From Endobacterium cereale (GTDB lineage: Bacteria > Pseudomonadota > Alphaproteobacteria > Rhizobiales > Rhizobiaceae), in the NCBI RefSeq assembly GCF_009617585.1, contig NZ_WIXI01000046.1:62001-126000 (forward strand): DNA of 64,000 bases. Direction: 5' to 3'. Below, piece by piece: positions 1 to 64,000 of the stretch. The notes beneath the pieces were generated by a model, which was given only the letters and a program-made list of their open reading frames with translations, was not told the origin of the DNA and ran no database searches. Position 1 is the stretch's first letter, and the number at the start of each line of letters is the position of its first letter. A program made the position numbers and the translations under genes.

Positions 1-58
1 CTTTAACCGAGTGCATCAAAAGGGGCTGGCTAATTACCGTCCGCATGAATAACAATCT

Positions 59-81
59 GCCGGACCCGACAAGGGTTCGGC
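59..81 (+). terminator. Hairpin before hbdA
   Basis: A 9-bp stem (59-67 pairing with 73-81, one G-U pair) closes a 5-nt loop and is followed by a short T-containing stretch. It lies 52 bases before the hbdA start. It may terminate or attenuate an upstream gene outside the window; in related genomes etfA commonly precedes this gene. The weak T tract leaves this uncertain. Confidence 0.35.
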
Positions 82-133
82 ATTTTCAATTCAGCTGGTA
101 TTATTCATCACCGGCAAAGACGTAGGAGCAGAC

Positions 134-1015
134 ATGTCCACGGCCATCAAGAACATCGGCATCATCGGCGCAGGCCAGATGGGCTGCGGCATCGCACATG
201 TTTCCTCCATCGCCGGCTACAAGATCCAGATCTACGATCTGGCACAGGACCGTATCGAAGCGGCCCTTGCCACCATCAACGGCACGCTCGCCCGTCAGGT
301 CGGCGCCGGCAAGTTGACCGAGGAAGAGCGCAAGGCAGCCCTCTCCCGCATCAGCGGCTCCACTGACGTCAACGACCTTGCCTCCATGGACCTCGTCGTC
401 GAGGCCGCGACCGAAGACGAAGCCATCAAGCGCAAGATTTTTGCGACCGTTTGTCCCGTCCTGCGGCCTGAAGCGATCCTCGCCACCAACACCTCGTCGC
501 TGTCGATTACCCGTCTCGCCTCCGCCACCGACCGCCCGGAACGCTTCATGGGGATCCACTTCATGAACCCGGTGCCGGTGATGAAGCTGGTGGAACTGGT
601 GCGCGGCATCGCGACGGAAGAAAAGACGTTCAACGCCGCCAAGGAATATGTCACCACCCTCGAAAAGACCTTTACCGTCGCCGAGGATTTTCCGGCTTTC
701 ATCGTCAACCGCATCCTGCTGCCGATGATCAACGAGGCGATCTATACGCTGTATGAAGGCGTCGGTTCGGTCGAAGCAATCGACACCGCCATGAAGCTTG
801 GCGCAAACCATCCGATGGGGCCGCTGCAGCTTGCCGATTTCATCGGCCTCGACACCTGCCTGTCGATCATGCAGGTCCTGCACGATGGCTTGGCCGACAG
901 CAAATACCGCCCCTGCCCGCTTCTGGTGAAATATGTCGAGGCCGGCTGGCTCGGCCGCAAATCCGGCCGCGGTTTCTACGACTATCGCGGCGAAGTGCCG
1001 GTCCCGACGCGCTGA
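134..1015 (+). CDS. hbdA: 3-hydroxybutyryl-CoA dehydrogenase
   Basis: A 293-residue cytoplasmic enzyme of the short 3-hydroxyacyl-CoA dehydrogenase family, which interconverts 3-hydroxybutyryl-CoA and acetoacetyl-CoA with NAD(P) in butanoate/PHB and fatty acid metabolism. The N-terminal Rossmann motif GAGQMG is at residues 12-17. The catalytic His lies in IHFMNPVPVMKLVEL near residue 142, and the C-terminal half matches the helical substrate/dimer domain. The length is normal for the family. The ATG is preceded by a TAGGAG ribosome site. It converges on the TlpA-like gene with only 12 bases between the stops. The upstream partner, if any, is outside the window. Confidence 0.93.
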   Translation: MSTAIKNIGIIGAGQMGCGIAHVSSIAGYKIQIYDLAQDRIEAALATINGTLARQVGAGKLTEEERKAALSRISGSTDVNDLASMDLVVEAATEDEAIKRKIFATVCPVLRPEAILATNTSSLSITRLASATDRPERFMGIHFMNPVPVMKLVELVRGIATEEKTFNAAKEYVTTLEKTFTVAEDFPAFIVNRILLPMINEAIYTLYEGVGSVEAIDTAMKLGANHPMGPLQLADFIGLDTCLSIMQVLHDGLADSKYRPCPLLVKYVEAGWLGRKSGRGFYDYRGEVPVPTR

Positions 1016-1027
1016 TAAAAGGCGTGG

Positions 1028-1702
1028 TCAGATCGGCGCCTTGACGCCGTTCACCAGCTTCTTGGCATCCTCACTCGCCCATTCGGCCGGACCGTTCATC
1101 GAGCCGATCAGGCAACCCTTGTCGTCGAACAGCAGCGACACAGGCAGGCCAAACGCCAGGCCTTCCTTCTTCAGCGCATTGAACACGCCCATCGAACTGT
1201 CGCGATAAAAGCCAAGCGCATCGACGCCGTTGTCTGCCAGAAAATTCTTCGGCTTCTGGTCGCCGCCGGTATCGATATTGATGGCAACGACCTCAAAATC
1301 CTTACCGCCCATTTCGTGCTGAAGCGTGTTCAGCGCCGGCATTTCCTCGCGGCACGGCACGCACCACGTGGCCCACAGATTGAGCAGCACCGTCTTGCCG
1401 GCAAAATCGGCCATGGTGAGATCCGGCGCGCCCTCGCCTTTCGCGGCATCCTTGAAGACGAGATTGCTGATCGGGCGCGGGCGGTCGACGCCGCTCATCG
1501 CCGCCACTTCGCCCTTCGACAGCTCGTTGACCGTGGCTGCGCGTTTGACCGCGCCCTCGCAGGCGCCACCGGCAACCTCCCCGGCATTGCCAGACCCCAT
1601 GTTCGTCACGTATACCGCCACGGCTCCCGCCAGGATCCCCGCGGTGGCAGCAATGGCAATCAATCTGGCAGACGGTAGGCCGAAAGGTCGTTTCTCTGTC
1701 AT
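1028..1702 (-). CDS. tlpA: TlpA-like membrane-anchored thiol:disulfide oxidoreductase
   Basis: A 224-residue protein with an N-terminal membrane anchor (about residues 11-33) and a periplasmic thioredoxin fold. The redox motif WCVPC places the two cysteines at residues 114 and 117. TlpA proteins reduce periplasmic cysteines, for example during cytochrome oxidase assembly; the actual substrate here is unknown. The frame is open further upstream into argH, but the ATG at 1702 directly precedes the charged n-region and hydrophobic helix and leaves a 21-base divergent gap to argH, so I prefer it. The divergent layout means the two promoters must overlap the neighbouring 5' ends. Confidence 0.88.
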
Positions 1703-1723
1703 AACTACTCCAGGACGGGCATC

Positions 1724-3127
1724 ATGGCTGACGGCACGAAGGACGCACTCTCCTCCAACCAGATGTGGGGCGGTCGTTTTGCTTCCGGGCCGGATGCCAT
1801 CATGGAGGAGATAAATGCCTCCATCGGTTTCGACAAGAAGCTCTATGCCCAGGATATTCGCGGCTCGATCGCGCATGCGACCATGCTCGCCGAAAAAGGC
1901 ATCATTTCGAGTGAAGATAAAGACAAGATCATCGCTGGCCTGAACACGATCATGTCAGAGATCGAGCAAGGCACCTTCCAGTTCTCGCGCAAGCTCGAGG
2001 ACATTCACATGAATATCGAGGCAAAACTGGCCGACCTCATCGGTCCCGCTGCCGGCCGCCTGCACACCGCCCGCTCGCGCAATGACCAGGTGGCTCTCGA
2101 TTTCCGCCTCTGGGTGAAGGAAGAGCTCGCCAAGACGGAAAAGATGCTGAGCGACCTGATCGCCGCCTTCCTCGATCGCGCCGAAGAACACGCCGACACT
2201 GTCATGCCCGGCTTTACGCATCTGCAGACCGCCCAGCCGGTGACCTTTGGCCACCACTGCATGGCCTATGTCGAAATGTTCGGCCGTGACCGCGCCCGCG
2301 TGCGCCACGCCATCGATCACCTCGACGAAAGCCCGATCGGTGCCGCGGCGCTGGCCGGCACGCCTTACCCGATCGACCGCCACATGACCGCAAAAGCGCT
2401 CGGCTTCCGCGAACCGACCCGCAACTCGATCGACACCGTTTCCGACCGCGATTTCGCGCTGGAATTCCTGTCGGTCGCAGCCATCTGCGCCATGCACCTG
2501 TCGCGCCTTGCCGAAGAAATCGTCATCTGGTCGACGCCGCAATTCGGTTTCGTGCGCCTGTCGGATGCCTTTTCCACGGGCTCGTCGATCATGCCGCAGA
2601 AAAAGAACCCCGATGCCGCCGAACTGGTGCGCGCCAAGACCGGCCGCATCAACGGTTCGCTGGTGGCACTGCTGACCATCATGAAGGGCCTGCCACTCGC
2701 CTATTCCAAGGACATGCAGGAAGACAAGGAACAGGTGTTTGACGCCGCCGAGAACCTGGAACTGGCGATTGCCGCCATGACCGGCATGATGCGCGACATG
2801 ACCATCCGCACCGACCGCATGCGCCAGGCCGCCGGTGCCGGTTATTCGACCGCGACCGATCTCGCCGACTGGCTGGTGCGCGAAGTCAACCTGCCCTTCC
2901 GCGAAGCCCATCACGTCACCGGTCGCGCCGTGGCGCTGGCTGAAAGCAAGAGCTGCGATCTCTCGGAACTGTCGCTGGCTGAATTGCAGGAGATCAACCC
3001 AGCGATCACGGACAGCGTCTTCAACGTTCTGTCCGTCGATGCCTCGGTTGCCAGCCGCACCAGTTTTGGCGGCACGGCGCCTGCAGAAGTGCGCAAACAG
3101 ATCGCCTGGTGGCGCGCGCGCAACTGA
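1724..3127 (+). CDS. argH: Argininosuccinate lyase
   Basis: The last enzyme of arginine biosynthesis, splitting argininosuccinate into arginine and fumarate in the cytoplasm. It has 467 residues, the usual length. The fumarase/aspartase superfamily signature [12 protein letters not shown], carrying the catalytic serine loop, is near residues 285-297, and the TARSRNDQ and [10 protein letters not shown] blocks of argininosuccinate lyases are both present. It starts 21 bases from the divergent TlpA-like gene. It is followed on the same strand by a small lipoprotein and lysA, a gene order common in rhizobia, so the three may be co-transcribed. Confidence 0.97.
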
Positions 3128-3141
3128 TTGCAAACAACAGC

Positions 3142-3211
3142 CGGGCATGCTGCCCGACTTCCAGAATGTGACTGCACAAGGACGACGAAACCCTCTATGA
3201 CATCGTCGTCC
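3142..3211 (+). terminator. Two inverted repeats after argH
   Basis: Two perfect inverted repeats lie between argH and the lipoprotein gene. One is a 6-bp stem with a 3-nt loop (3142-3147 with 3151-3156). The other is a 9-bp stem with a 14-nt loop (3180-3188 with 3203-3211). Neither is followed by a clear T run; only a TTTT occurs a few bases after the second. They could attenuate read-through or protect the argH mRNA 3' end. Confidence 0.35.
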
Positions 3212-3236
3212 GCCAAGCTGTTTTAAGGGAACCGGA

Positions 3237-3446
3237 ATGTCGAAATCGCTGCTGAATTTGGGGCGCCATGCAGGCCGTATCACGGTCATCGCTGCCGTTG
3301 CCGGCCTTGTTCTTGCCGGCTGTGGCCGCAAGGGCGATCTCGACCGTCCGAGCACGCCGATCGAAATGCAGAACAAGCGCAAGGATACCAATGCGCCGAA
3401 GGAACAGGCTCCTGAAAAGCCGTTCATTCTCGACAAGCTGCTCTAA
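3237..3446 (+). CDS. lptM: Small lipoprotein, LptM (YifL)-like
   Basis: A 69-residue predicted lipoprotein. A positively charged n-region is followed by a hydrophobic stretch ending in the lipobox LAGC near residue 29, then GRKGDL, the short conserved block typical of LptM/YifL proteins, and a polar tail. In Escherichia coli, LptM helps the LptD-LptE translocon mature, and its gene also lies just before a lysA-like/dapF neighbourhood. A ribosome site (AAGGGA) precedes the ATG. The gene is 13 bases before lysA and probably co-transcribed with it. The function is transferred by family only. Confidence 0.8.
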   Translation: MSKSLLNLGRHAGRITVIAAVAGLVLAGCGRKGDLDRPSTPIEMQNKRKDTNAPKEQAPEKPFILDKLL

Positions 3447-3459
3447 TCCGGGCTGATCC

Positions 3460-4728
3460 GTGAACCATTTTCAATATATCGACGGCGTGCTGCACGCCGA
3501 AAACGTGCCCGTTCCCGAGATCGCCAAGGCGGTCGGCACGCCGTTCTACATTTATTCGACGGCAACGCTGGAGCGGCACTACAAGGTGTTTTCGAAGGCT
3601 TTTGACGGCCTCGACGCTATGGTGTGTTACGCCATGAAGGCGAACTCCAACCAGGCAGTGCTCAAAACTCTGGCACGCCTCGGCGCTGGCGCCGACGTGG
3701 TCTCGGGCGGCGAACTGCGCCGCGCGCTGGCCGCCGGCATTCCGCCTGAGCGCATCGTGTTTTCCGGCGTCGGCAAAACGGTTGCCGAAATGGATTTCGC
3801 GCTCGAAGCCGGCATCTACTGTTTTAACGTCGAGTCCGAGCCGGAACTGGAAGTGCTGAATCTGCGCGCCGTCAAGGCCGGCAAAAAGGCACACGTCTCC
3901 TTCCGCATCAACCCGGATGTCGACGCCCGCACCCATGCCAAGATTTCGACGGGCAAGAAGGAAAACAAGTTCGGCATTTCCTACAAGCGCGCCCGTGAGG
4001 TTTACGCGCATGCCGCCACCCTTCCCGGCATCGAAGTCGCCGGCATCGACATGCATATCGGCAGCCAGATCACCGAACTGCAGCCGTTCGCCGATGCCTT
4101 CAAGCTGATGCGCGAACTGGTGGAAACGCTGCGAGGCGATGGTCACACCATCACCCACGTGGACGTCGGCGGTGGTCTCGGGATTCCCTATCACGACGAC
4201 AACAACCCACCGCCGGAACCGACGGCCTATGCCGAAATCGTCACCGAAGGGCTGAAAAGCCTCAACTGCCGCATCGTCACCGAACCCGGCCGCCTGATCG
4301 TCGGCAATGCCGGCATTCTGGTGACCGAAGTGCTTTACGTGAAGGATGCCGGCGAAAAGACTTTTGTCATCGTCGATGGCGCCATGAACGACCTTATCCG
4401 CCCGACGCTCTACGAAGCCCATCACGGCCTTCGCCCGGTCGTTCTGCCGGAAAAGGATGCGGCCCATATCAAAGCCGACGTGGTTGGCCCGGTCTGCGAA
4501 ACCGGCGACTATCTGGCGCTTGACCGCGACATGGCAGTGCCAAAACCCGGCGACCTGTTCGCCATCGCCTCCGCCGGTGCTTACGGTGCCGTGCAGGCCG
4601 GTACCTATAACACCCGCCTTCTCGTTCCCGAAGTGCTGGTCAAGGGCGATACGTTCCACGTCATCCGCCCGCGCGGCACCTATGAGGAGCTGATCGCGCT
4701 CGATTCAATCCCCGACTGGCTTGCCTGA
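3460..4728 (+). CDS. lysA: Diaminopimelate decarboxylase
   Basis: A 422-residue PLP-dependent decarboxylase that converts meso-diaminopimelate to lysine. The PLP lysine is in CYAMKANSN (about residue 60). The phosphate-binding GGG in DVGGGLGIPY, the EPGR motif and the C-terminal CETGDYLA block, which brings a cysteine and aspartate to the active site across the dimer, are all visible. The start codon is GTG, which gives the usual family N-terminus with the short HF-Y-G segment before the barrel. It follows the LptM-like lipoprotein closely and is probably part of the same transcript. Confidence 0.96.
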   Translation: MNHFQYIDGVLHAENVPVPEIAKAVGTPFYIYSTATLERHYKVFSKAFDGLDAMVCYAMKANSNQAVLKTLARLGAGADVVSGGELRRALAAGIPPERIVFSGVGKTVAEMDFALEAGIYCFNVESEPELEVLNLRAVKAGKKAHVSFRINPDVDARTHAKISTGKKENKFGISYKRAREVYAHAATLPGIEVAGIDMHIGSQITELQPFADAFKLMRELVETLRGDGHTITHVDVGGGLGIPYHDDNNPPPEPTAYAEIVTEGLKSLNCRIVTEPGRLIVGNAGILVTEVLYVKDAGEKTFVIVDGAMNDLIRPTLYEAHHGLRPVVLPEKDAAHIKADVVGPVCETGDYLALDRDMAVPKPGDLFAIASAGAYGAVQAGTYNTRLLVPEVLVKGDTFHVIRPRGTYEELIALDSIPDWLA

Positions 4729-4737
4729 CACCGATCT

Positions 4738-4797
4738 GATATCGACCAGATATCACGCGGATATCGGCGCATAACCTGTTCACGATTGAGCGATATC
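4738..4797. repeat. Phased GATATC repeats
   Basis: GATATC occurs at 4738, 4749 and 4760, exactly 11 bases apart, and again at 4792, which is 32 bases further on. All copies would face the same side of the helix. They sit in the gap of about 200 bases between lysA and the TIGR02302 gene, where a regulator could bind. No known operator of this form comes to mind. Confidence 0.4.
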
Positions 4798-4851
4798 CGG
4801 CAAAATGCGGGGGCTTCGGCCCCTGCCCCCTCGTCTTCGCCACAAAGATTG

Positions 4852-4875
4852 CTATCCTTGCTGTTTGAAGGATAG
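4852..4875 (+). promoter_or_regulatory. Inverted repeat upstream of TIGR02302 gene
   Basis: A perfect 8-bp inverted repeat (4852-4859 with 4868-4875) with an 8-nt spacer ends about 57 bases before the start codon. Just upstream, around 4810-4823, a GGGGC/GCCCC stem with a TTCG tetraloop could form. Together they suggest a structured leader or the lysA transcript end; no U tract follows either. Confidence 0.3.
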
Positions 4876-4932
4876 CGTTGATAGCGCACCGCGCCGCCGA
4901 TTTGCGCCGCCACGACGACGGAGACGGACCGC

Positions 4933-7731
4933 ATGACAGTCGACACGACCGGCGACACCACCGGCAAAAACACCAGCCCCGGCACCGCCAAAGGTGCCTT
5001 CGCGCTGAGGCCGGAACTGGCCCGCCGTGTTTCCCTCAAACGCGGTGTCGCCCGTCTGGTGCTCTTCCTCGAGCGCCTGCTGCCGCTGGCCATCGCGCCG
5101 CTTTGCGTTGTTGCGCTCTTCCTGTCCGTCTCGTGGTTCGGCCTCCTGCGCATCTCGCCGGACTGGTTGCGCTGGGCGCTCAATTTCGTTTTCACCTTCG
5201 CTCTCCTCTCCTCGCTTCTGCCCCTGGCGCGCTTGCGCCTGCCGAGTTCGGCAGATGCCGACCGCCTGCTGGAAGATCGCAACAATCTGCCCCACCAGCC
5301 GGTCGGCGTGCAGGATGACGAACCCGCATTCGAGACCCCGTTCTCCCGCGCCCTCTGGCGCGAACACCAGACGCGCATGGCCGAGCGTATCGCTGCCCTC
5401 GACGCCGGCCTACCCCGCCCCGGCATCGCCAATTACGACCGTTTTGGCCTACGCGCATTTCCGGCCCTCCTTCTTGTCGCCGCCTTCGGATATTCCTTCT
5501 CCAACGGCGGCGGCTCGCCGGCAGACGCGCTGATGCCCTCCGCACCGGCCGCCCGCATCAATCCCGATCTGCGCATCGACGCCTGGCTGACGCCACCCGG
5601 CTACACCGGCAAGGCCCCGGTCTTTCTGACGGGCCGGCAGGCAACCGGCGCACAGGCCGTAGAAATTCCGGAAAATTCGGAACTCACCGTTCGTGTCACC
5701 GGTGGCGAAGGCGAAGAAACCGTGCTTTTTTCACCGCTCGAAGGCGGCGAAGCACGCATTCTGGCGGCAAACGAACCAAAACCGCAGGATCCAGCCGCAA
5801 CGGGCACACAGCCGCCCGCAGCACCGGCGCCTACGGCCGCCGCCGATGACGGCGACAAGCCGTTAGCCCCGCGCACCTATGCGATGAAGGTCGCCGAAAG
5901 CGGCGATCTCAGCGTCAACGGCCAGCAATGGATGTTCGACGTCATCCCCGACAAGGCGCCGGAAATCGCCTTCGAAAACCAGCCGCGACGTGCCGTCAAC
6001 GGCGCGCTGGAAATCGGTTTTCGCGCCAAGGACGATTACGGGATCACCAAGGCTTTCGCCCTGATCGAGCCGGTGGACAAGGCCGACGACAAGGCAAAAC
6101 CGCTCTATCCGCTGCCTGACTACAAACTCGACATCCCGCGCCAAAACAATCGCGAGGCCAAGGGGCTGTCCAGCCGCAACCTCACCGAACATCCGCTGGC
6201 CGGCAAGCGGGTTCGCATCACGCTTGTCGCCACTGACGGCGCCGGTCAGGAAGGCCGCAGCCCGCCTTTGGAAATGGTGCTGCCCTCACGCAATTTCACC
6301 GAACCGCTGGCCGCAGCCGTCGCCGAAGAACGCCAGGTATTTGCGCTCGACACCCGCCAGATGCCCAAGGCCATCGCGCTCAACGAGGCGCTCACCATCC
6401 GCCCCGACGAGACCATTCCCAATCTCAGCCACTTTCTGCTGATCCAGTCCGCCAAGGGCCGAATGGAACTCGCGCGCGGCGAGGAACAGCTGAAACAGAC
6501 CGCCGAATATCTCTGGGAGATCGCCCTCGGCATCGAGGACGGCGATTTGTCCGCCGCAGAAAAACGCCTGCGCGATGCCCAGCAGAACCTGTCCGACGCC
6601 ATCGAAAAAGGTGCGAGCGACGAAGAGATCGCCAAGCTGACGCAGGAACTGCGCGAAGCCATGCAGGAGTTCATGAACGAGGTCGCCAAGCGCATGCAGA
6701 ATGCGCCGCAGGGCCAGCAGAACATGCAGGCGCAAAACATGATCCGCCAGCGCGACCTGCAGAACATGATGGACCAGATCGAAAACCTGGCCCGTTCCGG
6801 CAATCGCGATGCCGCCCAGCAGATGCTGCAGCAATTGCAGCGGATGATGAACAACCTGCAGGCCGGACGTCCGCAGCGTGGCCAGCAGGGTCAACAGGGC
6901 CAGCAGCAGAACAGCCAGATGCGCCAGCAGATCGACAAACTCGGCGAGATCATGCAGCAGCAGCAGCGGCTGATGGACGAGACTTTCAAACTCGACCAAG
7001 CCTTGCGCGACCGCCTGCAGCGCGGTGACCCGGAACAGGGTGAAAGCCCTTATGAACAGGGTCAAAACCAGCAGGGCCAAAACCAACAAGGTCAGCAAGG
7101 CCAGAACCAGCAGGGTGGCCAGCAGCCCGGACAACAGGGCCAGCAAGGTCAACAGGGCCAAGGGCAGCAGGGTCAGCAAGGACAGGGCCAGCAATCGACG
7201 GACCAGATGACCGCCGAACAGTTGCGTGAGGCGCTGAAGAACCTGCGCGCCCAGCAGGAAGGTCTTGGCAAGCAGCTGGGTGAATTGCAGAAGGGCCTGA
7301 AGGAACTCGGCATGGATCCCGGCCCCGGCTTCGGGCAGGCGGAACGCGAAATGGGCAATGCCGGTCAGGCACTTGGACAGGGCCAGGGTGAACAGGCCGT
7401 CGAAGGCCAGGGCAATGCGCTCAATGCGCTGCGTCAGGGCGCCCAGAGCATGATGCAGCAGATGATGCAGGCCATGCAGGGCCAGCAGCCCGGCCAGGGT
7501 CAGGGCGAAGGGGAAGGCATGGCCAATCAGGGTGGCCAGAACGGCCGCGACCCGCTCGGCCGCCTGCGCTCCAGCTCAGGCCCGGAATTCGGCGATCAGG
7601 TGAAGGTGCCGGACGAAATCGACGTGCAACGCGCCCGCGAGATCCTCGATGCTATCCGCGAAAAGCTGGGCGGTGCGCTGTCGGGCGAGGCCGAGCGACG
7701 CTATCTCGAACGCCTGCTGGAAATGCGCTGA
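4933..7731 (+). CDS. TIGR02302 family envelope protein (DUF4175), Gln/Gly-rich
   Basis: A 932-residue protein of the alphaproteobacterial TIGR02302 family, whose function is not established. Two transmembrane helices are predicted around residues 40-100 and a third around 172-194. A long extracytoplasmic part follows, with a segment rich in Pro and Ala near residues 275-305. The second half is helical and very rich in Gln, Met and Gly, with QQGQ-type low complexity between about residues 700 and 760, and a more ordinary charged C-terminus. The family is described as having exactly this layout. A GGAGACGG ribosome site precedes the ATG. The gene stands alone and ends at a strong bidirectional terminator. 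Confidence 0.88.
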   Translation: MTVDTTGDTTGKNTSPGTAKGAFALRPELARRVSLKRGVARLVLFLERLLPLAIAPLCVVALFLSVSWFGLLRISPDWLRWALNFVFTFALLSSLLPLARLRLPSSADADRLLEDRNNLPHQPVGVQDDEPAFETPFSRALWREHQTRMAERIAALDAGLPRPGIANYDRFGLRAFPALLLVAAFGYSFSNGGGSPADALMPSAPAARINPDLRIDAWLTPPGYTGKAPVFLTGRQATGAQAVEIPENSELTVRVTGGEGEETVLFSPLEGGEARILAANEPKPQDPAATGTQPPAAPAPTAAADDGDKPLAPRTYAMKVAESGDLSVNGQQWMFDVIPDKAPEIAFENQPRRAVNGALEIGFRAKDDYGITKAFALIEPVDKADDKAKPLYPLPDYKLDIPRQNNREAKGLSSRNLTEHPLAGKRVRITLVATDGAGQEGRSPPLEMVLPSRNFTEPLAAAVAEERQVFALDTRQMPKAIALNEALTIRPDETIPNLSHFLLIQSAKGRMELARGEEQLKQTAEYLWEIALGIEDGDLSAAEKRLRDAQQNLSDAIEKGASDEEIAKLTQELREAMQEFMNEVAKRMQNAPQGQQNMQAQNMIRQRDLQNMMDQIENLARSGNRDAAQQMLQQLQRMMNNLQAGRPQRGQQGQQGQQQNSQMRQQIDKLGEIMQQQQRLMDETFKLDQALRDRLQRGDPEQGESPYEQGQNQQGQNQQGQQGQNQQGGQQPGQQGQQGQQGQGQQGQQGQGQQSTDQMTAEQLREALKNLRAQQEGLGKQLGELQKGLKELGMDPGPGFGQAEREMGNAGQALGQGQGEQAVEGQGNALNALRQGAQSMMQQMMQAMQGQQPGQGQGEGEGMANQGGQNGRDPLGRLRSSSGPEFGDQVKVPDEIDVQRAREILDAIREKLGGALSGEAERRYLERLLEMR
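7050..7200 (+). repeat. Gln/Gly-coding low-complexity repeat
   Basis: Degenerate tandem copies of codons for GQQGQ/NQQGQ-type peptides lie within the TIGR02302 gene. Such stretches are prone to slippage and length change between strains. They keep the reading frame here. Confidence 0.75.
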
Positions 7732-7755
7732 TCCGGCGGTTGGATATCGAATGAG

Positions 7756-7789
7756 AAAGGCCCGGAAGCTCATCGCTTCAGGGCCTTTT
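7756..7789. terminator. Bidirectional intrinsic terminator
   Basis: An 8-bp outer stem (7756-7763 with 7781-7788) and a 5-bp inner stem (7765-7769 with 7775-7779) form a strong hairpin with A and T runs on its two sides. It sits between the convergent TIGR02302 and response-regulator genes and can serve both strands. Confidence 0.85.
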
Positions 7790-7812
7790 GTCATTCAACA
7801 ATCTTGAAAATA

Positions 7813-8193
7813 TCAGGCCGCCCGCGTCTCGCGCTGCACCGCCAGCGCCTGCGCCACAGCCTTGCGGATATCCGGCAGGGCAAACGGCTTGTCGACCACA
7901 TCGATGACCTTGGTCATCAGGTCGTCGGCGCGTTCGCGCTGCTCGGCATAGCCGGTCATCAGCAGGATACGCAGGTCGGGAAATTTTGCCGCAGCCTGAT
8001 GGGCAAGTTCGATACCATCCATCACAGGCATGCGGATATCGGAGAGGAGAAGGTCGAACGGACCTTCATCCAGAAGCGCCAGACCCTCGGCGCCATCGGC
8101 TGCCTCGCAAGTTTCATGACCGTCGAGACGCAATGCGCGAGCCACGAACCGGCGCAGGGAATCCTCATCTTCGGTGATCAGGATCTTTGCCAT
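7813..8193 (-). CDS. Single-domain response regulator, CpdR-like
   Basis: A 126-residue receiver domain with no output domain. The acidic pocket ED-ED is at residues 8-11, the phospho-acceptor Asp at residue 52 in LLSDIRMPVMDG, the switch Thr in LLMTGY (residue 80) and the conserved Lys in DKPF (residue 102). In alphaproteobacteria, CpdR proteins of this size deliver substrates to ClpXP under control of the CckA-ChpT phosphorelay. The chain ends in Ala-Ala, as CpdR and other ClpXP substrates do. Sinorhizobium has two such paralogues, and this one may be the second. The exact role is inferred. It has its own upstream region of 129 bases after hpt. Confidence 0.82.
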   Translation of the reverse strand: MAKILITEDEDSLRRFVARALRLDGHETCEAADGAEGLALLDEGPFDLLLSDIRMPVMDGIELAHQAAAKFPDLRILLMTGYAEQRERADDLMTKVIDVVDKPFALPDIRKAVAQALAVQRETRAA

Positions 8194-8322
8194 GGCTGTT
8201 TTCTCCGTGCTTCAATTTGGCACCCAAATGACCAGTCTTTCCTTTTCAAGGAGTAAACGCCGGTCACAGGGTCAAGCAACGTGGTTAACGGGCCGTGTCA
8301 TTGTGTCAGGTTATGACACTTG

Positions 8323-8883
8323 TTAGCCTTCCGATGCAGCCTCTGCGTCGCCGGTGACAACACCAACGAAAGGCAGCTCGCGAAAAGCATAGGCCACGTC
8401 CATGCCGTAACCGACGACGAAATAGTCCGGGCACTCGAAGCCGACGTAATCGGCCTCAAGGTCTTCCTTGCGCTTGACGCGCTTGTCGAGCAGCACGGCA
8501 ATCGTAACGTTGCGTGCACCACGTTCGTAAAGCAGTTCCTTGGCGAATTTCAGCGTACGGCCGGATTCGAGAATGTCGTCGATCAGCAGCACATCGCGGC
8601 CATGCACGTCGCTATCGATATCCTTGACGATGCGAACACCCTGCGAGACCGTGCCGGTGCCATAGCTGGAAAGCGTGATGAATTCGACTTCCGGGGCGAG
8701 ATCCACATCATGCATGGCGCGCAGAAGGTCGGCCGCAAAGATGAACGAACCCTTGAGGATGGCGATAACCAGAAGGTCCTTGGTCGGACCGGTTGCGATC
8801 TGGGCGGCGATCGCATGGTTGCGCTCGGCAATCTGCTCGGCAGTGTAGAGCGGCTCGATATTCTTTCCGCGGACCACGGGCAT
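8323..8883 (-). CDS. hpt: Hypoxanthine phosphoribosyltransferase
   Basis: A 186-residue cytoplasmic purine salvage enzyme that joins hypoxanthine (and usually guanine) to PRPP to give IMP or GMP. The PRPP-binding loop VLLIDDILESGRTL is present, as are the ILKGSF cis-peptide loop near residues 43-48, the mobile SSYG loop near residues 72-75 and the purine-binding FVVGYGMD block. The length and all motifs fit the family. It lies upstream of the CpdR-like gene on the same strand. A 7-bp inverted repeat (8296-8302 with 8314-8320) just after the stop may belong to its transcript end. Confidence 0.95.
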   Translation of the reverse strand: MPVVRGKNIEPLYTAEQIAERNHAIAAQIATGPTKDLLVIAILKGSFIFAADLLRAMHDVDLAPEVEFITLSSYGTGTVSQGVRIVKDIDSDVHGRDVLLIDDILESGRTLKFAKELLYERGARNVTIAVLLDKRVKRKEDLEADYVGFECPDYFVVGYGMDVAYAFRELPFVGVVTGDAEAASEG

Positions 8884-8936
8884 ATGCTTCTCCTTGGGCC
8901 TGATGGCTCTGGTTTAAAGCGGGGCCGATAGCACAA

Positions 8937-9662
8937 TCAGGGGCGCGAGGCACCCTTGTCGACAAAGGAAAGGCGGACTTCAGGCTTTTTTCCACCGGCA
9001 TAGGCCATGCGCGCGGAAAATCCACGGCTTTCCTTGGGCCCGATCGTCACCGTCGGCGGGGTGATCAGCGTCTGGGCGACAACCCTGCCGCCGGACACGA
9101 GTTCGGCGCGGATCGGTGAAAGCGGCCGACCGATGGCATCACCGTTCTCGATAATGCCCGTCACCAGCATCGCCTGCATGCCATTGGCATCCTGTGGCGT
9201 CAGGTTGACATGGGTAATACCGAGGTCGCGGACGGGTGCGGCATCCGCCTGCCCGCCGCCGATCAGGGAAAAACCACCGGACAGACCAAAGACCAGCACG
9301 AAGACGAGCGCGACGATGGCGGAGAAGAAATCCGCCGACATGCGCAGCAGCGCCTGTTCGGCGCGTTCCACCAGACGTGCGGCAAAACCGGTTTGCGGCG
9401 TGGGTGCCACTGCGGGCTGAACCGGGCGGCGCCCAGGACTGCGATTATCGGTGCGGCGATTGTAATTGCGGGGGGCGGCTTCGAAACTGCGGCGCTGAGT
9501 GGTATCGCCCACGGTCACGAATTGGGCATCAACAACCTCATTTTGCGCATTTCGGCTTTGCGCCTGCGGACGACGGCTTGGCGCGGGCGGCAGGATGTCG
9601 TAGGCAGCGGTCGTGCTCTCTTGGCGTGAACGGCCCTCTTGGTGTGAACGGAATGCGCTCAT
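8937..9662 (-). CDS. One-TM protein divergent from ftsEX
   Basis: A 241-residue protein with a hydrophilic, probably disordered Arg/Pro/Gln-rich N-terminal half, one transmembrane helix around residues 110-135, and a C-terminal extracytoplasmic domain of about 90 residues of beta type (VTGIIEN, PLSPIRAEL, TITIGPKES-like blocks) resembling the DUF3426/FxLYD domains found in zinc-ribbon membrane proteins. No zinc ribbon is visible at its N-terminus. The start at 9662 was chosen for its GGAGAAGCC ribosome site over an upstream in-frame Met. It is divergent from ftsEX, a position shared in rhizobia, and may act in the envelope; the function is unknown. Confidence 0.75.
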   Translation of the reverse strand: MSAFRSHQEGRSRQESTTAAYDILPPAPSRRPQAQSRNAQNEVVDAQFVTVGDTTQRRSFEAAPRNYNRRTDNRSPGRRPVQPAVAPTPQTGFAARLVERAEQALLRMSADFFSAIVALVFVLVFGLSGGFSLIGGGQADAAPVRDLGITHVNLTPQDANGMQAMLVTGIIENGDAIGRPLSPIRAELVSGGRVVAQTLITPPTVTIGPKESRGFSARMAYAGGKKPEVRLSFVDKGASRP

Positions 9663-9862
9663 GGCTTCTCCGGCCTCCTCCAGCCCCTTTATCCCCGAGA
9701 GTTGAAAAGCACCAAGAAGCGGGGGCATTGAAACGAATCCCGCCCAGAAGTAAATTTAAATGGTTAATGCTTCGCAAAGACGGCCGGTGAACCGCCTCTT
9801 TCCGCAGATGATTCATGCTCCGTAAACCTTCAACGTTTACGCACGCGGAGAACCAAAACCTG

Positions 9863-9883
9863 ATGGACTGGACGATCGGTTGA
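9863..9883 (+). CDS. Six-codon leader ORF overlapping the ftsE start
   Basis: ATG at 9863 opens a six-codon frame (MDWTIG) whose TGA stop at 9881-9883 overlaps the ftsE TTG start at 9880-9882. A GGAGA sits 11 bases before the ATG, whereas no ribosome site is obvious for the TTG itself. Terminating ribosomes could re-initiate at ftsE. It may also be chance. Confidence 0.3.
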   Translation: MDWTIG

Positions 9884-10539
9884 TCCATTTCGAAAATGTC
9901 GGTTTGCGGTATGGAATGGGTCCGGAAATTCTCCGGGACATGACGTTCGACATCCCGAGCGGCTCTTTCCAATTCCTCACCGGCCCTTCCGGTGCCGGCA
10001 AGACCACGCTCCTGCGCCTGCTTTTTCTATCGCTGCAGCCCACCCGTGGCCTGATCCGCATGTTCGACCGTGACCTGACGCAGATCCCGCGCAGCGAAAT
10101 GCCGATGCTGCGCCGGCGTGTCGGCATCGTCTATCAGGATTTTCGCCTTCTCGATCACCTGACCACCTACGAGAACGTCGCCCTCCCCTTGCGCGTACGC
10201 GGCAAGGATGAGTCGTCCTATCGCAACGACGTGATCGAACTGCTGAAATGGGTCGGACTCGGCGAGCGCATCAATGTTCTGCCCGCCGTTCTGTCCGGCG
10301 GTGAAAAACAGCGTGCCGCAATTGCCCGCGCCCTGATGGACCAGCCGGAAATCCTGCTCGCCGACGAGCCGACCGGTAACGTCGATCCGCCGATGGCACG
10401 CCGCTTGCTCAATCTGTTTCTGGAACTCAACCGGCTCGGCACCGCCGTGGTCATCGCCACCCACGATCTGGCGCTGATGGACCAGGTGGATGCGCGCCGG
10501 ATGATCCTCACCGAAGGGCGGCTCGATATCTATGAATGA
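9880..10539 (+). CDS. ftsE: Cell division ATP-binding protein FtsE
   Basis: A 219-residue ABC ATPase that, with FtsX, couples the divisome to activation of peptidoglycan hydrolases at the septum. The Walker A GPSGAGKTT is near residues 35-43, the signature LSGGEKQR near 139-146 and the Walker B ILLADEPTGNVD near 158-169, followed by the switch His in ATHD. The start codon is TTG, which reproduces the family N-terminus MIHFENV; no ATG or GTG in frame lies closer. ftsX overlaps its end by 8 bases, so translation is coupled. Confidence 0.95.
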   Translation: MIHFENVGLRYGMGPEILRDMTFDIPSGSFQFLTGPSGAGKTTLLRLLFLSLQPTRGLIRMFDRDLTQIPRSEMPMLRRRVGIVYQDFRLLDHLTTYENVALPLRVRGKDESSYRNDVIELLKWVGLGERINVLPAVLSGGEKQRAAIARALMDQPEILLADEPTGNVDPPMARRLLNLFLELNRLGTAVVIATHDLALMDQVDARRMILTEGRLDIYE

Positions 10540-11590
10540 GTTCGAGCGCATCAGGCGGTCACGCCTGCCGAAAACAGAGAGCAAGCGGTCCATCCCCGCC
10601 ACCGACGATCTGCCGGAACAGCCGTCGCGTCGCGCCGAAATGCAGGTCCGCCCGACCGCCCCCATCCTGCCGCCATCGAACATTCAGGGCAATGCGCTGA
10701 TGGTGGTGATCGCCATCATGTCCTTCCTCGCGTGTTTGACGCTCGGCGGCGTCAGCATGGTGCGCGCCACCGCCTCCAGCTGGGAAAGCCAGATTTCCCG
10801 CGAAATCACCATCCAGATCAAGCCGGATGACGGGTTGGACATGAATGCCACACTTGCCAAGGCGCGCGATCTCGCGCTCAGTTTCGTCGGCACCAAGGAC
10901 GGCACGATCATGGACGACAGCGCCACCGCGCGCCTGCTCGAACCGTGGCTCGGCAGCGGCCTTGACCTCAAGGAACTGCCGGTTCCGCGCCTCGTCATCA
11001 TCACCATCGATGAAAGCAACCCGCCTGATTTCCAGGCAATGCGCGACCGTCTGCATGCGGAAATCCCGCAGGCTTTTCTGGATGACCACCGCACCTGGGT
11101 CGACCGACTGGTGTCGATGGCAAAAACCACCGTGATGATCGGCGGCGGCATCCTGATCCTCGTCTTCACCGCGATGATCCTGACTGTTGTGTTCGCCACG
11201 CGCGGCGCCTTGTCCAGCAACCGCCATATCGTCGAGGTGTTGCATTTCGTTGGCGCCGAAAGCGGTTTCGTGGCGCGCGAATTCCAAAAACATTTTCTGA
11301 TGATCAGCCTGAAAGGTTCTGCCGCCGGCGGAGTGCTTGCGGCTTTGCTGTTCGCCATTGCCAGCTTCTGGCAGAGCCGTTCTCTGGCAACGCCGGAAAG
11401 CGATCAGGCGACAGCACTGTTTGGCAGCTTCACCATCGGCATGGGCGGGTATCTCGGCATCATCGCCACGATCGTGATCATCGCGCTTCTGACGACGCTG
11501 ACGGCCCGTTTCACCGTCATGCGCACGATTGACGAGATAGACCTCGTCCGCTCCGATCCGGCCCGTTCGGACGGCCTTCCCTCGTCGTGA
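10532..11590 (+). CDS. ftsX: Cell division protein FtsX
   Basis: A 352-residue inner-membrane partner of FtsE. A cytoplasmic basic N-terminal tail of about 50 residues is followed by a first transmembrane helix (around residues 57-75), a periplasmic domain of about 130 residues, and three more helices in the C-terminal part, which is the FtsX/MacB permease layout. It transmits FtsE ATP hydrolysis to periplasmic amidase activators. The start overlaps the 3' end of ftsE. A small 7-bp inverted repeat (11591-11597 with 11602-11608) directly after the stop may close the transcript. Confidence 0.93.
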   Translation: MNEFERIRRSRLPKTESKRSIPATDDLPEQPSRRAEMQVRPTAPILPPSNIQGNALMVVIAIMSFLACLTLGGVSMVRATASSWESQISREITIQIKPDDGLDMNATLAKARDLALSFVGTKDGTIMDDSATARLLEPWLGSGLDLKELPVPRLVIITIDESNPPDFQAMRDRLHAEIPQAFLDDHRTWVDRLVSMAKTTVMIGGGILILVFTAMILTVVFATRGALSSNRHIVEVLHFVGAESGFVAREFQKHFLMISLKGSAAGGVLAALLFAIASFWQSRSLATPESDQATALFGSFTIGMGGYLGIIATIVIIALLTTLTARFTVMRTIDEIDLVRSDPARSDGLPSS

Positions 11591-11659
11591 CAGATCAGCG
11601 TTGATCTGCTCTGAAATATGGCCCTGTTCTTGCCGCGAATCTCGGGCTAAGGACAGAGC

Positions 11660-12388
11660 ATGAGACCCGGGATGACCAGCAACGAGCAGGAACCGCAGCG
11701 GAAGCCGGAACGCCGGAAACGCAGCGGCTGGCTGTCACGCAGCAGTCCGTTGCGCCGGTTCGGGCGCTGGGTGATCTTCTGCTGTCTGGTGTTGATTGCC
11801 ATTTTTTGCGGTGGTTTTTTGTGGTTTGCCAACGAGGTGACCTCGCTCAAGGCACCCGACGGGGTGAAAGCCGATGCCATCGTGGTGCTGACCGGCGGTT
11901 ACCAGCGTATCGATCAGGCGGCCGGCCTGTTGCGTGATGGCGCGGGAAAACGACTGCTGATTTCCGGCGCGCACCCCTCCGCCACACCGAGCCAGATCCG
12001 CAAGACCACGCAGGTTTCCGCCAACCTGTTCTCCTGCTGTGTCGATATCGGTTACGACGCGATCGACACGATCGGCAATGCCAACGAGATCATTCGCTGG
12101 ATTCATGACCACGACTATCGCTCGGTACTGGTGGTGACCAGCAATTACCACATGCTGCGCAGCCTGCATGAACTGCGCCGCCGCGATGCCGAAACGAAGT
12201 TCATCCCCTACCCGGTCATCAACTCCGACCTTGCGCGAAAAGCCTGGTTCACCGATCCCGATGCGATGCGCATCATGCTTGCCGAATACGGCAAGATGGC
12301 CGCAGCAATGGTTCGTGATTGGGCAGGCATGACGCAGGGCAGCGGGTTGCGAACCGACGAGGACGACACGACGCCGAAAGACAATTGA
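11660..12388 (+). CDS. YdcF family protein (DUF218)
   Basis: A 242-residue protein with a basic N-terminal tail, one transmembrane helix (about residues 35-57) and a DUF218/YdcF domain. The DUF218 blocks DAIVVLTGG, LLISG and VVTSNYHMLRS are visible. Family members with an anchor (SanA, ElyC types) act in envelope homeostasis; SanA affects vancomycin sensitivity in E. coli. The substrate is unknown. An AAGGA site precedes the ATG; a second Met four codons in is also possible. It lies 69 bases after ftsX and before plsC on the same strand, an envelope-related run. Confidence 0.85.
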   Translation: MRPGMTSNEQEPQRKPERRKRSGWLSRSSPLRRFGRWVIFCCLVLIAIFCGGFLWFANEVTSLKAPDGVKADAIVVLTGGYQRIDQAAGLLRDGAGKRLLISGAHPSATPSQIRKTTQVSANLFSCCVDIGYDAIDTIGNANEIIRWIHDHDYRSVLVVTSNYHMLRSLHELRRRDAETKFIPYPVINSDLARKAWFTDPDAMRIMLAEYGKMAAAMVRDWAGMTQGSGLRTDEDDTTPKDN

Positions 12389-12483
12389 GCTCGATTTTCA
12401 TCGGCACCACAACAATACACGAGCTTTCCTCACCCACGGATATCGTGTAGGCACCGCATGTCTCTCCATCCGGATATGCATTC

Positions 12484-13275
12484 ATGCTGCTCTTGCGTTC
12501 GATCCTGTTCAACACCGCGTTTTACGTCAACATGATCACGCGGATGATCATCTTCGCGCCCGTCTATTTTCTGATGCCCCGCAAGCCGGCCTTTTTCGTG
12601 CCAAGGGGATGGGCGTCGTCCTCGAACTGGCTGATGGAAAAGATCGTCGGCGCCACATTCGAGATCGAGGGACTGGAGAACATTCCCGAAACCGGCTGCA
12701 TCTTCGCACCGAAGCATCAGTCGGCCTGGGATACGTTCGCGCTCCTGCCCTACCAGCGCGACCCGGTTTATATCCTCAAGCGCGAACTGATGTGGATTCC
12801 GCTGTTCGGCTGGTATGTCGCCAAGCAGCGAATGATTCCGGTCAATCGCGGTGCTCGCGGCAAGGTCATGGTCGAGGTCATGAAGCGTGCCAAACAGGAA
12901 ATGGATGCCGGACGCCAGCTGATCATCTATCCCGAAGGCACCCGCCGCGCGCCGGGAGACACGCCAGACTATAGGTACGGCATCGCCCGCATCTACCGCG
13001 ACATGCAGGTTCCGGTCGTGCCGATCGTCGCCCATTGGGGCCTGTTCTGGGGCCGCCGCAAGCTGGTCAAATATCCCGGCCGCTTCAAGGTGAAGATCTT
13101 GCCGCCGATCCAGCCGGGCATGGAGCCGGACGCGTTCTTCACCCACCTGATCGCCACACTGGAACAGGCAAGCGACGAACTGCTTCTGCAGACCGCAATA
13201 GACAACCCGAACCTGCCGCTGCCGCCGTCTGCCGTAAAACGTCTGGCGGAACTGCAAGCGCAGACTGTTTCCTGA
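12484..13275 (+). CDS. plsC: 1-acyl-sn-glycerol-3-phosphate acyltransferase
   Basis: A 263-residue membrane-associated acyltransferase that converts lysophosphatidic acid to phosphatidic acid, the precursor of all glycerophospholipids. The catalytic HX4D motif appears in KHQSAWDTF near residues 78-86, and the glycerol-phosphate binding block YPEGTRR near 150-156. An N-terminal hydrophobic segment (residues 1-30) anchors it. Its TGA is directly followed by the stop codon of the convergent ChaC gene with no spare bases. Confidence 0.92.
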   Translation: MLLLRSILFNTAFYVNMITRMIIFAPVYFLMPRKPAFFVPRGWASSSNWLMEKIVGATFEIEGLENIPETGCIFAPKHQSAWDTFALLPYQRDPVYILKRELMWIPLFGWYVAKQRMIPVNRGARGKVMVEVMKRAKQEMDAGRQLIIYPEGTRRAPGDTPDYRYGIARIYRDMQVPVVPIVAHWGLFWGRRKLVKYPGRFKVKILPPIQPGMEPDAFFTHLIATLEQASDELLLQTAIDNPNLPLPPSAVKRLAELQAQTVS

Positions 13276-13827
13276 TTACGGATCAATCGCGGCGGTGCCC
13301 TGCCGCTGCAGCGCTTCCACCCGGCTGCCCACCCCTTCAAGCCACAGATCACGGATGCCCATCTCACGCAGGTGAGTAAGTGTGCTGAGCACATATGCGT
13401 CGTTCGGGCCTGACTGGCCGATGGACGCGTGCACGACACGCGATGCCTCTTCGACACCCAGCGAACCGGCATATTGCTTGTGATCACGGTCAACCACATA
13501 GCCGACGGCTTTCGTCTGGCGTCCGTCTGCAAGCATCAACGGCAACATGCGTTCCAGATAAACATTCGTCACAAGTTCGCGTTCACGCAAATACGCCATG
13601 ACCGGATCACGGAGCTCTTCCCGCACCTTGAAAGCCACGCCTCGGCACGAACCACCGCGATCAAGACCGAGGACAAGACCCGGATTTTCCGGCGTTCCGC
13701 GATGGACAAAGGAACGGATACACAGTGACCTGCGGTATCCGAATGCACGTGCGGCAATCCGTTCTTCATATTCAAAGCCCGGATTCCACATCAACGAGCC
13801 GTAGCCAAACACCCAAAATTCGTCCAT
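13276..13827 (-). CDS. ChaC-like gamma-glutamylcyclotransferase
   Basis: A 183-residue cytoplasmic protein of the ChaC family, which breaks down glutathione to 5-oxoproline and Cys-Gly. The diagnostic substrate-binding block VFGYGSLMWNP is at the very N-terminus, and the YL-RE-REL segment with the catalytic Glu region is near residues 90-100. A GTG four codons upstream is also in frame; the ATG at 13827 gives the usual family start. It converges on plsC and is divergent from the DUF2125 gene, with 45 bases between the chosen starts. Confidence 0.88.
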   Translation of the reverse strand: MDEFWVFGYGSLMWNPGFEYEERIAARAFGYRRSLCIRSFVHRGTPENPGLVLGLDRGGSCRGVAFKVREELRDPVMAYLRERELVTNVYLERMLPLMLADGRQTKAVGYVVDRDHKQYAGSLGVEEASRVVHASIGQSGPNDAYVLSTLTHLREMGIRDLWLEGVGSRVEALQRQGTAAIDP

Positions 13828-13872
13828 ATCCGACGCCACACCTCTGCAATCGAAGCACCATTGGAGAACATC

Positions 13873-14874
13873 ATGGCAGCGTCAAGCCGGCGGAGCGTCA
13901 GCGGCAAAATTTGGACCCTTGCAACCATCATCGTACTGGTGATCGGCGTCTATACGGGTGGCTGGTTTTATGCCGCATCGCTTCTGAAGGAACGCACCCT
14001 CACCCTGCTCGGCAGTCAGGAAAAGGCGGGCGTCATCGCCGAATGCAGCGATGCCGAATATCGCGGTTATCCGTTCCGTATCGGCCTGTTCTGCTCAAAG
14101 GTGTCGGTCGATGACCGCAACAACGGCGTCTCGGCCGTCTTCGGAGGCCTGCGTTCGGCAGCCCAGGTCTACGATCCCAAACACGTGGTATGGGAACTGG
14201 ACGGGCCGTCGGAAATCCGCACCAGCCATGGCCTGAGCATTTCATCGCAATGGGAAAGCCTGCAATCGAGCCTGACCGCCAAGGGCCGCGGCGTCGAACG
14301 TTCTTCGACGATCATCAACGCGCTGCAAGCGGCCATCGTCTCATCGGCGACCGGCCAGACATTCAACTTTGCAGCGGCCAATACGGAAATGCATCTTCGC
14401 CAGAACGGCGCCGATCTCGATGCGGCGATGACGGTGACCAATGCCAGCCTGACGGGTGCCAACCTTCCCCAGGGCCTGCCGGCGCTGACAACCAGCGCCG
14501 ATGTGACGCTGACTGGCAAGGCGGGACTGATCGATGGCAGCGACCGCAATGTCTCGCTTTACGGCGCCGAAGGCGAGATCCGCAACCTGTCCGCCGATCT
14601 CGGCGAAGGCCGGCTCATCAGCCTGTCAGGCCCGTTCAGCGTCACCGCAGATGGCCGCATCAACGGCAAGATGAAGCTGCGGGTGGAAAAGCTGGAAGCG
14701 TGGAAGCAAAGTCTGGAGACGGTCGTGCCCGGCATCGGCCCGATGCTGAACAATGCCACCAACATGCTATCCGCCCTTGGCGGCGGTGACCGCGCCTCAA
14801 TCGATTTCACGATCAAGAACGGCAAGGTTCTGGTCGGCGGCTTCATCGCAATCGGTGAAATACCGCCGATCTGA
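13873..14874 (+). CDS. DUF2125 family envelope protein
   Basis: A 333-residue protein of the DUF2125 family, found mainly in alphaproteobacteria and of unknown function. An N-terminal membrane helix or uncleaved signal (about residues 14-34) leads into an extracytoplasmic region rich in beta strands, with repeated short Leu/Thr/Gly patterns similar to AsmA-like lipid-transfer proteins. Two cysteines are near residues 55 and 73. The ATG at 13873 has GGAGAAC just before it; an in-frame TTG four codons upstream was rejected for that reason. The stop abuts the tyrC stop on the other strand. Confidence 0.83.
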   Translation: MAASSRRSVSGKIWTLATIIVLVIGVYTGGWFYAASLLKERTLTLLGSQEKAGVIAECSDAEYRGYPFRIGLFCSKVSVDDRNNGVSAVFGGLRSAAQVYDPKHVVWELDGPSEIRTSHGLSISSQWESLQSSLTAKGRGVERSSTIINALQAAIVSSATGQTFNFAAANTEMHLRQNGADLDAAMTVTNASLTGANLPQGLPALTTSADVTLTGKAGLIDGSDRNVSLYGAEGEIRNLSADLGEGRLISLSGPFSVTADGRINGKMKLRVEKLEAWKQSLETVVPGIGPMLNNATNMLSALGGGDRASIDFTIKNGKVLVGGFIAIGEIPPI

Positions 14875-15804
14875 TTATTTTTTCGGGTCGAGCGCGTGGC
14901 GTCCGAAGTCGGGCGCGTCCACATCCTGGCCGGCCTGGATGATGGAGCGGCGCACATCGCGGGTGCGGGTGAACAGCTCAAAAAGCTTGTCACCCTCACC
15001 CCAGCGGATCGCCCGCTGCAGATAGGCGAGATCTTCCGAAAACCGCGCCAGCATTTCAAGGATCGCATCCTTATTGTGCAGGCAGATGTCGCGCCACATG
15101 GTCGGATCGGAAGCGGCCAGACGCGTAAAGTCGCGAAAACCGGAGGCCGAATATTTGATGACTTCCGATTCCGTCACCGTCTCCAGATCATCGGCCGTGC
15201 CGACGATGTTGTAGGCAATGATATGCGGCAGGTGCGACACGATGGCGAGCACCTTGTCATGGTGCTGCGGGTCCATGTCATCGACGCGAGAACCGAGCGC
15301 AATCCAGAACGCCTTGAGCTTCTCCAGCGCCTCAGCATCCGTATCCGGCAATGGCGTGAAGATGCACCAGCGATCTCGGAACAGGCCTGCAAAACCGGCA
15401 TCAGGGCCGGATTTTTCGGTACCCGCCAATGGGTGGCCGGGAATGAAATGCACGCCATCCGGTACAAACGGCGCCATCTGGGCGATGACCGAGGCCTTGG
15501 TCGAGCCGACATCGGTGAGGATAGCGCCCGGCTTGAGGTTCGGCGCGATCTGCTCAGCGACAGCACCGGAAGAACCGACGGGTACCGACACGATGACCAG
15601 ATCGGCATCCTTCACCGCCTCGGCGGCGGAAGAAACGTAATGCGTGCCAAGCTGAAGTCCTTCGGCCCGCTTCAGCGTCTCGGCGCTGCGGGAAGAAATC
15701 ACCACGTCATTAGCGAGGCCAAGCTCTTTCACATCACGAGCGATAGAAGAGCCGATCAAGCCGATACCGATCAGGGCGATACGATTGAACTGCGGATCGG
15801 TCAT
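14875..15804 (-). CDS. tyrC: Prephenate/arogenate dehydrogenase
   Basis: A 309-residue NAD(P)-dependent enzyme that oxidatively decarboxylates prephenate (or arogenate) on the way to tyrosine. The Rossmann motif GIGLIG is near residues 13-18. The catalytic-site block [10 protein letters not shown] (with the conserved His) is near residues 122-131, and HLPHIIAY further on. There is no ACT domain, so allosteric feedback is not obvious. Its ATG overlaps the hisC stop by 4 bases (ATGA), as is common in rhizobia where HisC also serves as aromatic aminotransferase. Whether the substrate is prephenate or arogenate cannot be read from the sequence. Confidence 0.92.
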
Positions 15805-16910
15805 GCCGTTTTCGCCATGAACTCGCCGAGCGTTTCGATAACGCCGCGGTTTGCTTCTTCAGGGCCGACCGTCATACGCAGCGCGTTTGGAAGACCGTAG
15901 CCTTTGACCATGCGCAGGATGTAACCGCGGCTGGTGAGGAATGCGTCGGCATCCGGTGCGCGCTTGCCATCGACATCCGGGAAATGGATGAGGATGAAGT
16001 TGGTGACGGACGGCGTCACCTTGAGACCGATCGTCTCGAAGGCATGCGTCAGCTTGTCCAGCCAGAGCTTGTTGTATTCGACGGCAGTGCCGATAAACGC
16101 CTGATCGCGCATGGCGGCGGCACCGGCAGCGATCGCCGGCGCATTGAGGTTGAACGGACCGCGCACACGGTTCATCGCATCGACAACCTCGAGCGGGCCA
16201 TACATCCAGCCGATACGCAGCGCCGCCAGACCATAAACCTTGGAGAAGGTGCGGCACATCACGACATTGCTGTTGGACGAGACAAGCTCGATACCGGCCT
16301 CGTAATCATTGCGGCGGACATATTCCGCATAAGCCGCATCAAGGACGAGAATGACATTCTTCGGCAGGCCGGCCTGCAGGCGACGAATATCGGCAACCGG
16401 CACATAGGTGCCCGTCGGGTTGCCCGGATTGGCGATGAAGACGAGCTTTGTCTTCGGCGTGACAGCCGCAAGGATCGCATCGACGTCAACCGTATAATCC
16501 TTTTCAGGAACGGTCACCGGCGTGGCGCCCGCGCCCATGATCTGGATCTTGTAGACGAGAAAACCATGCTCGGTGATAATGGCTTCATCGCCGGCGCCGA
16601 GATAGACGTGGCAGAGCAGGCCGAGCAGTTCGTCGGAACCGTTGCCGCAAAGAATGTTGGCGGCGTTCAGGCCATTGATCGAGGCGATCGCCTCGCGCAG
16701 GGCATGCGCCTGACCATCAGGATAGAGTTCGAGATTGCCGGCTGCCTCGCGAAATGCCTCGATCGCCTTGGGGCTGGCACCGAGCGGCGTTTCGTTGGAC
16801 GAGAGCTTGTAGACGCGAGCCACACCGTCCGCATGATCCTTGCCGGGCACATAAGCGGCAATATCCAGGATACCAGCGCGCGGAACAGGCTTCATCATCT
16901 CGGTGCTCAT
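15801..16910 (-). CDS. hisC: Histidinol-phosphate/aromatic aminotransferase
   Basis: A 369-residue class I/II PLP aminotransferase. HisC makes histidinol phosphate from imidazole-acetol phosphate and in many bacteria also transaminates tyrosine and phenylalanine precursors. The PLP lysine is residue 224 in [15 protein letters not shown]. The [17 protein letters not shown] and NPGNPTG blocks are all present. Coupling to tyrC by an ATGA overlap suggests the aromatic role is real here. A GGAAGG ribosome site precedes the ATG, and two hairpins lie just upstream (16933-16969). Confidence 0.93.
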
Positions 16911-16932
16911 CGGAAAGACCTTCCAGGGAATA

Positions 16933-16969
16933 CGCCGGAAAAGCCGGCGAAAGATTGCCCTGAGGCAAT
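16933..16969 (-). promoter_or_regulatory. Tandem hairpins upstream of hisC
   Basis: Two perfect inverted repeats stand side by side: 16933-16938 with 16944-16949 (5-nt loop) and 16954-16959 with 16964-16969 (4-nt loop). They lie 23-59 bases before the hisC ATG and about 40 bases after the methyltransferase stop. No T run follows, so they may be a leader structure rather than a terminator. Confidence 0.35.
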
Positions 16970-17006
16970 AAAACGGAAGCGCCTTTTTGTCGAGTGGCGA
17001 AGGTCG

Positions 17007-17750
17007 TTAGTCGCGGTTGCGTGTGCTCGGCACACCTTGCGGCGCCAGAACCGGCACGAAGACACGTCGCGATGCGCGCGCCGCCACCGGAAGTCCCTGA
17101 TAGAGCCGCTTCTGCGCCTCCACCACGATGACACCCGAAAACACCGGCCAGAAGCGCCGCCCACCCTGCTCGAACAGATGCCGCAGCTTCAACAGGAACC
17201 GCAATTTCGACGGCGGAAAGAACAGAGCCTCTTCGCTCGCCGACGGCGTAAAATTGCTTTCGCGCAGAAGCGAGGTCAACTGGCCGCGCGAATAGGGCCG
17301 ACCGGAACCAAAAGGCGTGTGCTCCATGCGCGCCCATACACCACGACGGTTGGGCACGACGATGACCAGACGCCCGCCGGGCGCCAATACACGCCAGATT
17401 TCCTTTAGCGTCTCACGCGGATTTTCAGCAAATTCGAGCGAGTGCACCATCAGGAAGCGGTCGATGGAGGAATCGGGCAACGGCAGTTCCTCGTCGAACA
17501 CAAGCGCCGTGGAAGACAGTTCGCCCGGCGGCCAATTCACCGCCCCCTGCCCTGCCGGCATGAAGGCAAAAGTCCGTTCGGTATCCTTGCGGAAACGATC
17601 AAGATAAGGAACCACGTATCCCAGCCCCACCAGCCGCTCCTCCGGCAATCGTGCCCAGAGAGACGAAAGAGCCATGGCGATCGACTGTTCGGCGACGCGG
17701 CCAAGCGGGGTCTGATAAAATTCACGGAGGTCTACGATATCGGCGTGCAT
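17007..17750 (-). CDS. Class I SAM-dependent methyltransferase
   Basis: A 247-residue protein of the methyltransferase type 11 fold. Motif I is degenerate ([10 protein letters not shown]). An acidic [19 protein letters not shown] segment at motif II/III and the post-motif [20 protein letters not shown] are clear, and a basic C-terminal extension follows. The substrate is unknown. In rhizobia this gene is regularly back to back with gloB, as here. The start at 17750 was chosen because the upstream extension runs into gloB and looks non-homologous; an EFYQTPLGR block right after the start is typical of the family. Confidence 0.82.
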
Positions 17751-17838
17751 GGCAATTTTGCTATCAAACGGCTGTTGGACTTCAAGCCCCCAATCTCTAC
17801 ATTGTTCGAAAAGCCATTCAAACAAGAGAGGCAGGCTG

Positions 17839-18609
17839 ATGAAATCTCTGGAGATCGAAGTCTTTTCATGCCGCAGCGATAATTATGGCGTGCTCGTGCA
17901 CGACCCTGAGACGGGGCTGACCGTCTCTATTGATGCGCCGGAAGAAAAGCCGATCGTGGACGCCGCCGAACGGCGCGGCTGGAGCATCAGCCATATCTTC
18001 ACGACCCATCACCACACCGACCATGTAGAAGCCAATCTGGCGCTAAAGGCGCGCTTCGGTCTGGAAATCATCGGCCCGATCAACGAGGCCGTCGCCATTC
18101 CGGGTCTTGATCGCAGCGTCGAAGATGGCGATGAACTCATGTTCGGCGAGCATCCGGTGCGGGTCATCGAGACACCCGGACACACGGCTGGTCATATCTG
18201 CTTCCATTTTTCCGAGGACAAGCTGCTGTTTGCTGCGGACACGTTGTTTGCCCTTGGCTGCGGCCGCCTGTTTGAGCGCCCCGCCGCTGACATGTGGCAT
18301 TCGTTGCAGAAACTGGCTGTGCTGCCTGACGAGACCGCCATCTATTTCGGTCACGAATACACCCTGTCCAATGTTCGTTTTGCGCTGACCATCGACCCGG
18401 ACAACGAGGTCCTGCAGCGCCGCGCAGCACAGATCGAAGAGATGCGAGCCGAAGGCCGGTTTACGATCCCGACCATGATGGGACTGGAAAAGGAAACCAA
18501 TCCCTTCCTGCGCGCCAAGGACCCATTGATCCGCCGCAACCTGATCATGGAAGGCAAGACCAACGAGGAAGTGTTTGCCGAAATCCGCAAGCGCAAGGAT
18601 AATTTCTGA
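17839..18609 (+). CDS. gloB: Hydroxyacylglutathione hydrolase (glyoxalase II)
   Basis: A 256-residue metallo-beta-lactamase fold enzyme that hydrolyses S-lactoylglutathione to lactate and glutathione, completing methylglyoxal detoxification. The dinuclear metal motif THHHTDH is near residues 57-63. GHTAGH, the bridging Asp in FAADTLF, and the FGHEYT block are also present. The C-terminal helical substrate domain is complete, ending in RK-D. The ATG at 17839 has an AGAGAGG site; a frame-open Met 30 codons upstream lacks homology. The stop overlaps the next ATG (TGATG). Confidence 0.95.
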
Positions 18610-19034
18610 TGAGCGGCAACGCAGAAGAGATCATCACTACGCTTGGCATGCAGAAACATCCCGAAGGCGGCTGGTATGTCGAAACGTTTCGCGATGACCA
18701 TGGCGCGCCGCGCGGGCACTCGACCGCGATCTATTATTTGTTGCAGGCCGGAGAGCGTTCGCATTGGCACAGGGTGCGTGACGCCGCCGAGGTCTGGCAT
18801 TTTTATGCAGGCGACCCGTTGCTGCTGAAAATCTCCGCTGATGGGCATGAAACGGAAACCGTAACACTCGGCACCGATCTTTCGGCAGGTCAAAGACCGC
18901 AGGCCGTGGTGCCCGCTGATGCCTGGCAAGCGGCCGAACCACTCGGCGCATTCACGCTTGTCGGCTGCACCGTGGCGCCGGGTTTTGATTTCGCAAGTTT
19001 CGAGATGGCACCGCCGGATTGGCAGCCGCGTTGA
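18609..19034 (+). CDS. DUF985 cupin protein
   Basis: A 141-residue single-domain cupin of the DUF985 family. The family blocks HPEGGWYVET, STAIYYLL, SHWHRV-AAEVWHFY with metal-ligand histidines, and VGCTVAPGF-F near the C-terminus are all present. Structures of relatives show a cupin barrel, but no reaction is established. Translation is coupled to gloB through a one-base TGATG overlap, which hints at a linked role in detoxification. That is inference only. Confidence 0.85.
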   Translation: MSGNAEEIITTLGMQKHPEGGWYVETFRDDHGAPRGHSTAIYYLLQAGERSHWHRVRDAAEVWHFYAGDPLLLKISADGHETETVTLGTDLSAGQRPQAVVPADAWQAAEPLGAFTLVGCTVAPGFDFASFEMAPPDWQPR

Positions 19035-19163
19035 TCACAAAGGGCTGGACTTACTCGCCGTGTTTACGCTTGTGGTTGCGCACCCGAAACAGGCATAGGC
19101 CCAACCGGCTGCCGCTATGGAGAGCGGCAGCACGATAAATGCATAAATCTGCAAACCGTTCAT
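19035..19163 (-). CDS. Possible 42-residue membrane peptide
   Basis: A frame of 42 residues starting MNGLQIYAF with a single hydrophobic segment (about residues 4-26) and a polar Ser/Thr/Lys tail. Its stop codon abuts that of the DUF985 gene. The ribosome site is weak (GAGG 7 bases upstream). Short single-TM proteins of this look are common in rhizobial gaps, but I recognise no family. It overlaps the next tiny frame by ATGA. Real coding is uncertain. Confidence 0.4.
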   Translation of the reverse strand: MNGLQIYAFIVLPLSIAAAGWAYACFGCATTSVNTASKSSPL

Positions 19164-19303
19164 CGCAGCCTCAGAATTGTCGTACCCGACAAATGTAATA
19201 TGGCTGCGGCGAAAAGCCGACAGACACCTACAAAGACCAGCGGGAATGCATTTCCGATCGAACCCGTCGGCGCATAGATCGCAGCCGCGATCGGCGCCAA
19301 CAC
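19160..19303 (-). CDS. Possible 47-residue membrane peptide or remnant
   Basis: A GTG-started frame of 47 codons encodes a mostly hydrophobic peptide (APIAAAIYAP, PLVFVGVCRL, AAAILHLSG blocks) with a basic end. Its TGA overlaps the ATG of the following tiny frame. Third-position GC is lower than in the neighbouring genes. It could be a small membrane protein or the decayed end of a larger one. The remainder of the gap up to 19418 shows nothing further that I can support. Confidence 0.25.
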   Translation of the reverse strand: MLAPIAAAIYAPTGSIGNAFPLVFVGVCRLFAAAILHLSGTTILRLR

Positions 19304-19418
19304 ACCGACAGTCAGGCACTATGTCGATGCCCGATCACACGCGTTGGAGATATATTTCGTCTGTTCGCTATGAACGACCGACATTCCCGAACTCCCCCAA
19401 GCCGGACATCAATCAATC

Positions 19419-20192
19419 CTACCCGCCGTATTTCGTCGCCTTCACGTAAAGCGGGCCCATCCGCGTCGGAATATAGGCATAGACCGGCGCATAGACATTC
19501 GCACCATCCGCCTTGGCGAACCAGACTTCCATCGACACAGTCTTCAGATATTCGATATCCGAACGACCTTTTCGATAACCGGACTTCGGCACATAGCGGA
19601 TCGAGCAGACGATGGCTTCGCCCTTGAAGCCGTTCGTGGAAAATTTTTCTGTGCCCTTTGCCGTCAGCACCAGATCGAGCCGGGACTCGCCGTCATAGAT
19701 CGGCAGCTTGTTCGGGCATATTTTTGCATCGGCGGGGAAGATCATGCCGGACAACGGATCGAGCACCGCGCGCAGATCGCGGTCACTCACCGGGATCCAC
19801 GTGGACGGGCGTGCCTTCGGCTCCGGCTTCACTGATGTCGAGACGACATTGCCGTTGCGATATTGAACATCATAAGTCTGAGTTTTCTTTTTCGTCGTAT
19901 AGACCAGCGAATAGGAGTTGGCCTGTAGCCGGTCGCTGCGCATTGATCCCTTGACGGTTGTTTCCGCAGAGGTTTTCGCAATCACGTCGACAATGCCTGC
20001 GGAACTGAAACGGCCATTGATCGTATAGGACTTGTCGTCGAACGAACTGGCGAAGGACATGCGAGCCACCGGCAGGATACCGAGCGAGACGCTGTATTCA
20101 CTCGTATGGCGGATTTCGGCAGCACTGCCGGACGAGGCCGCAGCGACAGCGATGACGACGGCGGCGAATGCGACGGAAGTCTTGGCGACCAT
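19419..20192 (-). CDS. DUF3108 periplasmic protein
   Basis: A 257-residue protein with a clear Sec signal peptide (hydrophobic residues 5-22, Ala-rich cleavage near SGSAAEI) and one DUF3108 domain covering the rest, predominantly beta. The family is periplasmic and of unknown function. The chain ends with the block GPLYVKATKYGG. It is divergent from rpmB, an arrangement typical of rhizobia. An AGGA lies 8-10 bases before the ATG. Confidence 0.85.
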   Translation of the reverse strand: MVAKTSVAFAAVVIAVAAASSGSAAEIRHTSEYSVSLGILPVARMSFASSFDDKSYTINGRFSSAGIVDVIAKTSAETTVKGSMRSDRLQANSYSLVYTTKKKTQTYDVQYRNGNVVSTSVKPEPKARPSTWIPVSDRDLRAVLDPLSGMIFPADAKICPNKLPIYDGESRLDLVLTAKGTEKFSTNGFKGEAIVCSIRYVPKSGYRKGRSDIEYLKTVSMEVWFAKADGANVYAPVYAYIPTRMGPLYVKATKYGG

Positions 20193-20274
20193 GAAACAAT
20201 CCTGGAACGAGAAAAGTTGATGTCATATAGACGTGCCACTATGGCAAGAAAATAGCGGCTTGCGGTGCCTGAAC

Positions 20275-20287
20275 CGGGATTATCCCG
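20275..20287. promoter_or_regulatory. Palindrome between DUF3108 gene and rpmB
   Basis: A perfect 6-bp inverted repeat with one central base (20275-20280 with 20282-20287) is nested in a wider imperfect repeat (AACCG ... CGGTT, 20272-20295). It lies 20 bases before the rpmB -35 box and could be an operator or a transcript end; no factor is known to me. Confidence 0.3.
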
Positions 20288-20306
20288 ATTCGGTTGAAGG
20301 TTTGGC

Positions 20307-20335
20307 TTGACGCGCGCGGCCCCACTGACTATAGA
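20307..20335 (+). promoter_or_regulatory. Sigma-70 promoter of rpmB
   Basis: A -35 box TTGACG (20307-20312) and a -10 box TATAGA (20330-20335) are separated by exactly 17 bases. The expected start site near 20342 gives a leader of about 85 bases. This is the best housekeeping promoter match I see in the window and suits a ribosomal protein gene. Confidence 0.75.
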
Positions 20336-20425
20336 ACCGCAACTTTCCAATCAGGACCAGTTGGATCGGCTTATCAGGCATTGCCTGAAAGTAGCCTCTA
20401 ATTGCAGAAGAACAAAGGTGTACTC

Positions 20426-20716
20426 ATGTCCCGTGTGTGTGAACTGACCGGCAAGGGCGTAATGACCGGCAATAACGTCAGCCACGCCAACAACCGTACC
20501 CGTCGTCGCTTTCTGCCGAACCTGTGCCAGGTTACGCTGATCTCCGACGCTCTCGGCCAGCGTTTCCGTCTGCGCGTTTCGGCTCACGCCCTGCGCTCGG
20601 TCGAGCATCGTGGTGGCCTCGACGCATTCCTCGTCAAGGCTGACGAAACCGAACTGTCGATGCGCGCCCGTCTGCTGCGCCGCCAGATCGTCAAGAAGAC
20701 TGCTGAAGCAGCTTAA
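20426..20716 (+). CDS. rpmB: 50S ribosomal protein L28
   Basis: A 96-residue basic ribosomal protein of the large subunit. The N-terminus [10 protein letters not shown] followed by [18 protein letters not shown] is diagnostic of L28, and the length is the alphaproteobacterial one. The ATG at 20426 has an AAAGG site; the frame is open eight codons further up, but homology begins here. It has its own strong promoter and is probably monocistronic or followed weakly by yhhQ. Confidence 0.97.
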
Positions 20717-20825
20717 TAAGCTTCAGTATTATACATCATCGGTTCTGGTGAAGGCTTGGGCGTTTCTCGCACAGGCCTTTTCCTTTGCTTTATTCCAACT
20801 GGTGGCATCTCCCAGGATAAAAAAA

Positions 20826-21461
20826 ATGCTGACGCAACGTCATACCCTCATCTATGCCCTCGTCATGGCCGCCATCGTGGTCGCGTCCAATATTCTCGTC
20901 CAGTTTCATCTGACGGGAACGCTATGGGGCATAGCCCTTGGCGATCTTCTGACCTGGGGCGCCTTCACCTATCCGGTCGCCTTTCTCGTCACCGACCTTG
21001 CCAACCGCCAGTTCGGCCCGGCCATTGCCCGCCGCATCGTGCTCGTCGGGTTCGTCGTCGGCGTTGCGCTGTCGTTCTGGCTGTCGGAACCGCGCATCGC
21101 GATCGCCTCCGGCACAGCATTCCTGATCGGTCAGCTGCTCGACATTTCCGTCTTCAACGAACTGCGCCGCAAGTCGTGGTGGAAGGCCCCTTTGGCCGCC
21201 TCGATGATCGGTACGATCATCGACACCGCCCTGTTCTTCTCGCTCGCCTTTGCACCCTTCTTTGCCTTCATCGGCCCCAACCTCGATTTTGCCGTGGCAC
21301 CGGCTCCGATCCTTGGCGTCATGGCAACGGAAGCGCCACGCTGGATCTCCTGGGCACTGGGTGACCTCGTGGTCAAGATCGTGGTCGGTGTCGTTCTGCT
21401 GCTGCCCTATGGCGCGCTGATGAACGTGCTGAAGCCGATGCAGCAGGTTACAGCCCGCTAA
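20826..21461 (+). CDS. yhhQ: VUT family (YhhQ) queuosine precursor transporter
   Basis: A 211-residue inner-membrane protein with about six transmembrane helices. The family blocks YPVAFLVTDLANRQFG and GTAFLIGQLLDISVFN, and a conserved Asp in the IGTIIDTALFF helix, mark it as VUT/YhhQ (DUF165). E. coli YhhQ imports queuosine precursors for tRNA modification. The ATG at 20826 is preceded by AGGA; the longer frame overlaps rpmB and was rejected. No preQ1 riboswitch is visible upstream. Its 3' end overlaps the convergent P-loop gene by 14 bases. Confidence 0.88.
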   Translation: MLTQRHTLIYALVMAAIVVASNILVQFHLTGTLWGIALGDLLTWGAFTYPVAFLVTDLANRQFGPAIARRIVLVGFVVGVALSFWLSEPRIAIASGTAFLIGQLLDISVFNELRRKSWWKAPLAASMIGTIIDTALFFSLAFAPFFAFIGPNLDFAVAPAPILGVMATEAPRWISWALGDLVVKIVVGVVLLLPYGALMNVLKPMQQVTAR

Positions 21462-22014
21462 GATTAGCCTTTGCCTGAACAATCGGGTGGCGGAGAACGG
21501 CTTCGGCCAATTCCGTCACCGCATTGATCGAATCGAGCCGCAAAACGGGGGCTGTCTGCGTCTCTAGCCACGCCTCATGCGCGGCAAGGCTGCGCTGCTG
21601 CGGCCCGGCCGTATCGTAACTTTCCGCCCATTCCAGAAATGCCTGGCTCTTATGCGCCATGTCGCCACTGGCAGCGATCCTTGCGCCATAACGCGCTGCT
21701 TCCCGCTTGCGAATGCGCTCCATGCGCACAGCCGGATCCAGCCTCAGGAAGACGATCAACTGATAAAACGGCTCTATCGACATGCCCCATTTGAGGGCCG
21801 AGCCGGTCAGCACCCATCCATCATCCGGCAAAGCCCGCTCTTCCAGCATGGCAACACGCGCACCGACCTCGCGCGGCGTCGTATAAGGCGGGTTGGTCGG
21901 CATCCAGTAAAAATCATCGGAATCGAGATGCGGAATGCCGAGCTTTTCCGCCAGCACCATACCGAGCGAGGTCGTGCCGGAGCCAGATGCGCCCATGACA
22001 TGAATTCGAACCAT
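21448..22014 (-). CDS. P-loop kinase-like protein (adenylate kinase-like)
   Basis: A 188-residue cytoplasmic P-loop protein. The Walker A GASGSGTTS is near residues 9-17, followed by HLDSDDFYWMPTNPP, typical of the small AAA/adenylate-kinase-like and topology-modulation (FlaR-like) proteins. A lid-like R-R-KREAARYG segment is near residues 100-108. The substrate is unknown. It sits downstream of the cob/phytase-like operon on the same strand with a 45-base gap, so it may be its last gene. Its end overlaps yhhQ on the opposite strand. Confidence 0.8.
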   Translation of the reverse strand: MVRIHVMGASGSGTTSLGMVLAEKLGIPHLDSDDFYWMPTNPPYTTPREVGARVAMLEERALPDDGWVLTGSALKWGMSIEPFYQLIVFLRLDPAVRMERIRKREAARYGARIAASGDMAHKSQAFLEWAESYDTAGPQQRSLAAHEAWLETQTAPVLRLDSINAVTELAEAVLRHPIVQAKANLSGL

Positions 22015-22059
22015 CTTTCTCCTCCAAAACCGCTGGAAGCGAAGGATAGAGAAGCCGCC

Positions 22060-23067
22060 TCAAGGGTTCAACCGGAACTCCAGCATCAGGTTGCGCTGAA
22101 AAATGGAATGATTGTCGTCGGACACGACGATCAGATGCGGCACGCCATCCGGCCCAGCCACCACATCGATACCTTCCATATTGTCTATCTGCTGGCCCAT
22201 ATCGGCCTCGATCAACATCTCGCCATCCACCAGAGCTCCCGGCTTCAGGCTATCGCCATCCATGCGCCGAATGCGCATGCCGACGCCGCCAAGCACGCTG
22301 AAGGAACGCTCTAGCAGGACCAGATCGCCATTCGGTAGAAACGCGCCATCGGTGATATCAAACGGATGGTGACGCTTTACCTTGAACTGCCCCTTACGCG
22401 GCCCTTCCAGAATGGCCGCATAAAAATTGCCAGCGTCATCGACGCTTTTTTCCGCAACGACGACAATGGCACCGGCAAGCGGACTGGTTTGGGGCGCGGA
22501 GACGACTGTTTCCAGCCCGCCATTGGCACGCAATTCCCGACGCGGAATGAGAAAATCCAACGTCTTTTTCGGACGTGACGTTTCAAAACTGGGATCGGGA
22601 TAGACATCCACACGATGGCGGCGTTCGAAACTGACGATAACCTCGCCATCGCGAAGCGTCACGCCCTCGGCATCGATATCGCCCTTGGAGCGTGGTTCAC
22701 GACCACTGGCATCAACCATGGGCAAGATGCGAACATCAAGCATCCCCGAGAGACGCCCCTGCCCGTCGCGCTCGATCATGCCGGTCATCCAGTGACCGGT
22801 ATCGAGCACAGCGACAAAACTTTTTCCATCCGGCCGGAAACGGATACCCGAGACGGCGCCGACGAGATCGTTGACAGAGGTGTATTCGATGCCACCGAGA
22901 AATTCGAGCGCACCAAATTTATTGTCCGGCTTGTCGGACTTGAACTCATGGAAAGCACGCGCCTTGATCGGCGCATCGACCTCCGCCGCCTTCAACGCCA
23001 GCGGAGAAACCGTCATCAGCGTGGCTGCGACGACTGAAATACGAAGACCCAAAAACCTGTGGCGCAT
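22060..23067 (-). CDS. Phytase-like esterase domain protein
   Basis: A 335-residue predicted secreted protein: a signal peptide (basic MRHRF then a hydrophobic stretch, cleavage near ALKAAEV) followed by a phytase-like beta-propeller domain. The blocks GGIEY near the start, SGIRF-PDGKSFVAVLDTGHW, DAEGVTL and DNMEGIDV are the acidic motifs of this family, likely metal-binding. Family members are annotated as esterase-like; the substrate is unknown. A TTG at 23085 overlapping the cobT stop is an alternative start. It lies directly after cobT on the same strand. Confidence 0.8.
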   Translation of the reverse strand: MRHRFLGLRISVVAATLMTVSPLALKAAEVDAPIKARAFHEFKSDKPDNKFGALEFLGGIEYTSVNDLVGAVSGIRFRPDGKSFVAVLDTGHWMTGMIERDGQGRLSGMLDVRILPMVDASGREPRSKGDIDAEGVTLRDGEVIVSFERRHRVDVYPDPSFETSRPKKTLDFLIPRRELRANGGLETVVSAPQTSPLAGAIVVVAEKSVDDAGNFYAAILEGPRKGQFKVKRHHPFDITDGAFLPNGDLVLLERSFSVLGGVGMRIRRMDGDSLKPGALVDGEMLIEADMGQQIDNMEGIDVVAGPDGVPHLIVVSDDNHSIFQRNLMLEFRLNP

Positions 23068-23081
23068 ACGCGGGTTGGCTC

Positions 23082-24974
23082 TCAACCCGCGCGACGGCCG
23101 CGGCCGGTACCCGCGTTTTCTTCAAATAGCGAAGCGAGCTGTTCGGTCATCGCGCCGGCGAGCTCGTCCGCATCCACGATGGTGACAGCCTTGCGGTAAT
23201 AGCGTGTGACGTCGTGACCGATACCGATGGCCAGCAGTTCGACGGGCGAACGTGTTTCGATCTGTTCGATGACGGCGCGCAGATGCCGTTCCAGATAATT
23301 GCCCGGATTAACCGACAGCGTCGAATCGTCGACCGGCGCGCCATCGGAAATCATCATCAGGATCTTGCGCTGCTCACGGCGATTGATCAGGCGGTTATGC
23401 GCCCACATCAGCGCTTCGCCGTCGATGTTCTCCTTGAGCAGGCCTTCCCGCATCATCAGGCCGAGATTGCGGCGCGAACGGCGCCAAGGCGCATCGGCAG
23501 ACTTGTAGATGATATGGCGCAGATCATTGAGGCGACCGGGTGTTGCCGGCTTCCCGCTCGCCAACCAGTTCTCACGGCTCTGTCCGCCCTTCCAGGCTTT
23601 CGTCGTGAAACCGAGAATCTCGACCTTGACGCCGGACCGTTCAAGCGTGCGCGCCAGAATATCGGCGCAGCTCGCCGCAACAGTGATCGGACGACCACGC
23701 ATCGAGCCTGAATTGTCGATGACCAGAGACACGACCGTATCGCGAAATTTGGTGTCGCGTTCTCTCTTGAAGGACAAAGGCTGCATCGGGTCGATGACTA
23801 GGCGTACGAGACGAGCCGGATCGAGATAACCTTCTTCCAGATCAAAGTCCCAGGAACGGTTCTGCTGCGCCATCAGGCGACGCTGCAGACGGTTGGCCAG
23901 ACGACCAACGGCGCTCTGCAGATGCGCAAGCTGCTTGTCGAGGAAGGCGCGCAGGCGGTCGAGTTCAGCCTCGTCGCAAAGCTCCTCGGCGGTAATTTCC
24001 TCGTCGAATTCCTTGGTGAAGATCTTGTAGTCGACCTTCTCGTTGAAATCATCGAACGGGCTGTTGGGACGCTTGGTTTCGCCGGGCGTCTCGGAATGTT
24101 CGTCGCTCTCCTCCGACATGTCGTCGTCGGAGATTTCGGCGCCGTCCATCTCGCCGTCGTCCATCTCGTCTTCGGCGGCCTGGCTCTGTTCGGCCGGGGC
24201 CGCGTCCGATCCCGCCTCTTCCTCGACCTCTTCGTTTTCGGTCTCGTTGCTGCGGGCCTGATCTTCCTCGCTGGGATTGTCGAGTTCTTCGGCTTCGGTA
24301 TCGTCATCGCCGATATCCTCGGCCATCTGCATGGAGGACAGCATATGGCGGATCAGCTTGGCGAATGCCTGCTGGTCTTCCATGGCAGTGCGCAGACCAT
24401 CGAGATCGCTTGCCGCCTTGTCCTCGATGAACGGACGCCAGAGATCAAGCACCTTGCCCGCACTTTCCGGCGGTTTCTGGCCCGTCAACTTTTCGCGAAC
24501 CAGCATAGCCATGGCCTCGCCGATCGGCGCGTCGTCCTGACGCTCGATTCCGGAGAAATTCGCCTTGGCATATTTTTCGGCATTCATGCTGCCGATATTG
24601 CCGGCCATGCCAGCCATGCGCAGAGAACCGATCGATTCGACGCGCGCCTGTTCAACGGCATCGAAGACAGCGCGGGCATCGGAACCCTGCGGCGCCATCT
24701 TGGCGTGCACGCTGGTATCGTGGCAGGCAAGCCGCAGCGCCATCGAATCGCCGAGACCACGGGTCACGGCGAGTTCATGCGCGGTCGGGCGCTTCGAAAT
24801 TTCCGGCAGGCGAATACGCTCGCCAGCCATGCCGGGGCGTTCATTGGCAAAGGTGACTTCCACCTCGCCACTGCCCGCAACCGAGCGAACGCATCCGGTG
24901 ATTGCCCGGCGCAACGGCTCGGTATCAACCGGACCGCCTGCCTTGGGCTTCGAATTGTCTCCGCGACCTGCCAT
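23082..24974 (-). CDS. cobT: Cobaltochelatase subunit CobT
   Basis: A 630-residue subunit of the aerobic ATP-dependent cobaltochelatase CobNST, which inserts cobalt into hydrogenobyrinic acid a,c-diamide during vitamin B12 synthesis. A long acidic Glu/Asp-rich middle region (about residues 220-300) separates the N-terminal domain from a C-terminal von Willebrand A domain with the MIDAS motif DNSGS near residue 416. CobT forms a ring-shaped complex with the AAA+ subunit CobS, encoded 18 bases upstream. cobN is not in the window. Confidence 0.95.
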
Positions 24975-24992
24975 GCTGCTGCTCCCGCGCGT

Positions 24993-25985
24993 TTAAGCCC
25001 CGAGAACGATGTTGGCGGCGCTTTCCTTCAGCTCGACACCGAAGGCGCGCTGGTACTGTTCGGCCACCAGCGTACGCTCGAGTTCGTCGCACTTGTTGAG
25101 GAAGGTCACACGGAAGGCAAAGGCGACATCGCCAAAGATTTCCGCATTTTCCGCCCAGGTGATGACCGTACGCGGGCTCATCACGGTCGACAGATCGCCG
25201 TTGATGAAGGCCGAACGGGTCATGTCGGCAATACGGACCATCTTGGAGATCGTCTCGCGGCCCTCGGCGGTCTTGCCGAAGGATTTGACCTTCGCAGAGA
25301 CGATGTCGACTTCCTGCTGGTGCGGCAGGTAGTTCAACGTGGTGACGACCGACCAGCGGTCCATCTGTGCCTGGTTGATCTGCTGCGTGCCGTGATAGAG
25401 GCCGGTAGTATCGCCCAGACCAACGGTGTTGGCGGTCGCGAACAGGCGGAAAGCGGGGTGAGGACGAATGACGCGGCTCTGGTCGAGCAGGGTCAGGCGA
25501 CCGGAACTCTCCAGCACGCGCTGAATGACGAACATCACGTCCGGGCGGCCGGCATCGTATTCGTCGAACACGAGAGCGACATTGTGCTGGTAAGCCCAGG
25601 GCAGGATGCCGTCCTTGAATTCGGTGATCTGCTTGCCGTCTTTCAGGACGATGGCGTCCTTGCCGACGAGATCGATACGGCTGACATGGCTGTCGAGGTT
25701 GACGCGCACGCAAGGCCAGTTCAGGCGGGCTGCGACCTGTTCGATATGGGTCGATTTACCCGTGCCGTGGAAACCTGAGACCATGACGCGGCGGTTATGT
25801 GCAAAACCGGCGAGGATGGCGAGCGTCGTGTCGCGATCGAAAAGATAGTCGGGATCAAGATCCGGAACGTAAGGGTCGCTGTTGCTGTAGGCCGGAACCT
25901 TCAGGTCGGTATCGATGCCGAAAACGTCTCTGACCGAAACGGTCGTGTCGGGAAGATTGGAAATATCAAGATCAATTTTGCTCAT
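24993..25985 (-). CDS. cobS: Cobaltochelatase subunit CobS (AAA+ ATPase)
   Basis: A 330-residue AAA+ ATPase, partner of CobT in cobalt insertion. The Walker [11 protein letters not shown] is near residues 97-106, the Walker [12 protein letters not shown] near 154-164, and sensor/arginine motifs follow (LFATANT, DRWS). The ATG at 25985 gives the family N-terminus [12 protein letters not shown]; an upstream in-frame Met was rejected. It heads a probable operon cobS-cobT-phytase-like gene-kinase-like gene. Confidence 0.95.
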
Positions 25986-26051
25986 CACCACTCCATGCCG
26001 GACGGTCCGTAGCCCGGCAGCAATCCTATGCTGCATCCTGTTCGTTACGGC

Positions 26052-26678
26052 TTAGCAGAAACCAGACTGTTTCAACAACTGATATGCTTGAATTACCGCG
26101 CGAAAACGTTCTTCCGATCCGCGATCGCCGCCATTGGCATCGGGGTGATGCTTTTTGACGAGTTCCTTGTAGCGGCTCTTGATCTCCGCAGACGTTGCAC
26201 CTGCTGTCAGCTCCATCGTCTCGAAAGCCTTTTGTTCCAAGGTCTTCAGCTTGCGTTCCTGCGGGAAACGCGGACCACCGCTGGCGCGCCCCTCGCGCAC
26301 GAAACCGAACGGGTCTTTCAGGCGGTTATGACTGGCGGCACTTCCCGAACGCATGGTCGCGTGCAAGGGCGCGTCCTTCACGTCCTTGTTGACACCAACC
26401 GACCACGTCGGGCGATGACCGGTGATCGCCTCCTTCTGGTAGCGGGCAATCTCGCTATCCGACAGGCCGGAGAAATAGTTATAGCCCTTGTTATAGTCCT
26501 TCACATGTTCGAAGCAGAACATGAAGAACTTGCCCTCGGCATTGCGGCCTACAGGGGCACGATGGGCGCCCGGCTTCTCGCACCCGTCCCACTGGCAGGT
26601 CGGCGCCTCTGGCGCAGCTTCCTGCTTTCGGTTCCGGCGCGTCCGGATACGGTCGAAATATTTTGAATCGAGGTTCAT
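26052..26678 (-). CDS. J-domain protein with N-terminal Cys/His motif
   Basis: A 208-residue co-chaperone-like protein. The J domain is at the C-terminus (about residues 145-208) with the HPD motif in KKHHPDANGG, so it should stimulate a DnaK ATPase. The N-terminal part has CQWDGCEKPGAH and, about 25 residues on, FMFCFEH, which together could bind one zinc ion. Canonical DnaJ has the J domain first, so this is a different class. It is common in alphaproteobacteria next to cobS. It is divergent from bolA, with 103 bases between the starts. Confidence 0.85.
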   Translation of the reverse strand: MNLDSKYFDRIRTRRNRKQEAAPEAPTCQWDGCEKPGAHRAPVGRNAEGKFFMFCFEHVKDYNKGYNYFSGLSDSEIARYQKEAITGHRPTWSVGVNKDVKDAPLHATMRSGSAASHNRLKDPFGFVREGRASGGPRFPQERKLKTLEQKAFETMELTAGATSAEIKSRYKELVKKHHPDANGGDRGSEERFRAVIQAYQLLKQSGFC

Positions 26679-26781
26679 CAGACGCACATTATGGTCTGCA
26701 CAAAGGAAGAGGACAAGAATTGACAAATCCCTTTGCTGCTGGTTTCTGGAGTGCCCTTTCAAGCTGCTTCGGAGCAAAATC

Positions 26782-27063
26782 ATGACCGCAAAAGCCCGCA
26801 TCGAAGCGAGCCTCACACATGCCCTGCAACCGGAGCGGCTGGACGTGATAGACGAAAGCCGTCAGCACGCCGGCCACAAGCCGGAGTTTGCCGGACAGGA
26901 CGGCACTCACATGCGCGTGCGCATCGTGTCGAAAGCCTTCGAGGGAAAGAGCCGCATCGAGCGGCACCGGATCATAAATGATATTCTTAAGCCCGAACTT
27001 CAAGCCGGTCTGCATGCTTTGGCAGTCGAAGCATCAGCACCCGGCGAGCCGACCCGCTGGTAA
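26782..27063 (+). CDS. bolA: BolA family protein
   Basis: A 93-residue BolA protein, a family that works with monothiol glutaredoxins in iron-sulfur cluster handling and stress response. The KARIEASLTHALQPERLDV helix, the ES--HAGHKP loop and the conserved RHR--ND motif with the invariant His near residue 62 are clear, ending with VHALAVEA-like strand-helix sequence. The ATG at 26782 has GGAGC seven bases upstream; the frame is open far upstream but antisense to the J-domain gene. Confidence 0.93.
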   Translation: MTAKARIEASLTHALQPERLDVIDESRQHAGHKPEFAGQDGTHMRVRIVSKAFEGKSRIERHRIINDILKPELQAGLHALAVEASAPGEPTRW

Positions 27064-27081
27064 CAATCGCGCGAGCGCTAT

Positions 27082-27960
27082 TTACTGGATTGGCGCGACC
27101 GCCGGCCGGATACGCAGGCGGGTGATGCGATTCTTTTCGCGCTTCAGCACGATGAAACGCTTCTCATAAAAAGTGAAAGCCTGCCGCTCTTCCGGGATCA
27201 GTTTCGATTCGTGGATGACGAGGCCGGCAATCGTTGTCGCTTCCGTATCGGGCAGGCTCCAGCCAAGCGCACGGTTGAGATCGCGGATCGACACCGAGCC
27301 ATCGACGATGATCGAACCATCCGCATCCTGTCGCACGCCCTGCAGCGAAGGATCATGTTCATCGGCGATATCGCCGACAATTTCCTCGATGATATCTTCC
27401 AGCGTGACGATGCCCTGCATCTCGCCGTATTCGTCGACAACCACAGCCATATGCACCTTGCGGCGCAGAAAGGCGTTGAGCTGATCCTTGAGGCTGGTCG
27501 TATCCGGCACAAACCAGGGCTTTTGCGCGACCTTGACGATATCGACCGTCTCCGGTCGCACATCCGGCTCGGACAGTGCCCGCAACAGATCCTTAGCGTG
27601 GATGACGCCAACGATGTTTTCCGTCGAACCACGCCAGACCGGCATGCGCGTATAGGGGCTTTCCAGCACGGTCCGAACCACCTGCTCCGGTGGATCGGCA
27701 GCGTTGATGGCGCGCATCGCCATGCGATGCACCATCACGTCGGACACTTCGAGTTCTTCAAGACCGAAAAGGCCACTCAGGCGATCACGATCCTGCTGAT
27801 CGAAATTGCCCTCACGATGCACTTCGTCGAGAGCTTCGTGCAGGTCGTCATGAGAAGCGAGCTTGAGCGTCGAAAGGGTCAGTGTCGTGCCCGTCGCACG
27901 CAGCATGCCGCGTACGAGAGCATTGACGAAGCGTGACCTGAACCCTTTGTTCGACGTCAT
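27082..27960 (-). CDS. CorC/HlyC family CBS-domain protein
   Basis: A 292-residue cytoplasmic protein with a tandem CBS pair (about residues 75-200; blocks VMVHRMAMRAIN, YTRMPVWRGS, HMAVVVDEYGEMQGIVTLED) and a C-terminal CorC_HlyC transporter-associated domain. It lacks the DUF21 membrane domain of longer paralogues and equals E. coli CorC (YbeX) in length and layout, a protein linked to magnesium/cobalt resistance. Older annotations call this family hemolysin, for which there is no support here. Its ATG overlaps the aroB stop by 4 bases. Confidence 0.88.
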   Translation of the reverse strand: MTSNKGFRSRFVNALVRGMLRATGTTLTLSTLKLASHDDLHEALDEVHREGNFDQQDRDRLSGLFGLEELEVSDVMVHRMAMRAINAADPPEQVVRTVLESPYTRMPVWRGSTENIVGVIHAKDLLRALSEPDVRPETVDIVKVAQKPWFVPDTTSLKDQLNAFLRRKVHMAVVVDEYGEMQGIVTLEDIIEEIVGDIADEHDPSLQGVRQDADGSIIVDGSVSIRDLNRALGWSLPDTEATTIAGLVIHESKLIPEERQAFTFYEKRFIVLKREKNRITRLRIRPAVAPIQ

Positions 27961-29090
27961 CGTGCCTTCTGCAACTCCAGGAAGGTGAGGACTTCCGACG
28001 CCGCCACGTCATCGGCCACATAGGACTGGCCAATGCCACGGGTGAGGATGAAGGTAAGCTTGCCGCTCTTGACCTTCTTGTCCTGTGCAATCGCTTCCAT
28101 CAACCGTTCGACCGGCAACGCCTCGCCCGGAATATCGCTGATACGCGTCGGCAGACCGACGGCTTTCAGATGCGCCTCGACACGCTCGGCATCATCGGGG
28201 CTAGCCAGGTTCAGGCGCGCGGAAAAACGATAGGCCAGCGCCATGCCGATGGCGACACCTTCGCCATGCACGAGACGGCTGCTGTCATACTGCGTCGCCG
28301 CTTCTAACGCGTGACCAAAGGTATGGCCGAGATTGAGCAGCGCCCGGCGTCCATTTTCAAATTCGTCCTCGACAACGACATCTGATTTCGCCTGGCAGCT
28401 GATGGCGATCGCCTCGGCGCGAGCAGGGCCACCGGAAAAGACTTGCTTCCAGTTCTTTTCCAGCCACTCGAAAAAGTCCGGCTTGTCGATCAGTCCGTAT
28501 TTGGCAACTTCGGCATAACCAGCACGGAATTCGCGTTCGCTCAGCGTGTTGAGCGTATCGGTATCGGCAAGAACCAGATCCGGCTGATGGAAGACGCCAA
28601 GCAGGTTTTTGCCGTGGCGCGAATTGACGCCCGTCTTGCCGCCGACCGAACTGTCGACCTGCGAAAGCAGCGAGGTCGGGATCTGCACGAAACGCACGCC
28701 GCGACGCACGATGCCGGCAGCGAAACCGGCCAGATCGCCGATCACGCCGCCGCCGAGCGCGATGATCGCATCATTGCGCTCGATACGGGCCGCCAGCGCC
28801 ATATCGCAGACGGCAGCCAGATGATCGAGGCTTTTGGTCTTTTCACCGGCCGGCAGCGTAAGGGAAGCGACCTCGATACCATCCGTCTGCAACGCATCCG
28901 TCAACGCTTCCAGGTAAAGCGGAGCAACATTTTCATCGGTGACGATGGCAGCCTTGCGGCCCTTGATGCGGCTGGTGATCTCACCGCCCGCACGTCCGAT
29001 CAGACCGGGACCGATCAGGATGTCGTAAGCCCGTTCGCCGAGGGGTACATGAACAAGTTTCTCGGCCACCTGCGAAGAAGACGTCGTCAT
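27957..29090 (-). CDS. aroB: 3-dehydroquinate synthase
   Basis: A 377-residue NAD- and metal-dependent enzyme, the second step of the shikimate pathway, turning DAHP into 3-dehydroquinate. The ALGGGVIGDLAGF NAD block, the PTSLLSQVDSSVGGKTGVN block and the zinc-ligand HTFGHALE are present. The ATG at 29090 with GGAAAG nine bases upstream is preferred to the GTG at 29099, which sits against that site. It follows aroK by 23 bases and overlaps the corC-like gene, forming a three-gene operon. Confidence 0.96.
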   Translation of the reverse strand: MTTSSSQVAEKLVHVPLGERAYDILIGPGLIGRAGGEITSRIKGRKAAIVTDENVAPLYLEALTDALQTDGIEVASLTLPAGEKTKSLDHLAAVCDMALAARIERNDAIIALGGGVIGDLAGFAAGIVRRGVRFVQIPTSLLSQVDSSVGGKTGVNSRHGKNLLGVFHQPDLVLADTDTLNTLSEREFRAGYAEVAKYGLIDKPDFFEWLEKNWKQVFSGGPARAEAIAISCQAKSDVVVEDEFENGRRALLNLGHTFGHALEAATQYDSSRLVHGEGVAIGMALAYRFSARLNLASPDDAERVEAHLKAVGLPTRISDIPGEALPVERLMEAIAQDKKVKSGKLTFILTRGIGQSYVADDVAASEVLTFLELQKAR

Positions 29091-29113
29091 TTCAATCACT
29101 TTCCAATGCTGTA

Positions 29114-29743
29114 TTACCGGCCGCGCGCAGAAAGCCCCGCGATGGCAGCCAGCACATTATGCGCCATGGTTTCCTTGCGCACGTCGGCTGACTCAACCGT
29201 CAACTCGGCTTCCTCATAGATTGGATAACGCTGGCTCATCAGGTTTTCGAGCGTCTGTTTGGGATTTTCCGTTTTCAGAAGAGGCCGGGTATCCCGTTTG
29301 CGCACACGGTCCCACAAAAGATCGAGATCGGCACGCAGCCAGATCGACAGGCCACCCGCCTTGATATGCCCACGCGTCTGCTCATTGATAAAGGCGCCGC
29401 CGCCAGTCGAAATGACACGCTGCGACTGATGCAGGAGACGCTCCATCACGCGCGCTTCCAGCGCACGGAATTCGGTTTCGCCGTAGGTGGCAAACAATTC
29501 AGAAATCGTCATGCGCGAAACCCTTTCGATTTCGGCATCGGTATCCACAAAAGGCAGGGCAAGTTGTTGCGCCACCAAACGACCAATCGCCGACTTGCCG
29601 GCCCCCATCAGACCGACGAAAATCAGGCTGCGGCCGCCGAGTGCTTCGCGCGCCCTGTCGCTCAGCGACGGCGCTACCGTGAGCGCCTCGGGCATAACAA
29701 GATCGGTCATTGCCGGGTGTGCCTGTTCCTTGGGGTCTTCCAT
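29114..29743 (-). CDS. aroK: Shikimate kinase
   Basis: A 209-residue kinase that phosphorylates shikimate at the 3-hydroxyl using ATP. Walker A GLMGAGKS is near residues 44-51, the DTD shikimate-binding motif in LPFVDTDAEIE, GGGAF and the lid Arg in KRDTRPLL follow. An extra N-terminal stretch of about 35 residues before the core is usual in rhizobia. The ATG at 29743 has an AGGG site; the Met at 29710 is an alternative. It is the first gene of the aroK-aroB-corC operon. Confidence 0.94.
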   Translation of the reverse strand: MEDPKEQAHPAMTDLVMPEALTVAPSLSDRAREALGGRSLIFVGLMGAGKSAIGRLVAQQLALPFVDTDAEIERVSRMTISELFATYGETEFRALEARVMERLLHQSQRVISTGGGAFINEQTRGHIKAGGLSIWLRADLDLLWDRVRKRDTRPLLKTENPKQTLENLMSQRYPIYEEAELTVESADVRKETMAHNVLAAIAGLSARGR

Positions 29744-29943
29744 AGAAAACCCTATCGACAAATGCACCGGCAGCGTCAAGGCTTGTCACCTGAAAGATGC
29801 AACCGAGGCAACTGCACAGCGCGACGCAGCAAGCCTGCAACGCGGAGATAAAATCGAATATCGAACGCCCGAACGCCAAACGATCGCGGCTTGCCTTGCT
29901 GCAAGGCTTTGCTCATAAAGGGCCCAATCAAACGGAGCCACGC

Positions 29944-30114
29944 ATGCCCACACTCTTCCGGTTTCTCTTCATCCTGGCCGTCATCGCGGGGGTGATCTAC
30001 GGAAGCATGATGGCGCTGGTCCTGCTGGTGCAACCAAAGGAGCGCGACGTAACCGTGCGCGTACCCTCCGAACGCCTGAACCCGCCGGCGCCGACAGCTC
30101 CGGCACGACCTTGA
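29944..30114 (+). CDS. Small membrane protein upstream of xerD
   Basis: A 56-residue protein: one transmembrane helix (about residues 5-30, [15 protein letters not shown] then MALVLLV) and a short basic/Pro-rich tail with a PSERLNPP block. A GGAG lies six bases before the ATG. It is 16-19 bases before xerD on the same strand and probably co-transcribed. Homologues of this shape precede xerD in other rhizobia; no function is known. The opposite strand holds the aroK start region about 200 bases upstream. Confidence 0.75.
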
Positions 30115-30130
30115 ACACACTGGACCGGGC

Positions 30131-31084
30131 ATGATGGATCTGTCTGGCGCACATCTTGAAGCTTTTCTCGAGATGATGAGTGCGGAGCGAGGCGCCGCCG
30201 CCAACACGCTCTTATCCTATGAGCGCGATCTCACCGACCTTCGCGAATTTCTCGGCAAGAAACAGACGCTCGTGCTTGCTCAGAGCAATGATCTGTCCGG
30301 TTATCTTGCGCATCTTGGTCGTCAGGGTTTTGCCGCCTCCTCGCAGGCAAGAAGACTGTCTGCCATGCGGCAATTCTACAAATTTCTGTACGCGGAAGGT
30401 CTACGCGGCGACGATCCGACTGCCATTCTTGATGCCCCGAAGAAAGGCCGCTCGCTGCCGAAAACACTCAGCGAAGATCATGTCGGCAAGCTTCTGGCCC
30501 AGGCAGCAAGCGAGGCGGAAGATCCCTCCCCCGGCCGGCTGTCGCGGTTGCGCATGCTGGCGTTGCTCGAACTTCTTTATGCGACGGGCATGCGTGTCAG
30601 CGAGCTTGTCTCACTTCCTGCGCGCGTGCTGGATCAGGAGGGCCGTTTCCTGATGATCAAGGGCAAGGGCAACAAGGAAAGACTGGTGCCGCTGTCACGT
30701 GCCGCAATCGAAGCGATGCGGGTTTATGGCGCAGCCAAGACGGAAGCCGCCGCACGCCAGAAGGAAAAAACCGAAGAAAGCCCCTGGCTTTTTCCCTCTT
30801 CCGGCAAGGACGGATTTTTGCCGCGCCAGGTTTTTGCCCGCGATCTGAAGGATCTGGCCATCCGGGCAGGCCTGCCTCCCTCGGCAATTTCCCCGCACGT
30901 GCTGCGCCATGCCTTTGCCAGCCATCTTCTCGCCAATGGCGCAGACCTGCGCGTCGTGCAGGAACTGCTTGGCCATTCGGACATTTCCACCACTCAGATA
31001 TACACACATGTTCTGGAAGAAAGACTTCGTGAACTGGTGGAAACGCATCACCCTCTTGCAAAACAGGCCAAAAACCGGGATTAG
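30131..31084 (+). CDS. xerD: Tyrosine recombinase XerD
   Basis: A 317-residue site-specific recombinase that, with XerC, resolves chromosome dimers at dif under FtsK control. The N-terminal SAM-like core-binding domain (residues 1-95) is followed by the catalytic domain with Arg in [12 protein letters not shown], Lys in [35 protein letters not shown] with the His and the nucleophilic Tyr. An extra [15 protein letters not shown] loop is typical of rhizobial XerD. Position and sequence fit housekeeping XerD, not a phage integrase. Confidence 0.93.
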
Positions 31085-31137
31085 AGCGGTCAAAAGCGCG
31101 GCCATCCATCAGCCAGCAAGATCGGAAAACGGTTCTT

Positions 31138-32091
31138 ATGCAGACTTATCTCGATTTCGAAAAACCCATCGCGGATCTCGAAGGCAAGATTCACGAGCTG
31201 AAAAAGCTCGCAACCGAAGACGAGAGCATCGATACCTCGGACGAGATCGGGCGCCTCGAAATTCGCGTTCGTGAAGCGATCCAGGATATCTATTCCAAGC
31301 TCACCGCCTGGCAGAAGACACAGGTCGCGCGTCATCCGCAGCGTCCGCACTTCGTCGATTATGCCGCTGGCCTGTTCACCGAATTCACGCCGCTCGCCGG
31401 CGACCGCACCTTTGGCGAAGACGCCGCCATCCAGGCAGGCCTTGCCCGCTTCCGTGGCCAGCCCGTTGCGCTGATCGGCCAGGAAAAAGGTCACGACACC
31501 AAGTCTCGCATCAAGCACAATTTTGGCAGCGCCCGGCCGGAAGGCTACCGCAAGGCGATGCGTGTCATGGAAATGGCCGACCGCTTTGGTCTGCCGGTGA
31601 TTTCGCTGATCGACACCGCCGGCGCCTATCCGGGCGTTGGCGCTGAAGAGCGCGGCCAGGCGGAAGCGATCGCCCGTTCGACGGAAATGTGCCTTGGCCT
31701 GAAAGTGCCGATGGTGTCGTTGGTGATCGGTGAAGGCGGTTCCGGCGGCGCGATCGCGATTGCAACCGGCAACAAGGTCTACATGCTCGAACATTCGATC
31801 TATTCGGTGATTTCGCCGGAAGGTGCGGCCTCTATCCTGTGGCGCGACAGCACCCGCGCCCGCGAAGCCGCGACCAACATGAAGATCACCGCTGAAGATC
31901 TCAAGGGCCTCGGCGTCATCGATGAGATCATTGCGGAACCGCTGGGCGGCGCCCATCGCGAGCCGGAAACGGTCATCAATGCCGCCGGCAATGTCATCGA
32001 AAAGGCGCTGGCCGAACTCGGTCAGCTTTCCGGCGAGGAAGTGCGCAACGCACGCCGCCAGAAATTTTTGGCGATCGGACGTAATCTTTAA
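31138..32091 (+). CDS. accA: Acetyl-CoA carboxylase carboxyltransferase subunit alpha
   Basis: A 317-residue subunit that, with AccD, transfers the carboxyl group from biotin to acetyl-CoA to make malonyl-CoA, the committed step of fatty acid synthesis. The AccA N-terminal helical region (residues 1-70) and the crotonase-like core with [24 protein letters not shown] and [13 protein letters not shown] are complete. It is followed by a 10-bp inverted repeat with a large loop. accD is not in the window. Confidence 0.97.
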
Positions 32092-32097
32092 ACGTCG

Positions 32098-32159
32098 AAG
32101 CGACCGGAAAACCGCCGCATTGACAGTCACATTGCTATGCTAGACCATGCCGGTCGCTT
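32098..32159 (+). promoter_or_regulatory. Long-loop inverted repeat after accA
   Basis: A perfect 10-bp inverted repeat (32098-32107 with 32150-32159) encloses a 42-base loop. It begins six bases after the accA stop. There is no T tract, so it is not a standard terminator; it may stabilise the mRNA end or bind a protein. The rest of the gap up to 32285 shows nothing else definite. Confidence 0.45.
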
Positions 32160-32285
32160 GATTTGCGGTCGGCATCGTCGTATGCGGTTAAGAAGATGTA
32201 AAGATTACCATTCTATTGAGAGTGGATAAGGAAGCCGGTTTTCGCCTGCTTTGTTCGTGTCGTTAGCAATACGTGGTTGTCCGTG

Positions 32286-33608
32286 ATGCGCCTGAAACAC
32301 ATCGCCCTCGCCCTTCTCGTCGGCACGGTTTTGACCGGTTGCAATGACACGCTGGATTCGGCGTCGACCGTCGATATATCCAAGGTCAAGAACAAGGTCG
32401 AACAGCCCCTGTCGTCACGCATCGTTGCCGAGATGCAGGCTAAAAACATGCCGCGCACCTCGCCGATCATGATCCGCATCTTCAAGGAAGAAGGTGTGCT
32501 CGAGATCTGGAAGGCGAAGGCGGACAACCGTTTCGACAAGCTGACCAGCTACCAGATCTGTGCATGGTCCGGCAAACTCGGCCCCAAGGTGAAGGAAGGC
32601 GACCGCCAGGCGCCGGAAGGCTTTTATGGCCTGACACCGGCGCACCTGAACCCGAATTCCAAATATTACCTCGCCATCAACACCGGCTTCCCGAACCGTT
32701 ATGACGCCGCCAACGCGCGCAGTGGTTCGAACCTGATGATCCATGGCGCCTGCTCGTCGTCCGGCTGTTATTCGATGACCGACGAGCAGATCCTCGAAAT
32801 CTACGGATTTGCCCGCGACGCCTTCAAGGGCGGCCAGACTTCCGTGCAGATGCAGGCCTTCCCCTTCCGCATGACAGCGGAAAACATGGCTCGCCATCGC
32901 AGCAGCGAACATTTCGAATTCTGGAAGATGCTGAAGGTCGGCTACGACAATTTCGAAGTCACCAAGCGTCCGCCGGAAGTGAATGTCTGCGAGAAGAAAT
33001 ATGTCTTCAACCAGCAGGCCAGCGGCGGTTTCACGCCGGGTGGCGCTTGCCCGACCATGTCGACGCCGCCGGCGCTTAACGTGGCGCTGTCTTCCTACGA
33101 GAAGAATTACGATCTCGCCTACACCAAGGCCATCAACAAGCTTGACGGCATGGTCTGGTACGAGCCGAGTGAAGCTGAACGCAAGGCGGTCGTTGCCGAC
33201 AAGCGTAAGGGCCGCGAACTGGCTTATGCGCCGACCGGCTCTTCACTGGAAGCCGGCAAGCTGATGAAGCAGGGCGAGTTCGAAAAGATGATGGCGTCGC
33301 GCATGGGCGGTGGCTCCAAGCCGGCCGGCCCGCTCGTTGCATCCGCTCCGGCAGATGGTTCGGCAGGCGCGCAGGCAACGCCGCGCACCAGCGCTGCCGC
33401 CGTGATGGAAGCCGAAGCGCAGAAGCGCCGTGGCGCACCGGCCGTTGCCGACACCGCCATCGCGCAGACCAACACTGCGGCCAAGACCGCCCGTGACGGC
33501 ACAACCACGACCGGCGCAATCCCGGTTCCGGCACAGAACCCACTGGCTTATGCGCAGGCCCCTGCCCCCGAGCCGGAATCCAAAAAGCCGTTCTGGAAGC
33601 TCTGGTAG
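32286..33608 (+). CDS. L,D-transpeptidase (YkuD domain) lipoprotein
   Basis: A 440-residue predicted lipoprotein. The signal peptide ends in the lipobox LTGC (Cys near residue 19). The YkuD/murein L,D-transpeptidase catalytic motif is complete: HGACSSSGCYSM with the conserved His and nucleophilic Cys near residues 155-165. Such enzymes make 3-3 crosslinks in peptidoglycan or attach proteins to it, which is especially relevant in polar-growing Rhizobiaceae. The last 130 residues are Ala/Pro/Thr-rich and low in complexity. The ATG at 32286 was preferred to a TTG three codons upstream. Confidence 0.9.
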   Translation: MRLKHIALALLVGTVLTGCNDTLDSASTVDISKVKNKVEQPLSSRIVAEMQAKNMPRTSPIMIRIFKEEGVLEIWKAKADNRFDKLTSYQICAWSGKLGPKVKEGDRQAPEGFYGLTPAHLNPNSKYYLAINTGFPNRYDAANARSGSNLMIHGACSSSGCYSMTDEQILEIYGFARDAFKGGQTSVQMQAFPFRMTAENMARHRSSEHFEFWKMLKVGYDNFEVTKRPPEVNVCEKKYVFNQQASGGFTPGGACPTMSTPPALNVALSSYEKNYDLAYTKAINKLDGMVWYEPSEAERKAVVADKRKGRELAYAPTGSSLEAGKLMKQGEFEKMMASRMGGGSKPAGPLVASAPADGSAGAQATPRTSAAAVMEAEAQKRRGAPAVADTAIAQTNTAAKTARDGTTTTGAIPVPAQNPLAYAQAPAPEPESKKPFWKLW

Positions 33609-33616
33609 TCGCCCGC

Positions 33617-33856
33617 ATGGGCGATACCGGCACCGTCTATGATCTCCGAGGCCTGAAATGTCCGTTGCCGGTGCTGAAAACGCGCCGGCGCATGAAGGAC
33701 ATGCGCGTCGGTGACGATCTCCTCATCGAAACCAGTGATCCACTGGCCGGCATCGACATCCCGCATTTTTGCCGGGAAGAAGGCCATACCGTCCTGTCCT
33801 CAGAGAAGACCGAGCACGGTCACCGTTTTCTGATCCGCAAAGGGACTGTGGCCTGA
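33617..33856 (+). CDS. TusA-like sulfurtransferase (SirA family)
   Basis: A 79-residue TusA/YeeD/SirA protein. The diagnostic CPxP motif is LKCPLPVL with the persulfide Cys at residue 15, followed by the KTRRRMKDMRVGDDLLIETSDP fold. These proteins relay sulfur, for instance to tRNA thiolation or molybdenum cofactor pathways; the partner here is unknown. It starts eight bases after the L,D-transpeptidase and is probably co-transcribed. Three bases separate it from the convergent COG0523 gene. Confidence 0.88.
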   Translation: MGDTGTVYDLRGLKCPLPVLKTRRRMKDMRVGDDLLIETSDPLAGIDIPHFCREEGHTVLSSEKTEHGHRFLIRKGTVA

Positions 33857-33859
33857 GTC

Positions 33860-35047
33860 TCAGAGTTTCAGGCCAGGCACGGCGAGCGGATTATCCTCCA
33901 GTGCCACACGATCGGGACGATCCACCCGCGGTTCGCCGGTAAAGGCGGCAAAAAGATCCTTCACGAAGGCTTCCGGCATGCCTTGGGTAATCAGCACCAT
34001 GCGGGTGCGACGATCGCTGCCCTCCGGCCATTTTGCCAAGCGTTCCGGCCTGTGAAAGATGCTCTGCACGCCATGCAGAACCAGCGGGCGATCCGGATTG
34101 TCCGACAGCGCCACGACCGCCTTCATGCGCAACAGTTTTTCACCATGCGCCGAGCGCAGCAAATCGACGAACATTTCGATTGCCATCGGCGAGATCGGCT
34201 TGTCGTGGATCATCGAGAAGGATCGGATATCGTCACCATGCCGGTTCACATCATGGTGGTGGTCATGATGTGAATGCTCGTGCTTATCGTGCGCGTGGTG
34301 CTCGTGATCATGATGGTGGTGGCCGTGATGATGATCATGACGGGCATGATCATGGTGATCGGTCGCCATCTCGTCGCGCAGCCAGCGGCCGACATCGGCA
34401 ATCTTGGTTTCCGGGTCATAGAGACCATTGGCAAGGATCACCGCCGTACCCGCATCGATACTATCGCCATCGATCATCGGTGCACGCGGATTGAGCACCG
34501 CAAGCCGCGCCTTCAGCGCTGCCACCACATCGGCATCGGCCATGCCCTGTTTGGAAATGATCAGCCGGTCAGCCACTGCCGCCTGCTTTACCGCTTCCGG
34601 GTGACGATCGAGCGTGGACAGGCCATTGACGGCATCGACCACGGTAATCACGCCGTCGAGTTCAAAATTCTGGGCAATGACCGGATTGCCCATCACCGAT
34701 TGCATGACCGGCGCCGGATCGGCAAGGCCTGTCGTTTCGATGACCACGCGTCGGATCGGCTGCAGCTTTTTCGTCTGCACCTGGTCGATCAGCGTCGCCA
34801 GCGTGTCCACCAGCTCACCGCGAATGGTGCAGCACAGGCAACCATTGGACAGTTGCAGCAGTGTATCCCTGGAGGATTCAACGAGCAGATTGTCGATCCC
34901 CACCTCGCCGAATTCGTTGATGATGACGGCCGTGTCCTTGGTCGCCGGATCTTTCAGGATACGGTTGAGCAGGGTCGATTTGCCGGCACCGAGAAAACCG
35001 GTGAGGATGGAAACCGGAATACGGTCGCGCAGGATGGACATGGGCAT
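33860..35047 (-). CDS. COG0523 (CobW/ZNG1 family) GTPase with His-rich insert
   Basis: A 395-residue G3E-family GTPase. The P-loop is GFLGAGKSTL near residues 17-26, the metal-binding CxCC motif is in LSNGCLCCTIR near residues 70-75, and the CobW C-terminal domain follows. Between them (about residues 232-272) lies a His-rich linker with more than 20 His among Asp and Glu, coded at about 34235-34355. Relatives are zinc metallochaperones or cobalt-linked CobW; this form with a His linker points to zinc or nickel handling, but the client is unknown. It follows the carboxypeptidase gene by 42 bases on the same strand, possibly one operon. Confidence 0.88.
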   Translation of the reverse strand: MPMSILRDRIPVSILTGFLGAGKSTLLNRILKDPATKDTAVIINEFGEVGIDNLLVESSRDTLLQLSNGCLCCTIRGELVDTLATLIDQVQTKKLQPIRRVVIETTGLADPAPVMQSVMGNPVIAQNFELDGVITVVDAVNGLSTLDRHPEAVKQAAVADRLIISKQGMADADVVAALKARLAVLNPRAPMIDGDSIDAGTAVILANGLYDPETKIADVGRWLRDEMATDHHDHARHDHHHGHHHHDHEHHAHDKHEHSHHDHHHDVNRHGDDIRSFSMIHDKPISPMAIEMFVDLLRSAHGEKLLRMKAVVALSDNPDRPLVLHGVQSIFHRPERLAKWPEGSDRRTRMVLITQGMPEAFVKDLFAAFTGEPRVDRPDRVALEDNPLAVPGLKL

Positions 35048-35089
35048 ACTTTCTGGCTGGCTTGTGAGGCCGCGGCCAGATCACCGCAA

Positions 35090-36196
35090 TCAGAAAGTGC
35101 TCGGACGCGGGATCGGGATCGGCACGTTGGCGAACTGTCCTGCGCCGGTGGTCGATGCAACCGCTTCCGTCCCGGCCATGGGAACGGCGGGGGTATAGAC
35201 GATCGGGTGCGACAGTTCGCGAATATAGGGTGAATGGGTGATCATGCGGCCTGCCTCGTCGCGCGTTTCACTGCGCATCTTGGCGGCCTTGGGGTTACAA
35301 ATCTCGGCGCTGATATTGTTGACTTGCGCGGTGTCGCCATAAGGCGCCAGCGAGCCGAGCGGCGTGCCCTGATTGGGCCCGGCCGTCAGGCCTGCCTGCA
35401 AAAGATTGGCGGTATCATCGGCACGGCCGGCAAGGCTATCGGAACCGAGTACGACGGTGACGACCGAACGCCCATTGCGGGTCGCCGAGCCGATCTGGTT
35501 GAAACCCGAAGCGCAGATAAAGCCGGTCTTCATGCCGTCGGCACCATCGAAACGGCCGATCAGCATGTTGAAATTGGCGTATTGTTTCTTGCCGACATCG
35601 ATACCTTCGATCGAGAAATAACCGGCATATTCCGGAAACTCCCGTTTCAACTGCACCGTCAGGATCGCAAGGTCACGCGCCGTCGTATACTGGCCCTCGC
35701 CCGGCAGACCGTGCGGGTTGATAAACCGCGTCGAATTCATGCCGAGCCTTGCTGCTTCGGAATTCATCATCGCCACGAACTGCTCGTGCGAACCGCCGAC
35801 GGTCTCGGCCACGGCAACCGCCATGTCATTGGCGGACTTTACCAGCGTCATCTTCAGCGCATTGTCGAGCGTCAGACGGGTGCCCGCCTTGAAATACATC
35901 TTGCTGGCAGGCTGGTCGGCCGCCCGCTTGCTCATCGTCACGACACTATCGAGGCTCAGCCGTCCACCCTTGATGGCGCGAAAGGTGACATAAGCCGTCA
36001 TCAGCTTGGTCAGCGACGCCGGATACCATTTGCGGAACGCTTCGGTATGGCTGATCACCCGACCGGTGCGCACATCGACCACCATTTTCGGATTGGCCAT
36101 CGCCACCGAAGCAAAACCGGCGGACAACACCGAAAAAGCCATCAGGGCTCCGATCGATCTCGATGCGAGCGGCAGAGCAGTTTTCGCTTTATGCAA
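35090..36196 (-). CDS. D-alanyl-D-alanine carboxypeptidase (serine type)
   Basis: A 368-residue penicillin-binding protein of the DacA/S11 family that trims the terminal D-Ala from peptidoglycan stem peptides in the periplasm. The active-site SxxK is in PASLTKLM, the second motif is SAND and the third is KTG in DGMKTGFICASG. A signal peptide precedes MVVDVRTG. The start is probably TTG at 36196, with GAGGA seven bases upstream and a basic n-region (HKAK). An ATG at 36142 would remove the n-region, and a TTG at 36214 has no good site. The C-terminal tail after the catalytic domain is Pro/Thr-rich. Confidence 0.9.
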   Translation of the reverse strand: MHKAKTALPLASRSIGALMAFSVLSAGFASVAMANPKMVVDVRTGRVISHTEAFRKWYPASLTKLMTAYVTFRAIKGGRLSLDSVVTMSKRAADQPASKMYFKAGTRLTLDNALKMTLVKSANDMAVAVAETVGGSHEQFVAMMNSEAARLGMNSTRFINPHGLPGEGQYTTARDLAILTVQLKREFPEYAGYFSIEGIDVGKKQYANFNMLIGRFDGADGMKTGFICASGFNQIGSATRNGRSVVTVVLGSDSLAGRADDTANLLQAGLTAGPNQGTPLGSLAPYGDTAQVNNISAEICNPKAAKMRSETRDEAGRMITHSPYIRELSHPIVYTPAVPMAGTEAVASTTGAGQFANVPIPIPRPSTF

Positions 36197-36350
36197 GGGG
36201 TCGTCCTCGTACAATCTTGGGCGTGACGAGCATGGCCGTTATTCGACCACTATGGCCTAGCAATGGCAAAGATCGTTGATTCCGTCAATTCCGCAGCGCA
36301 ATATGGTATCGGGAGTCACATACCGTGCAGACAAGCGAAATGGATACCGG

Positions 36351-37514
36351 ATGCCGATCTTGAACAGAGCCGCCGAAATGCAGGATGAAGTAACCGGCTG
36401 GCGCCGTCATATCCATGAAAATCCGGGAATTCTGTACGAGGTCGAGCATACCGCCAATTTCGTCACCGAAAAGCTGAAGGAATTCGGTGTCGACGAAGTG
36501 GTGACCGGCATCGGCCGCACCGGCGTGGTCGGCATCATTCGCGGCAAGAACCCCGGCAGCCGCACGATCGGTTTTCGCGCAGACATGGACGCTCTTCCGC
36601 TGACCGAAATCACCGGTGCCGAATGGGCGTCCAAAACCGCCGGCAAGATGCATGCCTGCGGCCATGACGGCCACACCGCCATGCTGCTGGGCGCTGCGAA
36701 ATATCTGGCCGAAACTCGCAATTTCAGCGGTACGCTGGCAGTGATCTTTCAGCCGGCCGAAGAAGGCGGTCGCGGTGCAGAAGCCATGGTGAATGACGGC
36801 ATGATGGAGCGTTTTTCCATCAATGAAGTTTATGGCATGCACAACCGTCCAGGCATTCCGCTTGGTCAGTTCGCCATCCGCAAGGGCGCCATCATGGGCG
36901 CGCCGGACAAGTTTTCCATCACCATTACCGGCCGTGGCGGCCACGCCGCCGAACCGCACAACACGGTCGATCCGATCGCCATCGGCGCGCAGATCGTCAG
37001 TAACATCCAGCTGATTGCAGCACGAAACATCAACCCGCTGCGCTCGGTCGTCGTCTCCGTCACGCGTTTTCAGGCGGGCACGACCCACAACATCATCCCC
37101 GAAACGGCGGAACTCGAAGGCACGGTGCGCACGCTCGATGAATCAGTGCGCGATTTTACCGAGGAGCGCCTGCGCCAGCTGGTGGAAACCATCGCATCCG
37201 CCCATGGCGCGACGGCAACATTCGAATACGAGCGCGCCTGCCCGGTGACGATCAACCACGATACGGAAACGCTTTATGCGGCCGAAGCCGCCACAGCCAT
37301 TGCCGGTCCGAAAAACGTCGATGCCGACACAGATCCGATGATGGCCGGCGAGGATTTTTCCTTCATGCTCAACGCCCGCCCCGGCGCATTCATCTTCATC
37401 GGCAATGGCGACAGCGCCGGCCTGCACAACCCGGCTTACGACTTCAACGACGAAGCGATCGCCCACGGCGTTTCCTTCTGGGCGAAGCTTGCGGAACAAC
37501 GGCTGACCGACTGA
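36351..37514 (+). CDS. M20 family amidohydrolase (HipO/IAA-amino acid hydrolase-like)
   Basis: A 387-residue metallo-aminoacylase of the M20D family. The metal-binding blocks are RADMDALP, ACGHDGHTAMLLGAAKYL, FQPAEEGGRGAEAMVNDG and EDFSFM, followed by the dimerisation domain block ITGRGGHAAEPHNTVDPI. Relatives hydrolyse N-acyl amino acids, hippurate or auxin conjugates; the natural substrate is not predictable. The ATG at 36351 gives the usual MPILNRAAEM start; the upstream 25 codons are not conserved. It is divergent from the carboxypeptidase gene across about 150 bases. Confidence 0.9.
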   Translation: MPILNRAAEMQDEVTGWRRHIHENPGILYEVEHTANFVTEKLKEFGVDEVVTGIGRTGVVGIIRGKNPGSRTIGFRADMDALPLTEITGAEWASKTAGKMHACGHDGHTAMLLGAAKYLAETRNFSGTLAVIFQPAEEGGRGAEAMVNDGMMERFSINEVYGMHNRPGIPLGQFAIRKGAIMGAPDKFSITITGRGGHAAEPHNTVDPIAIGAQIVSNIQLIAARNINPLRSVVVSVTRFQAGTTHNIIPETAELEGTVRTLDESVRDFTEERLRQLVETIASAHGATATFEYERACPVTINHDTETLYAAEAATAIAGPKNVDADTDPMMAGEDFSFMLNARPGAFIFIGNGDSAGLHNPAYDFNDEAIAHGVSFWAKLAEQRLTD

Positions 37515-37587
37515 CGCGACACAAGACGCCTTCGCCATAAAAGGGGCTTGGCTTGCGGCCCGGCCTTTTGTATGGATGACTTTGAGT

Positions 37588-37664
37588 GGTCCCGTAGCTC
37601 AGTAGGATAGAGCGCGAGATTCCTAATCTCGAGGCCACTGGTTCGAATCCAGTCGGGATCACCA
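37588..37664 (+). tRNA. tRNA-Arg (anticodon CCT)
   Basis: A 77-base tRNA with encoded CCA. The acceptor stem GGTCCCG pairs with CGGGATC (one G-U), the D arm contains TAGCTCAGTAGGATAGAGC, the anticodon stem CGAGA/TCTCG encloses TTCCTAA with anticodon CCT, and the T arm is CTGG TTCGAATC CCAG-like. It reads AGG arginine codons. It sits between the amidohydrolase and the FAD-oxidoreductase genes; no integrase or att repeat is next to it. Confidence 0.95.
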
Positions 37665-37685
37665 TTCCTCTTTTGAATTGCGAAC

Positions 37686-38918
37686 TTATCGCCGCCGCAC
37701 ATGCTCCATGCGGAAACCAAGGCCGATCAACCGCCCCGCCAGATGCGACAGCAGCGGAAAACGCGCGATGCCGCGAATAAAGGCCGGCGGGCCTTTGCGT
37801 TTTTTCTCGTTTCCCTGATCCGTGCGGCGTGAACTTCGCATCATCAGCTGCAATTTTTGCGTGGCGCGGGTCGGAAAACTGCGGCGCGCCTCGACGGCCG
37901 CCAGATCACTGTCGGCCAAACCACCGGATTTCAGCGGTTCGGCCAAGAGATTGCCGGCAGCCACCGCATCCTGAATGGCGAGGTTCACACCCACGCCACC
38001 GATCGGCGACATCGCATGCGCGGCATCGCCGATGCACAATAAACCTGGACGCCACCAGCGTTTCAGCCGGTCGATCCGCACCTGCAGCAGGCTGACGTCA
38101 TCCCAGTCAATAATCTCCCGCATGCGCTCAGCCGGCAGCGGCGACGCCGCAATCACCGTCTCGCGAAACGCCTCGATGCCCCGCACCTTCATTTCGGCAA
38201 ACGTGCCGCGTCGGATCACGAAACCGCATTGCCAGTAATCACCGCGATCGATCAGCACAAAACCCTGCCGCGGTCCGGCATGGCCCATCGTTTCGTTCGG
38301 ATCGCCCGGCTGTTTGGACAGTTTCATCCAGACGACTTCGCTCGGAGACCCAAAATTCTCGACCTCCAGACCGGCCTTGGCACGCACCACCGAATTGCGG
38401 CCATCGGCACCAACAACGAGGAGCGAGCGAATGGACAGCGATCCGTTCGGTACTGTTGCGGTCAAACCAGCGACACGCCCCTGCTCTTCGACAATCTCTT
38501 CCACACGCGCCTGCATGATCAGCCGGAAATTCGGGTAACGCGCTGCCTCGCGGCTCAAAAAGTCCAGAAACTCCCATTGCGGCATGAAGGCGATAAACTT
38601 GTGATGCACCGGAAGTTTCGAGAAATCGGCAATGGTAATCTGCTTCCCCGCAATCTCAGCCGACAGTTTTGGTGCCTTCGTATGCGGCAGTTGCAGGAAA
38701 TCCTCATCGAGTCCCAGTTCGCGCATCACTTCCAGCGTCGAGGGATGGATCGTATCGCCACGAAAATCGCGCAGGAAATCCTCGTGTTTTTCCAGAACCA
38801 CAACATCGACACCTGATCGCGCCAGCATCAGGCCAAGCATCATCCCGGCCGGGCCGCCGCCGACAATGGCGCAGGTGGTTTCTATCTGTTCGGAAAATTC
38901 GGAATTGATGGTGGTCAT
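37686..38918 (-). CDS. FAD-dependent monooxygenase (UbiH/PHBH family)
   Basis: A 410-residue flavoprotein of the aromatic hydroxylase group. The dinucleotide motif is VGGGPAGMMLGLMLARSG near residues 19-36, the middle DG motif is VGADGRNSVVR, and the second FAD motif is LCIGDAAHAMSPIGGVGVN near residues 290-308. Relatives hydroxylate aromatic rings, including kynurenine, p-hydroxybenzoate and polyketides; the substrate here is unknown. A basic C-terminal tail with FRMEHVRRR may touch the membrane. It is divergent from dxr, with a 138-base gap in which I see no clear operator. Confidence 0.85.
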   Translation of the reverse strand: MTTINSEFSEQIETTCAIVGGGPAGMMLGLMLARSGVDVVVLEKHEDFLRDFRGDTIHPSTLEVMRELGLDEDFLQLPHTKAPKLSAEIAGKQITIADFSKLPVHHKFIAFMPQWEFLDFLSREAARYPNFRLIMQARVEEIVEEQGRVAGLTATVPNGSLSIRSLLVVGADGRNSVVRAKAGLEVENFGSPSEVVWMKLSKQPGDPNETMGHAGPRQGFVLIDRGDYWQCGFVIRRGTFAEMKVRGIEAFRETVIAASPLPAERMREIIDWDDVSLLQVRIDRLKRWWRPGLLCIGDAAHAMSPIGGVGVNLAIQDAVAAGNLLAEPLKSGGLADSDLAAVEARRSFPTRATQKLQLMMRSSRRTDQGNEKKRKGPPAFIRGIARFPLLSHLAGRLIGLGFRMEHVRRR

Positions 38919-39056
38919 GCCGCACCTTCTACCGCCGGCATGATCCGATCAAGCCATTGCTTTGTCACGCCCGCTTGCCGCGCCGAAAACCACGGGACTT
39001 GTGACCACGCCCATTCGGCGATAGACCGGCCGACATAACAAGCAGGCGGACAATTC

Positions 39057-40226
39057 ATGGCATCGGCGCAGCATTCGCGTTCCATCACCGTTCTCGGTTC
39101 CACGGGCTCGATTGGCGTCAGCACGTTGGATGTGGTCAAACACCTCGGTCGCGAGACGTTTGAAGTGGCGGCGCTGACAGGTAGCAGCAACATTGCCCTG
39201 CTGGCCGAACAAGCCCGCAACTTTAATGCAAAGCTAGCGGTGACGGCCGATGCAAACCGTTACAATGACCTCAAGGACGCACTTGCCGGAACCGGTATTG
39301 AGGTTGCGGCAGGCCGCAGCGGTCTCATTGAAGCGGCCGAGATGGATGCCGGCCTTGTGATGGCGGCAATCGTCGGTACGGCGGGCCTTGCCCCGACGCT
39401 GGCGGCGGCGAAACGAGGCGCCGATATCGCGCTTGCCAACAAGGAATGCCTGGTGTCCGCCGGCGATCTTTTTGTCGAGGCGGTGAAACAGGGCGGCGGA
39501 AAACTGCTGCCGGTGGATAGCGAGCACAATGCCATCTTTCAGGTTCTGGAAGAAAACCAGCGGCATGCGCTGGAGCGGGTGATCATCACCGCCTCCGGCG
39601 GGCCCTTTAGAACTTACACGCTCGAACAGATGGCCGGCGTGACCGCTGATGTCGCGCGCGCCCACCCGAACTGGTCGATGGGTTTAAAAATTTCAATCGA
39701 CAGCGCCTCAATGTTCAACAAGGCGCTGGAGATGATCGAGGCAAAACACCTGTTTGGCCTTGCCCCCGAACAGGTGGAGGTGATCGTACATCCGCAATCG
39801 ATCATCCATTCGATGGTGGGCTACACCGACGGCTCGGTTCTGGCGCAGCTCGGTTGCCCCGACATGCGCACCGCCATCGGTTACGCCCTGCAATATCCGC
39901 AGCGCGCCAGTCTACCCATCGAACGGCTGGATTTCGCAAAACTGTCGCGGCTGGATTTCGAGGCTCCGGACGAGACCCGTTTTCCGGCCTTGCGACTGGC
40001 ACGGCTGGCCATGACGCGGGGAGGTGTTCAGGGTGCGGTGCTGAACGGTGCCAAGGAAGTGGCGCTCGAAGCGTTTATCGCCGGACGCGCCGGATTCCTG
40101 ACCATGGCCGACCTCACAGAAAAGGTCATGATCGAGCTTTCGACATTGCCGGCGGCATCCAGCATGGACGACGTTTTTGCCGCCGATACCGAGGCCCGCC
40201 GCCTTGCCGCCCAGCACATCGGCTAA
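39057..40226 (+). CDS. dxr: 1-deoxy-D-xylulose 5-phosphate reductoisomerase
   Basis: A 389-residue NADPH-dependent enzyme of the non-mevalonate isoprenoid pathway that makes 2-C-methyl-D-erythritol 4-phosphate. The NADPH motif GSTGSIGVSTLDV is near residues 13-25. ALANKECLVSAG, PVDSEHNAIFQ with the metal-binding acids, and KISIDSASMFNKALEMIEA are diagnostic. In many bacteria dxr lies with cdsA and bamA; here it stands beside hemA, as in other Rhizobiaceae. It ends at a strong shared terminator. Confidence 0.96.
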   Translation: MASAQHSRSITVLGSTGSIGVSTLDVVKHLGRETFEVAALTGSSNIALLAEQARNFNAKLAVTADANRYNDLKDALAGTGIEVAAGRSGLIEAAEMDAGLVMAAIVGTAGLAPTLAAAKRGADIALANKECLVSAGDLFVEAVKQGGGKLLPVDSEHNAIFQVLEENQRHALERVIITASGGPFRTYTLEQMAGVTADVARAHPNWSMGLKISIDSASMFNKALEMIEAKHLFGLAPEQVEVIVHPQSIIHSMVGYTDGSVLAQLGCPDMRTAIGYALQYPQRASLPIERLDFAKLSRLDFEAPDETRFPALRLARLAMTRGGVQGAVLNGAKEVALEAFIAGRAGFLTMADLTEKVMIELSTLPAASSMDDVFAADTEARRLAAQHIG

Positions 40227-40252
40227 CCAAGCTCCGTGTATCCACACAACAA

Positions 40253-40289
40253 AAAGGCCTGATCAGCAATGACCAGGCCTTTCGTTTTT
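40253..40289. terminator. Bidirectional terminator between dxr and hemA
   Basis: A perfect 9-bp stem (40253-40261 with 40274-40282) with a 12-nt loop is followed by a T-rich tract on the + strand (CGTTTTTA) and preceded by an A run that is the T run of the minus strand. It terminates both convergent genes. Confidence 0.88.
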
Positions 40290-40307
40290 ATCGATGCCTT
40301 GATGGCC

Positions 40308-41522
40308 TTATGCGACGTGGCGAGCCAATGCGCAGCGCGACCACAGCTGATGCAGTGAATCGACCAGATGTTCGAGATCGGCATCGGTATGCAACGGCGT
40401 CGGCGTGATGCGCAGGCGCTCGGTCTTGCGCGGCACGGTCGGATAGTTGATCGGCTGTACGTAGATGCCGCAATTATCCATCAGCAGATCGGAGATCCAC
40501 TTGCACTTGGCGGCATCGCCAACCATGACCGGCACGATATGGCTGGGGTTGGGCATATGCGGAATGCCCTTGGCATCCAGCATGGACCGCAGCTTTCGCA
40601 CACGTTCCTGATGGCGGGCGCGTTCGAACTGGCTGTTCTTCAGATGACGGATCGAGGCGATCGCACCGGCGGCCAGCGCCGGCGGCAAAGCCGTCGTGAA
40701 GATGAAGCCGGAGGCGAAGGATCGGACAAAATCGCAAAGCGCGGTCGATGCGGTGATGTAACCACCCATCACGCCAAATGCCTTGCCGAGCGTGCCTTCG
40801 ATCACCGTCACGCGGTCCATCAGGCCTTCGCGCTCGGCAATGCCACCGCCGCGCGGACCGTACATGCCGACCGCGTGGACTTCATCGAGATAGGTCATCG
40901 CGCCGTATTTGTCGGCGAGATCACAGATTTCCCTGATCGGCGCGATATCGCCGTCCATGGAATAGACGCTCTCGAACGCGATCATCTTCGGCGCATTCGG
41001 GTCGGCAGCAGCGAGCTTGGCTTCCAGATCGGCAAGATCGTTGTGTTTCCAGATCACCCGCTCGCACTTGGCGTAACGAATGCCTTCGATCATCGATGCA
41101 TGGTTCAGCGCATCGGAGAAGATGATCATGCCGGGGATCTTCTGGCCGAGCGTGCCGAGTGCTGCCCAGTTCGACATATAGCCGGAATTGAAGATCAGGC
41201 CGGCTTCCTTGCCGTGCAGGTCTGCGAGCTCGCGCTCCAGAAGAACGTGGTAGTGGGTGGTGCCAGAAATATTCCGGGTGCCTCCCGCACCCGCGCCACA
41301 GTGATCTATGGCTTCGTGCATGGCGGCAAGAACGGCGGGGTGTTGGCCCATACCGAGATAATCGTTGGAACACCAGACGGTGACATCCTTCGTACCATCA
41401 GGCGTGTGGTGCGTCGCGCGAGGAAAACTTCCGCGCTGGCGCTCAAGGTCTGCAAACACGCGGTAGCGGCCTTCCTGATGAAGTCCGTCCAGCTCGTTCT
41501 TGAAAAATGCCTCGAAATCCAT
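40308..41522 (-). CDS. hemA: 5-aminolevulinate synthase
   Basis: A 404-residue PLP enzyme that condenses glycine and succinyl-CoA to 5-aminolevulinate, the C4 route to heme, B12 and other tetrapyrroles found in alphaproteobacteria. The [14 protein letters not shown] block, the glycine-rich [24 protein letters not shown] and the PLP lysine in [14 protein letters not shown] are all clear. The ATG at 41522 has GGAG six bases upstream and gives the usual MDFEAFF start. The 20 codons open upstream are not conserved. Confidence 0.97.
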
Positions 41523-41845
41523 GTCAAACTCCAGAACCTGCACTTTTGTGAGTTCTGCCTTTTCTTCCGTCAACCCCAGCAATGTCTAATAGAGGACACT
41601 GCGGCAAATGGCCCACTTTTTTGAACTGTTCTAGTCAAACGATAGAGAGGCCATACGCCCCTGTATTGATCGATGTCAAATTTTGACGAATTGCATTTCG
41701 TGAGGGGCTTCCAGAACGGATCGACCACATCGGTCTGGACATATATCCGTCGAATCCTATTCTTATTCGCGACGATGCTGCTCGCGGGATGCGGTGAGAG
41801 GCGAGATCACTCCCTGCAGCCGTCTTCAATGAAGTGGAGAGAGTT
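41523..41845. other. 323-base gap upstream of hemA
   Basis: This is the divergent control region of hemA and the glycine-zipper lipoprotein. It contains a TTTGA-N10-TCAAA inverted repeat (41619-41638), whose spacing is too wide for an FNR/FixK box, and a 58-codon frame at 41673-41849 with a lipobox. No clear -35/-10 pair was found for either gene. Confidence 0.5.
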
Positions 41846-41849
41846 ATGA
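41673..41849 (+). CDS. Possible small lipoprotein overlapping the next gene
   Basis: A 58-codon frame with YIRRILFLFATMLLAGC at about residues 24-40: basic residues, a hydrophobic core and a perfect lipobox LLAGC, then a short polar tail of 18 residues. The ATG has no good ribosome site; a later GTG or TTG could serve. Its TGA overlaps the ATG of the glycine-zipper lipoprotein (ATGA), which would couple translation. I recognise no family. The lipobox and overlap favour a gene; the poor start argues against. Confidence 0.35.
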   Translation: MSNFDELHFVRGFQNGSTTSVWTYIRRILFLFATMLLAGCGERRDHSLQPSSMKWREL

Positions 41850-42112
41850 AAAAACTGATGGTCCTCGCTCTGGCCGGCCTGTCGCTGGCAGGTTGCACCC
41901 AGACTGAAAAGGGCGCCGGCATTGGCGCTGCCTCCGGCGCCGTGATTGGCGGTCTGGCAACCGGCAACGTTCGTGGTGCTGCAGTCGGCGGCGCGATCGG
42001 CGGCGTCGCCGGTGCCGTGATCGGCAATGTCTCGGAACAGCCCGGCCAGTGCTATTACCGAGACCGCTACGGCCGCCGTTACATCGACAGTTGCCCGCGC
42101 GGCGGTTATTGA
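41846..42112 (+). CDS. Glycine-zipper lipoprotein
   Basis: An 88-residue outer-membrane-type lipoprotein. The signal peptide MKKLMVLALAGLSLAGC ends in a lipobox with Cys at residue 17. A glycine-zipper segment (about residues 24-65, repeated GxxxGA/GGxIGG) could form two membrane helices, and a C-terminal QCYYRDRYGRRYIDSCP block carries two cysteines that may pair. GGAGAG precedes the ATG at 41846; a GTG four codons upstream was rejected. It ends in a strong terminator. The exact function is unknown; this class often affects envelope stability. Confidence 0.85.
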   Translation: MKKLMVLALAGLSLAGCTQTEKGAGIGAASGAVIGGLATGNVRGAAVGGAIGGVAGAVIGNVSEQPGQCYYRDRYGRRYIDSCPRGGY

Positions 42113-42138
42113 GCCGATAGGACAGCCATTAGAATCAG

Positions 42139-42167
42139 AGCCCGGGGAGCAATCCCCGGGCTTTTTT
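42139..42167 (+). terminator. Intrinsic terminator of the glycine-zipper gene
   Basis: A perfect 9-bp GC-rich stem (42139-42147 with 42154-42162) with a 6-nt loop is followed directly by six T residues. It is a textbook rho-independent terminator 26 bases after the stop. Confidence 0.92.
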
Positions 42168-42327
42168 CTCGTCTGCGGTCCACCGCCCGATATTGAGGCT
42201 GTTCGCCGCAGATTGGTGAAAATCAATCTCAAATCACACTATCTGGCTTAGCGAGCGGTGGCCGTCAGGCGCTGCGCATATCCGCCCGGAATGGCAGCAC
42301 AAACGCCACTCCAAGGAAAGATATCGC

Positions 42328-42942
42328 ATGAACGCCAGCCCATCACACGAGCAGATTAGTGCGGCAGAACCCGTCGCCCACCCCCACGCAACACATGGCA
42401 ACCCAGCCGTGGTCGGCCTCGCAGGCTTCGGCATGACCACCATCCTTCTCCAGTTTCACAACGTCGGATGGGCTTCGCTCGGCCCCGTCATCTGGACCGG
42501 ACTGATTTTCGGTGGCCTCGCCCAACTCATCGCCGGCCTGCATGAGGGAAAAATCGGCAATAATTTCGGCTATACGGCATTCACCTCCTATGGCTGCTTC
42601 TGGATCGCGCTTTGCCTGATCCAGATCGGCAATGCGACCGGTCTGTTCCCGGTCAGCCATGCCGATATCGGCTGGTTCCTGGTTATCTGGACGATTTACA
42701 CCGCTGTCATGACACCTGGAGCAATGCGGGCCAATGCGGGGTTGGGCCTCGTCTTCATCACTTTGTTGACCGGTTTCATCCTGCTCGTCATCGGCCATTT
42801 CGGACCGGCAGTCTTCAATGTTATCGCCGGATATGAATTGATGCTCTGCGGCGTGCTGGCTCTCTATGTGATGGCCCACACGATCTATAAGGATGCCTTT
42901 GGGCGCGACGTCCTGCCCGTTGGCAAGCCTATGATCGGCTGA
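42328..42942 (+). CDS. Acetate uptake transporter (GPR1/FUN34/YaaH, SatP-like)
   Basis: A 204-residue inner-membrane protein with six predicted helices. The family signature NPAVVGLAGFG is at residues 25-35, after a His-rich N-terminal tail, and IGNNFGYTAFTSYGCFWIAL holds the second conserved stretch. E. coli SatP carries acetate and succinate with protons; the same is inferred here. It is probably monocistronic: terminators or inverted repeats flank it on both sides. Confidence 0.87.
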   Translation: MNASPSHEQISAAEPVAHPHATHGNPAVVGLAGFGMTTILLQFHNVGWASLGPVIWTGLIFGGLAQLIAGLHEGKIGNNFGYTAFTSYGCFWIALCLIQIGNATGLFPVSHADIGWFLVIWTIYTAVMTPGAMRANAGLGLVFITLLTGFILLVIGHFGPAVFNVIAGYELMLCGVLALYVMAHTIYKDAFGRDVLPVGKPMIG

Positions 42943-42949
42943 GAACACA

Positions 42950-42977
42950 GACCGCGTCCTCGATGGGTGACGCGGTC
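42950..42977 (+). terminator. Inverted repeat after the acetate transporter
   Basis: A perfect 9-bp stem (42950-42958 with 42969-42977) with a 10-nt loop begins seven bases after the stop codon. No T run follows, so termination is likely but not certain. Confidence 0.55.
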
Positions 42978-43142
42978 CACCTGCCCCAAAATGCGAGGCG
43001 ATTGAGCAACACCTAACGCCCAACGCCCCTGAATTTTTTACGGAAAGATTCGACCTGGCTCATTAAAAGACATATGTTGCCCCTGTTTTTGCGAATAAAT
43101 TAGCATCTGAGACAAACGGCAAAGACCGGTGAGGGCGTAAAC

Positions 43143-45083
43143 ATAAAAGCACTGCAGAAACGCCTCCATTCGGCACCGGTCACCCGCTTTGCTTACCGAG
43201 GCGCAACCGTACTGGCGCTCGCATTGGCGACGACAAGCTTGCCTGTGCTTGTTCCGGAGGCGCATGCCCTCAAGATTTTCGGACTGACATTGTTCGAGGG
43301 CGACAAGGACGAGGTCGAGGTGATCGACCCTGTGAAATACGATGTCACCTTCCAGGCCGCGAATGCTGACAGCGACCTCGAAGAACGGCTGGAAAATGCC
43401 GCATCTCTCGTCACCGACAAGGACAATCCGGTCTCCGGTGATCTCGGTATCGTCATCAAGGCCCGCGAGGATCGCGACCGGCTTGTGGCGGTACTCTACG
43501 AGGAAGCTCGATACGGCGGTATCGTCAACATCACCATTGACGGACAGGATATCGACCGGTTGCCGCCCAATCCCACATTCGATCGCAGCAAGCCGGTGCC
43601 TGTTACGGTTTCGGTCGAACCGGGCCCTGCGTTCACGCTCGGCAAGATCACCATGCTGGGCGACACCGCCGGGCTTGATCCGGCAGAATACGATCTCGTT
43701 CCCGATGGCAAGGCCGGATCACGCCTGATCATCAAGGCAGGTGAAACGATCGTTCGCGACCTGAAAAACCAAGGCAAACCGCTGGCCGAACTGACAACGC
43801 GCGAGGTCGTGGCGGATCATTCCACCAACAAGGTGGACGTGACGCTTGACGCGCGTGGCGGCCCGGTCGCGCCATTCGGCAGCGTGACGGTGAAAGGGGC
43901 GCGTGCGGTCAATCCGGATTTCATCCGCCGTTATTCGCGCCTCGATCAGGGCAAGCAATATTCGCCGGATCAGATGAAGAAGGCAGCCGATCGCCTTCGC
44001 GAACTCAGCGTGTTCTCCAGCCTGACCATTCAGGAAGACAAGGCGCTGGCGCCGGATGGTTCCATACCCCTCTCTATCGAAGTGTCGGAAGGCAAATTCC
44101 GCTATTTCGGTTTTGGTGCCGAATATTCATCGCTCGATGGCGGTGGCCTGTCCGGTTACTGGGGTCATCGCAACCTGTTCGGTCAGGCTGAATCGCTGCG
44201 TGTCGAAGGAGAGGTTTCCGGTCTCGGCTCGACTGAGGGCACCGATGTCGGCGATCTCAACTATCGCGCCGGCGTCTATTTCAAGAAGCCGGGCATGTTC
44301 CTGCCGCAGGTCACGTTCGATGCGAGCGTGGAAGCAAAGACGGAAAACTACGACACCTACGACGCCGAATCGGTCACGGCACTCGGCCAGTTCACCTATG
44401 AACTGACGGATCAGGACAAATTCACCGGCGGCGGCGAAGTCGCCTACACACAGACACACGATGTCTACGGCGACAACGATTACCTGACTTTCAGCCTGCC
44501 GGTCTCCTATGAACGCGACGCGCGCGACAACAAGCTCGACCCGACCGAAGGTTATTACGGCACTCTTTCGGCCAAGCCGAGCTACGAGGCATTGAACGGG
44601 ACCGTGTTTTCGTCATTCGAAGGTTCGATCTCAGGCTATCTCGGGCTCGGTCAAGAGGATCGCGTCGTCCTTGCCGCCAAACTCGGCGCAGGAACTCTGG
44701 TCGGTGGAGATGGTTTGGCAAGTATACCGGCCACAAGACGCTTTTATGCAGGTGGTGGCGGATCGGTGCGAGGTTATTCCTATCGCGAAATCTCGCCTTA
44801 CAACAGCGATGACGAAGCGCTTGGCGGGCGCTCATACATGTTAACGTCTTTGGAAGCGCGTATAAAAATTACCGACTCGATCGGAATTGTGCCGTTTTTG
44901 GATGTCGGTACGGTAGCGACCGAAATCGTGCCCGATTTCTCGGATATCCGCATGGGTGCCGGGATAGGACTTCGTTATGCGACACCTTTCGGGCCGTTAC
45001 GTATCGATTTCGCGCTGCCGCTTGATCGATATGAAGGTGGCAGTTCATACGGCATCTATGCAGGCATAGGGCAGTCGTTCTAA
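43143..45083 (+). CDS. tamA: Outer-membrane assembly factor TamA (Omp85 family)
   Basis: An Omp85-family outer-membrane barrel with POTRA domains that works with TamB in exporting or assembling outer-membrane and surface proteins. POTRA-like repeats cover about residues 45-290 and the 16-strand barrel follows, with the VRGYSY lid-lock motif in RRFYAGGGGSVRGYSY and a C-terminal Phe. The frame is open from 43104 but has no ATG or GTG before the first TTG at 43224. That TTG would cut off the basic n-region and most of the signal peptide. An ATA at 43143 lies seven bases after GAGGG and opens a perfect signal peptide ending AHA-L, so I place the start there tentatively (646 residues; 619 from the TTG). 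Confidence 0.9.
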   Translation: MKALQKRLHSAPVTRFAYRGATVLALALATTSLPVLVPEAHALKIFGLTLFEGDKDEVEVIDPVKYDVTFQAANADSDLEERLENAASLVTDKDNPVSGDLGIVIKAREDRDRLVAVLYEEARYGGIVNITIDGQDIDRLPPNPTFDRSKPVPVTVSVEPGPAFTLGKITMLGDTAGLDPAEYDLVPDGKAGSRLIIKAGETIVRDLKNQGKPLAELTTREVVADHSTNKVDVTLDARGGPVAPFGSVTVKGARAVNPDFIRRYSRLDQGKQYSPDQMKKAADRLRELSVFSSLTIQEDKALAPDGSIPLSIEVSEGKFRYFGFGAEYSSLDGGGLSGYWGHRNLFGQAESLRVEGEVSGLGSTEGTDVGDLNYRAGVYFKKPGMFLPQVTFDASVEAKTENYDTYDAESVTALGQFTYELTDQDKFTGGGEVAYTQTHDVYGDNDYLTFSLPVSYERDARDNKLDPTEGYYGTLSAKPSYEALNGTVFSSFEGSISGYLGLGQEDRVVLAAKLGAGTLVGGDGLASIPATRRFYAGGGGSVRGYSYREISPYNSDDEALGGRSYMLTSLEARIKITDSIGIVPFLDVGTVATEIVPDFSDIRMGAGIGLRYATPFGPLRIDFALPLDRYEGGSSYGIYAGIGQSF

Positions 45084-45132
45084 GAGAATGCAGCGAGCCC
45101 GAAGGGCAAGTGGAAAGGTCTGATCGCGTTCG

Positions 45133-48100
45133 ATGACAGTATTGTTTCGCCTGATGAAGTGGGTCATGCGCGCCGTCGCCGGTGTCGTTGCGATTCTGCT
45201 CGTCCTGGCCATCGCCGTTATCCTGTTTGTCGGGTTGGTACCCGTCGGCGGACGTATGGCCGCAGACACCATTTCGTCACTTGTTTCGACCCCCGACCAG
45301 ACAGTTAAGATCTCTCGTCTGAAAGGCGTTTTGTCCGGCCGCCTGCGCATCGAAGGTGTCACCCTCGCCGACCGAGAAGGAACCTTTGGCGAAATCCGGA
45401 ACATCGCCGTCGACTGGTCGCCGCTTGCGCTGCTGACCGCGAAATTCCATGCCGAACGGATTGCCATCCAGTCCATCTCTCTGACCCGTTCGCCGATAGA
45501 GAGCGACACGCCAGTCGAGACGACAACGAACAGCGGCAGCGGATTTTCGCTCCCGGTTGAATTGAAAATCGACCGGCTTGAGCTTCCCGACATCCGGCTT
45601 GCCGAAGCCCTTGCCGGGCGCGATTTTTCCATTGCCGCCCATGGCGCGATTGATGCGACATCGGAACGGGTTGGCCTGAACTTCGCGGCCCATCGCCAGG
45701 ATCTGCCGGATGCCATGGCAAAGGCCGATATCGTCTACGCTCCTGCACAGAACGAACTGAAACTTCAGGCGTCAGTGGCCGAACCACAGGGTGGCCTGAT
45801 CGCCCGCCTGCTCCGTCTGCCCGGCAATCCCGCAGTGGCCATGGCGCTTGACGGCAGCGGCCCGCTGTCCAATTGGACCGGTCAACTGGATGGCAATGTC
45901 GACGGTGCCCCCGTCATCAGCATCAACGGCAAACACACGCTCACCGACACCGGACGCCATCGTTTGGAACTGACGGGCGGCGGCCAGTTGCAGGAAATGC
46001 TGCCGCCGGCAGTTCGACCCTTCTTCAGCGGCCTGACGGCCATTGATGTCGCCACACGCTTCGGCGGCGGAGATCGTATCGACATCGACAAGGGTAATAT
46101 CAGCACCGGCACCGTAAAGGTTTCGGCTTCTGGCGCGCTCGATCAGAAGGGGGACAACAGCCTGACTGCCAGCGTTGCCGGCGCCAACGGCCCGATCGCC
46201 ATCAACTGGCCGCTGCAGCAGAACCAGCAGGCTCGCCTTTCGATCGACAATGTCAATTTCACGCTGACGGGCGCGGCAACTTCTGCCCGCTTCAATGCGA
46301 CGGCCGCCATTCGCTCCGCCGACCTGCCGCAGGGCCGGTTCGAGCAGGTTCGCCTGCAGGCTGAAAGCGAGGATCTCGATCTCGTCGAGCGCGCCGGCAG
46401 CATCCGTAGCCGACTTACCATCGCGCGTGCAGCCTTCACCAATTCCGACTTGGACCGTGTCCTTCGCGCACCGTTGACGCTGGATGCTCCGATTCGCCTT
46501 GCACTTCCGGCGATCGGCCTTGATGCAGCAACGCTTGAAAGCTCCAATCTCAACGGCACGATCAGCGGCGCTTACGATCTTTCCAAACAGGCTGTCACCG
46601 GCAATATCCGCATGACAGCAAACCCGGCCGCATTGCCGCCGGCACTTTCCGGAAAGTTTTCGGAATCGATCGGCGCCGAAGCCTATGTCAATGCTGTCAT
46701 CGGCGGACGGATGGCGTTGGAAAACCTGACGATCCGCTCCGGTACCATCGATGGTCACGGCAATATCGTCATCGAAGACCAGAAGATCGATGCGCGACTT
46801 GCCGGCCGCATGCCGGATATCGGCAAGTTCCGACCGGATGCCAAGGGCGCCGCCGGTTACGACATTGCCGCAACCGGTCCGCTTTCCGCCATGAACGTCA
46901 AGGGCGTGATCAATTCGGCGGAAGCCCGCGTCGCCGGCCGCCTGATCGAAGCCTTCAGCGTCAATGTTGACGGCACCGCAGACCCCGCATCGCCCCGCGG
47001 CCGCATCGGCCTGAACACTCGTATCGATGGCAAGCAGATCGATGCAGGTTCGGATGTCGCCTATGTCAGCAATCGCCTGTCGACATCGAACATGCAGGTC
47101 AATGTCGGACCCAACAAGCTGACCGGAGCGCTGGATTTTTCGCAGCAGTTCCTGCCGCAGGGCAATCTTGAATTCGATTTCCCGGATCTTGCACTTCTCG
47201 CCTCGTTTGCAGGCCAGCAGGCACAGGGCGATTTGAAGGGTACGGTCAATTTCGTCAATGCGGGAGAAACGCCTTCAGTCGCCATCAAGGCAACCGGCAA
47301 TTCGCTCGCCCGCGGTGGTATTACCGTTGCATCACCATCGGTCGACATGACGCTGCCGGACATCAGGGCACTGACCGCCGAGGGCACCATCCGGGCCGCC
47401 AGCATCGGCGTCGGCGCGCAGACGCTGAAAGATGTCGCGCTCGGCATTTGCCGCAACGATGCCGCCACGCTGTTTGATCTATCTGCCCAGTTCGACGATG
47501 CACCGCTTTCGAGCGCCGGCTCGCTGACGCCGAGCGAACGTGGCATGACGGTCGCCATCGACCGCTTCACGGCGAAACCGCGCGGCATCGACGTGGCGCT
47601 GGCTCGTCCTTCGCAGATTGCCATTGCAGACGGCGCTGTGGCTCTGTCCGCACTCACCATCAATGCCGGCAATGGTCGCGTGGTTCTGGACGGTCAGGCG
47701 GGCAACAATCTTAATCTTACGGCAACCGTGACCACGCTTCCGGCAACGCTTGCAAATGCCTTTGTCCCTAATATCGATGCCGCCGGGGCTATTACCGGCA
47801 AGATCGAGGCAACGGGAACCGCGGCGGCACCGGTGGTGCGCTACGACCTGCAATGGAGTGATGCGCAACTTCGCCAGACAAAGGCCGCAGGCGTTGCACC
47901 TTTCCTGATCGAGGCCAATGGCCAGCTTCAGGATAATATCGTCACGCTCGGCACAACGCGCCTCACCAATCCAGACGGCCTTTCGTTCAGCGCAAATGGT
48001 TCCGTAGGCCTGAAGGATGGCGGTCCCGGCCTGAATGTGAATGCAGAGATCGGTGCGCTGCCGGCAAAGCTTGCCAATGGATTTCAGCCCGACCTGGATG

Positions 48101-51100
48101 CAGCCGGCACTATTTCCGGATCGGCGAAGGTCACTGGCAGCCTTTCGGCGCCTGTGGCCGTTTTCGATCTTTCGCTTCGCGACGCAGCCGTCAAACAGAC
48201 CCGACAAGCCGCCATCGGTCCACTTGCCGTCACTGTCGAGGGAAGGTTTGAGAACAATCGCGTCGTGCTCGACGACCTCTCCGGCTCCGGCCAGGATCTT
48301 GGAGTCGCGGCCAAAGGCTGGCTCGACCTTGCCGGCGACCGACCGCTGGCAATCGAGGGCAGCATTTCCGCTCTGCCCGCAAAACTCGCGAACGCCTTCA
48401 GTCCGAACCTCAATGCGGCAGGCTCGATCTCCGGCACGGTCAATGCCACCGGCAATCTTGCCGCTCCCAGTGCTGTCGTTGATCTCACCGGCAGCAATCT
48501 TGCGATCGGAACAGGTCCAACCTCGTTGAGTGGCCTTCAGGCTCGCCTCAAGGGACGGCTCGAAAATCAGGCAGTGACGCTGGAGACAGCCGATCTCACC
48601 GGACCACAGGGCCTGTCATTGACCGCACGCGGCAATGCAGCCTTGTCCGGTGACCGCAAGCTGGATGTGACCGCCAACCTCGCTTCCGTTCCGGTCGCGC
48701 TTGCCAACGTGTTCCGTCCCGACCTTGAAGCCAGCGGCGCCGTCAACGGTTCCGTGACGGCTTCCGGAACCATCGACAAGCCAAACCTCCGTTACGATCT
48801 CGGCACCACCGAAATCGCGACACGCCAGACACGACAAGCCAATGTTTCTGCCCTGCAGATGAAGGCCAAGGGCAATTTCGAGAACGGCACCGCAACACTT
48901 GAAGAGACCAGTCTGACCGGCTCGGGTGGCCTGTCCGCCTCGGCAACCGGCCGCGTTGTCCTGAACGGAGCCTCAGGCGCTCCTGCTATCGACGTCAATG
49001 CCGATATTGCTGCCCTGCCCGCAAGCCTCGCCAACGGGTTCGTCCCCGGCCTTGATGCTGGCGGTATCATTGCCGGCAAGGTTACCTCCACCGGCACGAC
49101 AGAAGCACCGGCCATTCGTTATGACCTGCGCTGGAACGATCTTGCTCTGCGCCAGACACGCGCCGCAGGTTTGCAGGCCCTTCAGTTGAATGCTGCAGGA
49201 ACATTCGAAAAGGGCGTAGCCAATCTTGAAAGCGTCAAGCTCTCCGGACCGTCAGGCGTAGCGCTAGATGCGAAGGGCTCCGTCAGCCTAGTGGGCGAAC
49301 GTCCGCTCGACGTAAGCGCCAATGTCGCATCACTGCCGGCAAGCCTTGCAAACGCCTTTCTCCCGGGTATCCAGACCGGTGGCAACATCACCGGTTCGGC
49401 AACGGCGAAGGGCACGATGGCGGCACCAGCCCTCCGTTACGACTTGCAATGGAATGATGCGGAAATCCGCCGTCAGGGCGCGGCCGGCATTTCCGGCATG
49501 AACCTGAAGGCAGCCGGCAACTTCGAGAACAACACGCTGAACCTGGCTGAAACGCGTCTCACCGGCCCGCAAGGCATGTCGCTGACGGCAGGTGGTCGTG
49601 TCGTACTCGGCGGCAAAGCTGGACCTGTTCTCGACGTCAATGCAGATATCAATGCGCTGCCTGCAAGCCTTGCCAACGGCTTTGTGCCGGGCCTCGATGC
49701 CGGCGGCAAGATCACCGGCAAGATCACCGCGCTCAATAACGCCTCCACCCCAGGCGTGCAGTTCAATCTCGCCTGGGATGATGCAGCCGTCGCCCAGACC
49801 CGCTCCGCCGGCCTTGCCCCCTTCCGCATTGCCGCCAATGGCCGTTTCGAAAACAACACCGTCACCGTCGATACTCGCCTTTCCGGTCAATCCGGCTTGG
49901 CCATTTCCGGAAACGGTTCTGTTGGTCTTTCCGGCAACCGCCCGCTCAACATGAAGATCAATGGTGGCGTGCCCTTCGCACTTCTCGGCGCGCAGCTTGC
50001 CGGTCAGGGTTTTGTGCTCGAAGGCAACGGCAATATCGATGTGAATGTCGGCGGGACAGTGACGGCACCGCTGGTCACAGGTTCGGCCAGCACATCCGGC
50101 GCGCGGCTGATCGATGTACGCCGCAACCTTGCTCTTGAAAACCTTGCCGCAAACATTGCCTTCAACCGCGATCAGGCAACACTCTCATCGGTCACTGCGA
50201 ACCTGTCGACCGGCGGCACCGTTTCCGCACAGGGCACGATCGGCATCAATCCGGCAGCCGGCCTGCCGGCCGATCTGACGGTAACGCTTGCCAAGGCCAC
50301 TTACGTCGACGGCCAGCTTCTCGCTTCGACCGCAGATGGTCAGTTGACGGTCAAAGGCCCACTTCTGACCAATGCCATCCTCGGCGGCCGCCTGAGCCTG
50401 TCGAAAACGTCCATCACCGTTCCGGCCAAACTTCCGTCCTCTCTGGCTGAACTCAACATCAAGCAGAAGAATGCGCCGGCCGATGTCCGCCGTCAGATGG
50501 CGGAAATCCAGCCCAAGGGTGGCAGCGGCAGTTCTTCGGCTTTGGGCCTCGATCTCGTCATCAGTGCGCCCAGCGGCATTTTTGTGCGCGGTCGCGGCAT
50601 TGATGCGGAGCTTGGCGGCGAGTTAAAGGTAACCGGCACTTCGGCAGCGCCGAATGTATCCGGCGGTTTCGAGATGCGCCGTGGCCGCATCATCATTCTC
50701 ACCAAGCGTCTGGACTTCACCGAAGGCAAGATCACCTTCGGCGGCGGCCTGATCCCGGTTCTGGACATGGAAGCCAATACCAGCTCGCAGCAGACCACCA
50801 TCACGGTCAATGTGGTGGGTGTCGCCAACGACCCGGATATCAGCTTCTCCTCCTCCCCTGCCCTGCCGCAGGACGAGGTTCTGGCCCGCCTCGTCTTCGG
50901 TCAGTCCATGTCAAAGCTGTCGCCGTTGCAGATCGCCCAGTTGGCGGATGCCGTCAGCCAGCTGGCCGGCGGCGGCTCCAACTCGCTGCTCGATACGCTG
51001 CGCGCCAATCTCGGCGTCGATGACCTCGACATCAACACGGATTCAAGCGGCCAGACGACTGTCTCGGTCGGCCGCTATATCAACGACCGCACCTATCTGC

Positions 51101-51231
51101 AGTTGGAACAGGGCGGCAAGGCCGGTGCACGCGCCACCATCAATCTGGACGTCGGACGCGGCGTAAAGCTTAAGGCCGGTGCCGGCGGCGATGGCGGTTC
51201 GGCCGGTGTATTTTACGAAAAGGAATACTGA
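45133..51231 (+). CDS. tamB: Translocation/assembly module TamB (AsmA-like), repeat-expanded
   Basis: A 2032-residue AsmA-like envelope protein. It has an N-terminal transmembrane anchor (about residues 8-36), a long periplasmic beta-rich body and a C-terminal TamB/DUF490 domain (about residues 1640-2032) ending in an aromatic FYEKEY. TamB bridges the inner membrane to TamA and is thought to move proteins or phospholipids. Residues about 865-1620 contain seven tandem units of about 106 residues, each with LPA-LAN-F-P and YDLQW-like blocks. It starts 50 bases after tamA and is doubtless in the same operon. The chain is at the long end of the family. Confidence 0.93.
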   Translation: MTVLFRLMKWVMRAVAGVVAILLVLAIAVILFVGLVPVGGRMAADTISSLVSTPDQTVKISRLKGVLSGRLRIEGVTLADREGTFGEIRNIAVDWSPLALLTAKFHAERIAIQSISLTRSPIESDTPVETTTNSGSGFSLPVELKIDRLELPDIRLAEALAGRDFSIAAHGAIDATSERVGLNFAAHRQDLPDAMAKADIVYAPAQNELKLQASVAEPQGGLIARLLRLPGNPAVAMALDGSGPLSNWTGQLDGNVDGAPVISINGKHTLTDTGRHRLELTGGGQLQEMLPPAVRPFFSGLTAIDVATRFGGGDRIDIDKGNISTGTVKVSASGALDQKGDNSLTASVAGANGPIAINWPLQQNQQARLSIDNVNFTLTGAATSARFNATAAIRSADLPQGRFEQVRLQAESEDLDLVERAGSIRSRLTIARAAFTNSDLDRVLRAPLTLDAPIRLALPAIGLDAATLESSNLNGTISGAYDLSKQAVTGNIRMTANPAALPPALSGKFSESIGAEAYVNAVIGGRMALENLTIRSGTIDGHGNIVIEDQKIDARLAGRMPDIGKFRPDAKGAAGYDIAATGPLSAMNVKGVINSAEARVAGRLIEAFSVNVDGTADPASPRGRIGLNTRIDGKQIDAGSDVAYVSNRLSTSNMQVNVGPNKLTGALDFSQQFLPQGNLEFDFPDLALLASFAGQQAQGDLKGTVNFVNAGETPSVAIKATGNSLARGGITVASPSVDMTLPDIRALTAEGTIRAASIGVGAQTLKDVALGICRNDAATLFDLSAQFDDAPLSSAGSLTPSERGMTVAIDRFTAKPRGIDVALARPSQIAIADGAVALSALTINAGNGRVVLDGQAGNNLNLTATVTTLPATLANAFVPNIDAAGAITGKIEATGTAAAPVVRYDLQWSDAQLRQTKAAGVAPFLIEANGQLQDNIVTLGTTRLTNPDGLSFSANGSVGLKDGGPGLNVNAEIGALPAKLANGFQPDLDAAGTISGSAKVTGSLSAPVAVFDLSLRDAAVKQTRQAAIGPLAVTVEGRFENNRVVLDDLSGSGQDLGVAAKGWLDLAGDRPLAIEGSISALPAKLANAFSPNLNAAGSISGTVNATGNLAAPSAVVDLTGSNLAIGTGPTSLSGLQARLKGRLENQAVTLETADLTGPQGLSLTARGNAALSGDRKLDVTANLASVPVALANVFRPDLEASGAVNGSVTASGTIDKPNLRYDLGTTEIATRQTRQANVSALQMKAKGNFENGTATLEETSLTGSGGLSASATGRVVLNGASGAPAIDVNADIAALPASLANGFVPGLDAGGIIAGKVTSTGTTEAPAIRYDLRWNDLALRQTRAAGLQALQLNAAGTFEKGVANLESVKLSGPSGVALDAKGSVSLVGERPLDVSANVASLPASLANAFLPGIQTGGNITGSATAKGTMAAPALRYDLQWNDAEIRRQGAAGISGMNLKAAGNFENNTLNLAETRLTGPQGMSLTAGGRVVLGGKAGPVLDVNADINALPASLANGFVPGLDAGGKITGKITALNNASTPGVQFNLAWDDAAVAQTRSAGLAPFRIAANGRFENNTVTVDTRLSGQSGLAISGNGSVGLSGNRPLNMKINGGVPFALLGAQLAGQGFVLEGNGNIDVNVGGTVTAPLVTGSASTSGARLIDVRRNLALENLAANIAFNRDQATLSSVTANLSTGGTVSAQGTIGINPAAGLPADLTVTLAKATYVDGQLLASTADGQLTVKGPLLTNAILGGRLSLSKTSITVPAKLPSSLAELNIKQKNAPADVRRQMAEIQPKGGSGSSSALGLDLVISAPSGIFVRGRGIDAELGGELKVTGTSAAPNVSGGFEMRRGRIIILTKRLDFTEGKITFGGGLIPVLDMEANTSSQQTTITVNVVGVANDPDISFSSSPALPQDEVLARLVFGQSMSKLSPLQIAQLADAVSQLAGGGSNSLLDTLRANLGVDDLDINTDSSGQTTVSVGRYINDRTYLQLEQGGKAGARATINLDVGRGVKLKAGAGGDGGSAGVFYEKEY
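47737..49970 (+). repeat. Seven tandem ~318-bp units inside tamB
   Basis: The codons for LPAxLAN-type peptides recur at 47737, 48058, 48373, 48688, 49015, 49333 and 49657, with a degenerate eighth match at 49969. The spacings are 321, 315, 315, 327, 318, 324 and 312 bases, all multiples of three. The units share several further blocks (GxITGxxxATG, VRYDLQW, LTGPQGLSL) and have diverged in DNA sequence. Confidence 0.88.
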
Positions 51232-51451
51232 TCGGGTCCGGTTATCCATCAGTACCGGCTAACCGGCTGATTCCGCGCCGCCTTTTGGCGGTCGGTTTAG
51301 ATTTAAGAAATACTCTTCCCCTACAGTAATCTTCGAATCGATCGACAGCACATCCCGTGCGTTCGGCGAGAAGGTTTTTCGGCAACGGTCGCGAGCATCC
51401 ATTTCGATGCATCCGCTCCCGTCCAGCACAGGGCAATGGGGTAGAGTTTCA

Positions 51452-51931
51452 ATGGCTACGATGGTGAATTCCGTAAGCTACGGCGATGAGAACCTGGAAA
51501 TCATCGCGTTCCGTCTGCACGATCAGGAATTCTGCGTGAAGACCACGACCATCCGCGAAATCCGCGGCTGGGCACCGTCGACGCCGATCCCGCACGCACC
51601 GGCAGACGTCATCGGCGTCATGAATCTGCGCGGCTCGGTCATCCCGATCATCGACCTTGCCTACAAGCTCGGCATGAAGAGCACGGTTGCCAACGAGCGC
51701 AGCGCCATCGTCGTTGCAGAAGTGCACAACATGGTCATCGGCATGCTGGTCGACCGCGTGTCCGACATCCTGACGATTTCGGCGAGCCAAGTTCAGCCGG
51801 TTCCAGAAGTGTCCGCCTCCTTCGACAAATCATTCTCCGAAGGCGTGATCGCCAATGAGAACGGCATGATCTGCTTCCTGAACCTCGCCAAGATGTTCAA
51901 GGGCACCGAGGCCGAAGACCTCGCAGCCTGA
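51452..51931 (+). CDS. cheW: Chemotaxis coupling protein CheW
   Basis: A 159-residue CheW that links chemoreceptors to the CheA kinase at polar arrays. The IIAFRLHDQEFCV strand, ADVIGVMNLRGSVIPIIDLAYKLGM (the NLRG receptor-contact loop) and MLVDRVSDILTIS are the standard blocks. The ATG at 51452 was chosen because homology begins with the acidic N-terminus right after it. It is followed by its own terminator and then by a chemoreceptor gene; no cheA, cheY or cheR is in the window. Confidence 0.93.
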   Translation: MATMVNSVSYGDENLEIIAFRLHDQEFCVKTTTIREIRGWAPSTPIPHAPADVIGVMNLRGSVIPIIDLAYKLGMKSTVANERSAIVVAEVHNMVIGMLVDRVSDILTISASQVQPVPEVSASFDKSFSEGVIANENGMICFLNLAKMFKGTEAEDLAA

Positions 51932-51956
51932 TCAGCGATCCAAGCGACATGGAAAT

Positions 51957-51989
51957 AAAAAAGGCCACCCACTGCGGTGGCCTTTTTGA
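51957..51989 (+). terminator. Intrinsic terminator of cheW
   Basis: A perfect 12-bp stem (51958-51969 with 51976-51987) with a 6-nt loop, A run before and T run after. It separates cheW from the chemoreceptor transcript and could work in both directions. Confidence 0.9.
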
Positions 51990-52166
51990 TTCATGGCCCG
52001 GAGAACCCCTTGTTCAGATCTCGCGAAATATTGTGAGCAGCGTTCACTTTGTTTCAATTTATTATTAAGTTTTAAATGTCTAAATTAACCCTGAGATGAA
52101 TCGCCGGTTGTATTCGCCTGCCGTTAGACGGACCGACGAAAACGCATAGGCCCTTGGGAGCGAAGA

Positions 52167-53951
52167 ATGTTCGGACTTGGCACGTCAGGCGCACAGCAGG
52201 TTGTCGACGCACTATCCAGATCACAGGCGATTATCGAGTTCGACCTTCAAGGTAACATTCTCCACGCTAACGAGAATTTCTGCCGGGCGCTCGGTTACCG
52301 GCTGGAAGAAATCAAGGGCCAGCATCATCGCATCTTCTGTGATCCGGCCTATGCGGCAACGGCGGAATACCGTCAGTTCTGGACCAATCTCGGTTCTGGC
52401 AAATTTGATGCCGGCGAATACAAGCGCCACACCAAGGCGGGTGAGGAAATCTGGATCCAGGCCTCCTACAATCCGGTCCTTCGTGGAGGCAAACCGGTCA
52501 AGGTCATCAAGATCGCCGCCGACATCACGGCTGCCAAGGCGAGAGCCACCGAGGACGCGGCAAAACTTTCGGCCATTTCCCATTCACAAGCCATCATCGA
52601 ATTTACGCCACAGGGCGAAATCCTCGATGCCAATGACAATTTTTGCCAGGGGCTAGGCTACGCCCTTTCCGAGATCAAGGGCCGGCATCACCGCATGTTC
52701 TGCGACGCAGCCTATGCCGCATCGCCCGAATACACTGCATTCTGGCAAAAGCTTGCCTCGGGTGAATTCATCGCCGATGAGTTCGTGCGCTTTGGCAAGG
52801 GCGGCAAGGAGATCTGGATTCAGGCGGCCTATAACCCGATCCGTAACCTCAAGGGGCAGGTCTACAAGGTGGTGAAATTCGCCACCGACGTCACCCCCCG
52901 CATGAGTGCCATCAACAGCCTCGGCAATGGCCTGAAGGCACTCGCCGATGGCGACCTCGAGCAGCGCCTCGACATGACGTTCGTACCCAGCATGGAAGCC
53001 ACCCGCCAGGATTTCAACGAAGTGGTGGCAAAACTGCGTGCGGCCATGCAGACGGTGGCAGAGAATGCATCCGGCATCGCGGCTGCCTCGGGTGAAATCG
53101 CCGGCGCATCCGATGATCTCGCCAGACGCACCGAGCAGCAAGCCGCCTCGCTGGAAGAAACAGCCGCAGCGCTGGAAGAAATCACCACAACGGTTACAGA
53201 TTCCAGCCACCGCGCTGATGAAGCCGGCCGTCTGGTCACGCTCACCAAGCAGAATGCCGAGCAATCGGGCCAGATCGTCCGCGACGCCATCGCCGCTATG
53301 GATCAGATTTCGAAGTCTTCCGGCGAGATCACCAACATCATCAGCGTCATCGACGAAATCGCCTTCCAGACCAACCTTCTGGCACTGAATGCGGGCGTTG
53401 AAGCCGCGCGCGCAGGCGAAGCCGGTAAGGGTTTTGCCGTCGTTGCGCAGGAAGTGCGCGAACTGGCACAGCGCTCCGCGACCGCCGCCAAGGAGATCAA
53501 GACGCTGATCAACGCATCCAGCGGCTATGTTTCCAACGGCGTCAGTCTCGTCGGGCAGACCGGCTCGGCACTCGGCGAGATCGTCGATCAGGTCGCGGGC
53601 ATCCACACGAATGTGGCAGCGATCGTCGAGGCATCCCGAGAACAATCCGCGAGCCTCAAGGAGATCAACCAGGCGGTCAACGTCATGGACCAGGCCACAC
53701 AGAAGAATGCCGCCATGGTGGAGGAGACCACGGCCGCCAGCCATTCCCTCTCCTCGGAGGCGGAGAACCTGCGACGTCTGCTACAGCAGTTCCGCATCGG
53801 CCGCGCCACAGGCCCGGCCAGCGCCGCACCTTTGGCAAGGCACGCTTCTCCAGCGGTTCACACCCGCGCAGCAACCACGCGCCCGACAGCACGCATTGTC
53901 CAGGGCGGCCAGGCGGTTGCCATTTCCGACGATGGCTGGGAAGATTTCTGA
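52167..53951 (+). CDS. Soluble methyl-accepting chemotaxis protein with two PAS domains
   Basis: A 594-residue chemoreceptor without any transmembrane segment, so cytoplasmic. Two PAS domains (about residues 12-122 and 133-245) are near-duplicates, each with AIIEF, ANENFC-GLGY, IKGxHHRxFCD and EIWIQAxYNP. They are of the Aer-like type that can bind flavin or heme; no ligand can be assigned. A HAMP-like linker (about 245-300) leads to the signalling domain with its tip DEIAFQTNLLALNAGVEAAR. The C-terminus GWEDF fits the xWxxF tether for CheR/CheB. A GGGAGCG site precedes the ATG, and the upstream 235 bases are AT-rich and promoter-like. Confidence 0.93.
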   Translation: MFGLGTSGAQQVVDALSRSQAIIEFDLQGNILHANENFCRALGYRLEEIKGQHHRIFCDPAYAATAEYRQFWTNLGSGKFDAGEYKRHTKAGEEIWIQASYNPVLRGGKPVKVIKIAADITAAKARATEDAAKLSAISHSQAIIEFTPQGEILDANDNFCQGLGYALSEIKGRHHRMFCDAAYAASPEYTAFWQKLASGEFIADEFVRFGKGGKEIWIQAAYNPIRNLKGQVYKVVKFATDVTPRMSAINSLGNGLKALADGDLEQRLDMTFVPSMEATRQDFNEVVAKLRAAMQTVAENASGIAAASGEIAGASDDLARRTEQQAASLEETAAALEEITTTVTDSSHRADEAGRLVTLTKQNAEQSGQIVRDAIAAMDQISKSSGEITNIISVIDEIAFQTNLLALNAGVEAARAGEAGKGFAVVAQEVRELAQRSATAAKEIKTLINASSGYVSNGVSLVGQTGSALGEIVDQVAGIHTNVAAIVEASREQSASLKEINQAVNVMDQATQKNAAMVEETTAASHSLSSEAENLRRLLQQFRIGRATGPASAAPLARHASPAVHTRAATTRPTARIVQGGQAVAISDDGWEDF

Positions 53952-53976
53952 TCGTCTTCACATCTTGAACAAACGG

Positions 53977-54003
53977 AAAAGGGCAGCCGAAGCTGCCCTT
54001 TTT
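53977..54003 (+). terminator. Intrinsic terminator of the chemoreceptor gene
   Basis: A perfect 11-bp stem (53977-53987 with 53992-54002) with a 4-nt loop and T residues at the end. It lies between the convergent chemoreceptor and transporter genes and may act on both strands. Confidence 0.9.
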
Positions 54004-54028
54004 AGTATTCTCACCAGAAGTCGAATGA

Positions 54029-55687
54029 TCAACCGAACAGCGCGAAGCTGCTCTTCACCGTCGTCCAGACACCCCAGAGAAGCGGGATACCGACAACGGC
54101 CCAGGCAAATACAGCCTTGGCGTCGAGACCACCGGTGCCGATACCGAACGAGCCGGTCGGGCCAGAGTTGGCAGCAGCCGTCTTGGCCTGCAGCGAAGCA
54201 ACTTCTTCGTCCGACATGAACCACTTGTCACCAAGCGGGCGCACCAGGAAGTTGGCAACGAGACCGAGAGCCAGCATGCCGGCAAGGATGTACATCGTGC
54301 CGGTATAAAGTTCCGGACCCGGTGCAACACCTGCACTGATCTGCGCTTCGCGGATGTAGTTGACGACGACCGGGCCAAGAATGCCGGCGGTTGCCCATGC
54401 GGTCAGCAGACGGCCATGGATGGCGCCGACGAACTGCGTGCCAAAGATGTCGGCAAGATAGGCCGGCACCGTGGCAAAACCACCGCCATACATCGACAGG
54501 ATGATGCCGAAGGCCAGCACGAAGAGTGCCTTGTTGCCCATGTCGGCAAAGGTCGGAGCAAGCGTGTAGAGGATGATGCCGAGGATGAAGAACGTGTAAT
54601 AGGTATTCTTGCGACCCAGCTTGTCCGACAGCGATGCCCAGACGAAACGGCCACCGATGTTGAACAGCGAAATCAGACCGGTGAAACCGGCGGCAATCGC
54701 TGCGATCTGTGTCTTCTGGCCAGCGTCAAGCTGCGAGAAGGTCAGGTCAGGAAGGCCGATCAGCGAACCGGCGAAGATTTCCTGCAGCATCGGCGAAGCC
54801 ATGCCGATAACACCGATACCAGCGGAGACGTTCAGGCAGAGAACGGCCCAGATCAGCCAGAACTGCGGCGTCTTGTGCGCATCGCGCAGGTGGACATGCT
54901 TGCTGGTGATCATGGTCGACTTGGAAGCCGGAGGTGTCCAGCCTTCCGGACGCCAGCCGGCCGGCGGGATGCGGTAGCCGAAAGCGCCGCCCATCATGAA
55001 GACGAAGTAGATGACGGCCATAACCACAAACGTCTGCCATACACCGATCGATACATCCGTCTTGAAGAAGTTCATCAGCAGGTTGGCAAGCGGTGCACCG
55101 ATCATGGCGCCACCACCGAAGCCCATGATGGCCATGCCGGTTGCCATGCCACGACGGTCAGGGAACCATTTGATCAGGGTCGAGACCGGGGAAATGTAAC
55201 CGAGGCCGAGGCCGATACCGCCGATGACACCGGCACCGACCCACATCAGCCAGAGCTGATGGGTCATGACGCCGAGAGCGGCAACGAGAATACCACCGCA
55301 CCAGCAAAGAGCCGATACGAAGCCAGCCTTGCGCGGACCGACCTTTTCAAGCCAGCCGCCCCAGATGGCAGCCGAACAGCCAAGCAGAACGAAGAACAGG
55401 GTGTAGATCCAGCCAAGATCCGAAACGCGCCAGTTGCACTCGGTGGTGAACAGGGCCGATACGAGATTCATGCTGGCGCAGGCGGCGTCCGGCGTGCCGG
55501 GGAGCGCCTTGGTCAACGGCAGCCAGAAAACGCTGAAGCCGTAAGCCATGCCGATGCAAAGATGGATTGCCAATGCTGCCGGCGGTACGAGCCAGCGATT
55601 AAAACCTGGTTTTGCGATAATGCGTTCGCGGTCGAGAAGACCGGCATTGCCTGCGGACGCTTCGCCCGCAGCTGATGCAACTGCCAT
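54029..55687 (-). CDS. OFA family MFS transporter (oxalate/formate antiporter-like)
   Basis: A 552-residue major facilitator protein with about 12 transmembrane helices in two halves, an extra cytoplasmic loop near residues 240-270 and a C-terminal pair of helices. The block GGIGLGLGYISPVSTLIKWF and DRRGMATGMAIMGFGGGAMI in helix 4-5 is typical of the OFA family, whose known member OxlT exchanges oxalate and formate. Its place right after the formate dehydrogenase genes supports formate or oxalate transport, by inference. The ATG at 55687 has GGGAGGA seven bases upstream; the ATG two codons earlier touches that site. Confidence 0.87.
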   Translation of the reverse strand: MAVASAAGEASAGNAGLLDRERIIAKPGFNRWLVPPAALAIHLCIGMAYGFSVFWLPLTKALPGTPDAACASMNLVSALFTTECNWRVSDLGWIYTLFFVLLGCSAAIWGGWLEKVGPRKAGFVSALCWCGGILVAALGVMTHQLWLMWVGAGVIGGIGLGLGYISPVSTLIKWFPDRRGMATGMAIMGFGGGAMIGAPLANLLMNFFKTDVSIGVWQTFVVMAVIYFVFMMGGAFGYRIPPAGWRPEGWTPPASKSTMITSKHVHLRDAHKTPQFWLIWAVLCLNVSAGIGVIGMASPMLQEIFAGSLIGLPDLTFSQLDAGQKTQIAAIAAGFTGLISLFNIGGRFVWASLSDKLGRKNTYYTFFILGIILYTLAPTFADMGNKALFVLAFGIILSMYGGGFATVPAYLADIFGTQFVGAIHGRLLTAWATAGILGPVVVNYIREAQISAGVAPGPELYTGTMYILAGMLALGLVANFLVRPLGDKWFMSDEEVASLQAKTAAANSGPTGSFGIGTGGLDAKAVFAWAVVGIPLLWGVWTTVKSSFALFG

Positions 55688-55764
55688 GCGCATTCCTCCC
55701 TCTGGGAAAATAAGTGTTTCAAGTCACGAACACGCCCAACTCTCTCCCACCCGGCCGCATGACT

Positions 55765-56055
55765 TTATGCGGTGTCCCCCGGGGCCGGGAATTGAGCTTG
55801 CACCTTTTCGTCGCACCCTGTGCGGCGGATCAGCGCAGACGCGTCCTTGACGATTGCCATTAAACCGTCGCCGCCATTATCGATATGGGCAAAAAGCTGC
55901 TGACGCATCCGAGGCTCCCAAAACTTGTTGATATGTGTCGCCACCCCCTCAATTTGGGTATTTTTGGGCTGGGATAAAAAGAAAGTACCTATCTGATTTG
56001 CCATGCGAATCAGTTTTTCAGGTTTTTGGTCGCTCAAATCTGTTTCATGAGACAT
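55765..56055 (-). CDS. fdsD: Formate dehydrogenase subunit delta
   Basis: A 96-residue small subunit of the soluble NAD-dependent molybdenum formate dehydrogenase. The family block KLIRMANQIGTFF and the C-terminal half HINKFWEPRMRQQL are clear. FdsD is needed for a stable, active complex in Cupriavidus and Rhodobacter, possibly as a binding or maturation factor. Its start overlaps the fdhD end by 11 bases. The longer frame upstream lies inside fdhD and was rejected. Confidence 0.9.
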   Translation of the reverse strand: MSHETDLSDQKPEKLIRMANQIGTFFLSQPKNTQIEGVATHINKFWEPRMRQQLFAHIDNGGDGLMAIVKDASALIRRTGCDEKVQAQFPAPGDTA

Positions 56056-56896
56056 CGGTTTCAGCCTCGAATCGAATACGGTTGGGGTGAGTAAAGACTT
56101 CGAAATCCTCGCCACGAGACAGGGCCACCAGCGTCATGCCGGCAGCATTTGCTGTGCGGATGGCAAGCGCCGTCGGCGCCGAAATGGCAATCAGGACGGG
56201 CGAACCGAGAATGGCCGCCTTCTGCACCATTTCGACCGAGATGCGACTGGTAACGACAACCACGCCATCACGTCCTTGACGTCCCGAGCGCAAAACGGCG
56301 CCAGAGAGCTTGTCGAGTGCGTTGTGCCGGCCGACATCCTCACGAACGGCGATCAAGCCCTCGCCGGGAATGAAAAAACCTGCCCCGTGAACGGCTCGCG
56401 TTTCCGCATGCAGCGGCTGTGCCTCATTCAGTGCGGAACTGGCGGTCGCGATGTCCGCTGGAGACAGAAGCATCTCCACGGCGGAAACATCCGGCACCGG
56501 CCGAATGGCCTGCTCGATCGACTCGATTCCGCAGAGACCGCAGCCGACCGGGCCCGCCATATGCCGGCGACGGGCGCGAAGCGCGTCCTCCTTGTCTTCC
56601 GCCAATGTCACCTGAACATCGATGCCGTCGCCTTCCTGCAGAAGCTCGATCGCCTCGATCTCTGCCGGCGACGCGATAATACCCTCGGTCAAACTGAAGC
56701 CCGTGGCAAAATCCTCCAGATCCGCCGGCGTACCCATCATCACCGCATGACTGGAACCGCCATAGGAAAAGGCGATCGGCACTTCCTCGGGAACAGACCG
56801 AACAGCCTCGCGCACCAAGCCATCGCGAAAAATCGTCTGCGGTGCGGCAGCGGTCGGCGCAATGCGGATATTCGAGTTCTGTTCGGCGGTCGACAT
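56045..56896 (-). CDS. fdhD: Formate dehydrogenase accessory sulfurtransferase FdhD
   Basis: A 283-residue protein that delivers sulfur from a cysteine desulfurase to the molybdenum cofactor of formate dehydrogenase, without which the enzyme is inactive. The conserved cysteine loop GCGLCGIES is near residues 118-126, and GEGLIAVREDVGRHNALDK and VVVTSRISVEMVQKAA are the diagnostic blocks. The start at 56896 (MSTAEQN) has an AGGA site; in-frame Met codons at 56974 and 57001 have no good site. It lies 145 bases after fdsA and overlaps fdsD. Confidence 0.92.
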   Translation of the reverse strand: MSTAEQNSNIRIAPTAAAPQTIFRDGLVREAVRSVPEEVPIAFSYGGSSHAVMMGTPADLEDFATGFSLTEGIIASPAEIEAIELLQEGDGIDVQVTLAEDKEDALRARRRHMAGPVGCGLCGIESIEQAIRPVPDVSAVEMLLSPADIATASSALNEAQPLHAETRAVHGAGFFIPGEGLIAVREDVGRHNALDKLSGAVLRSGRQGRDGVVVVTSRISVEMVQKAAILGSPVLIAISAPTALAIRTANAAGMTLVALSRGEDFEVFTHPNRIRFEAETDVS

Positions 56897-57041
56897 GAGA
56901 GGCATCCTGTGCGCGGAAAGGTGTAGTCTCTCGACTGCCACTTCCTGTTTCTTGATGCCGGTCAAAATAGTCATCGGTGCCGCCCACGCAACGGGCGGCA
57001 CGTCATTCCTGCAGAATGACAGGAAGCCGGAAGAAATCTCC

Positions 57042-59921
57042 TCATTCAGCCGCTTCCAGCTTGCCGGCGATACGCCGTGAACGCCGGGACAGCTCCTCGT
57101 AATCCTCCTGCCATCCGGTCGGGCCGTTGGATGGCGACACCTGCACCGCCGTCACCTTGTATTCCGGGCAATTGGTCGCCCAGTCGGAAAAATCCGTGGT
57201 GATGACATTGGCCTGCGTGTCCGGGTGGTGGAAGGTCGTATAAACGACGCCCGGCGCCACGCGATCGGTGATCAGTGCCCGAAGAGACGTATCACCGGAA
57301 CGGCTGGCAAGCTTGATCCAGTCGCCATCCTTGATACCGCGCTGCTCGGCATCATGCGGATGGATTTCCAGACGGTCTTCGGCATGCCAGGCGACGTTTT
57401 CCGTGCGCCGCGTCTGCGCCCCGACATTATATTGCGACAGAATGCGGCCGGTGGTCAGCAGAAGCGGAAAACGCGGCCCGGTCCGCTCGTCGGTCGCGAC
57501 ATATTCGGTGCGGATAAACTTGCCCTTGCCACGGACAAAGCCATCGACATGCATGATTGGCGAGCCAGTGGGGAATTTCTCGTTGCACGGCCACTGAACC
57601 GAACCCATCTTTTCGAGATAGTCGTAGGAGACCAGCGCAAAACTCGGCGTTGTCGCGGCAATCTCGTCCATGATCTGCGACGGGTGGCTGTAATTCCAGC
57701 TCAGCCCCATAGCCTGCGCCAGTTTCTGGGTCACTTCCCAGTCGGCATAACCATTCTTCGGGGTCATGACCTTTCGCACGCGGTTGATGCGGCGCTCGGC
57801 ATTGGTGAAGGTGCCGTCCTTTTCCAGAAAGGTCGAACCGGGCAGGAAAACATGCGCGTAATTGGCCGTTTCGTTGAGGAAGAGGTCATGCACCACCACG
57901 CATTCCATCGCGGCAAGACCGGCTGACACGTGCTTGGTGTCCGGGTCGGACTGCAAAATGTCCTCACCCTGGATATAGATGCCTTTGAACGAGCCTTCTA
58001 CCGCGGCATCCAGCATGTTTGGAATGCGCAGGCCCGGTTCATTGTTGAGCGTCACGCCCCACAGTTTTTCGAAAATGTCACGCGTGGCATCATCGGAGAT
58101 ATGACGATACCCCGGCAGTTCGTGCGGAAATGACCCCATGTCGCAGGATCCCTGCACATTGTTCTGGCCACGCAGCGGGTTCACGCCGACACCTGGACGG
58201 CCGATATTACCGGTGACCATGGCAAGGTTGGCGATCGCCATGACCGTCGTTGAACCCTGGCTGTGTTCGGTGACGCCGAGACCATAATAGATCGCGCCAT
58301 TGCCGCCGGTGGCAAACAGGCGGGCAGCGCCACGCACCAGACCGGCGGGAACACCTGTATATTTTTCCGTCGCTTCCGGGCTATGCGCCTCTTCCGAAAC
58401 GAAGGCCGCCCAATCCTCGAATTCCGACCAGTCGCAGCGTTCGCGAATGAATGCTTCGGCAAACAGACCTTCGGTAACGATGACATGCGCCAGCGCCGTC
58501 ATCATCGCAACATTGGTGCCGGGCAATAGCGGCAGATGGTAGGCCGCTTCCACATGCGGCGTCTTGACGAGATCGATACGGCGCGGATCGATAACGATCA
58601 GCTTTGCGCCCTGCCGCAAGCGCTTCTTCAGGCGAGACCCAAAGACTGGATGACCATCGGTGGGATTGGCACCGATGACGATCACAACATCGGAATGCTC
58701 GACGCTATCGAAATTCTGCGTGCCCGCAGAGGTGCCAAACGCTTGGCCGAGCCCATAACCAGTCGGCGAATGGCAGACACGGGCACAGGTATCGACATTG
58801 TTGTTGCCAAAGCCGGCGCGGATCAGTTTCTGGACGAGAAAGGTTTCCTCATTGGTGCAGCGCGACGAGGTGATGCCGCCGATGGATTCCCGACCATACT
58901 GATACTGGATTCGCCGGAATTCCGAGGCGATATGCGAATAGGCTTCTTCCCAGCTGACTTCACGCCAGGGATCGGAAATGTTTTCGCGGATCATCGGGTT
59001 GAAGATGCGGTCCTTGTGGCTGGCGTAACCATAAGCAAAGCGGCCCTTCACGCAGGAATGACCACGGTTGGCCTGCCCATCCTTCCACGGCACCATGCGC
59101 ACCAGTTCTTCACCGCGCATCTCTGCCTTGAACGAACAGCCGACGCCACAATAGGCGCAGGTCGTCACGGCTGAATGTTCCGGCTGGCCGATCGCGATCA
59201 CTGACTTTTCCGTCAGTGTCGCGGTGGGACAGGCCTGCACGCAGGCACCGCAGGAAACGCATTCGGAATCGAGAAAATGCTCGTGCATGCCGGGTGAGAC
59301 ACGGCTTTCGAAACCGCGGCCCTCGATGGTCAGCGCGAACGTGCCCTGCACTTCCTCGCAGGCCCGCACGCAGCGCGAACAGACGATGCATTTCGAAGGA
59401 TCATAGGTGAAGTAAGGATTGGATTCGTCCTTCGGCATCCATTTGGCGTTGATGGCGCCATCGTTGCGGGTGCGCACATGATTGTCGCCCTCATAACCAT
59501 ATCGCACGTCGCGAAGACCGACTGCGCCTGCCATGTCCTGCAATTCGCAATCGCCATTGGCGGCGCAGGTCAGACAGTCGAGCGGGTGATCGGAGATATA
59601 AAGCTCCATCACACCACGCCGGATATCCTTTAACCGGCCGGTCTGGGTGTGAACGACCATGTTCGGCGCAACCGGCGTTGTGCAGGAGGACGGGGTGCCG
59701 TTGCGTCCCTCGACCTCCACCAGACAGAGCCGGCAGGAGCCGAAGGCATCCACCATATCGGTGGCGCAAAGTTTCGGGATCTGGATGCCGGCCTCCATTG
59801 AGGCGCGCATGATCGAAGTGCCCTCCGGCACGGTGATGGCACGACCGTCAATCGTCAGCGTGACCTGTTTTTCCGAGCGCGAGGCGGGCGTGCCGTAATC
59901 GATTTCCTGAATCAGGTGCAT
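57042..59921 (-). CDS. fdsA: NAD-dependent formate dehydrogenase subunit alpha
   Basis: The 959-residue catalytic subunit, oxidising formate to CO2 at a bis-MGD molybdenum site. The N-terminus is NuoG-like: [2Fe-2S] cysteines (CATDMVDAFGSCRLC), the His-Cys cluster region (CLTCAANGDCEL), then two ferredoxin-type clusters (CIVCSRCVRACEEV and CVSCGACVQACPT), then the molybdopterin domain with its own [4Fe-4S] motif CAYCGVGC. The Mo ligand is a cysteine in NVDTCARVCHSP, not selenocysteine. The C-terminal dinucleotide domain is complete. An ideal AGGAG precedes the ATG at 59921. Confidence 0.96.
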   Translation of the reverse strand: MHLIQEIDYGTPASRSEKQVTLTIDGRAITVPEGTSIMRASMEAGIQIPKLCATDMVDAFGSCRLCLVEVEGRNGTPSSCTTPVAPNMVVHTQTGRLKDIRRGVMELYISDHPLDCLTCAANGDCELQDMAGAVGLRDVRYGYEGDNHVRTRNDGAINAKWMPKDESNPYFTYDPSKCIVCSRCVRACEEVQGTFALTIEGRGFESRVSPGMHEHFLDSECVSCGACVQACPTATLTEKSVIAIGQPEHSAVTTCAYCGVGCSFKAEMRGEELVRMVPWKDGQANRGHSCVKGRFAYGYASHKDRIFNPMIRENISDPWREVSWEEAYSHIASEFRRIQYQYGRESIGGITSSRCTNEETFLVQKLIRAGFGNNNVDTCARVCHSPTGYGLGQAFGTSAGTQNFDSVEHSDVVIVIGANPTDGHPVFGSRLKKRLRQGAKLIVIDPRRIDLVKTPHVEAAYHLPLLPGTNVAMMTALAHVIVTEGLFAEAFIRERCDWSEFEDWAAFVSEEAHSPEATEKYTGVPAGLVRGAARLFATGGNGAIYYGLGVTEHSQGSTTVMAIANLAMVTGNIGRPGVGVNPLRGQNNVQGSCDMGSFPHELPGYRHISDDATRDIFEKLWGVTLNNEPGLRIPNMLDAAVEGSFKGIYIQGEDILQSDPDTKHVSAGLAAMECVVVHDLFLNETANYAHVFLPGSTFLEKDGTFTNAERRINRVRKVMTPKNGYADWEVTQKLAQAMGLSWNYSHPSQIMDEIAATTPSFALVSYDYLEKMGSVQWPCNEKFPTGSPIMHVDGFVRGKGKFIRTEYVATDERTGPRFPLLLTTGRILSQYNVGAQTRRTENVAWHAEDRLEIHPHDAEQRGIKDGDWIKLASRSGDTSLRALITDRVAPGVVYTTFHHPDTQANVITTDFSDWATNCPEYKVTAVQVSPSNGPTGWQEDYEELSRRSRRIAGKLEAAE

Positions 59922-59931
59922 GGCGCTTCTC

Positions 59932-60147
59932 CTAGATCCCATTCTGTTCAGCCAGCGTATGCGCGACGAGCGCATTCGCATGGCCATGTCCGAGACCATG
60001 CTCAGCCTTCAGCCAAGCCACGATTTCCATATGTTTTTTGTCAGGATGTTGCCGGATCAGATCCTTCCAGTGCGCGATCGGCTTTCCGTAGGTCTTCTCG
60101 ATCGACGGAAAATAGCTCGCCGGCCCTTTGACTTTTGCGTCCGTCAT
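59932..60147 (-). CDS. DUF4287 small protein within the fds operon
   Basis: A 71-residue protein of the DUF4287 type, with a SYFPSIEKTYGKPIAHW start, an HMEIVAWLKAEHGLGHGHAN block and no membrane segment. Its start overlaps the fdsB stop by 4 bases and its end is 10 bases before fdsA, so it is translated within the operon. The classic fdsGBACD operon has no such gene at this place. A role in formate dehydrogenase assembly or stability is a guess; the family also occurs far from fds genes. Confidence 0.8.
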   Translation of the reverse strand: MTDAKVKGPASYFPSIEKTYGKPIAHWKDLIRQHPDKKHMEIVAWLKAEHGLGHGHANALVAHTLAEQNGI

Positions 60148-61700
60148 TCCGCAGCCTCCACCATCGGTGTCGGCGAAAAATCCTCTGGAAAATGCGTCAT
60201 CGCGCTCATCACCGGGTAGGGTGTGAAACCGCCTAGCGCACAGAGCGAGCCGAATTTCATCGTATTGCAAAGGTCGGCCAGCAGCGCCTTGTTCTTTTCC
60301 GGTTCGATGCCTTTGGCGATCCTGTCGACCGTTTCGACACCACGCGTGGAGCCGATCCGGCACGGCGTACACTTGCCGCAGCTTTCGATGGCGCAGAATT
60401 CCATGGCAAATCGCGCCTGCTTCAGAAGGTCTGCGGTGTCATCGAAAACGGTGATGCCGGCATGGCCGATCAGGCCGTCCTTGGCCGCAAAGGCCTCGTA
60501 ATCGAACGGCGTGTCGAACAGTGCGCGCGGAAAATATGCTCCGAGCGGTCCCCCTACCTGCACCGCCTTCACCGGTCGTCCGCTCGCCGTACCCCCACCG
60601 ATATGATCGACGATCTCGCCGAGCGACAGGCCGAAGGCAGTTTCAAACAGGCCGCCATATCTGACATTGCCGGCAATCTGAATGGGGATCGTGCCGCGCG
60701 AGCGGCCCATGCCAAAATCCTTGTAGAAGGCGGCACCCCTATCCATGATGACCGGAATGGAGGCGAGCGAGATGACGTTATTGACGACAGTCGGCCGCCC
60801 CAGAAAACCCTGCAGAGCAGGCAGTGGTGGCTTTGCGCGCACCACGCCGCGTTTGCCTTCCAGCGAATTCAGCAGCGAGGTTTCCTCGCCGCAAACATAG
60901 GCCCCTGCACCTGAACGAATTTCCAGATCGAAGGCATGCGCGGAACCCAGAACCGATGGCCCGAGAATGCCGGCCTTGCGGGCAATCTCGATCGCTTCTC
61001 TCATCGTGCCGATCGCATGCGGATATTCGGAGCGGGTATAGACATAACCCTTGGTGGCGCCGGTCGCGATGCCGGCGATGACCATGCCTTCGATCAGAAC
61101 GAAGGGATCGCCTTCCATGATCATGCGGTCAGCGAATGTAGCGCTGTCGCCCTCGTCGGCATTGCAGACGATATATTTTTGAGGCCCGGCGGCCTCCATC
61201 ACCGTCTTCCATTTGATGCCGGTCGGGAAACCGGCACCACCACGACCACGCAAGCCGCTGTCCGTCACCTGGGCAACGATTTCGGCAGGCGTCATCGCAA
61301 TGGCTTTTTCGAGGCCCTTCAGTCCCTGGTAATGCCGATAATCATCGAGCGAGAGTGGATCGGTCACGCCGCAGCGGGAGAAGGTCAGGCGGGTCTGCTG
61401 ACGAAGGAAGGGAATTTCCTTCGTCGGCCCAAGACAGAGGGGATGGTCATTGCCGGATAAAAATTCGGCATCGAAGAGTGATTTCACGTCCGAGGCTTTA
61501 GCCGGCCCGTAGGCCACGCGACCGTGTTGGGTGCGCACTTCCACCAGCGGCTCGAGCCAGAACATGCCACGAGATCCGTTGCGCACCACCCGAGCATCCA
61601 GGCCCCGGGCGGCGATCTCGTCGAGAATTGCTCTCGCCACCTTCTCAGAACCGAGCGCTAGAGATGCCGCATCCCGCGGAACGAAAATTGTTACCGTCAT
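60144..61700 (-). CDS. fdsB: NAD-dependent formate dehydrogenase subunit beta
   Basis: A 518-residue NuoF-like subunit carrying FMN, a [4Fe-4S] cluster and the NAD site. An N-terminal thioredoxin-like region (residues 1-110) precedes the NuoF core with GLRGRGGAGFPTGIKW (NAD/FMN binding), CNADEGDSATFADR and the cluster motif ESCGKCTPCRIG plus a distant Cys in GSLCALGG. It passes electrons from FdsA to NAD. It overlaps fdsG and the DUF4287 gene by 4 bases each. Confidence 0.96.
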   Translation of the reverse strand: MTVTIFVPRDAASLALGSEKVARAILDEIAARGLDARVVRNGSRGMFWLEPLVEVRTQHGRVAYGPAKASDVKSLFDAEFLSGNDHPLCLGPTKEIPFLRQQTRLTFSRCGVTDPLSLDDYRHYQGLKGLEKAIAMTPAEIVAQVTDSGLRGRGGAGFPTGIKWKTVMEAAGPQKYIVCNADEGDSATFADRMIMEGDPFVLIEGMVIAGIATGATKGYVYTRSEYPHAIGTMREAIEIARKAGILGPSVLGSAHAFDLEIRSGAGAYVCGEETSLLNSLEGKRGVVRAKPPLPALQGFLGRPTVVNNVISLASIPVIMDRGAAFYKDFGMGRSRGTIPIQIAGNVRYGGLFETAFGLSLGEIVDHIGGGTASGRPVKAVQVGGPLGAYFPRALFDTPFDYEAFAAKDGLIGHAGITVFDDTADLLKQARFAMEFCAIESCGKCTPCRIGSTRGVETVDRIAKGIEPEKNKALLADLCNTMKFGSLCALGGFTPYPVMSAMTHFPEDFSPTPMVEAAE

Positions 61701-62176
61701 CGGCCAATCTCCCCAACGATTTCGGAAAGACAGTGGTCGTCCACCCGGCCGTAAACCTCACCATCCAGCATGGCGGCTGGCGCGCAGGCGCAAAGGCCCA
61801 GACAGTAGACCGGCTCAAGCGTGACGGCGCCATCCAGTGTCGTCTGGTGAAAATCGATACCGAGCAACTGCCGCACCCGATCGGCGACACGATCACTGCC
61901 CATAGACTGACAGGCTTCGGCCCGACAAAGTTTCAGCACATGCCGGCCTGCCGGGTGGTCGCGAAACTCGTGATAGAAGGTGACGACGCCGTGCACTTCG
62001 GCACGTGAAAGGTTGAGTTCACCGGCGATCACCGGCTTCACGTCCTCCGGCACATAACCAAACTCCGCCTGGATCGCATGCAGGATCGGCAGCAAAGGGC
62101 CTTCGAGATGTTTGTGTTCGCGTACGATATCGCGCGAACGCTCGGCCATATCGGCCGCAGCGAGATGCATGTTCAT
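61697..62176 (-). CDS. fdsG: NAD-dependent formate dehydrogenase subunit gamma
   Basis: A 159-residue NuoE-like [2Fe-2S] subunit. Four cluster cysteines are in LCRAEACQSMG and YCLGLCACAPA, and an N-terminal helical domain with GPLLPILHAIQAEFGYVP and VTFYHEF precedes them. It is the first gene of the fds operon; 152 bases separate it from the regulator gene. It overlaps fdsB by 4 bases. Confidence 0.95.
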   Translation of the reverse strand: MNMHLAAADMAERSRDIVREHKHLEGPLLPILHAIQAEFGYVPEDVKPVIAGELNLSRAEVHGVVTFYHEFRDHPAGRHVLKLCRAEACQSMGSDRVADRVRQLLGIDFHQTTLDGAVTLEPVYCLGLCACAPAAMLDGEVYGRVDDHCLSEIVGEIGR

Positions 62177-62313
62177 TCGTCAGCCTCCCAACCGACTTCA
62201 GTTCATGCAAGCGAGATGCCTTCTGCCGGAGCAGACACACACCCTCCTCCGCTTACATTTGCAAAGTTTCGCAGCAGGTTAGGCGAAGGGTCAATAGGAC
62301 GATTACGTTACGC

Positions 62314-62330
62314 GATAGAACATTTCTATC
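62314..62330. promoter_or_regulatory. LysR-type palindrome upstream of fdsG
   Basis: A perfect 7-bp inverted repeat with three central bases, GATAGAA-CAT-TTCTATC. It contains the LysR consensus T-N11-A (T at 62316, A at 62328). It lies about 138-154 bases before the fdsG start and touches the stop codon of the LysR gene. It is a likely binding site for that regulator; experimental support is lacking. Confidence 0.55.
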
Positions 62331-63222
62331 AATCCGGATCGATAACGCCGAGATTGCGCGCCTCGTGCAACAGCGCCGAAACCAGCGGCGTGAACGGCTC
62401 ACGATGCGTGGCGACGAGGCCGACAACGTGGCTGGCCTTCGGCTCGACGATGGGAATAGTGCGGATCTGCGCCGAAAAACCGAATGATCGCGCGACGTTA
62501 CGTGGCATGATGCTTGCCCAGCGACCGGTGCCGACATGCGCCAGCAGTACGACCATGGAATTGGATTCCAGCATGGTACGCACATCCACACCGGCGCTGG
62601 CGAGATGCTGGTTGATGATACGGCGGTTCTGGTTGTCCGGTGTGAGCAGGCATAGGCGCAGCCCGGCCATATCCTTCCAGGTCACTTCTTTGCGATCGGA
62701 CAGCGGTGTGCCCTCTGACGTGACCAGCGTATAGTGTTCGGCATAAAGCGGCACACTGGTGACGCGACCGAGCGGTTCGTTATCGAGATAGGTCAGGCCA
62801 GCATCGATTTCGAAGTTTTCCAGCTGGCTCAGCACCTGCAGCGACGTGCGGGAGACGACAGAAAATGTCACTTCGGGATGTTTGGCCTGAAACGGTTCGG
62901 TCAGTTTCGGGATCATGGCCAGCGCCGTCGGGATCGCGGCCAGCCTTATATGCCCGGCCAACCCTTTACGGGCGGCCCGCATTTCCTCGCGCATCGTGCG
63001 GGTATCGCCGACGATACGGCGCGCCCATTCCAGCACACGCTGGCCTTCAGGAGTAAGGCCCTGGAAACGCGATCCGCGCACCACCAGACCGACACCAAGA
63101 TTTTCTTCGAGTTGCCGGATCGCCGCCGACAGCGTTGGCTGGGAAATACCGCATTCTTCCGCCGCACGTCCAAAATGCTGCTCTCGCGCCAGCGCAATGA
63201 AAAATTCCAGCTTGTCGATCAT
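62329..63222 (-). CDS. LysR family transcriptional regulator (FdsR-like)
   Basis: A 297-residue LTTR. The N-terminal winged helix (residues 1-60) has the family block FGRAAEECGISQPTLSAAIRQLEENLG, and the rest is a periplasmic-binding-like effector domain (residues about 90-295) with FSVVSRTSLQVLSQLENFEIDAGLTYL. In Cupriavidus the fds operon is controlled by an FdsR of this family; location directly upstream and on the same strand suggests the same here. The ATG at 63222 has GGAGGGAG upstream; a TTG five codons earlier overlaps that site. The effector is unknown. Confidence 0.88.
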   Translation of the reverse strand: MIDKLEFFIALAREQHFGRAAEECGISQPTLSAAIRQLEENLGVGLVVRGSRFQGLTPEGQRVLEWARRIVGDTRTMREEMRAARKGLAGHIRLAAIPTALAMIPKLTEPFQAKHPEVTFSVVSRTSLQVLSQLENFEIDAGLTYLDNEPLGRVTSVPLYAEHYTLVTSEGTPLSDRKEVTWKDMAGLRLCLLTPDNQNRRIINQHLASAGVDVRTMLESNSMVVLLAHVGTGRWASIMPRNVARSFGFSAQIRTIPIVEPKASHVVGLVATHREPFTPLVSALLHEARNLGVIDPD

Positions 63223-63291
63223 GGCCACTCCCTCCAAACAAGGGCTAGCCGGTTCTGCTTCTCAATTCAACAGCTTGCAATTGCCATAGGA

Positions 63292-64000
63292 TCAGAGTTG
63301 CAGCGCATCCGTAATGCGTTTGAGAACGTCAGCACTATGCTTCAGCGCTTCATGCTCGTTCTGCGAGAGATCGGGAAGCATGTCCGCAACTACACCATCG
63401 GCACCAATGACGCGCGGCAGGGACAGCGCCACTTGCTCGAAGCCGGCAACATGATCCGTCACCAGCGACACCGTCAGCACCGCCCCTTCATCACGCGCAA
63501 TCGCGCGCACGATGCGGGCGATACCTGCGCCGATACCATAGTAGGTCGCGCCCTTGCCCTCGATGATCTTGTAGGCGGCATTGCGGACATTGTCGTCGAT
63601 GTCGGCGCGAACTGCTTCTGTCAGGGGCGAACCGATCTGCTCGGCAAAGGATGCAAGATCGACCGAACTGGCACGGGCACTTTCCCAGACCAGAACCTCG
63701 CTGTCTCCGTGTTCACCGATCACATCCGCATGGATCGATTGCGGCGAGATGTTCAGATGTCGCGCGATCAGGCTGCGAAATCGTGCGGTATCGAGAACCG
63801 TGCCGGAGCCGATGACGCGCTGTGGCGGCAAGCCGGACAGACGCTGGGTGATGAAGGTCATGGCATCGACTGGATTGGATGCGACCAAAAAGATTGGACT
63901 GCTGACAACAGCCAGAACCTGCCCGACGATCTGCCGAAACACTTCCGTGTTGCGGCCAAGTAGCTCAAGCCGCGTCTCTCCCGGTTTCTGGCTGGCACCG
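63292..64000 (-). CDS. ldh: L-lactate dehydrogenase, C-terminal part
   Basis: The 3' part of an NAD-dependent L-lactate/malate dehydrogenase, cut by the window edge (about 235 residues; the start lies beyond base 64000). The first visible block GASQKPGETRLELLGRN, then NPVDAMTF, the catalytic His in IGEHGDSEV and the SLPRVIGADG end are diagnostic of L-lactate dehydrogenase rather than malate dehydrogenase. Its stop is 69 bases upstream of the LysR gene on the same strand. Whether it is co-regulated with fds is unknown. Confidence 0.88.
   Translation of the reverse strand, partial: GASQKPGETRLELLGRNTEVFRQIVGQVLAVVSSPIFLVASNPVDAMTFITQRLSGLPPQRVIGSGTVLDTARFRSLIARHLNISPQSIHADVIGEHGDSEVLVWESARASSVDLASFAEQIGSPLTEAVRADIDDNVRNAAYKIIEGKGATYYGIGAGIARIVRAIARDEGAVLTVSLVTDHVAGFEQVALSLPRVIGADGVVADMLPDLSQNEHEALKHSADVLKRITDALQL

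Follow-up and report, generated by a model that had tools for sequence, protein, structure and literature searches.

Introduction

In the available excerpts of PMC10385643, PMC12571268 and PMC7171172, the operon of the NAD-dependent formate dehydrogenase (FDH) is given as fdsGBACD, with five genes only. Its FdsD product is a 71-residue four-helix subunit placed on FdsA in the excerpt of PMC7171172. The characterised formate dehydrogenases described in the excerpts of PMC12571268 and PMC7171172 are active without a DUF4287 protein. In the literature searched, DUF4287 is hardly mentioned; it appears in one paper, in a table of secretion-system effectors. Searches for PF14117 and DUF5655 both returned no mention, and a DUF4287 gene within an fds operon was found described nowhere in that literature.

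We analyzed a 64,000-nucleotide stretch of Endobacterium cereale DNA (hereafter the window; positions 62,001 to 126,000 of contig NZ_WIXI01000046.1), in which a sequence-only reading had placed such a gene between fdsB and fdsA.

The Window Carries a Variant fds Operon

The minus strand of the window carries, in order, a LysR-type gene, fdsG, fdsB, the DUF4287 gene, fdsA, fdsC and fdsD. The open reading frame (ORF) upstream of fdsG (62329..63237) is what we take to be a LysR-type regulator gene, and homologues stand there in most DUF4287-bearing loci. The fdsG product (159 aa; 61697..62176) scored 257.7 bits with NF004638 (cut-off 198), the diaphorase subunit FdsB (518 aa; 60144..61700) matched Pfam Complex1_51K, and the molybdopterin catalytic subunit FdsA (959 aa; 57042..59921) scored 967.5 bits with TIGR01591. 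The fdsC gene (56045..57001), an ORF with a match to the FdhD family, has a start codon that is not settled; for fdsD (55765..56055; PF11390, 94.4 bits) an ATG start was taken, the mechanical ORF having a more upstream GTG as its first codon. The five fds genes lie on one strand in the order of fdsGBACD, and the locus resembles the operons of Rhodobacter capsulatus and Cupriavidus necator in the order and families of fdsG, fdsB, fdsA, fdsC and fdsD, but it has one extra gene at the fdsB-fdsA junction, where fdsGBACD has nothing. Because DUF4287 intervenes there, the operon of the window is a variant of fdsGBACD. The statement of the sequence-only reading that the well-studied operon lacks this gene is borne out by the operon descriptions in the excerpts of PMC7171172 and PMC12571268.

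The additional gene (59932..60147, minus strand) runs from an ATG at 60147 to a TAG at 59932 and has 71 codons. Its product matched PF14117 (DUF4287) over profile positions 1–58 of 60 with 96.6 bits (8.5e-28), far above the curated cut-off of 27 bits, and contains the full DUF4287 domain; the Pfam scan of the 71-aa product returned nothing else above cut-off. An AlphaFold2 model predicts four helices (mean pLDDT 89.8, pTM 0.77). Conservation is strong across phyla, with 22 invariant columns among 37 DUF4287 sequences, and the window's match is the sole one in the 6.1-Mb genome assembly. Four bases, ATGA (60144..60147), are common to the fdsB stop and the DUF4287 start, and 10 bases separate the end of the gene (59932) from the fdsA start (59921). 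A Shine-Dalgarno-like stretch, TAGGAG (59929..59934), lies 7 bases 5′ of the fdsA ATG, and the TAG of DUF4287 looks to merge with the apparent ribosome-binding site of fdsA.

A homologue sits in this slot in another 23 genomes from the window's family, and the window's copy is 64–87% identical to these homologues in tblastn stretches. The median dN/dS among the slot copies was 0.20, a rough figure at a median dS of 1.05 (238 usable of 253 pairs, 23 sequences; the L140 copy contains N and was left out). The slot copies look to be under purifying selection, which shows that the product matters for something. Since homologues are held in the same slot by 23 further family genomes and appear to be under purifying selection, the gene is more than chance; it is real and conserved, and it looks translated. 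The earlier claims of a 71-residue protein-coding gene inside the FDH operon, overlapping fdsB by 4 bases and ending 10 bases before fdsA, were thereby confirmed; the minus strand is an addition to that reading, which named no strand.

Distribution of the Gene

The window's family and a class-level set were surveyed for FdsG and DUF4287. FdsG scored above its curated cut-off in 162 of 247 family genomes and in 30 of 289 class-level genomes, and DUF4287 was present in 61 and 7 of them, respectively. With the slot position assigned from coordinates and tblastn of the neighbourhood, DUF4287 lay exactly between fdsB and fdsA in 24 of the 61 DUF4287-bearing family genomes, window included, and these belong to 14 genera (60 of 62 DUF4287 places were examined, the window being the 61st; G513, with a best FdsG score far below cut-off, was left out). 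The gene is not confined at this position to a few unrelated strains, because slot copies occur in 24 of 247 family genomes from 14 genera; in this respect the sequence-only reading withstood the survey.

A subunit or assembly factor of FDH is expected wherever the enzyme is made. Slot copies were found in only 24 of the 162 FdsG-positive family genomes, and DUF4287 would therefore be at most a non-essential accessory. The closest named FdsB, from Neorhizobium (88.1%), belongs to an operon without DUF4287 and with a fdsB-fdsA gap of 4 bases. FdsD is present in addition to DUF4287, both in the window and in the remaining slot loci.

Among the 80 best named DUF4287 matches, 78 lay outside fds, mostly in Streptomyces and its kin, and 2 lay in fds. 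One of these, L269, was not counted again because it is on the same contig as G418. The other, L272 from Aquibium carbonis (placed in Phyllobacteriaceae by NCBI taxonomy), adds a slot copy that the counts given above do not include. In L272, about 740 bases separate the slot copy from fdsA, and on visual comparison the start of this stretch is similar to the reversed HicB-like stretch at L166 described below. At 35 further loci (6 class-level and 29 order-level, the latter including a few of the window's family, G335 among them), DUF4287 was found without FdsB or FdsA inside about 1.5 kb; 7 weak matches without a locus were left out of this set. In two more family genomes, from two species of one genus, a divergent DUF4287 gene stands immediately 5′ of the fds LysR gene (genomes G440 and G356; loci L146 and L153, with 43 and 39% identity, respectively, in the matched stretch).

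History of the Slot Copies

An FdsB+FdsA tree was built from 105 loci: 24 with DUF4287, 64 family loci without it and 17 class-level loci without it. The 64 loci come from FdsG-bearing family genomes without a slot copy; they were hand-picked with same-genus comparisons in mind and are not a random sample, and L227 is not among them, as its region gave no FdsB/FdsA pair. Presence of DUF4287 costs 12 changes on this tree (shuffled mean, 21.9), and starred branches force 10 of the 12. The nearest sister operons, L156 and L157, which are of the window's own genus and form a starred grouping with it, are without DUF4287 and have fdsB-fdsA gaps of 4 bases. The gene is patchy, coming and going among close relatives.

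The DUF4287 tree comprised 59 proteins; ten divergent, fused or partial copies were left out, and five loci had no tblastn match. Slot copies were separated from the others by 2 label changes on the protein tree, or by 3 when the tree was built from DNA (shuffled mean, about 19), so that switching between the slot and other loci is almost absent. Constraining the 24 slot copies to one clade cost 10.4 log units and was not rejected (p-AU 0.22). A single clade of slot copies appeared in neither the free tree nor the bootstraps, and a one-branch separation was seen in 0% of 200 bootstrap trees (2–3 changes); a single origin is therefore compatible with the data but not shown by them.

The DUF4287 and operon distances were correlated (mirror-tree r 0.61, 0 of 2000 permutations, n = 23), and imposing the operon topology on the DUF4287 tree lost 51 lnL units, as against 375–567 for 20 shuffled trees. 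Full agreement of the two topologies was rejected by the AU and KH tests (p-AU 7.6e-5 for codons and 1.4e-4 for proteins), but not by the SH test (0.26 and 0.28). We read these trees as the outcome of a small number of captures, perhaps a single one, with later exchange between fds operons and numerous losses.

A block identity scan around the window's copy revealed no clear recombination tract. Only in the last 100 alignment columns of fdsB were other operons, the best at 0.91 (DUF4287-less) and 0.88 (DUF4287-bearing), nearer than the sister operons (0.75). Since operons of both kinds are alike in being near, the type of donor cannot be told from this region.

The fdsB-fdsA Junction

Within the family, the fdsG-fdsB gap measured at most 30 bases in 86 of 88 loci and the fdsC-fdsD gap in 80 of 81; the fdsA-fdsC gap is more variable, staying within this limit in 58 of 81. 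In the 64 DUF4287-less family loci the fdsB-fdsA gap was ≤20 bases in 37, 21–100 bases in 13 and >100 bases in 14, and in the 17 class-level operons it was 26 bases at most. Inverted repeats with arms of 14–40 bases were present in all 11 DUF4287-less gaps of 100–400 bp.

The larger gaps contain other genes, each in a single genome. A pair of BrnT toxin and CopG antitoxin genes lies inside the fds operon at L235, and a DUF4258 gene with a 70-aa partner at L203. At L166 there is a HicB-like gene in reverse orientation, accompanied by a weak HicA match and with repeats on its flanks. At L096 and L106 an orphan ORF of 139–145 aa stands between fdsB and DUF4287; the two copies, from two genera, are 40% identical and have in common a C-x3-C pair. 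The orphan ORF and DUF4287 form an overlapping two-gene unit in both loci. Of the 247 family genomes, only these 2 have the orphan ORF, in each case between fdsB and DUF4287; it occurs in none of the 289 class-level genomes and in no matching plasmid record, and it had no Pfam, PADLOC or PHROGs match where these were applied. The repeats, the BrnT/CopG pair, the DUF4258 and HicB-like genes and the orphan ORF indicate that the slot accepts cargo, some of which may be specific to fds.

The last four bases of fdsB are ATGA or GTGA in all 24 DUF4287-bearing operons and in 37 of 81 DUF4287-less operons, a motif produced by a closing Glu codon and the TGA after it. The fdsB stop is TGA in all 24 DUF4287-bearing operons and in 32 of the 64 DUF4287-less family operons, and the DUF4287 gene is able to start at the fdsB overlap in 22 of the 24 slot loci. 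At the other end, TAGGA serves as the DUF4287 stop in 8 of 24 operons and as the fdsB stop in 19 of 64 DUF4287-less family operons.

DUF4287 Outside fds and Candidate Identities

In two genomes of the window's own genus (G335 and G428; loci L145 and L124), DUF4287 and a VOC-type (PF06983) gene share 4 bases in the same way as at fdsB, and the fds operons there are without DUF4287. The Sinorhizobium meliloti pSymB copy also overlaps a VOC gene. As the same −4 overlap occurs behind VOC-type genes, coupling is a habit of the DUF4287 gene and not a sign of FDH. The sequence-only reading had taken the tight coupling at this place to mean a subunit, an assembly helper or an activity modulator. This argument is not supported: the ATGA comes free with the fdsB end, 37 of 81 DUF4287-less operons likewise closing fdsB with ATGA or GTGA, the overlap recurs elsewhere with VOC-type genes, and the gene comes and goes.

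The stand-alone PF14117 proteins of Streptomyces, Roseibium and Sinorhizobium pSymB share the same small domain, and the best Streptomyces plasmid copies are 80–86% identical over the matched stretch. In the examined Streptomyces, Roseibium and other loci, the gene stands beside unrelated small enzymes or regulators; a constant partner did not emerge among 80 named and 27 family loci. The proteins from outside fds differ from the slot copies at position 42, which is Leu or Met in 34 of 35 and, in the slot copies, Ile in 22 and Val in 2 of 24.

Structure searches gave no function. A Foldseek search of the DUF4287 model against the PDB returned no match with E ≤ 0.001 (52 with E ≤ 10), a BFVD search likewise had none with E ≤ 0.001, and the best of 80 chains compared by VIA-align reached a Z of 5.0, a value that common helical arrangements also give. 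From the weak fold matches, homeodomains and IHF among them, no function was taken. The sequence search of PDB chains produced 3 weak matches, and the search with a profile 4, none of them credible. Fusions of FdsB to DUF4287 were considered for long frames of 629, 603 and 605 aa; in the plus-strand cases read, DUF4287 has its own start and the remainder is an overlapping frame.

Discussion

The explanation we prefer, to which we give about as much credence as to all others together, is that DUF4287 is an accessory cassette captured in a permissive slot, exchanged among and lost from fds operons, with a product that FDH can do without and that acts outside it. The gene would have entered the fdsB-fdsA junction within the window's family, probably once, and would use as its start the ATGA offered by the 3′ end of fdsB. 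It would move between fds operons, and be lost from them, with recombination across the conserved fdsB and fdsA sequences as the most likely route. The product would be a small, soluble protein of four helices, made from the fds mRNA by coupled translation, and would most likely act as free-standing DUF4287 proteins do, in a general role outside FDH. Its frequent absence from the slot in related bacteria makes DUF4287 probably a dispensable add-on and not a missing part of the enzyme. A second DUF4287 was found in 0 of 24 slot-copy genomes and in 37 of 223 others (one-sided p 0.016 with kinship ignored; p 0.054 without the ten divergent copies), which fits weakly with a shared general function.

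Several observations speak against such a cassette. The slot copies stay in fds, as a partner-bound gene would, and both the invariable TGA of fdsB in DUF4287-bearing operons and the 22 overlap starts are further points against it. The apparent purifying selection, a sign that the product matters for something, is another, as is the orphan ORF, which both times lies next to slot DUF4287.

The main rival, less probable in our judgement yet a serious one, is a clade-specific and non-essential FDH accessory, that is, a modulator or assembly helper that would bind FdsB, FdsA or FdsC and tune cofactor insertion, stability or inhibition. Being useful but not essential, such a protein would often be lost. 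It would account for kin copies held in one slot across 14 genera, for the low dN/dS and the mirror-tree correlation, for coupling on both sides of the gene, for the near-fixed Ile at position 42 and for an orphan ORF seen only beside slot DUF4287. FdsD, as described in the excerpt of PMC7171172, shows that subunits of such small size exist, and it is like the DUF4287 protein in size, operon and helical make-up, the helices of the latter being taken from the model. However, the two are without sequence or profile similarity (hhalign probability 0.1%, no PF11390 match), and DUF4287 as a second FdsD was rejected. The closest sister operons are without the gene, as are the characterised enzymes that are active in the excerpts of PMC12571268 and PMC7171172. 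No FdsA or FdsB residue tracked DUF4287 beyond a tree-based null of 300 simulated labellings, a comparison of modest power (best phi 0.54 at FdsA 458, p 0.16), and none of the 24 slot copies proved to be fused in frame, either as FdsB-DUF4287 or as DUF4287-FdsA.

A more specific and more tentative proposal is an optional control module inside the fds operon, made of DUF4287 and, in some species, the orphan C-x3-C protein. It would bind the diaphorase/catalytic interface or a maturation step and adjust FDH to the niche, e.g., to the oxygen or formate level, so that gain and loss by recombination at one slot would follow. The orphan ORF, seen solely beside slot DUF4287, hints at an fds-linked module of this kind.

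We consider it improbable that DUF4287 is part of a small selfish or addiction-type cargo, like the BrnT/CopG pair in the slot of another genome. The slot does hold that pair and a HicB-like gene elsewhere, and the orphan ORF with DUF4287 makes an overlapping two-gene unit in L096 and L106; but DUF4287 is alone in most slot loci, the window has no toxin-like partner and no recognisable type II toxin-antitoxin pair, and the DUF4287 protein gave neither a PADLOC nor a PHROGs match, DUF4287 being its only Pfam match above cut-off. A chance frame or decaying remnant, conceivable for a short ORF at an overlap-prone junction where an open frame from the ATGA also exists in many DUF4287-less gaps, is already refuted by the Pfam score, the identity to 23 slot copies and the dN/dS.

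These data bear on how small genes in operons are interpreted, as a 4-base overlap says little in favour of a subunit where the upstream gene offers ATGA anyway. Soluble NAD-dependent formate dehydrogenases are used in CO2 and formate biotechnology, and their gene set is taken as fdsGBACD. A recurrent sixth fds gene in one bacterial family would be an optional accessory that has been overlooked or else would clearly exemplify cargo within an operon.
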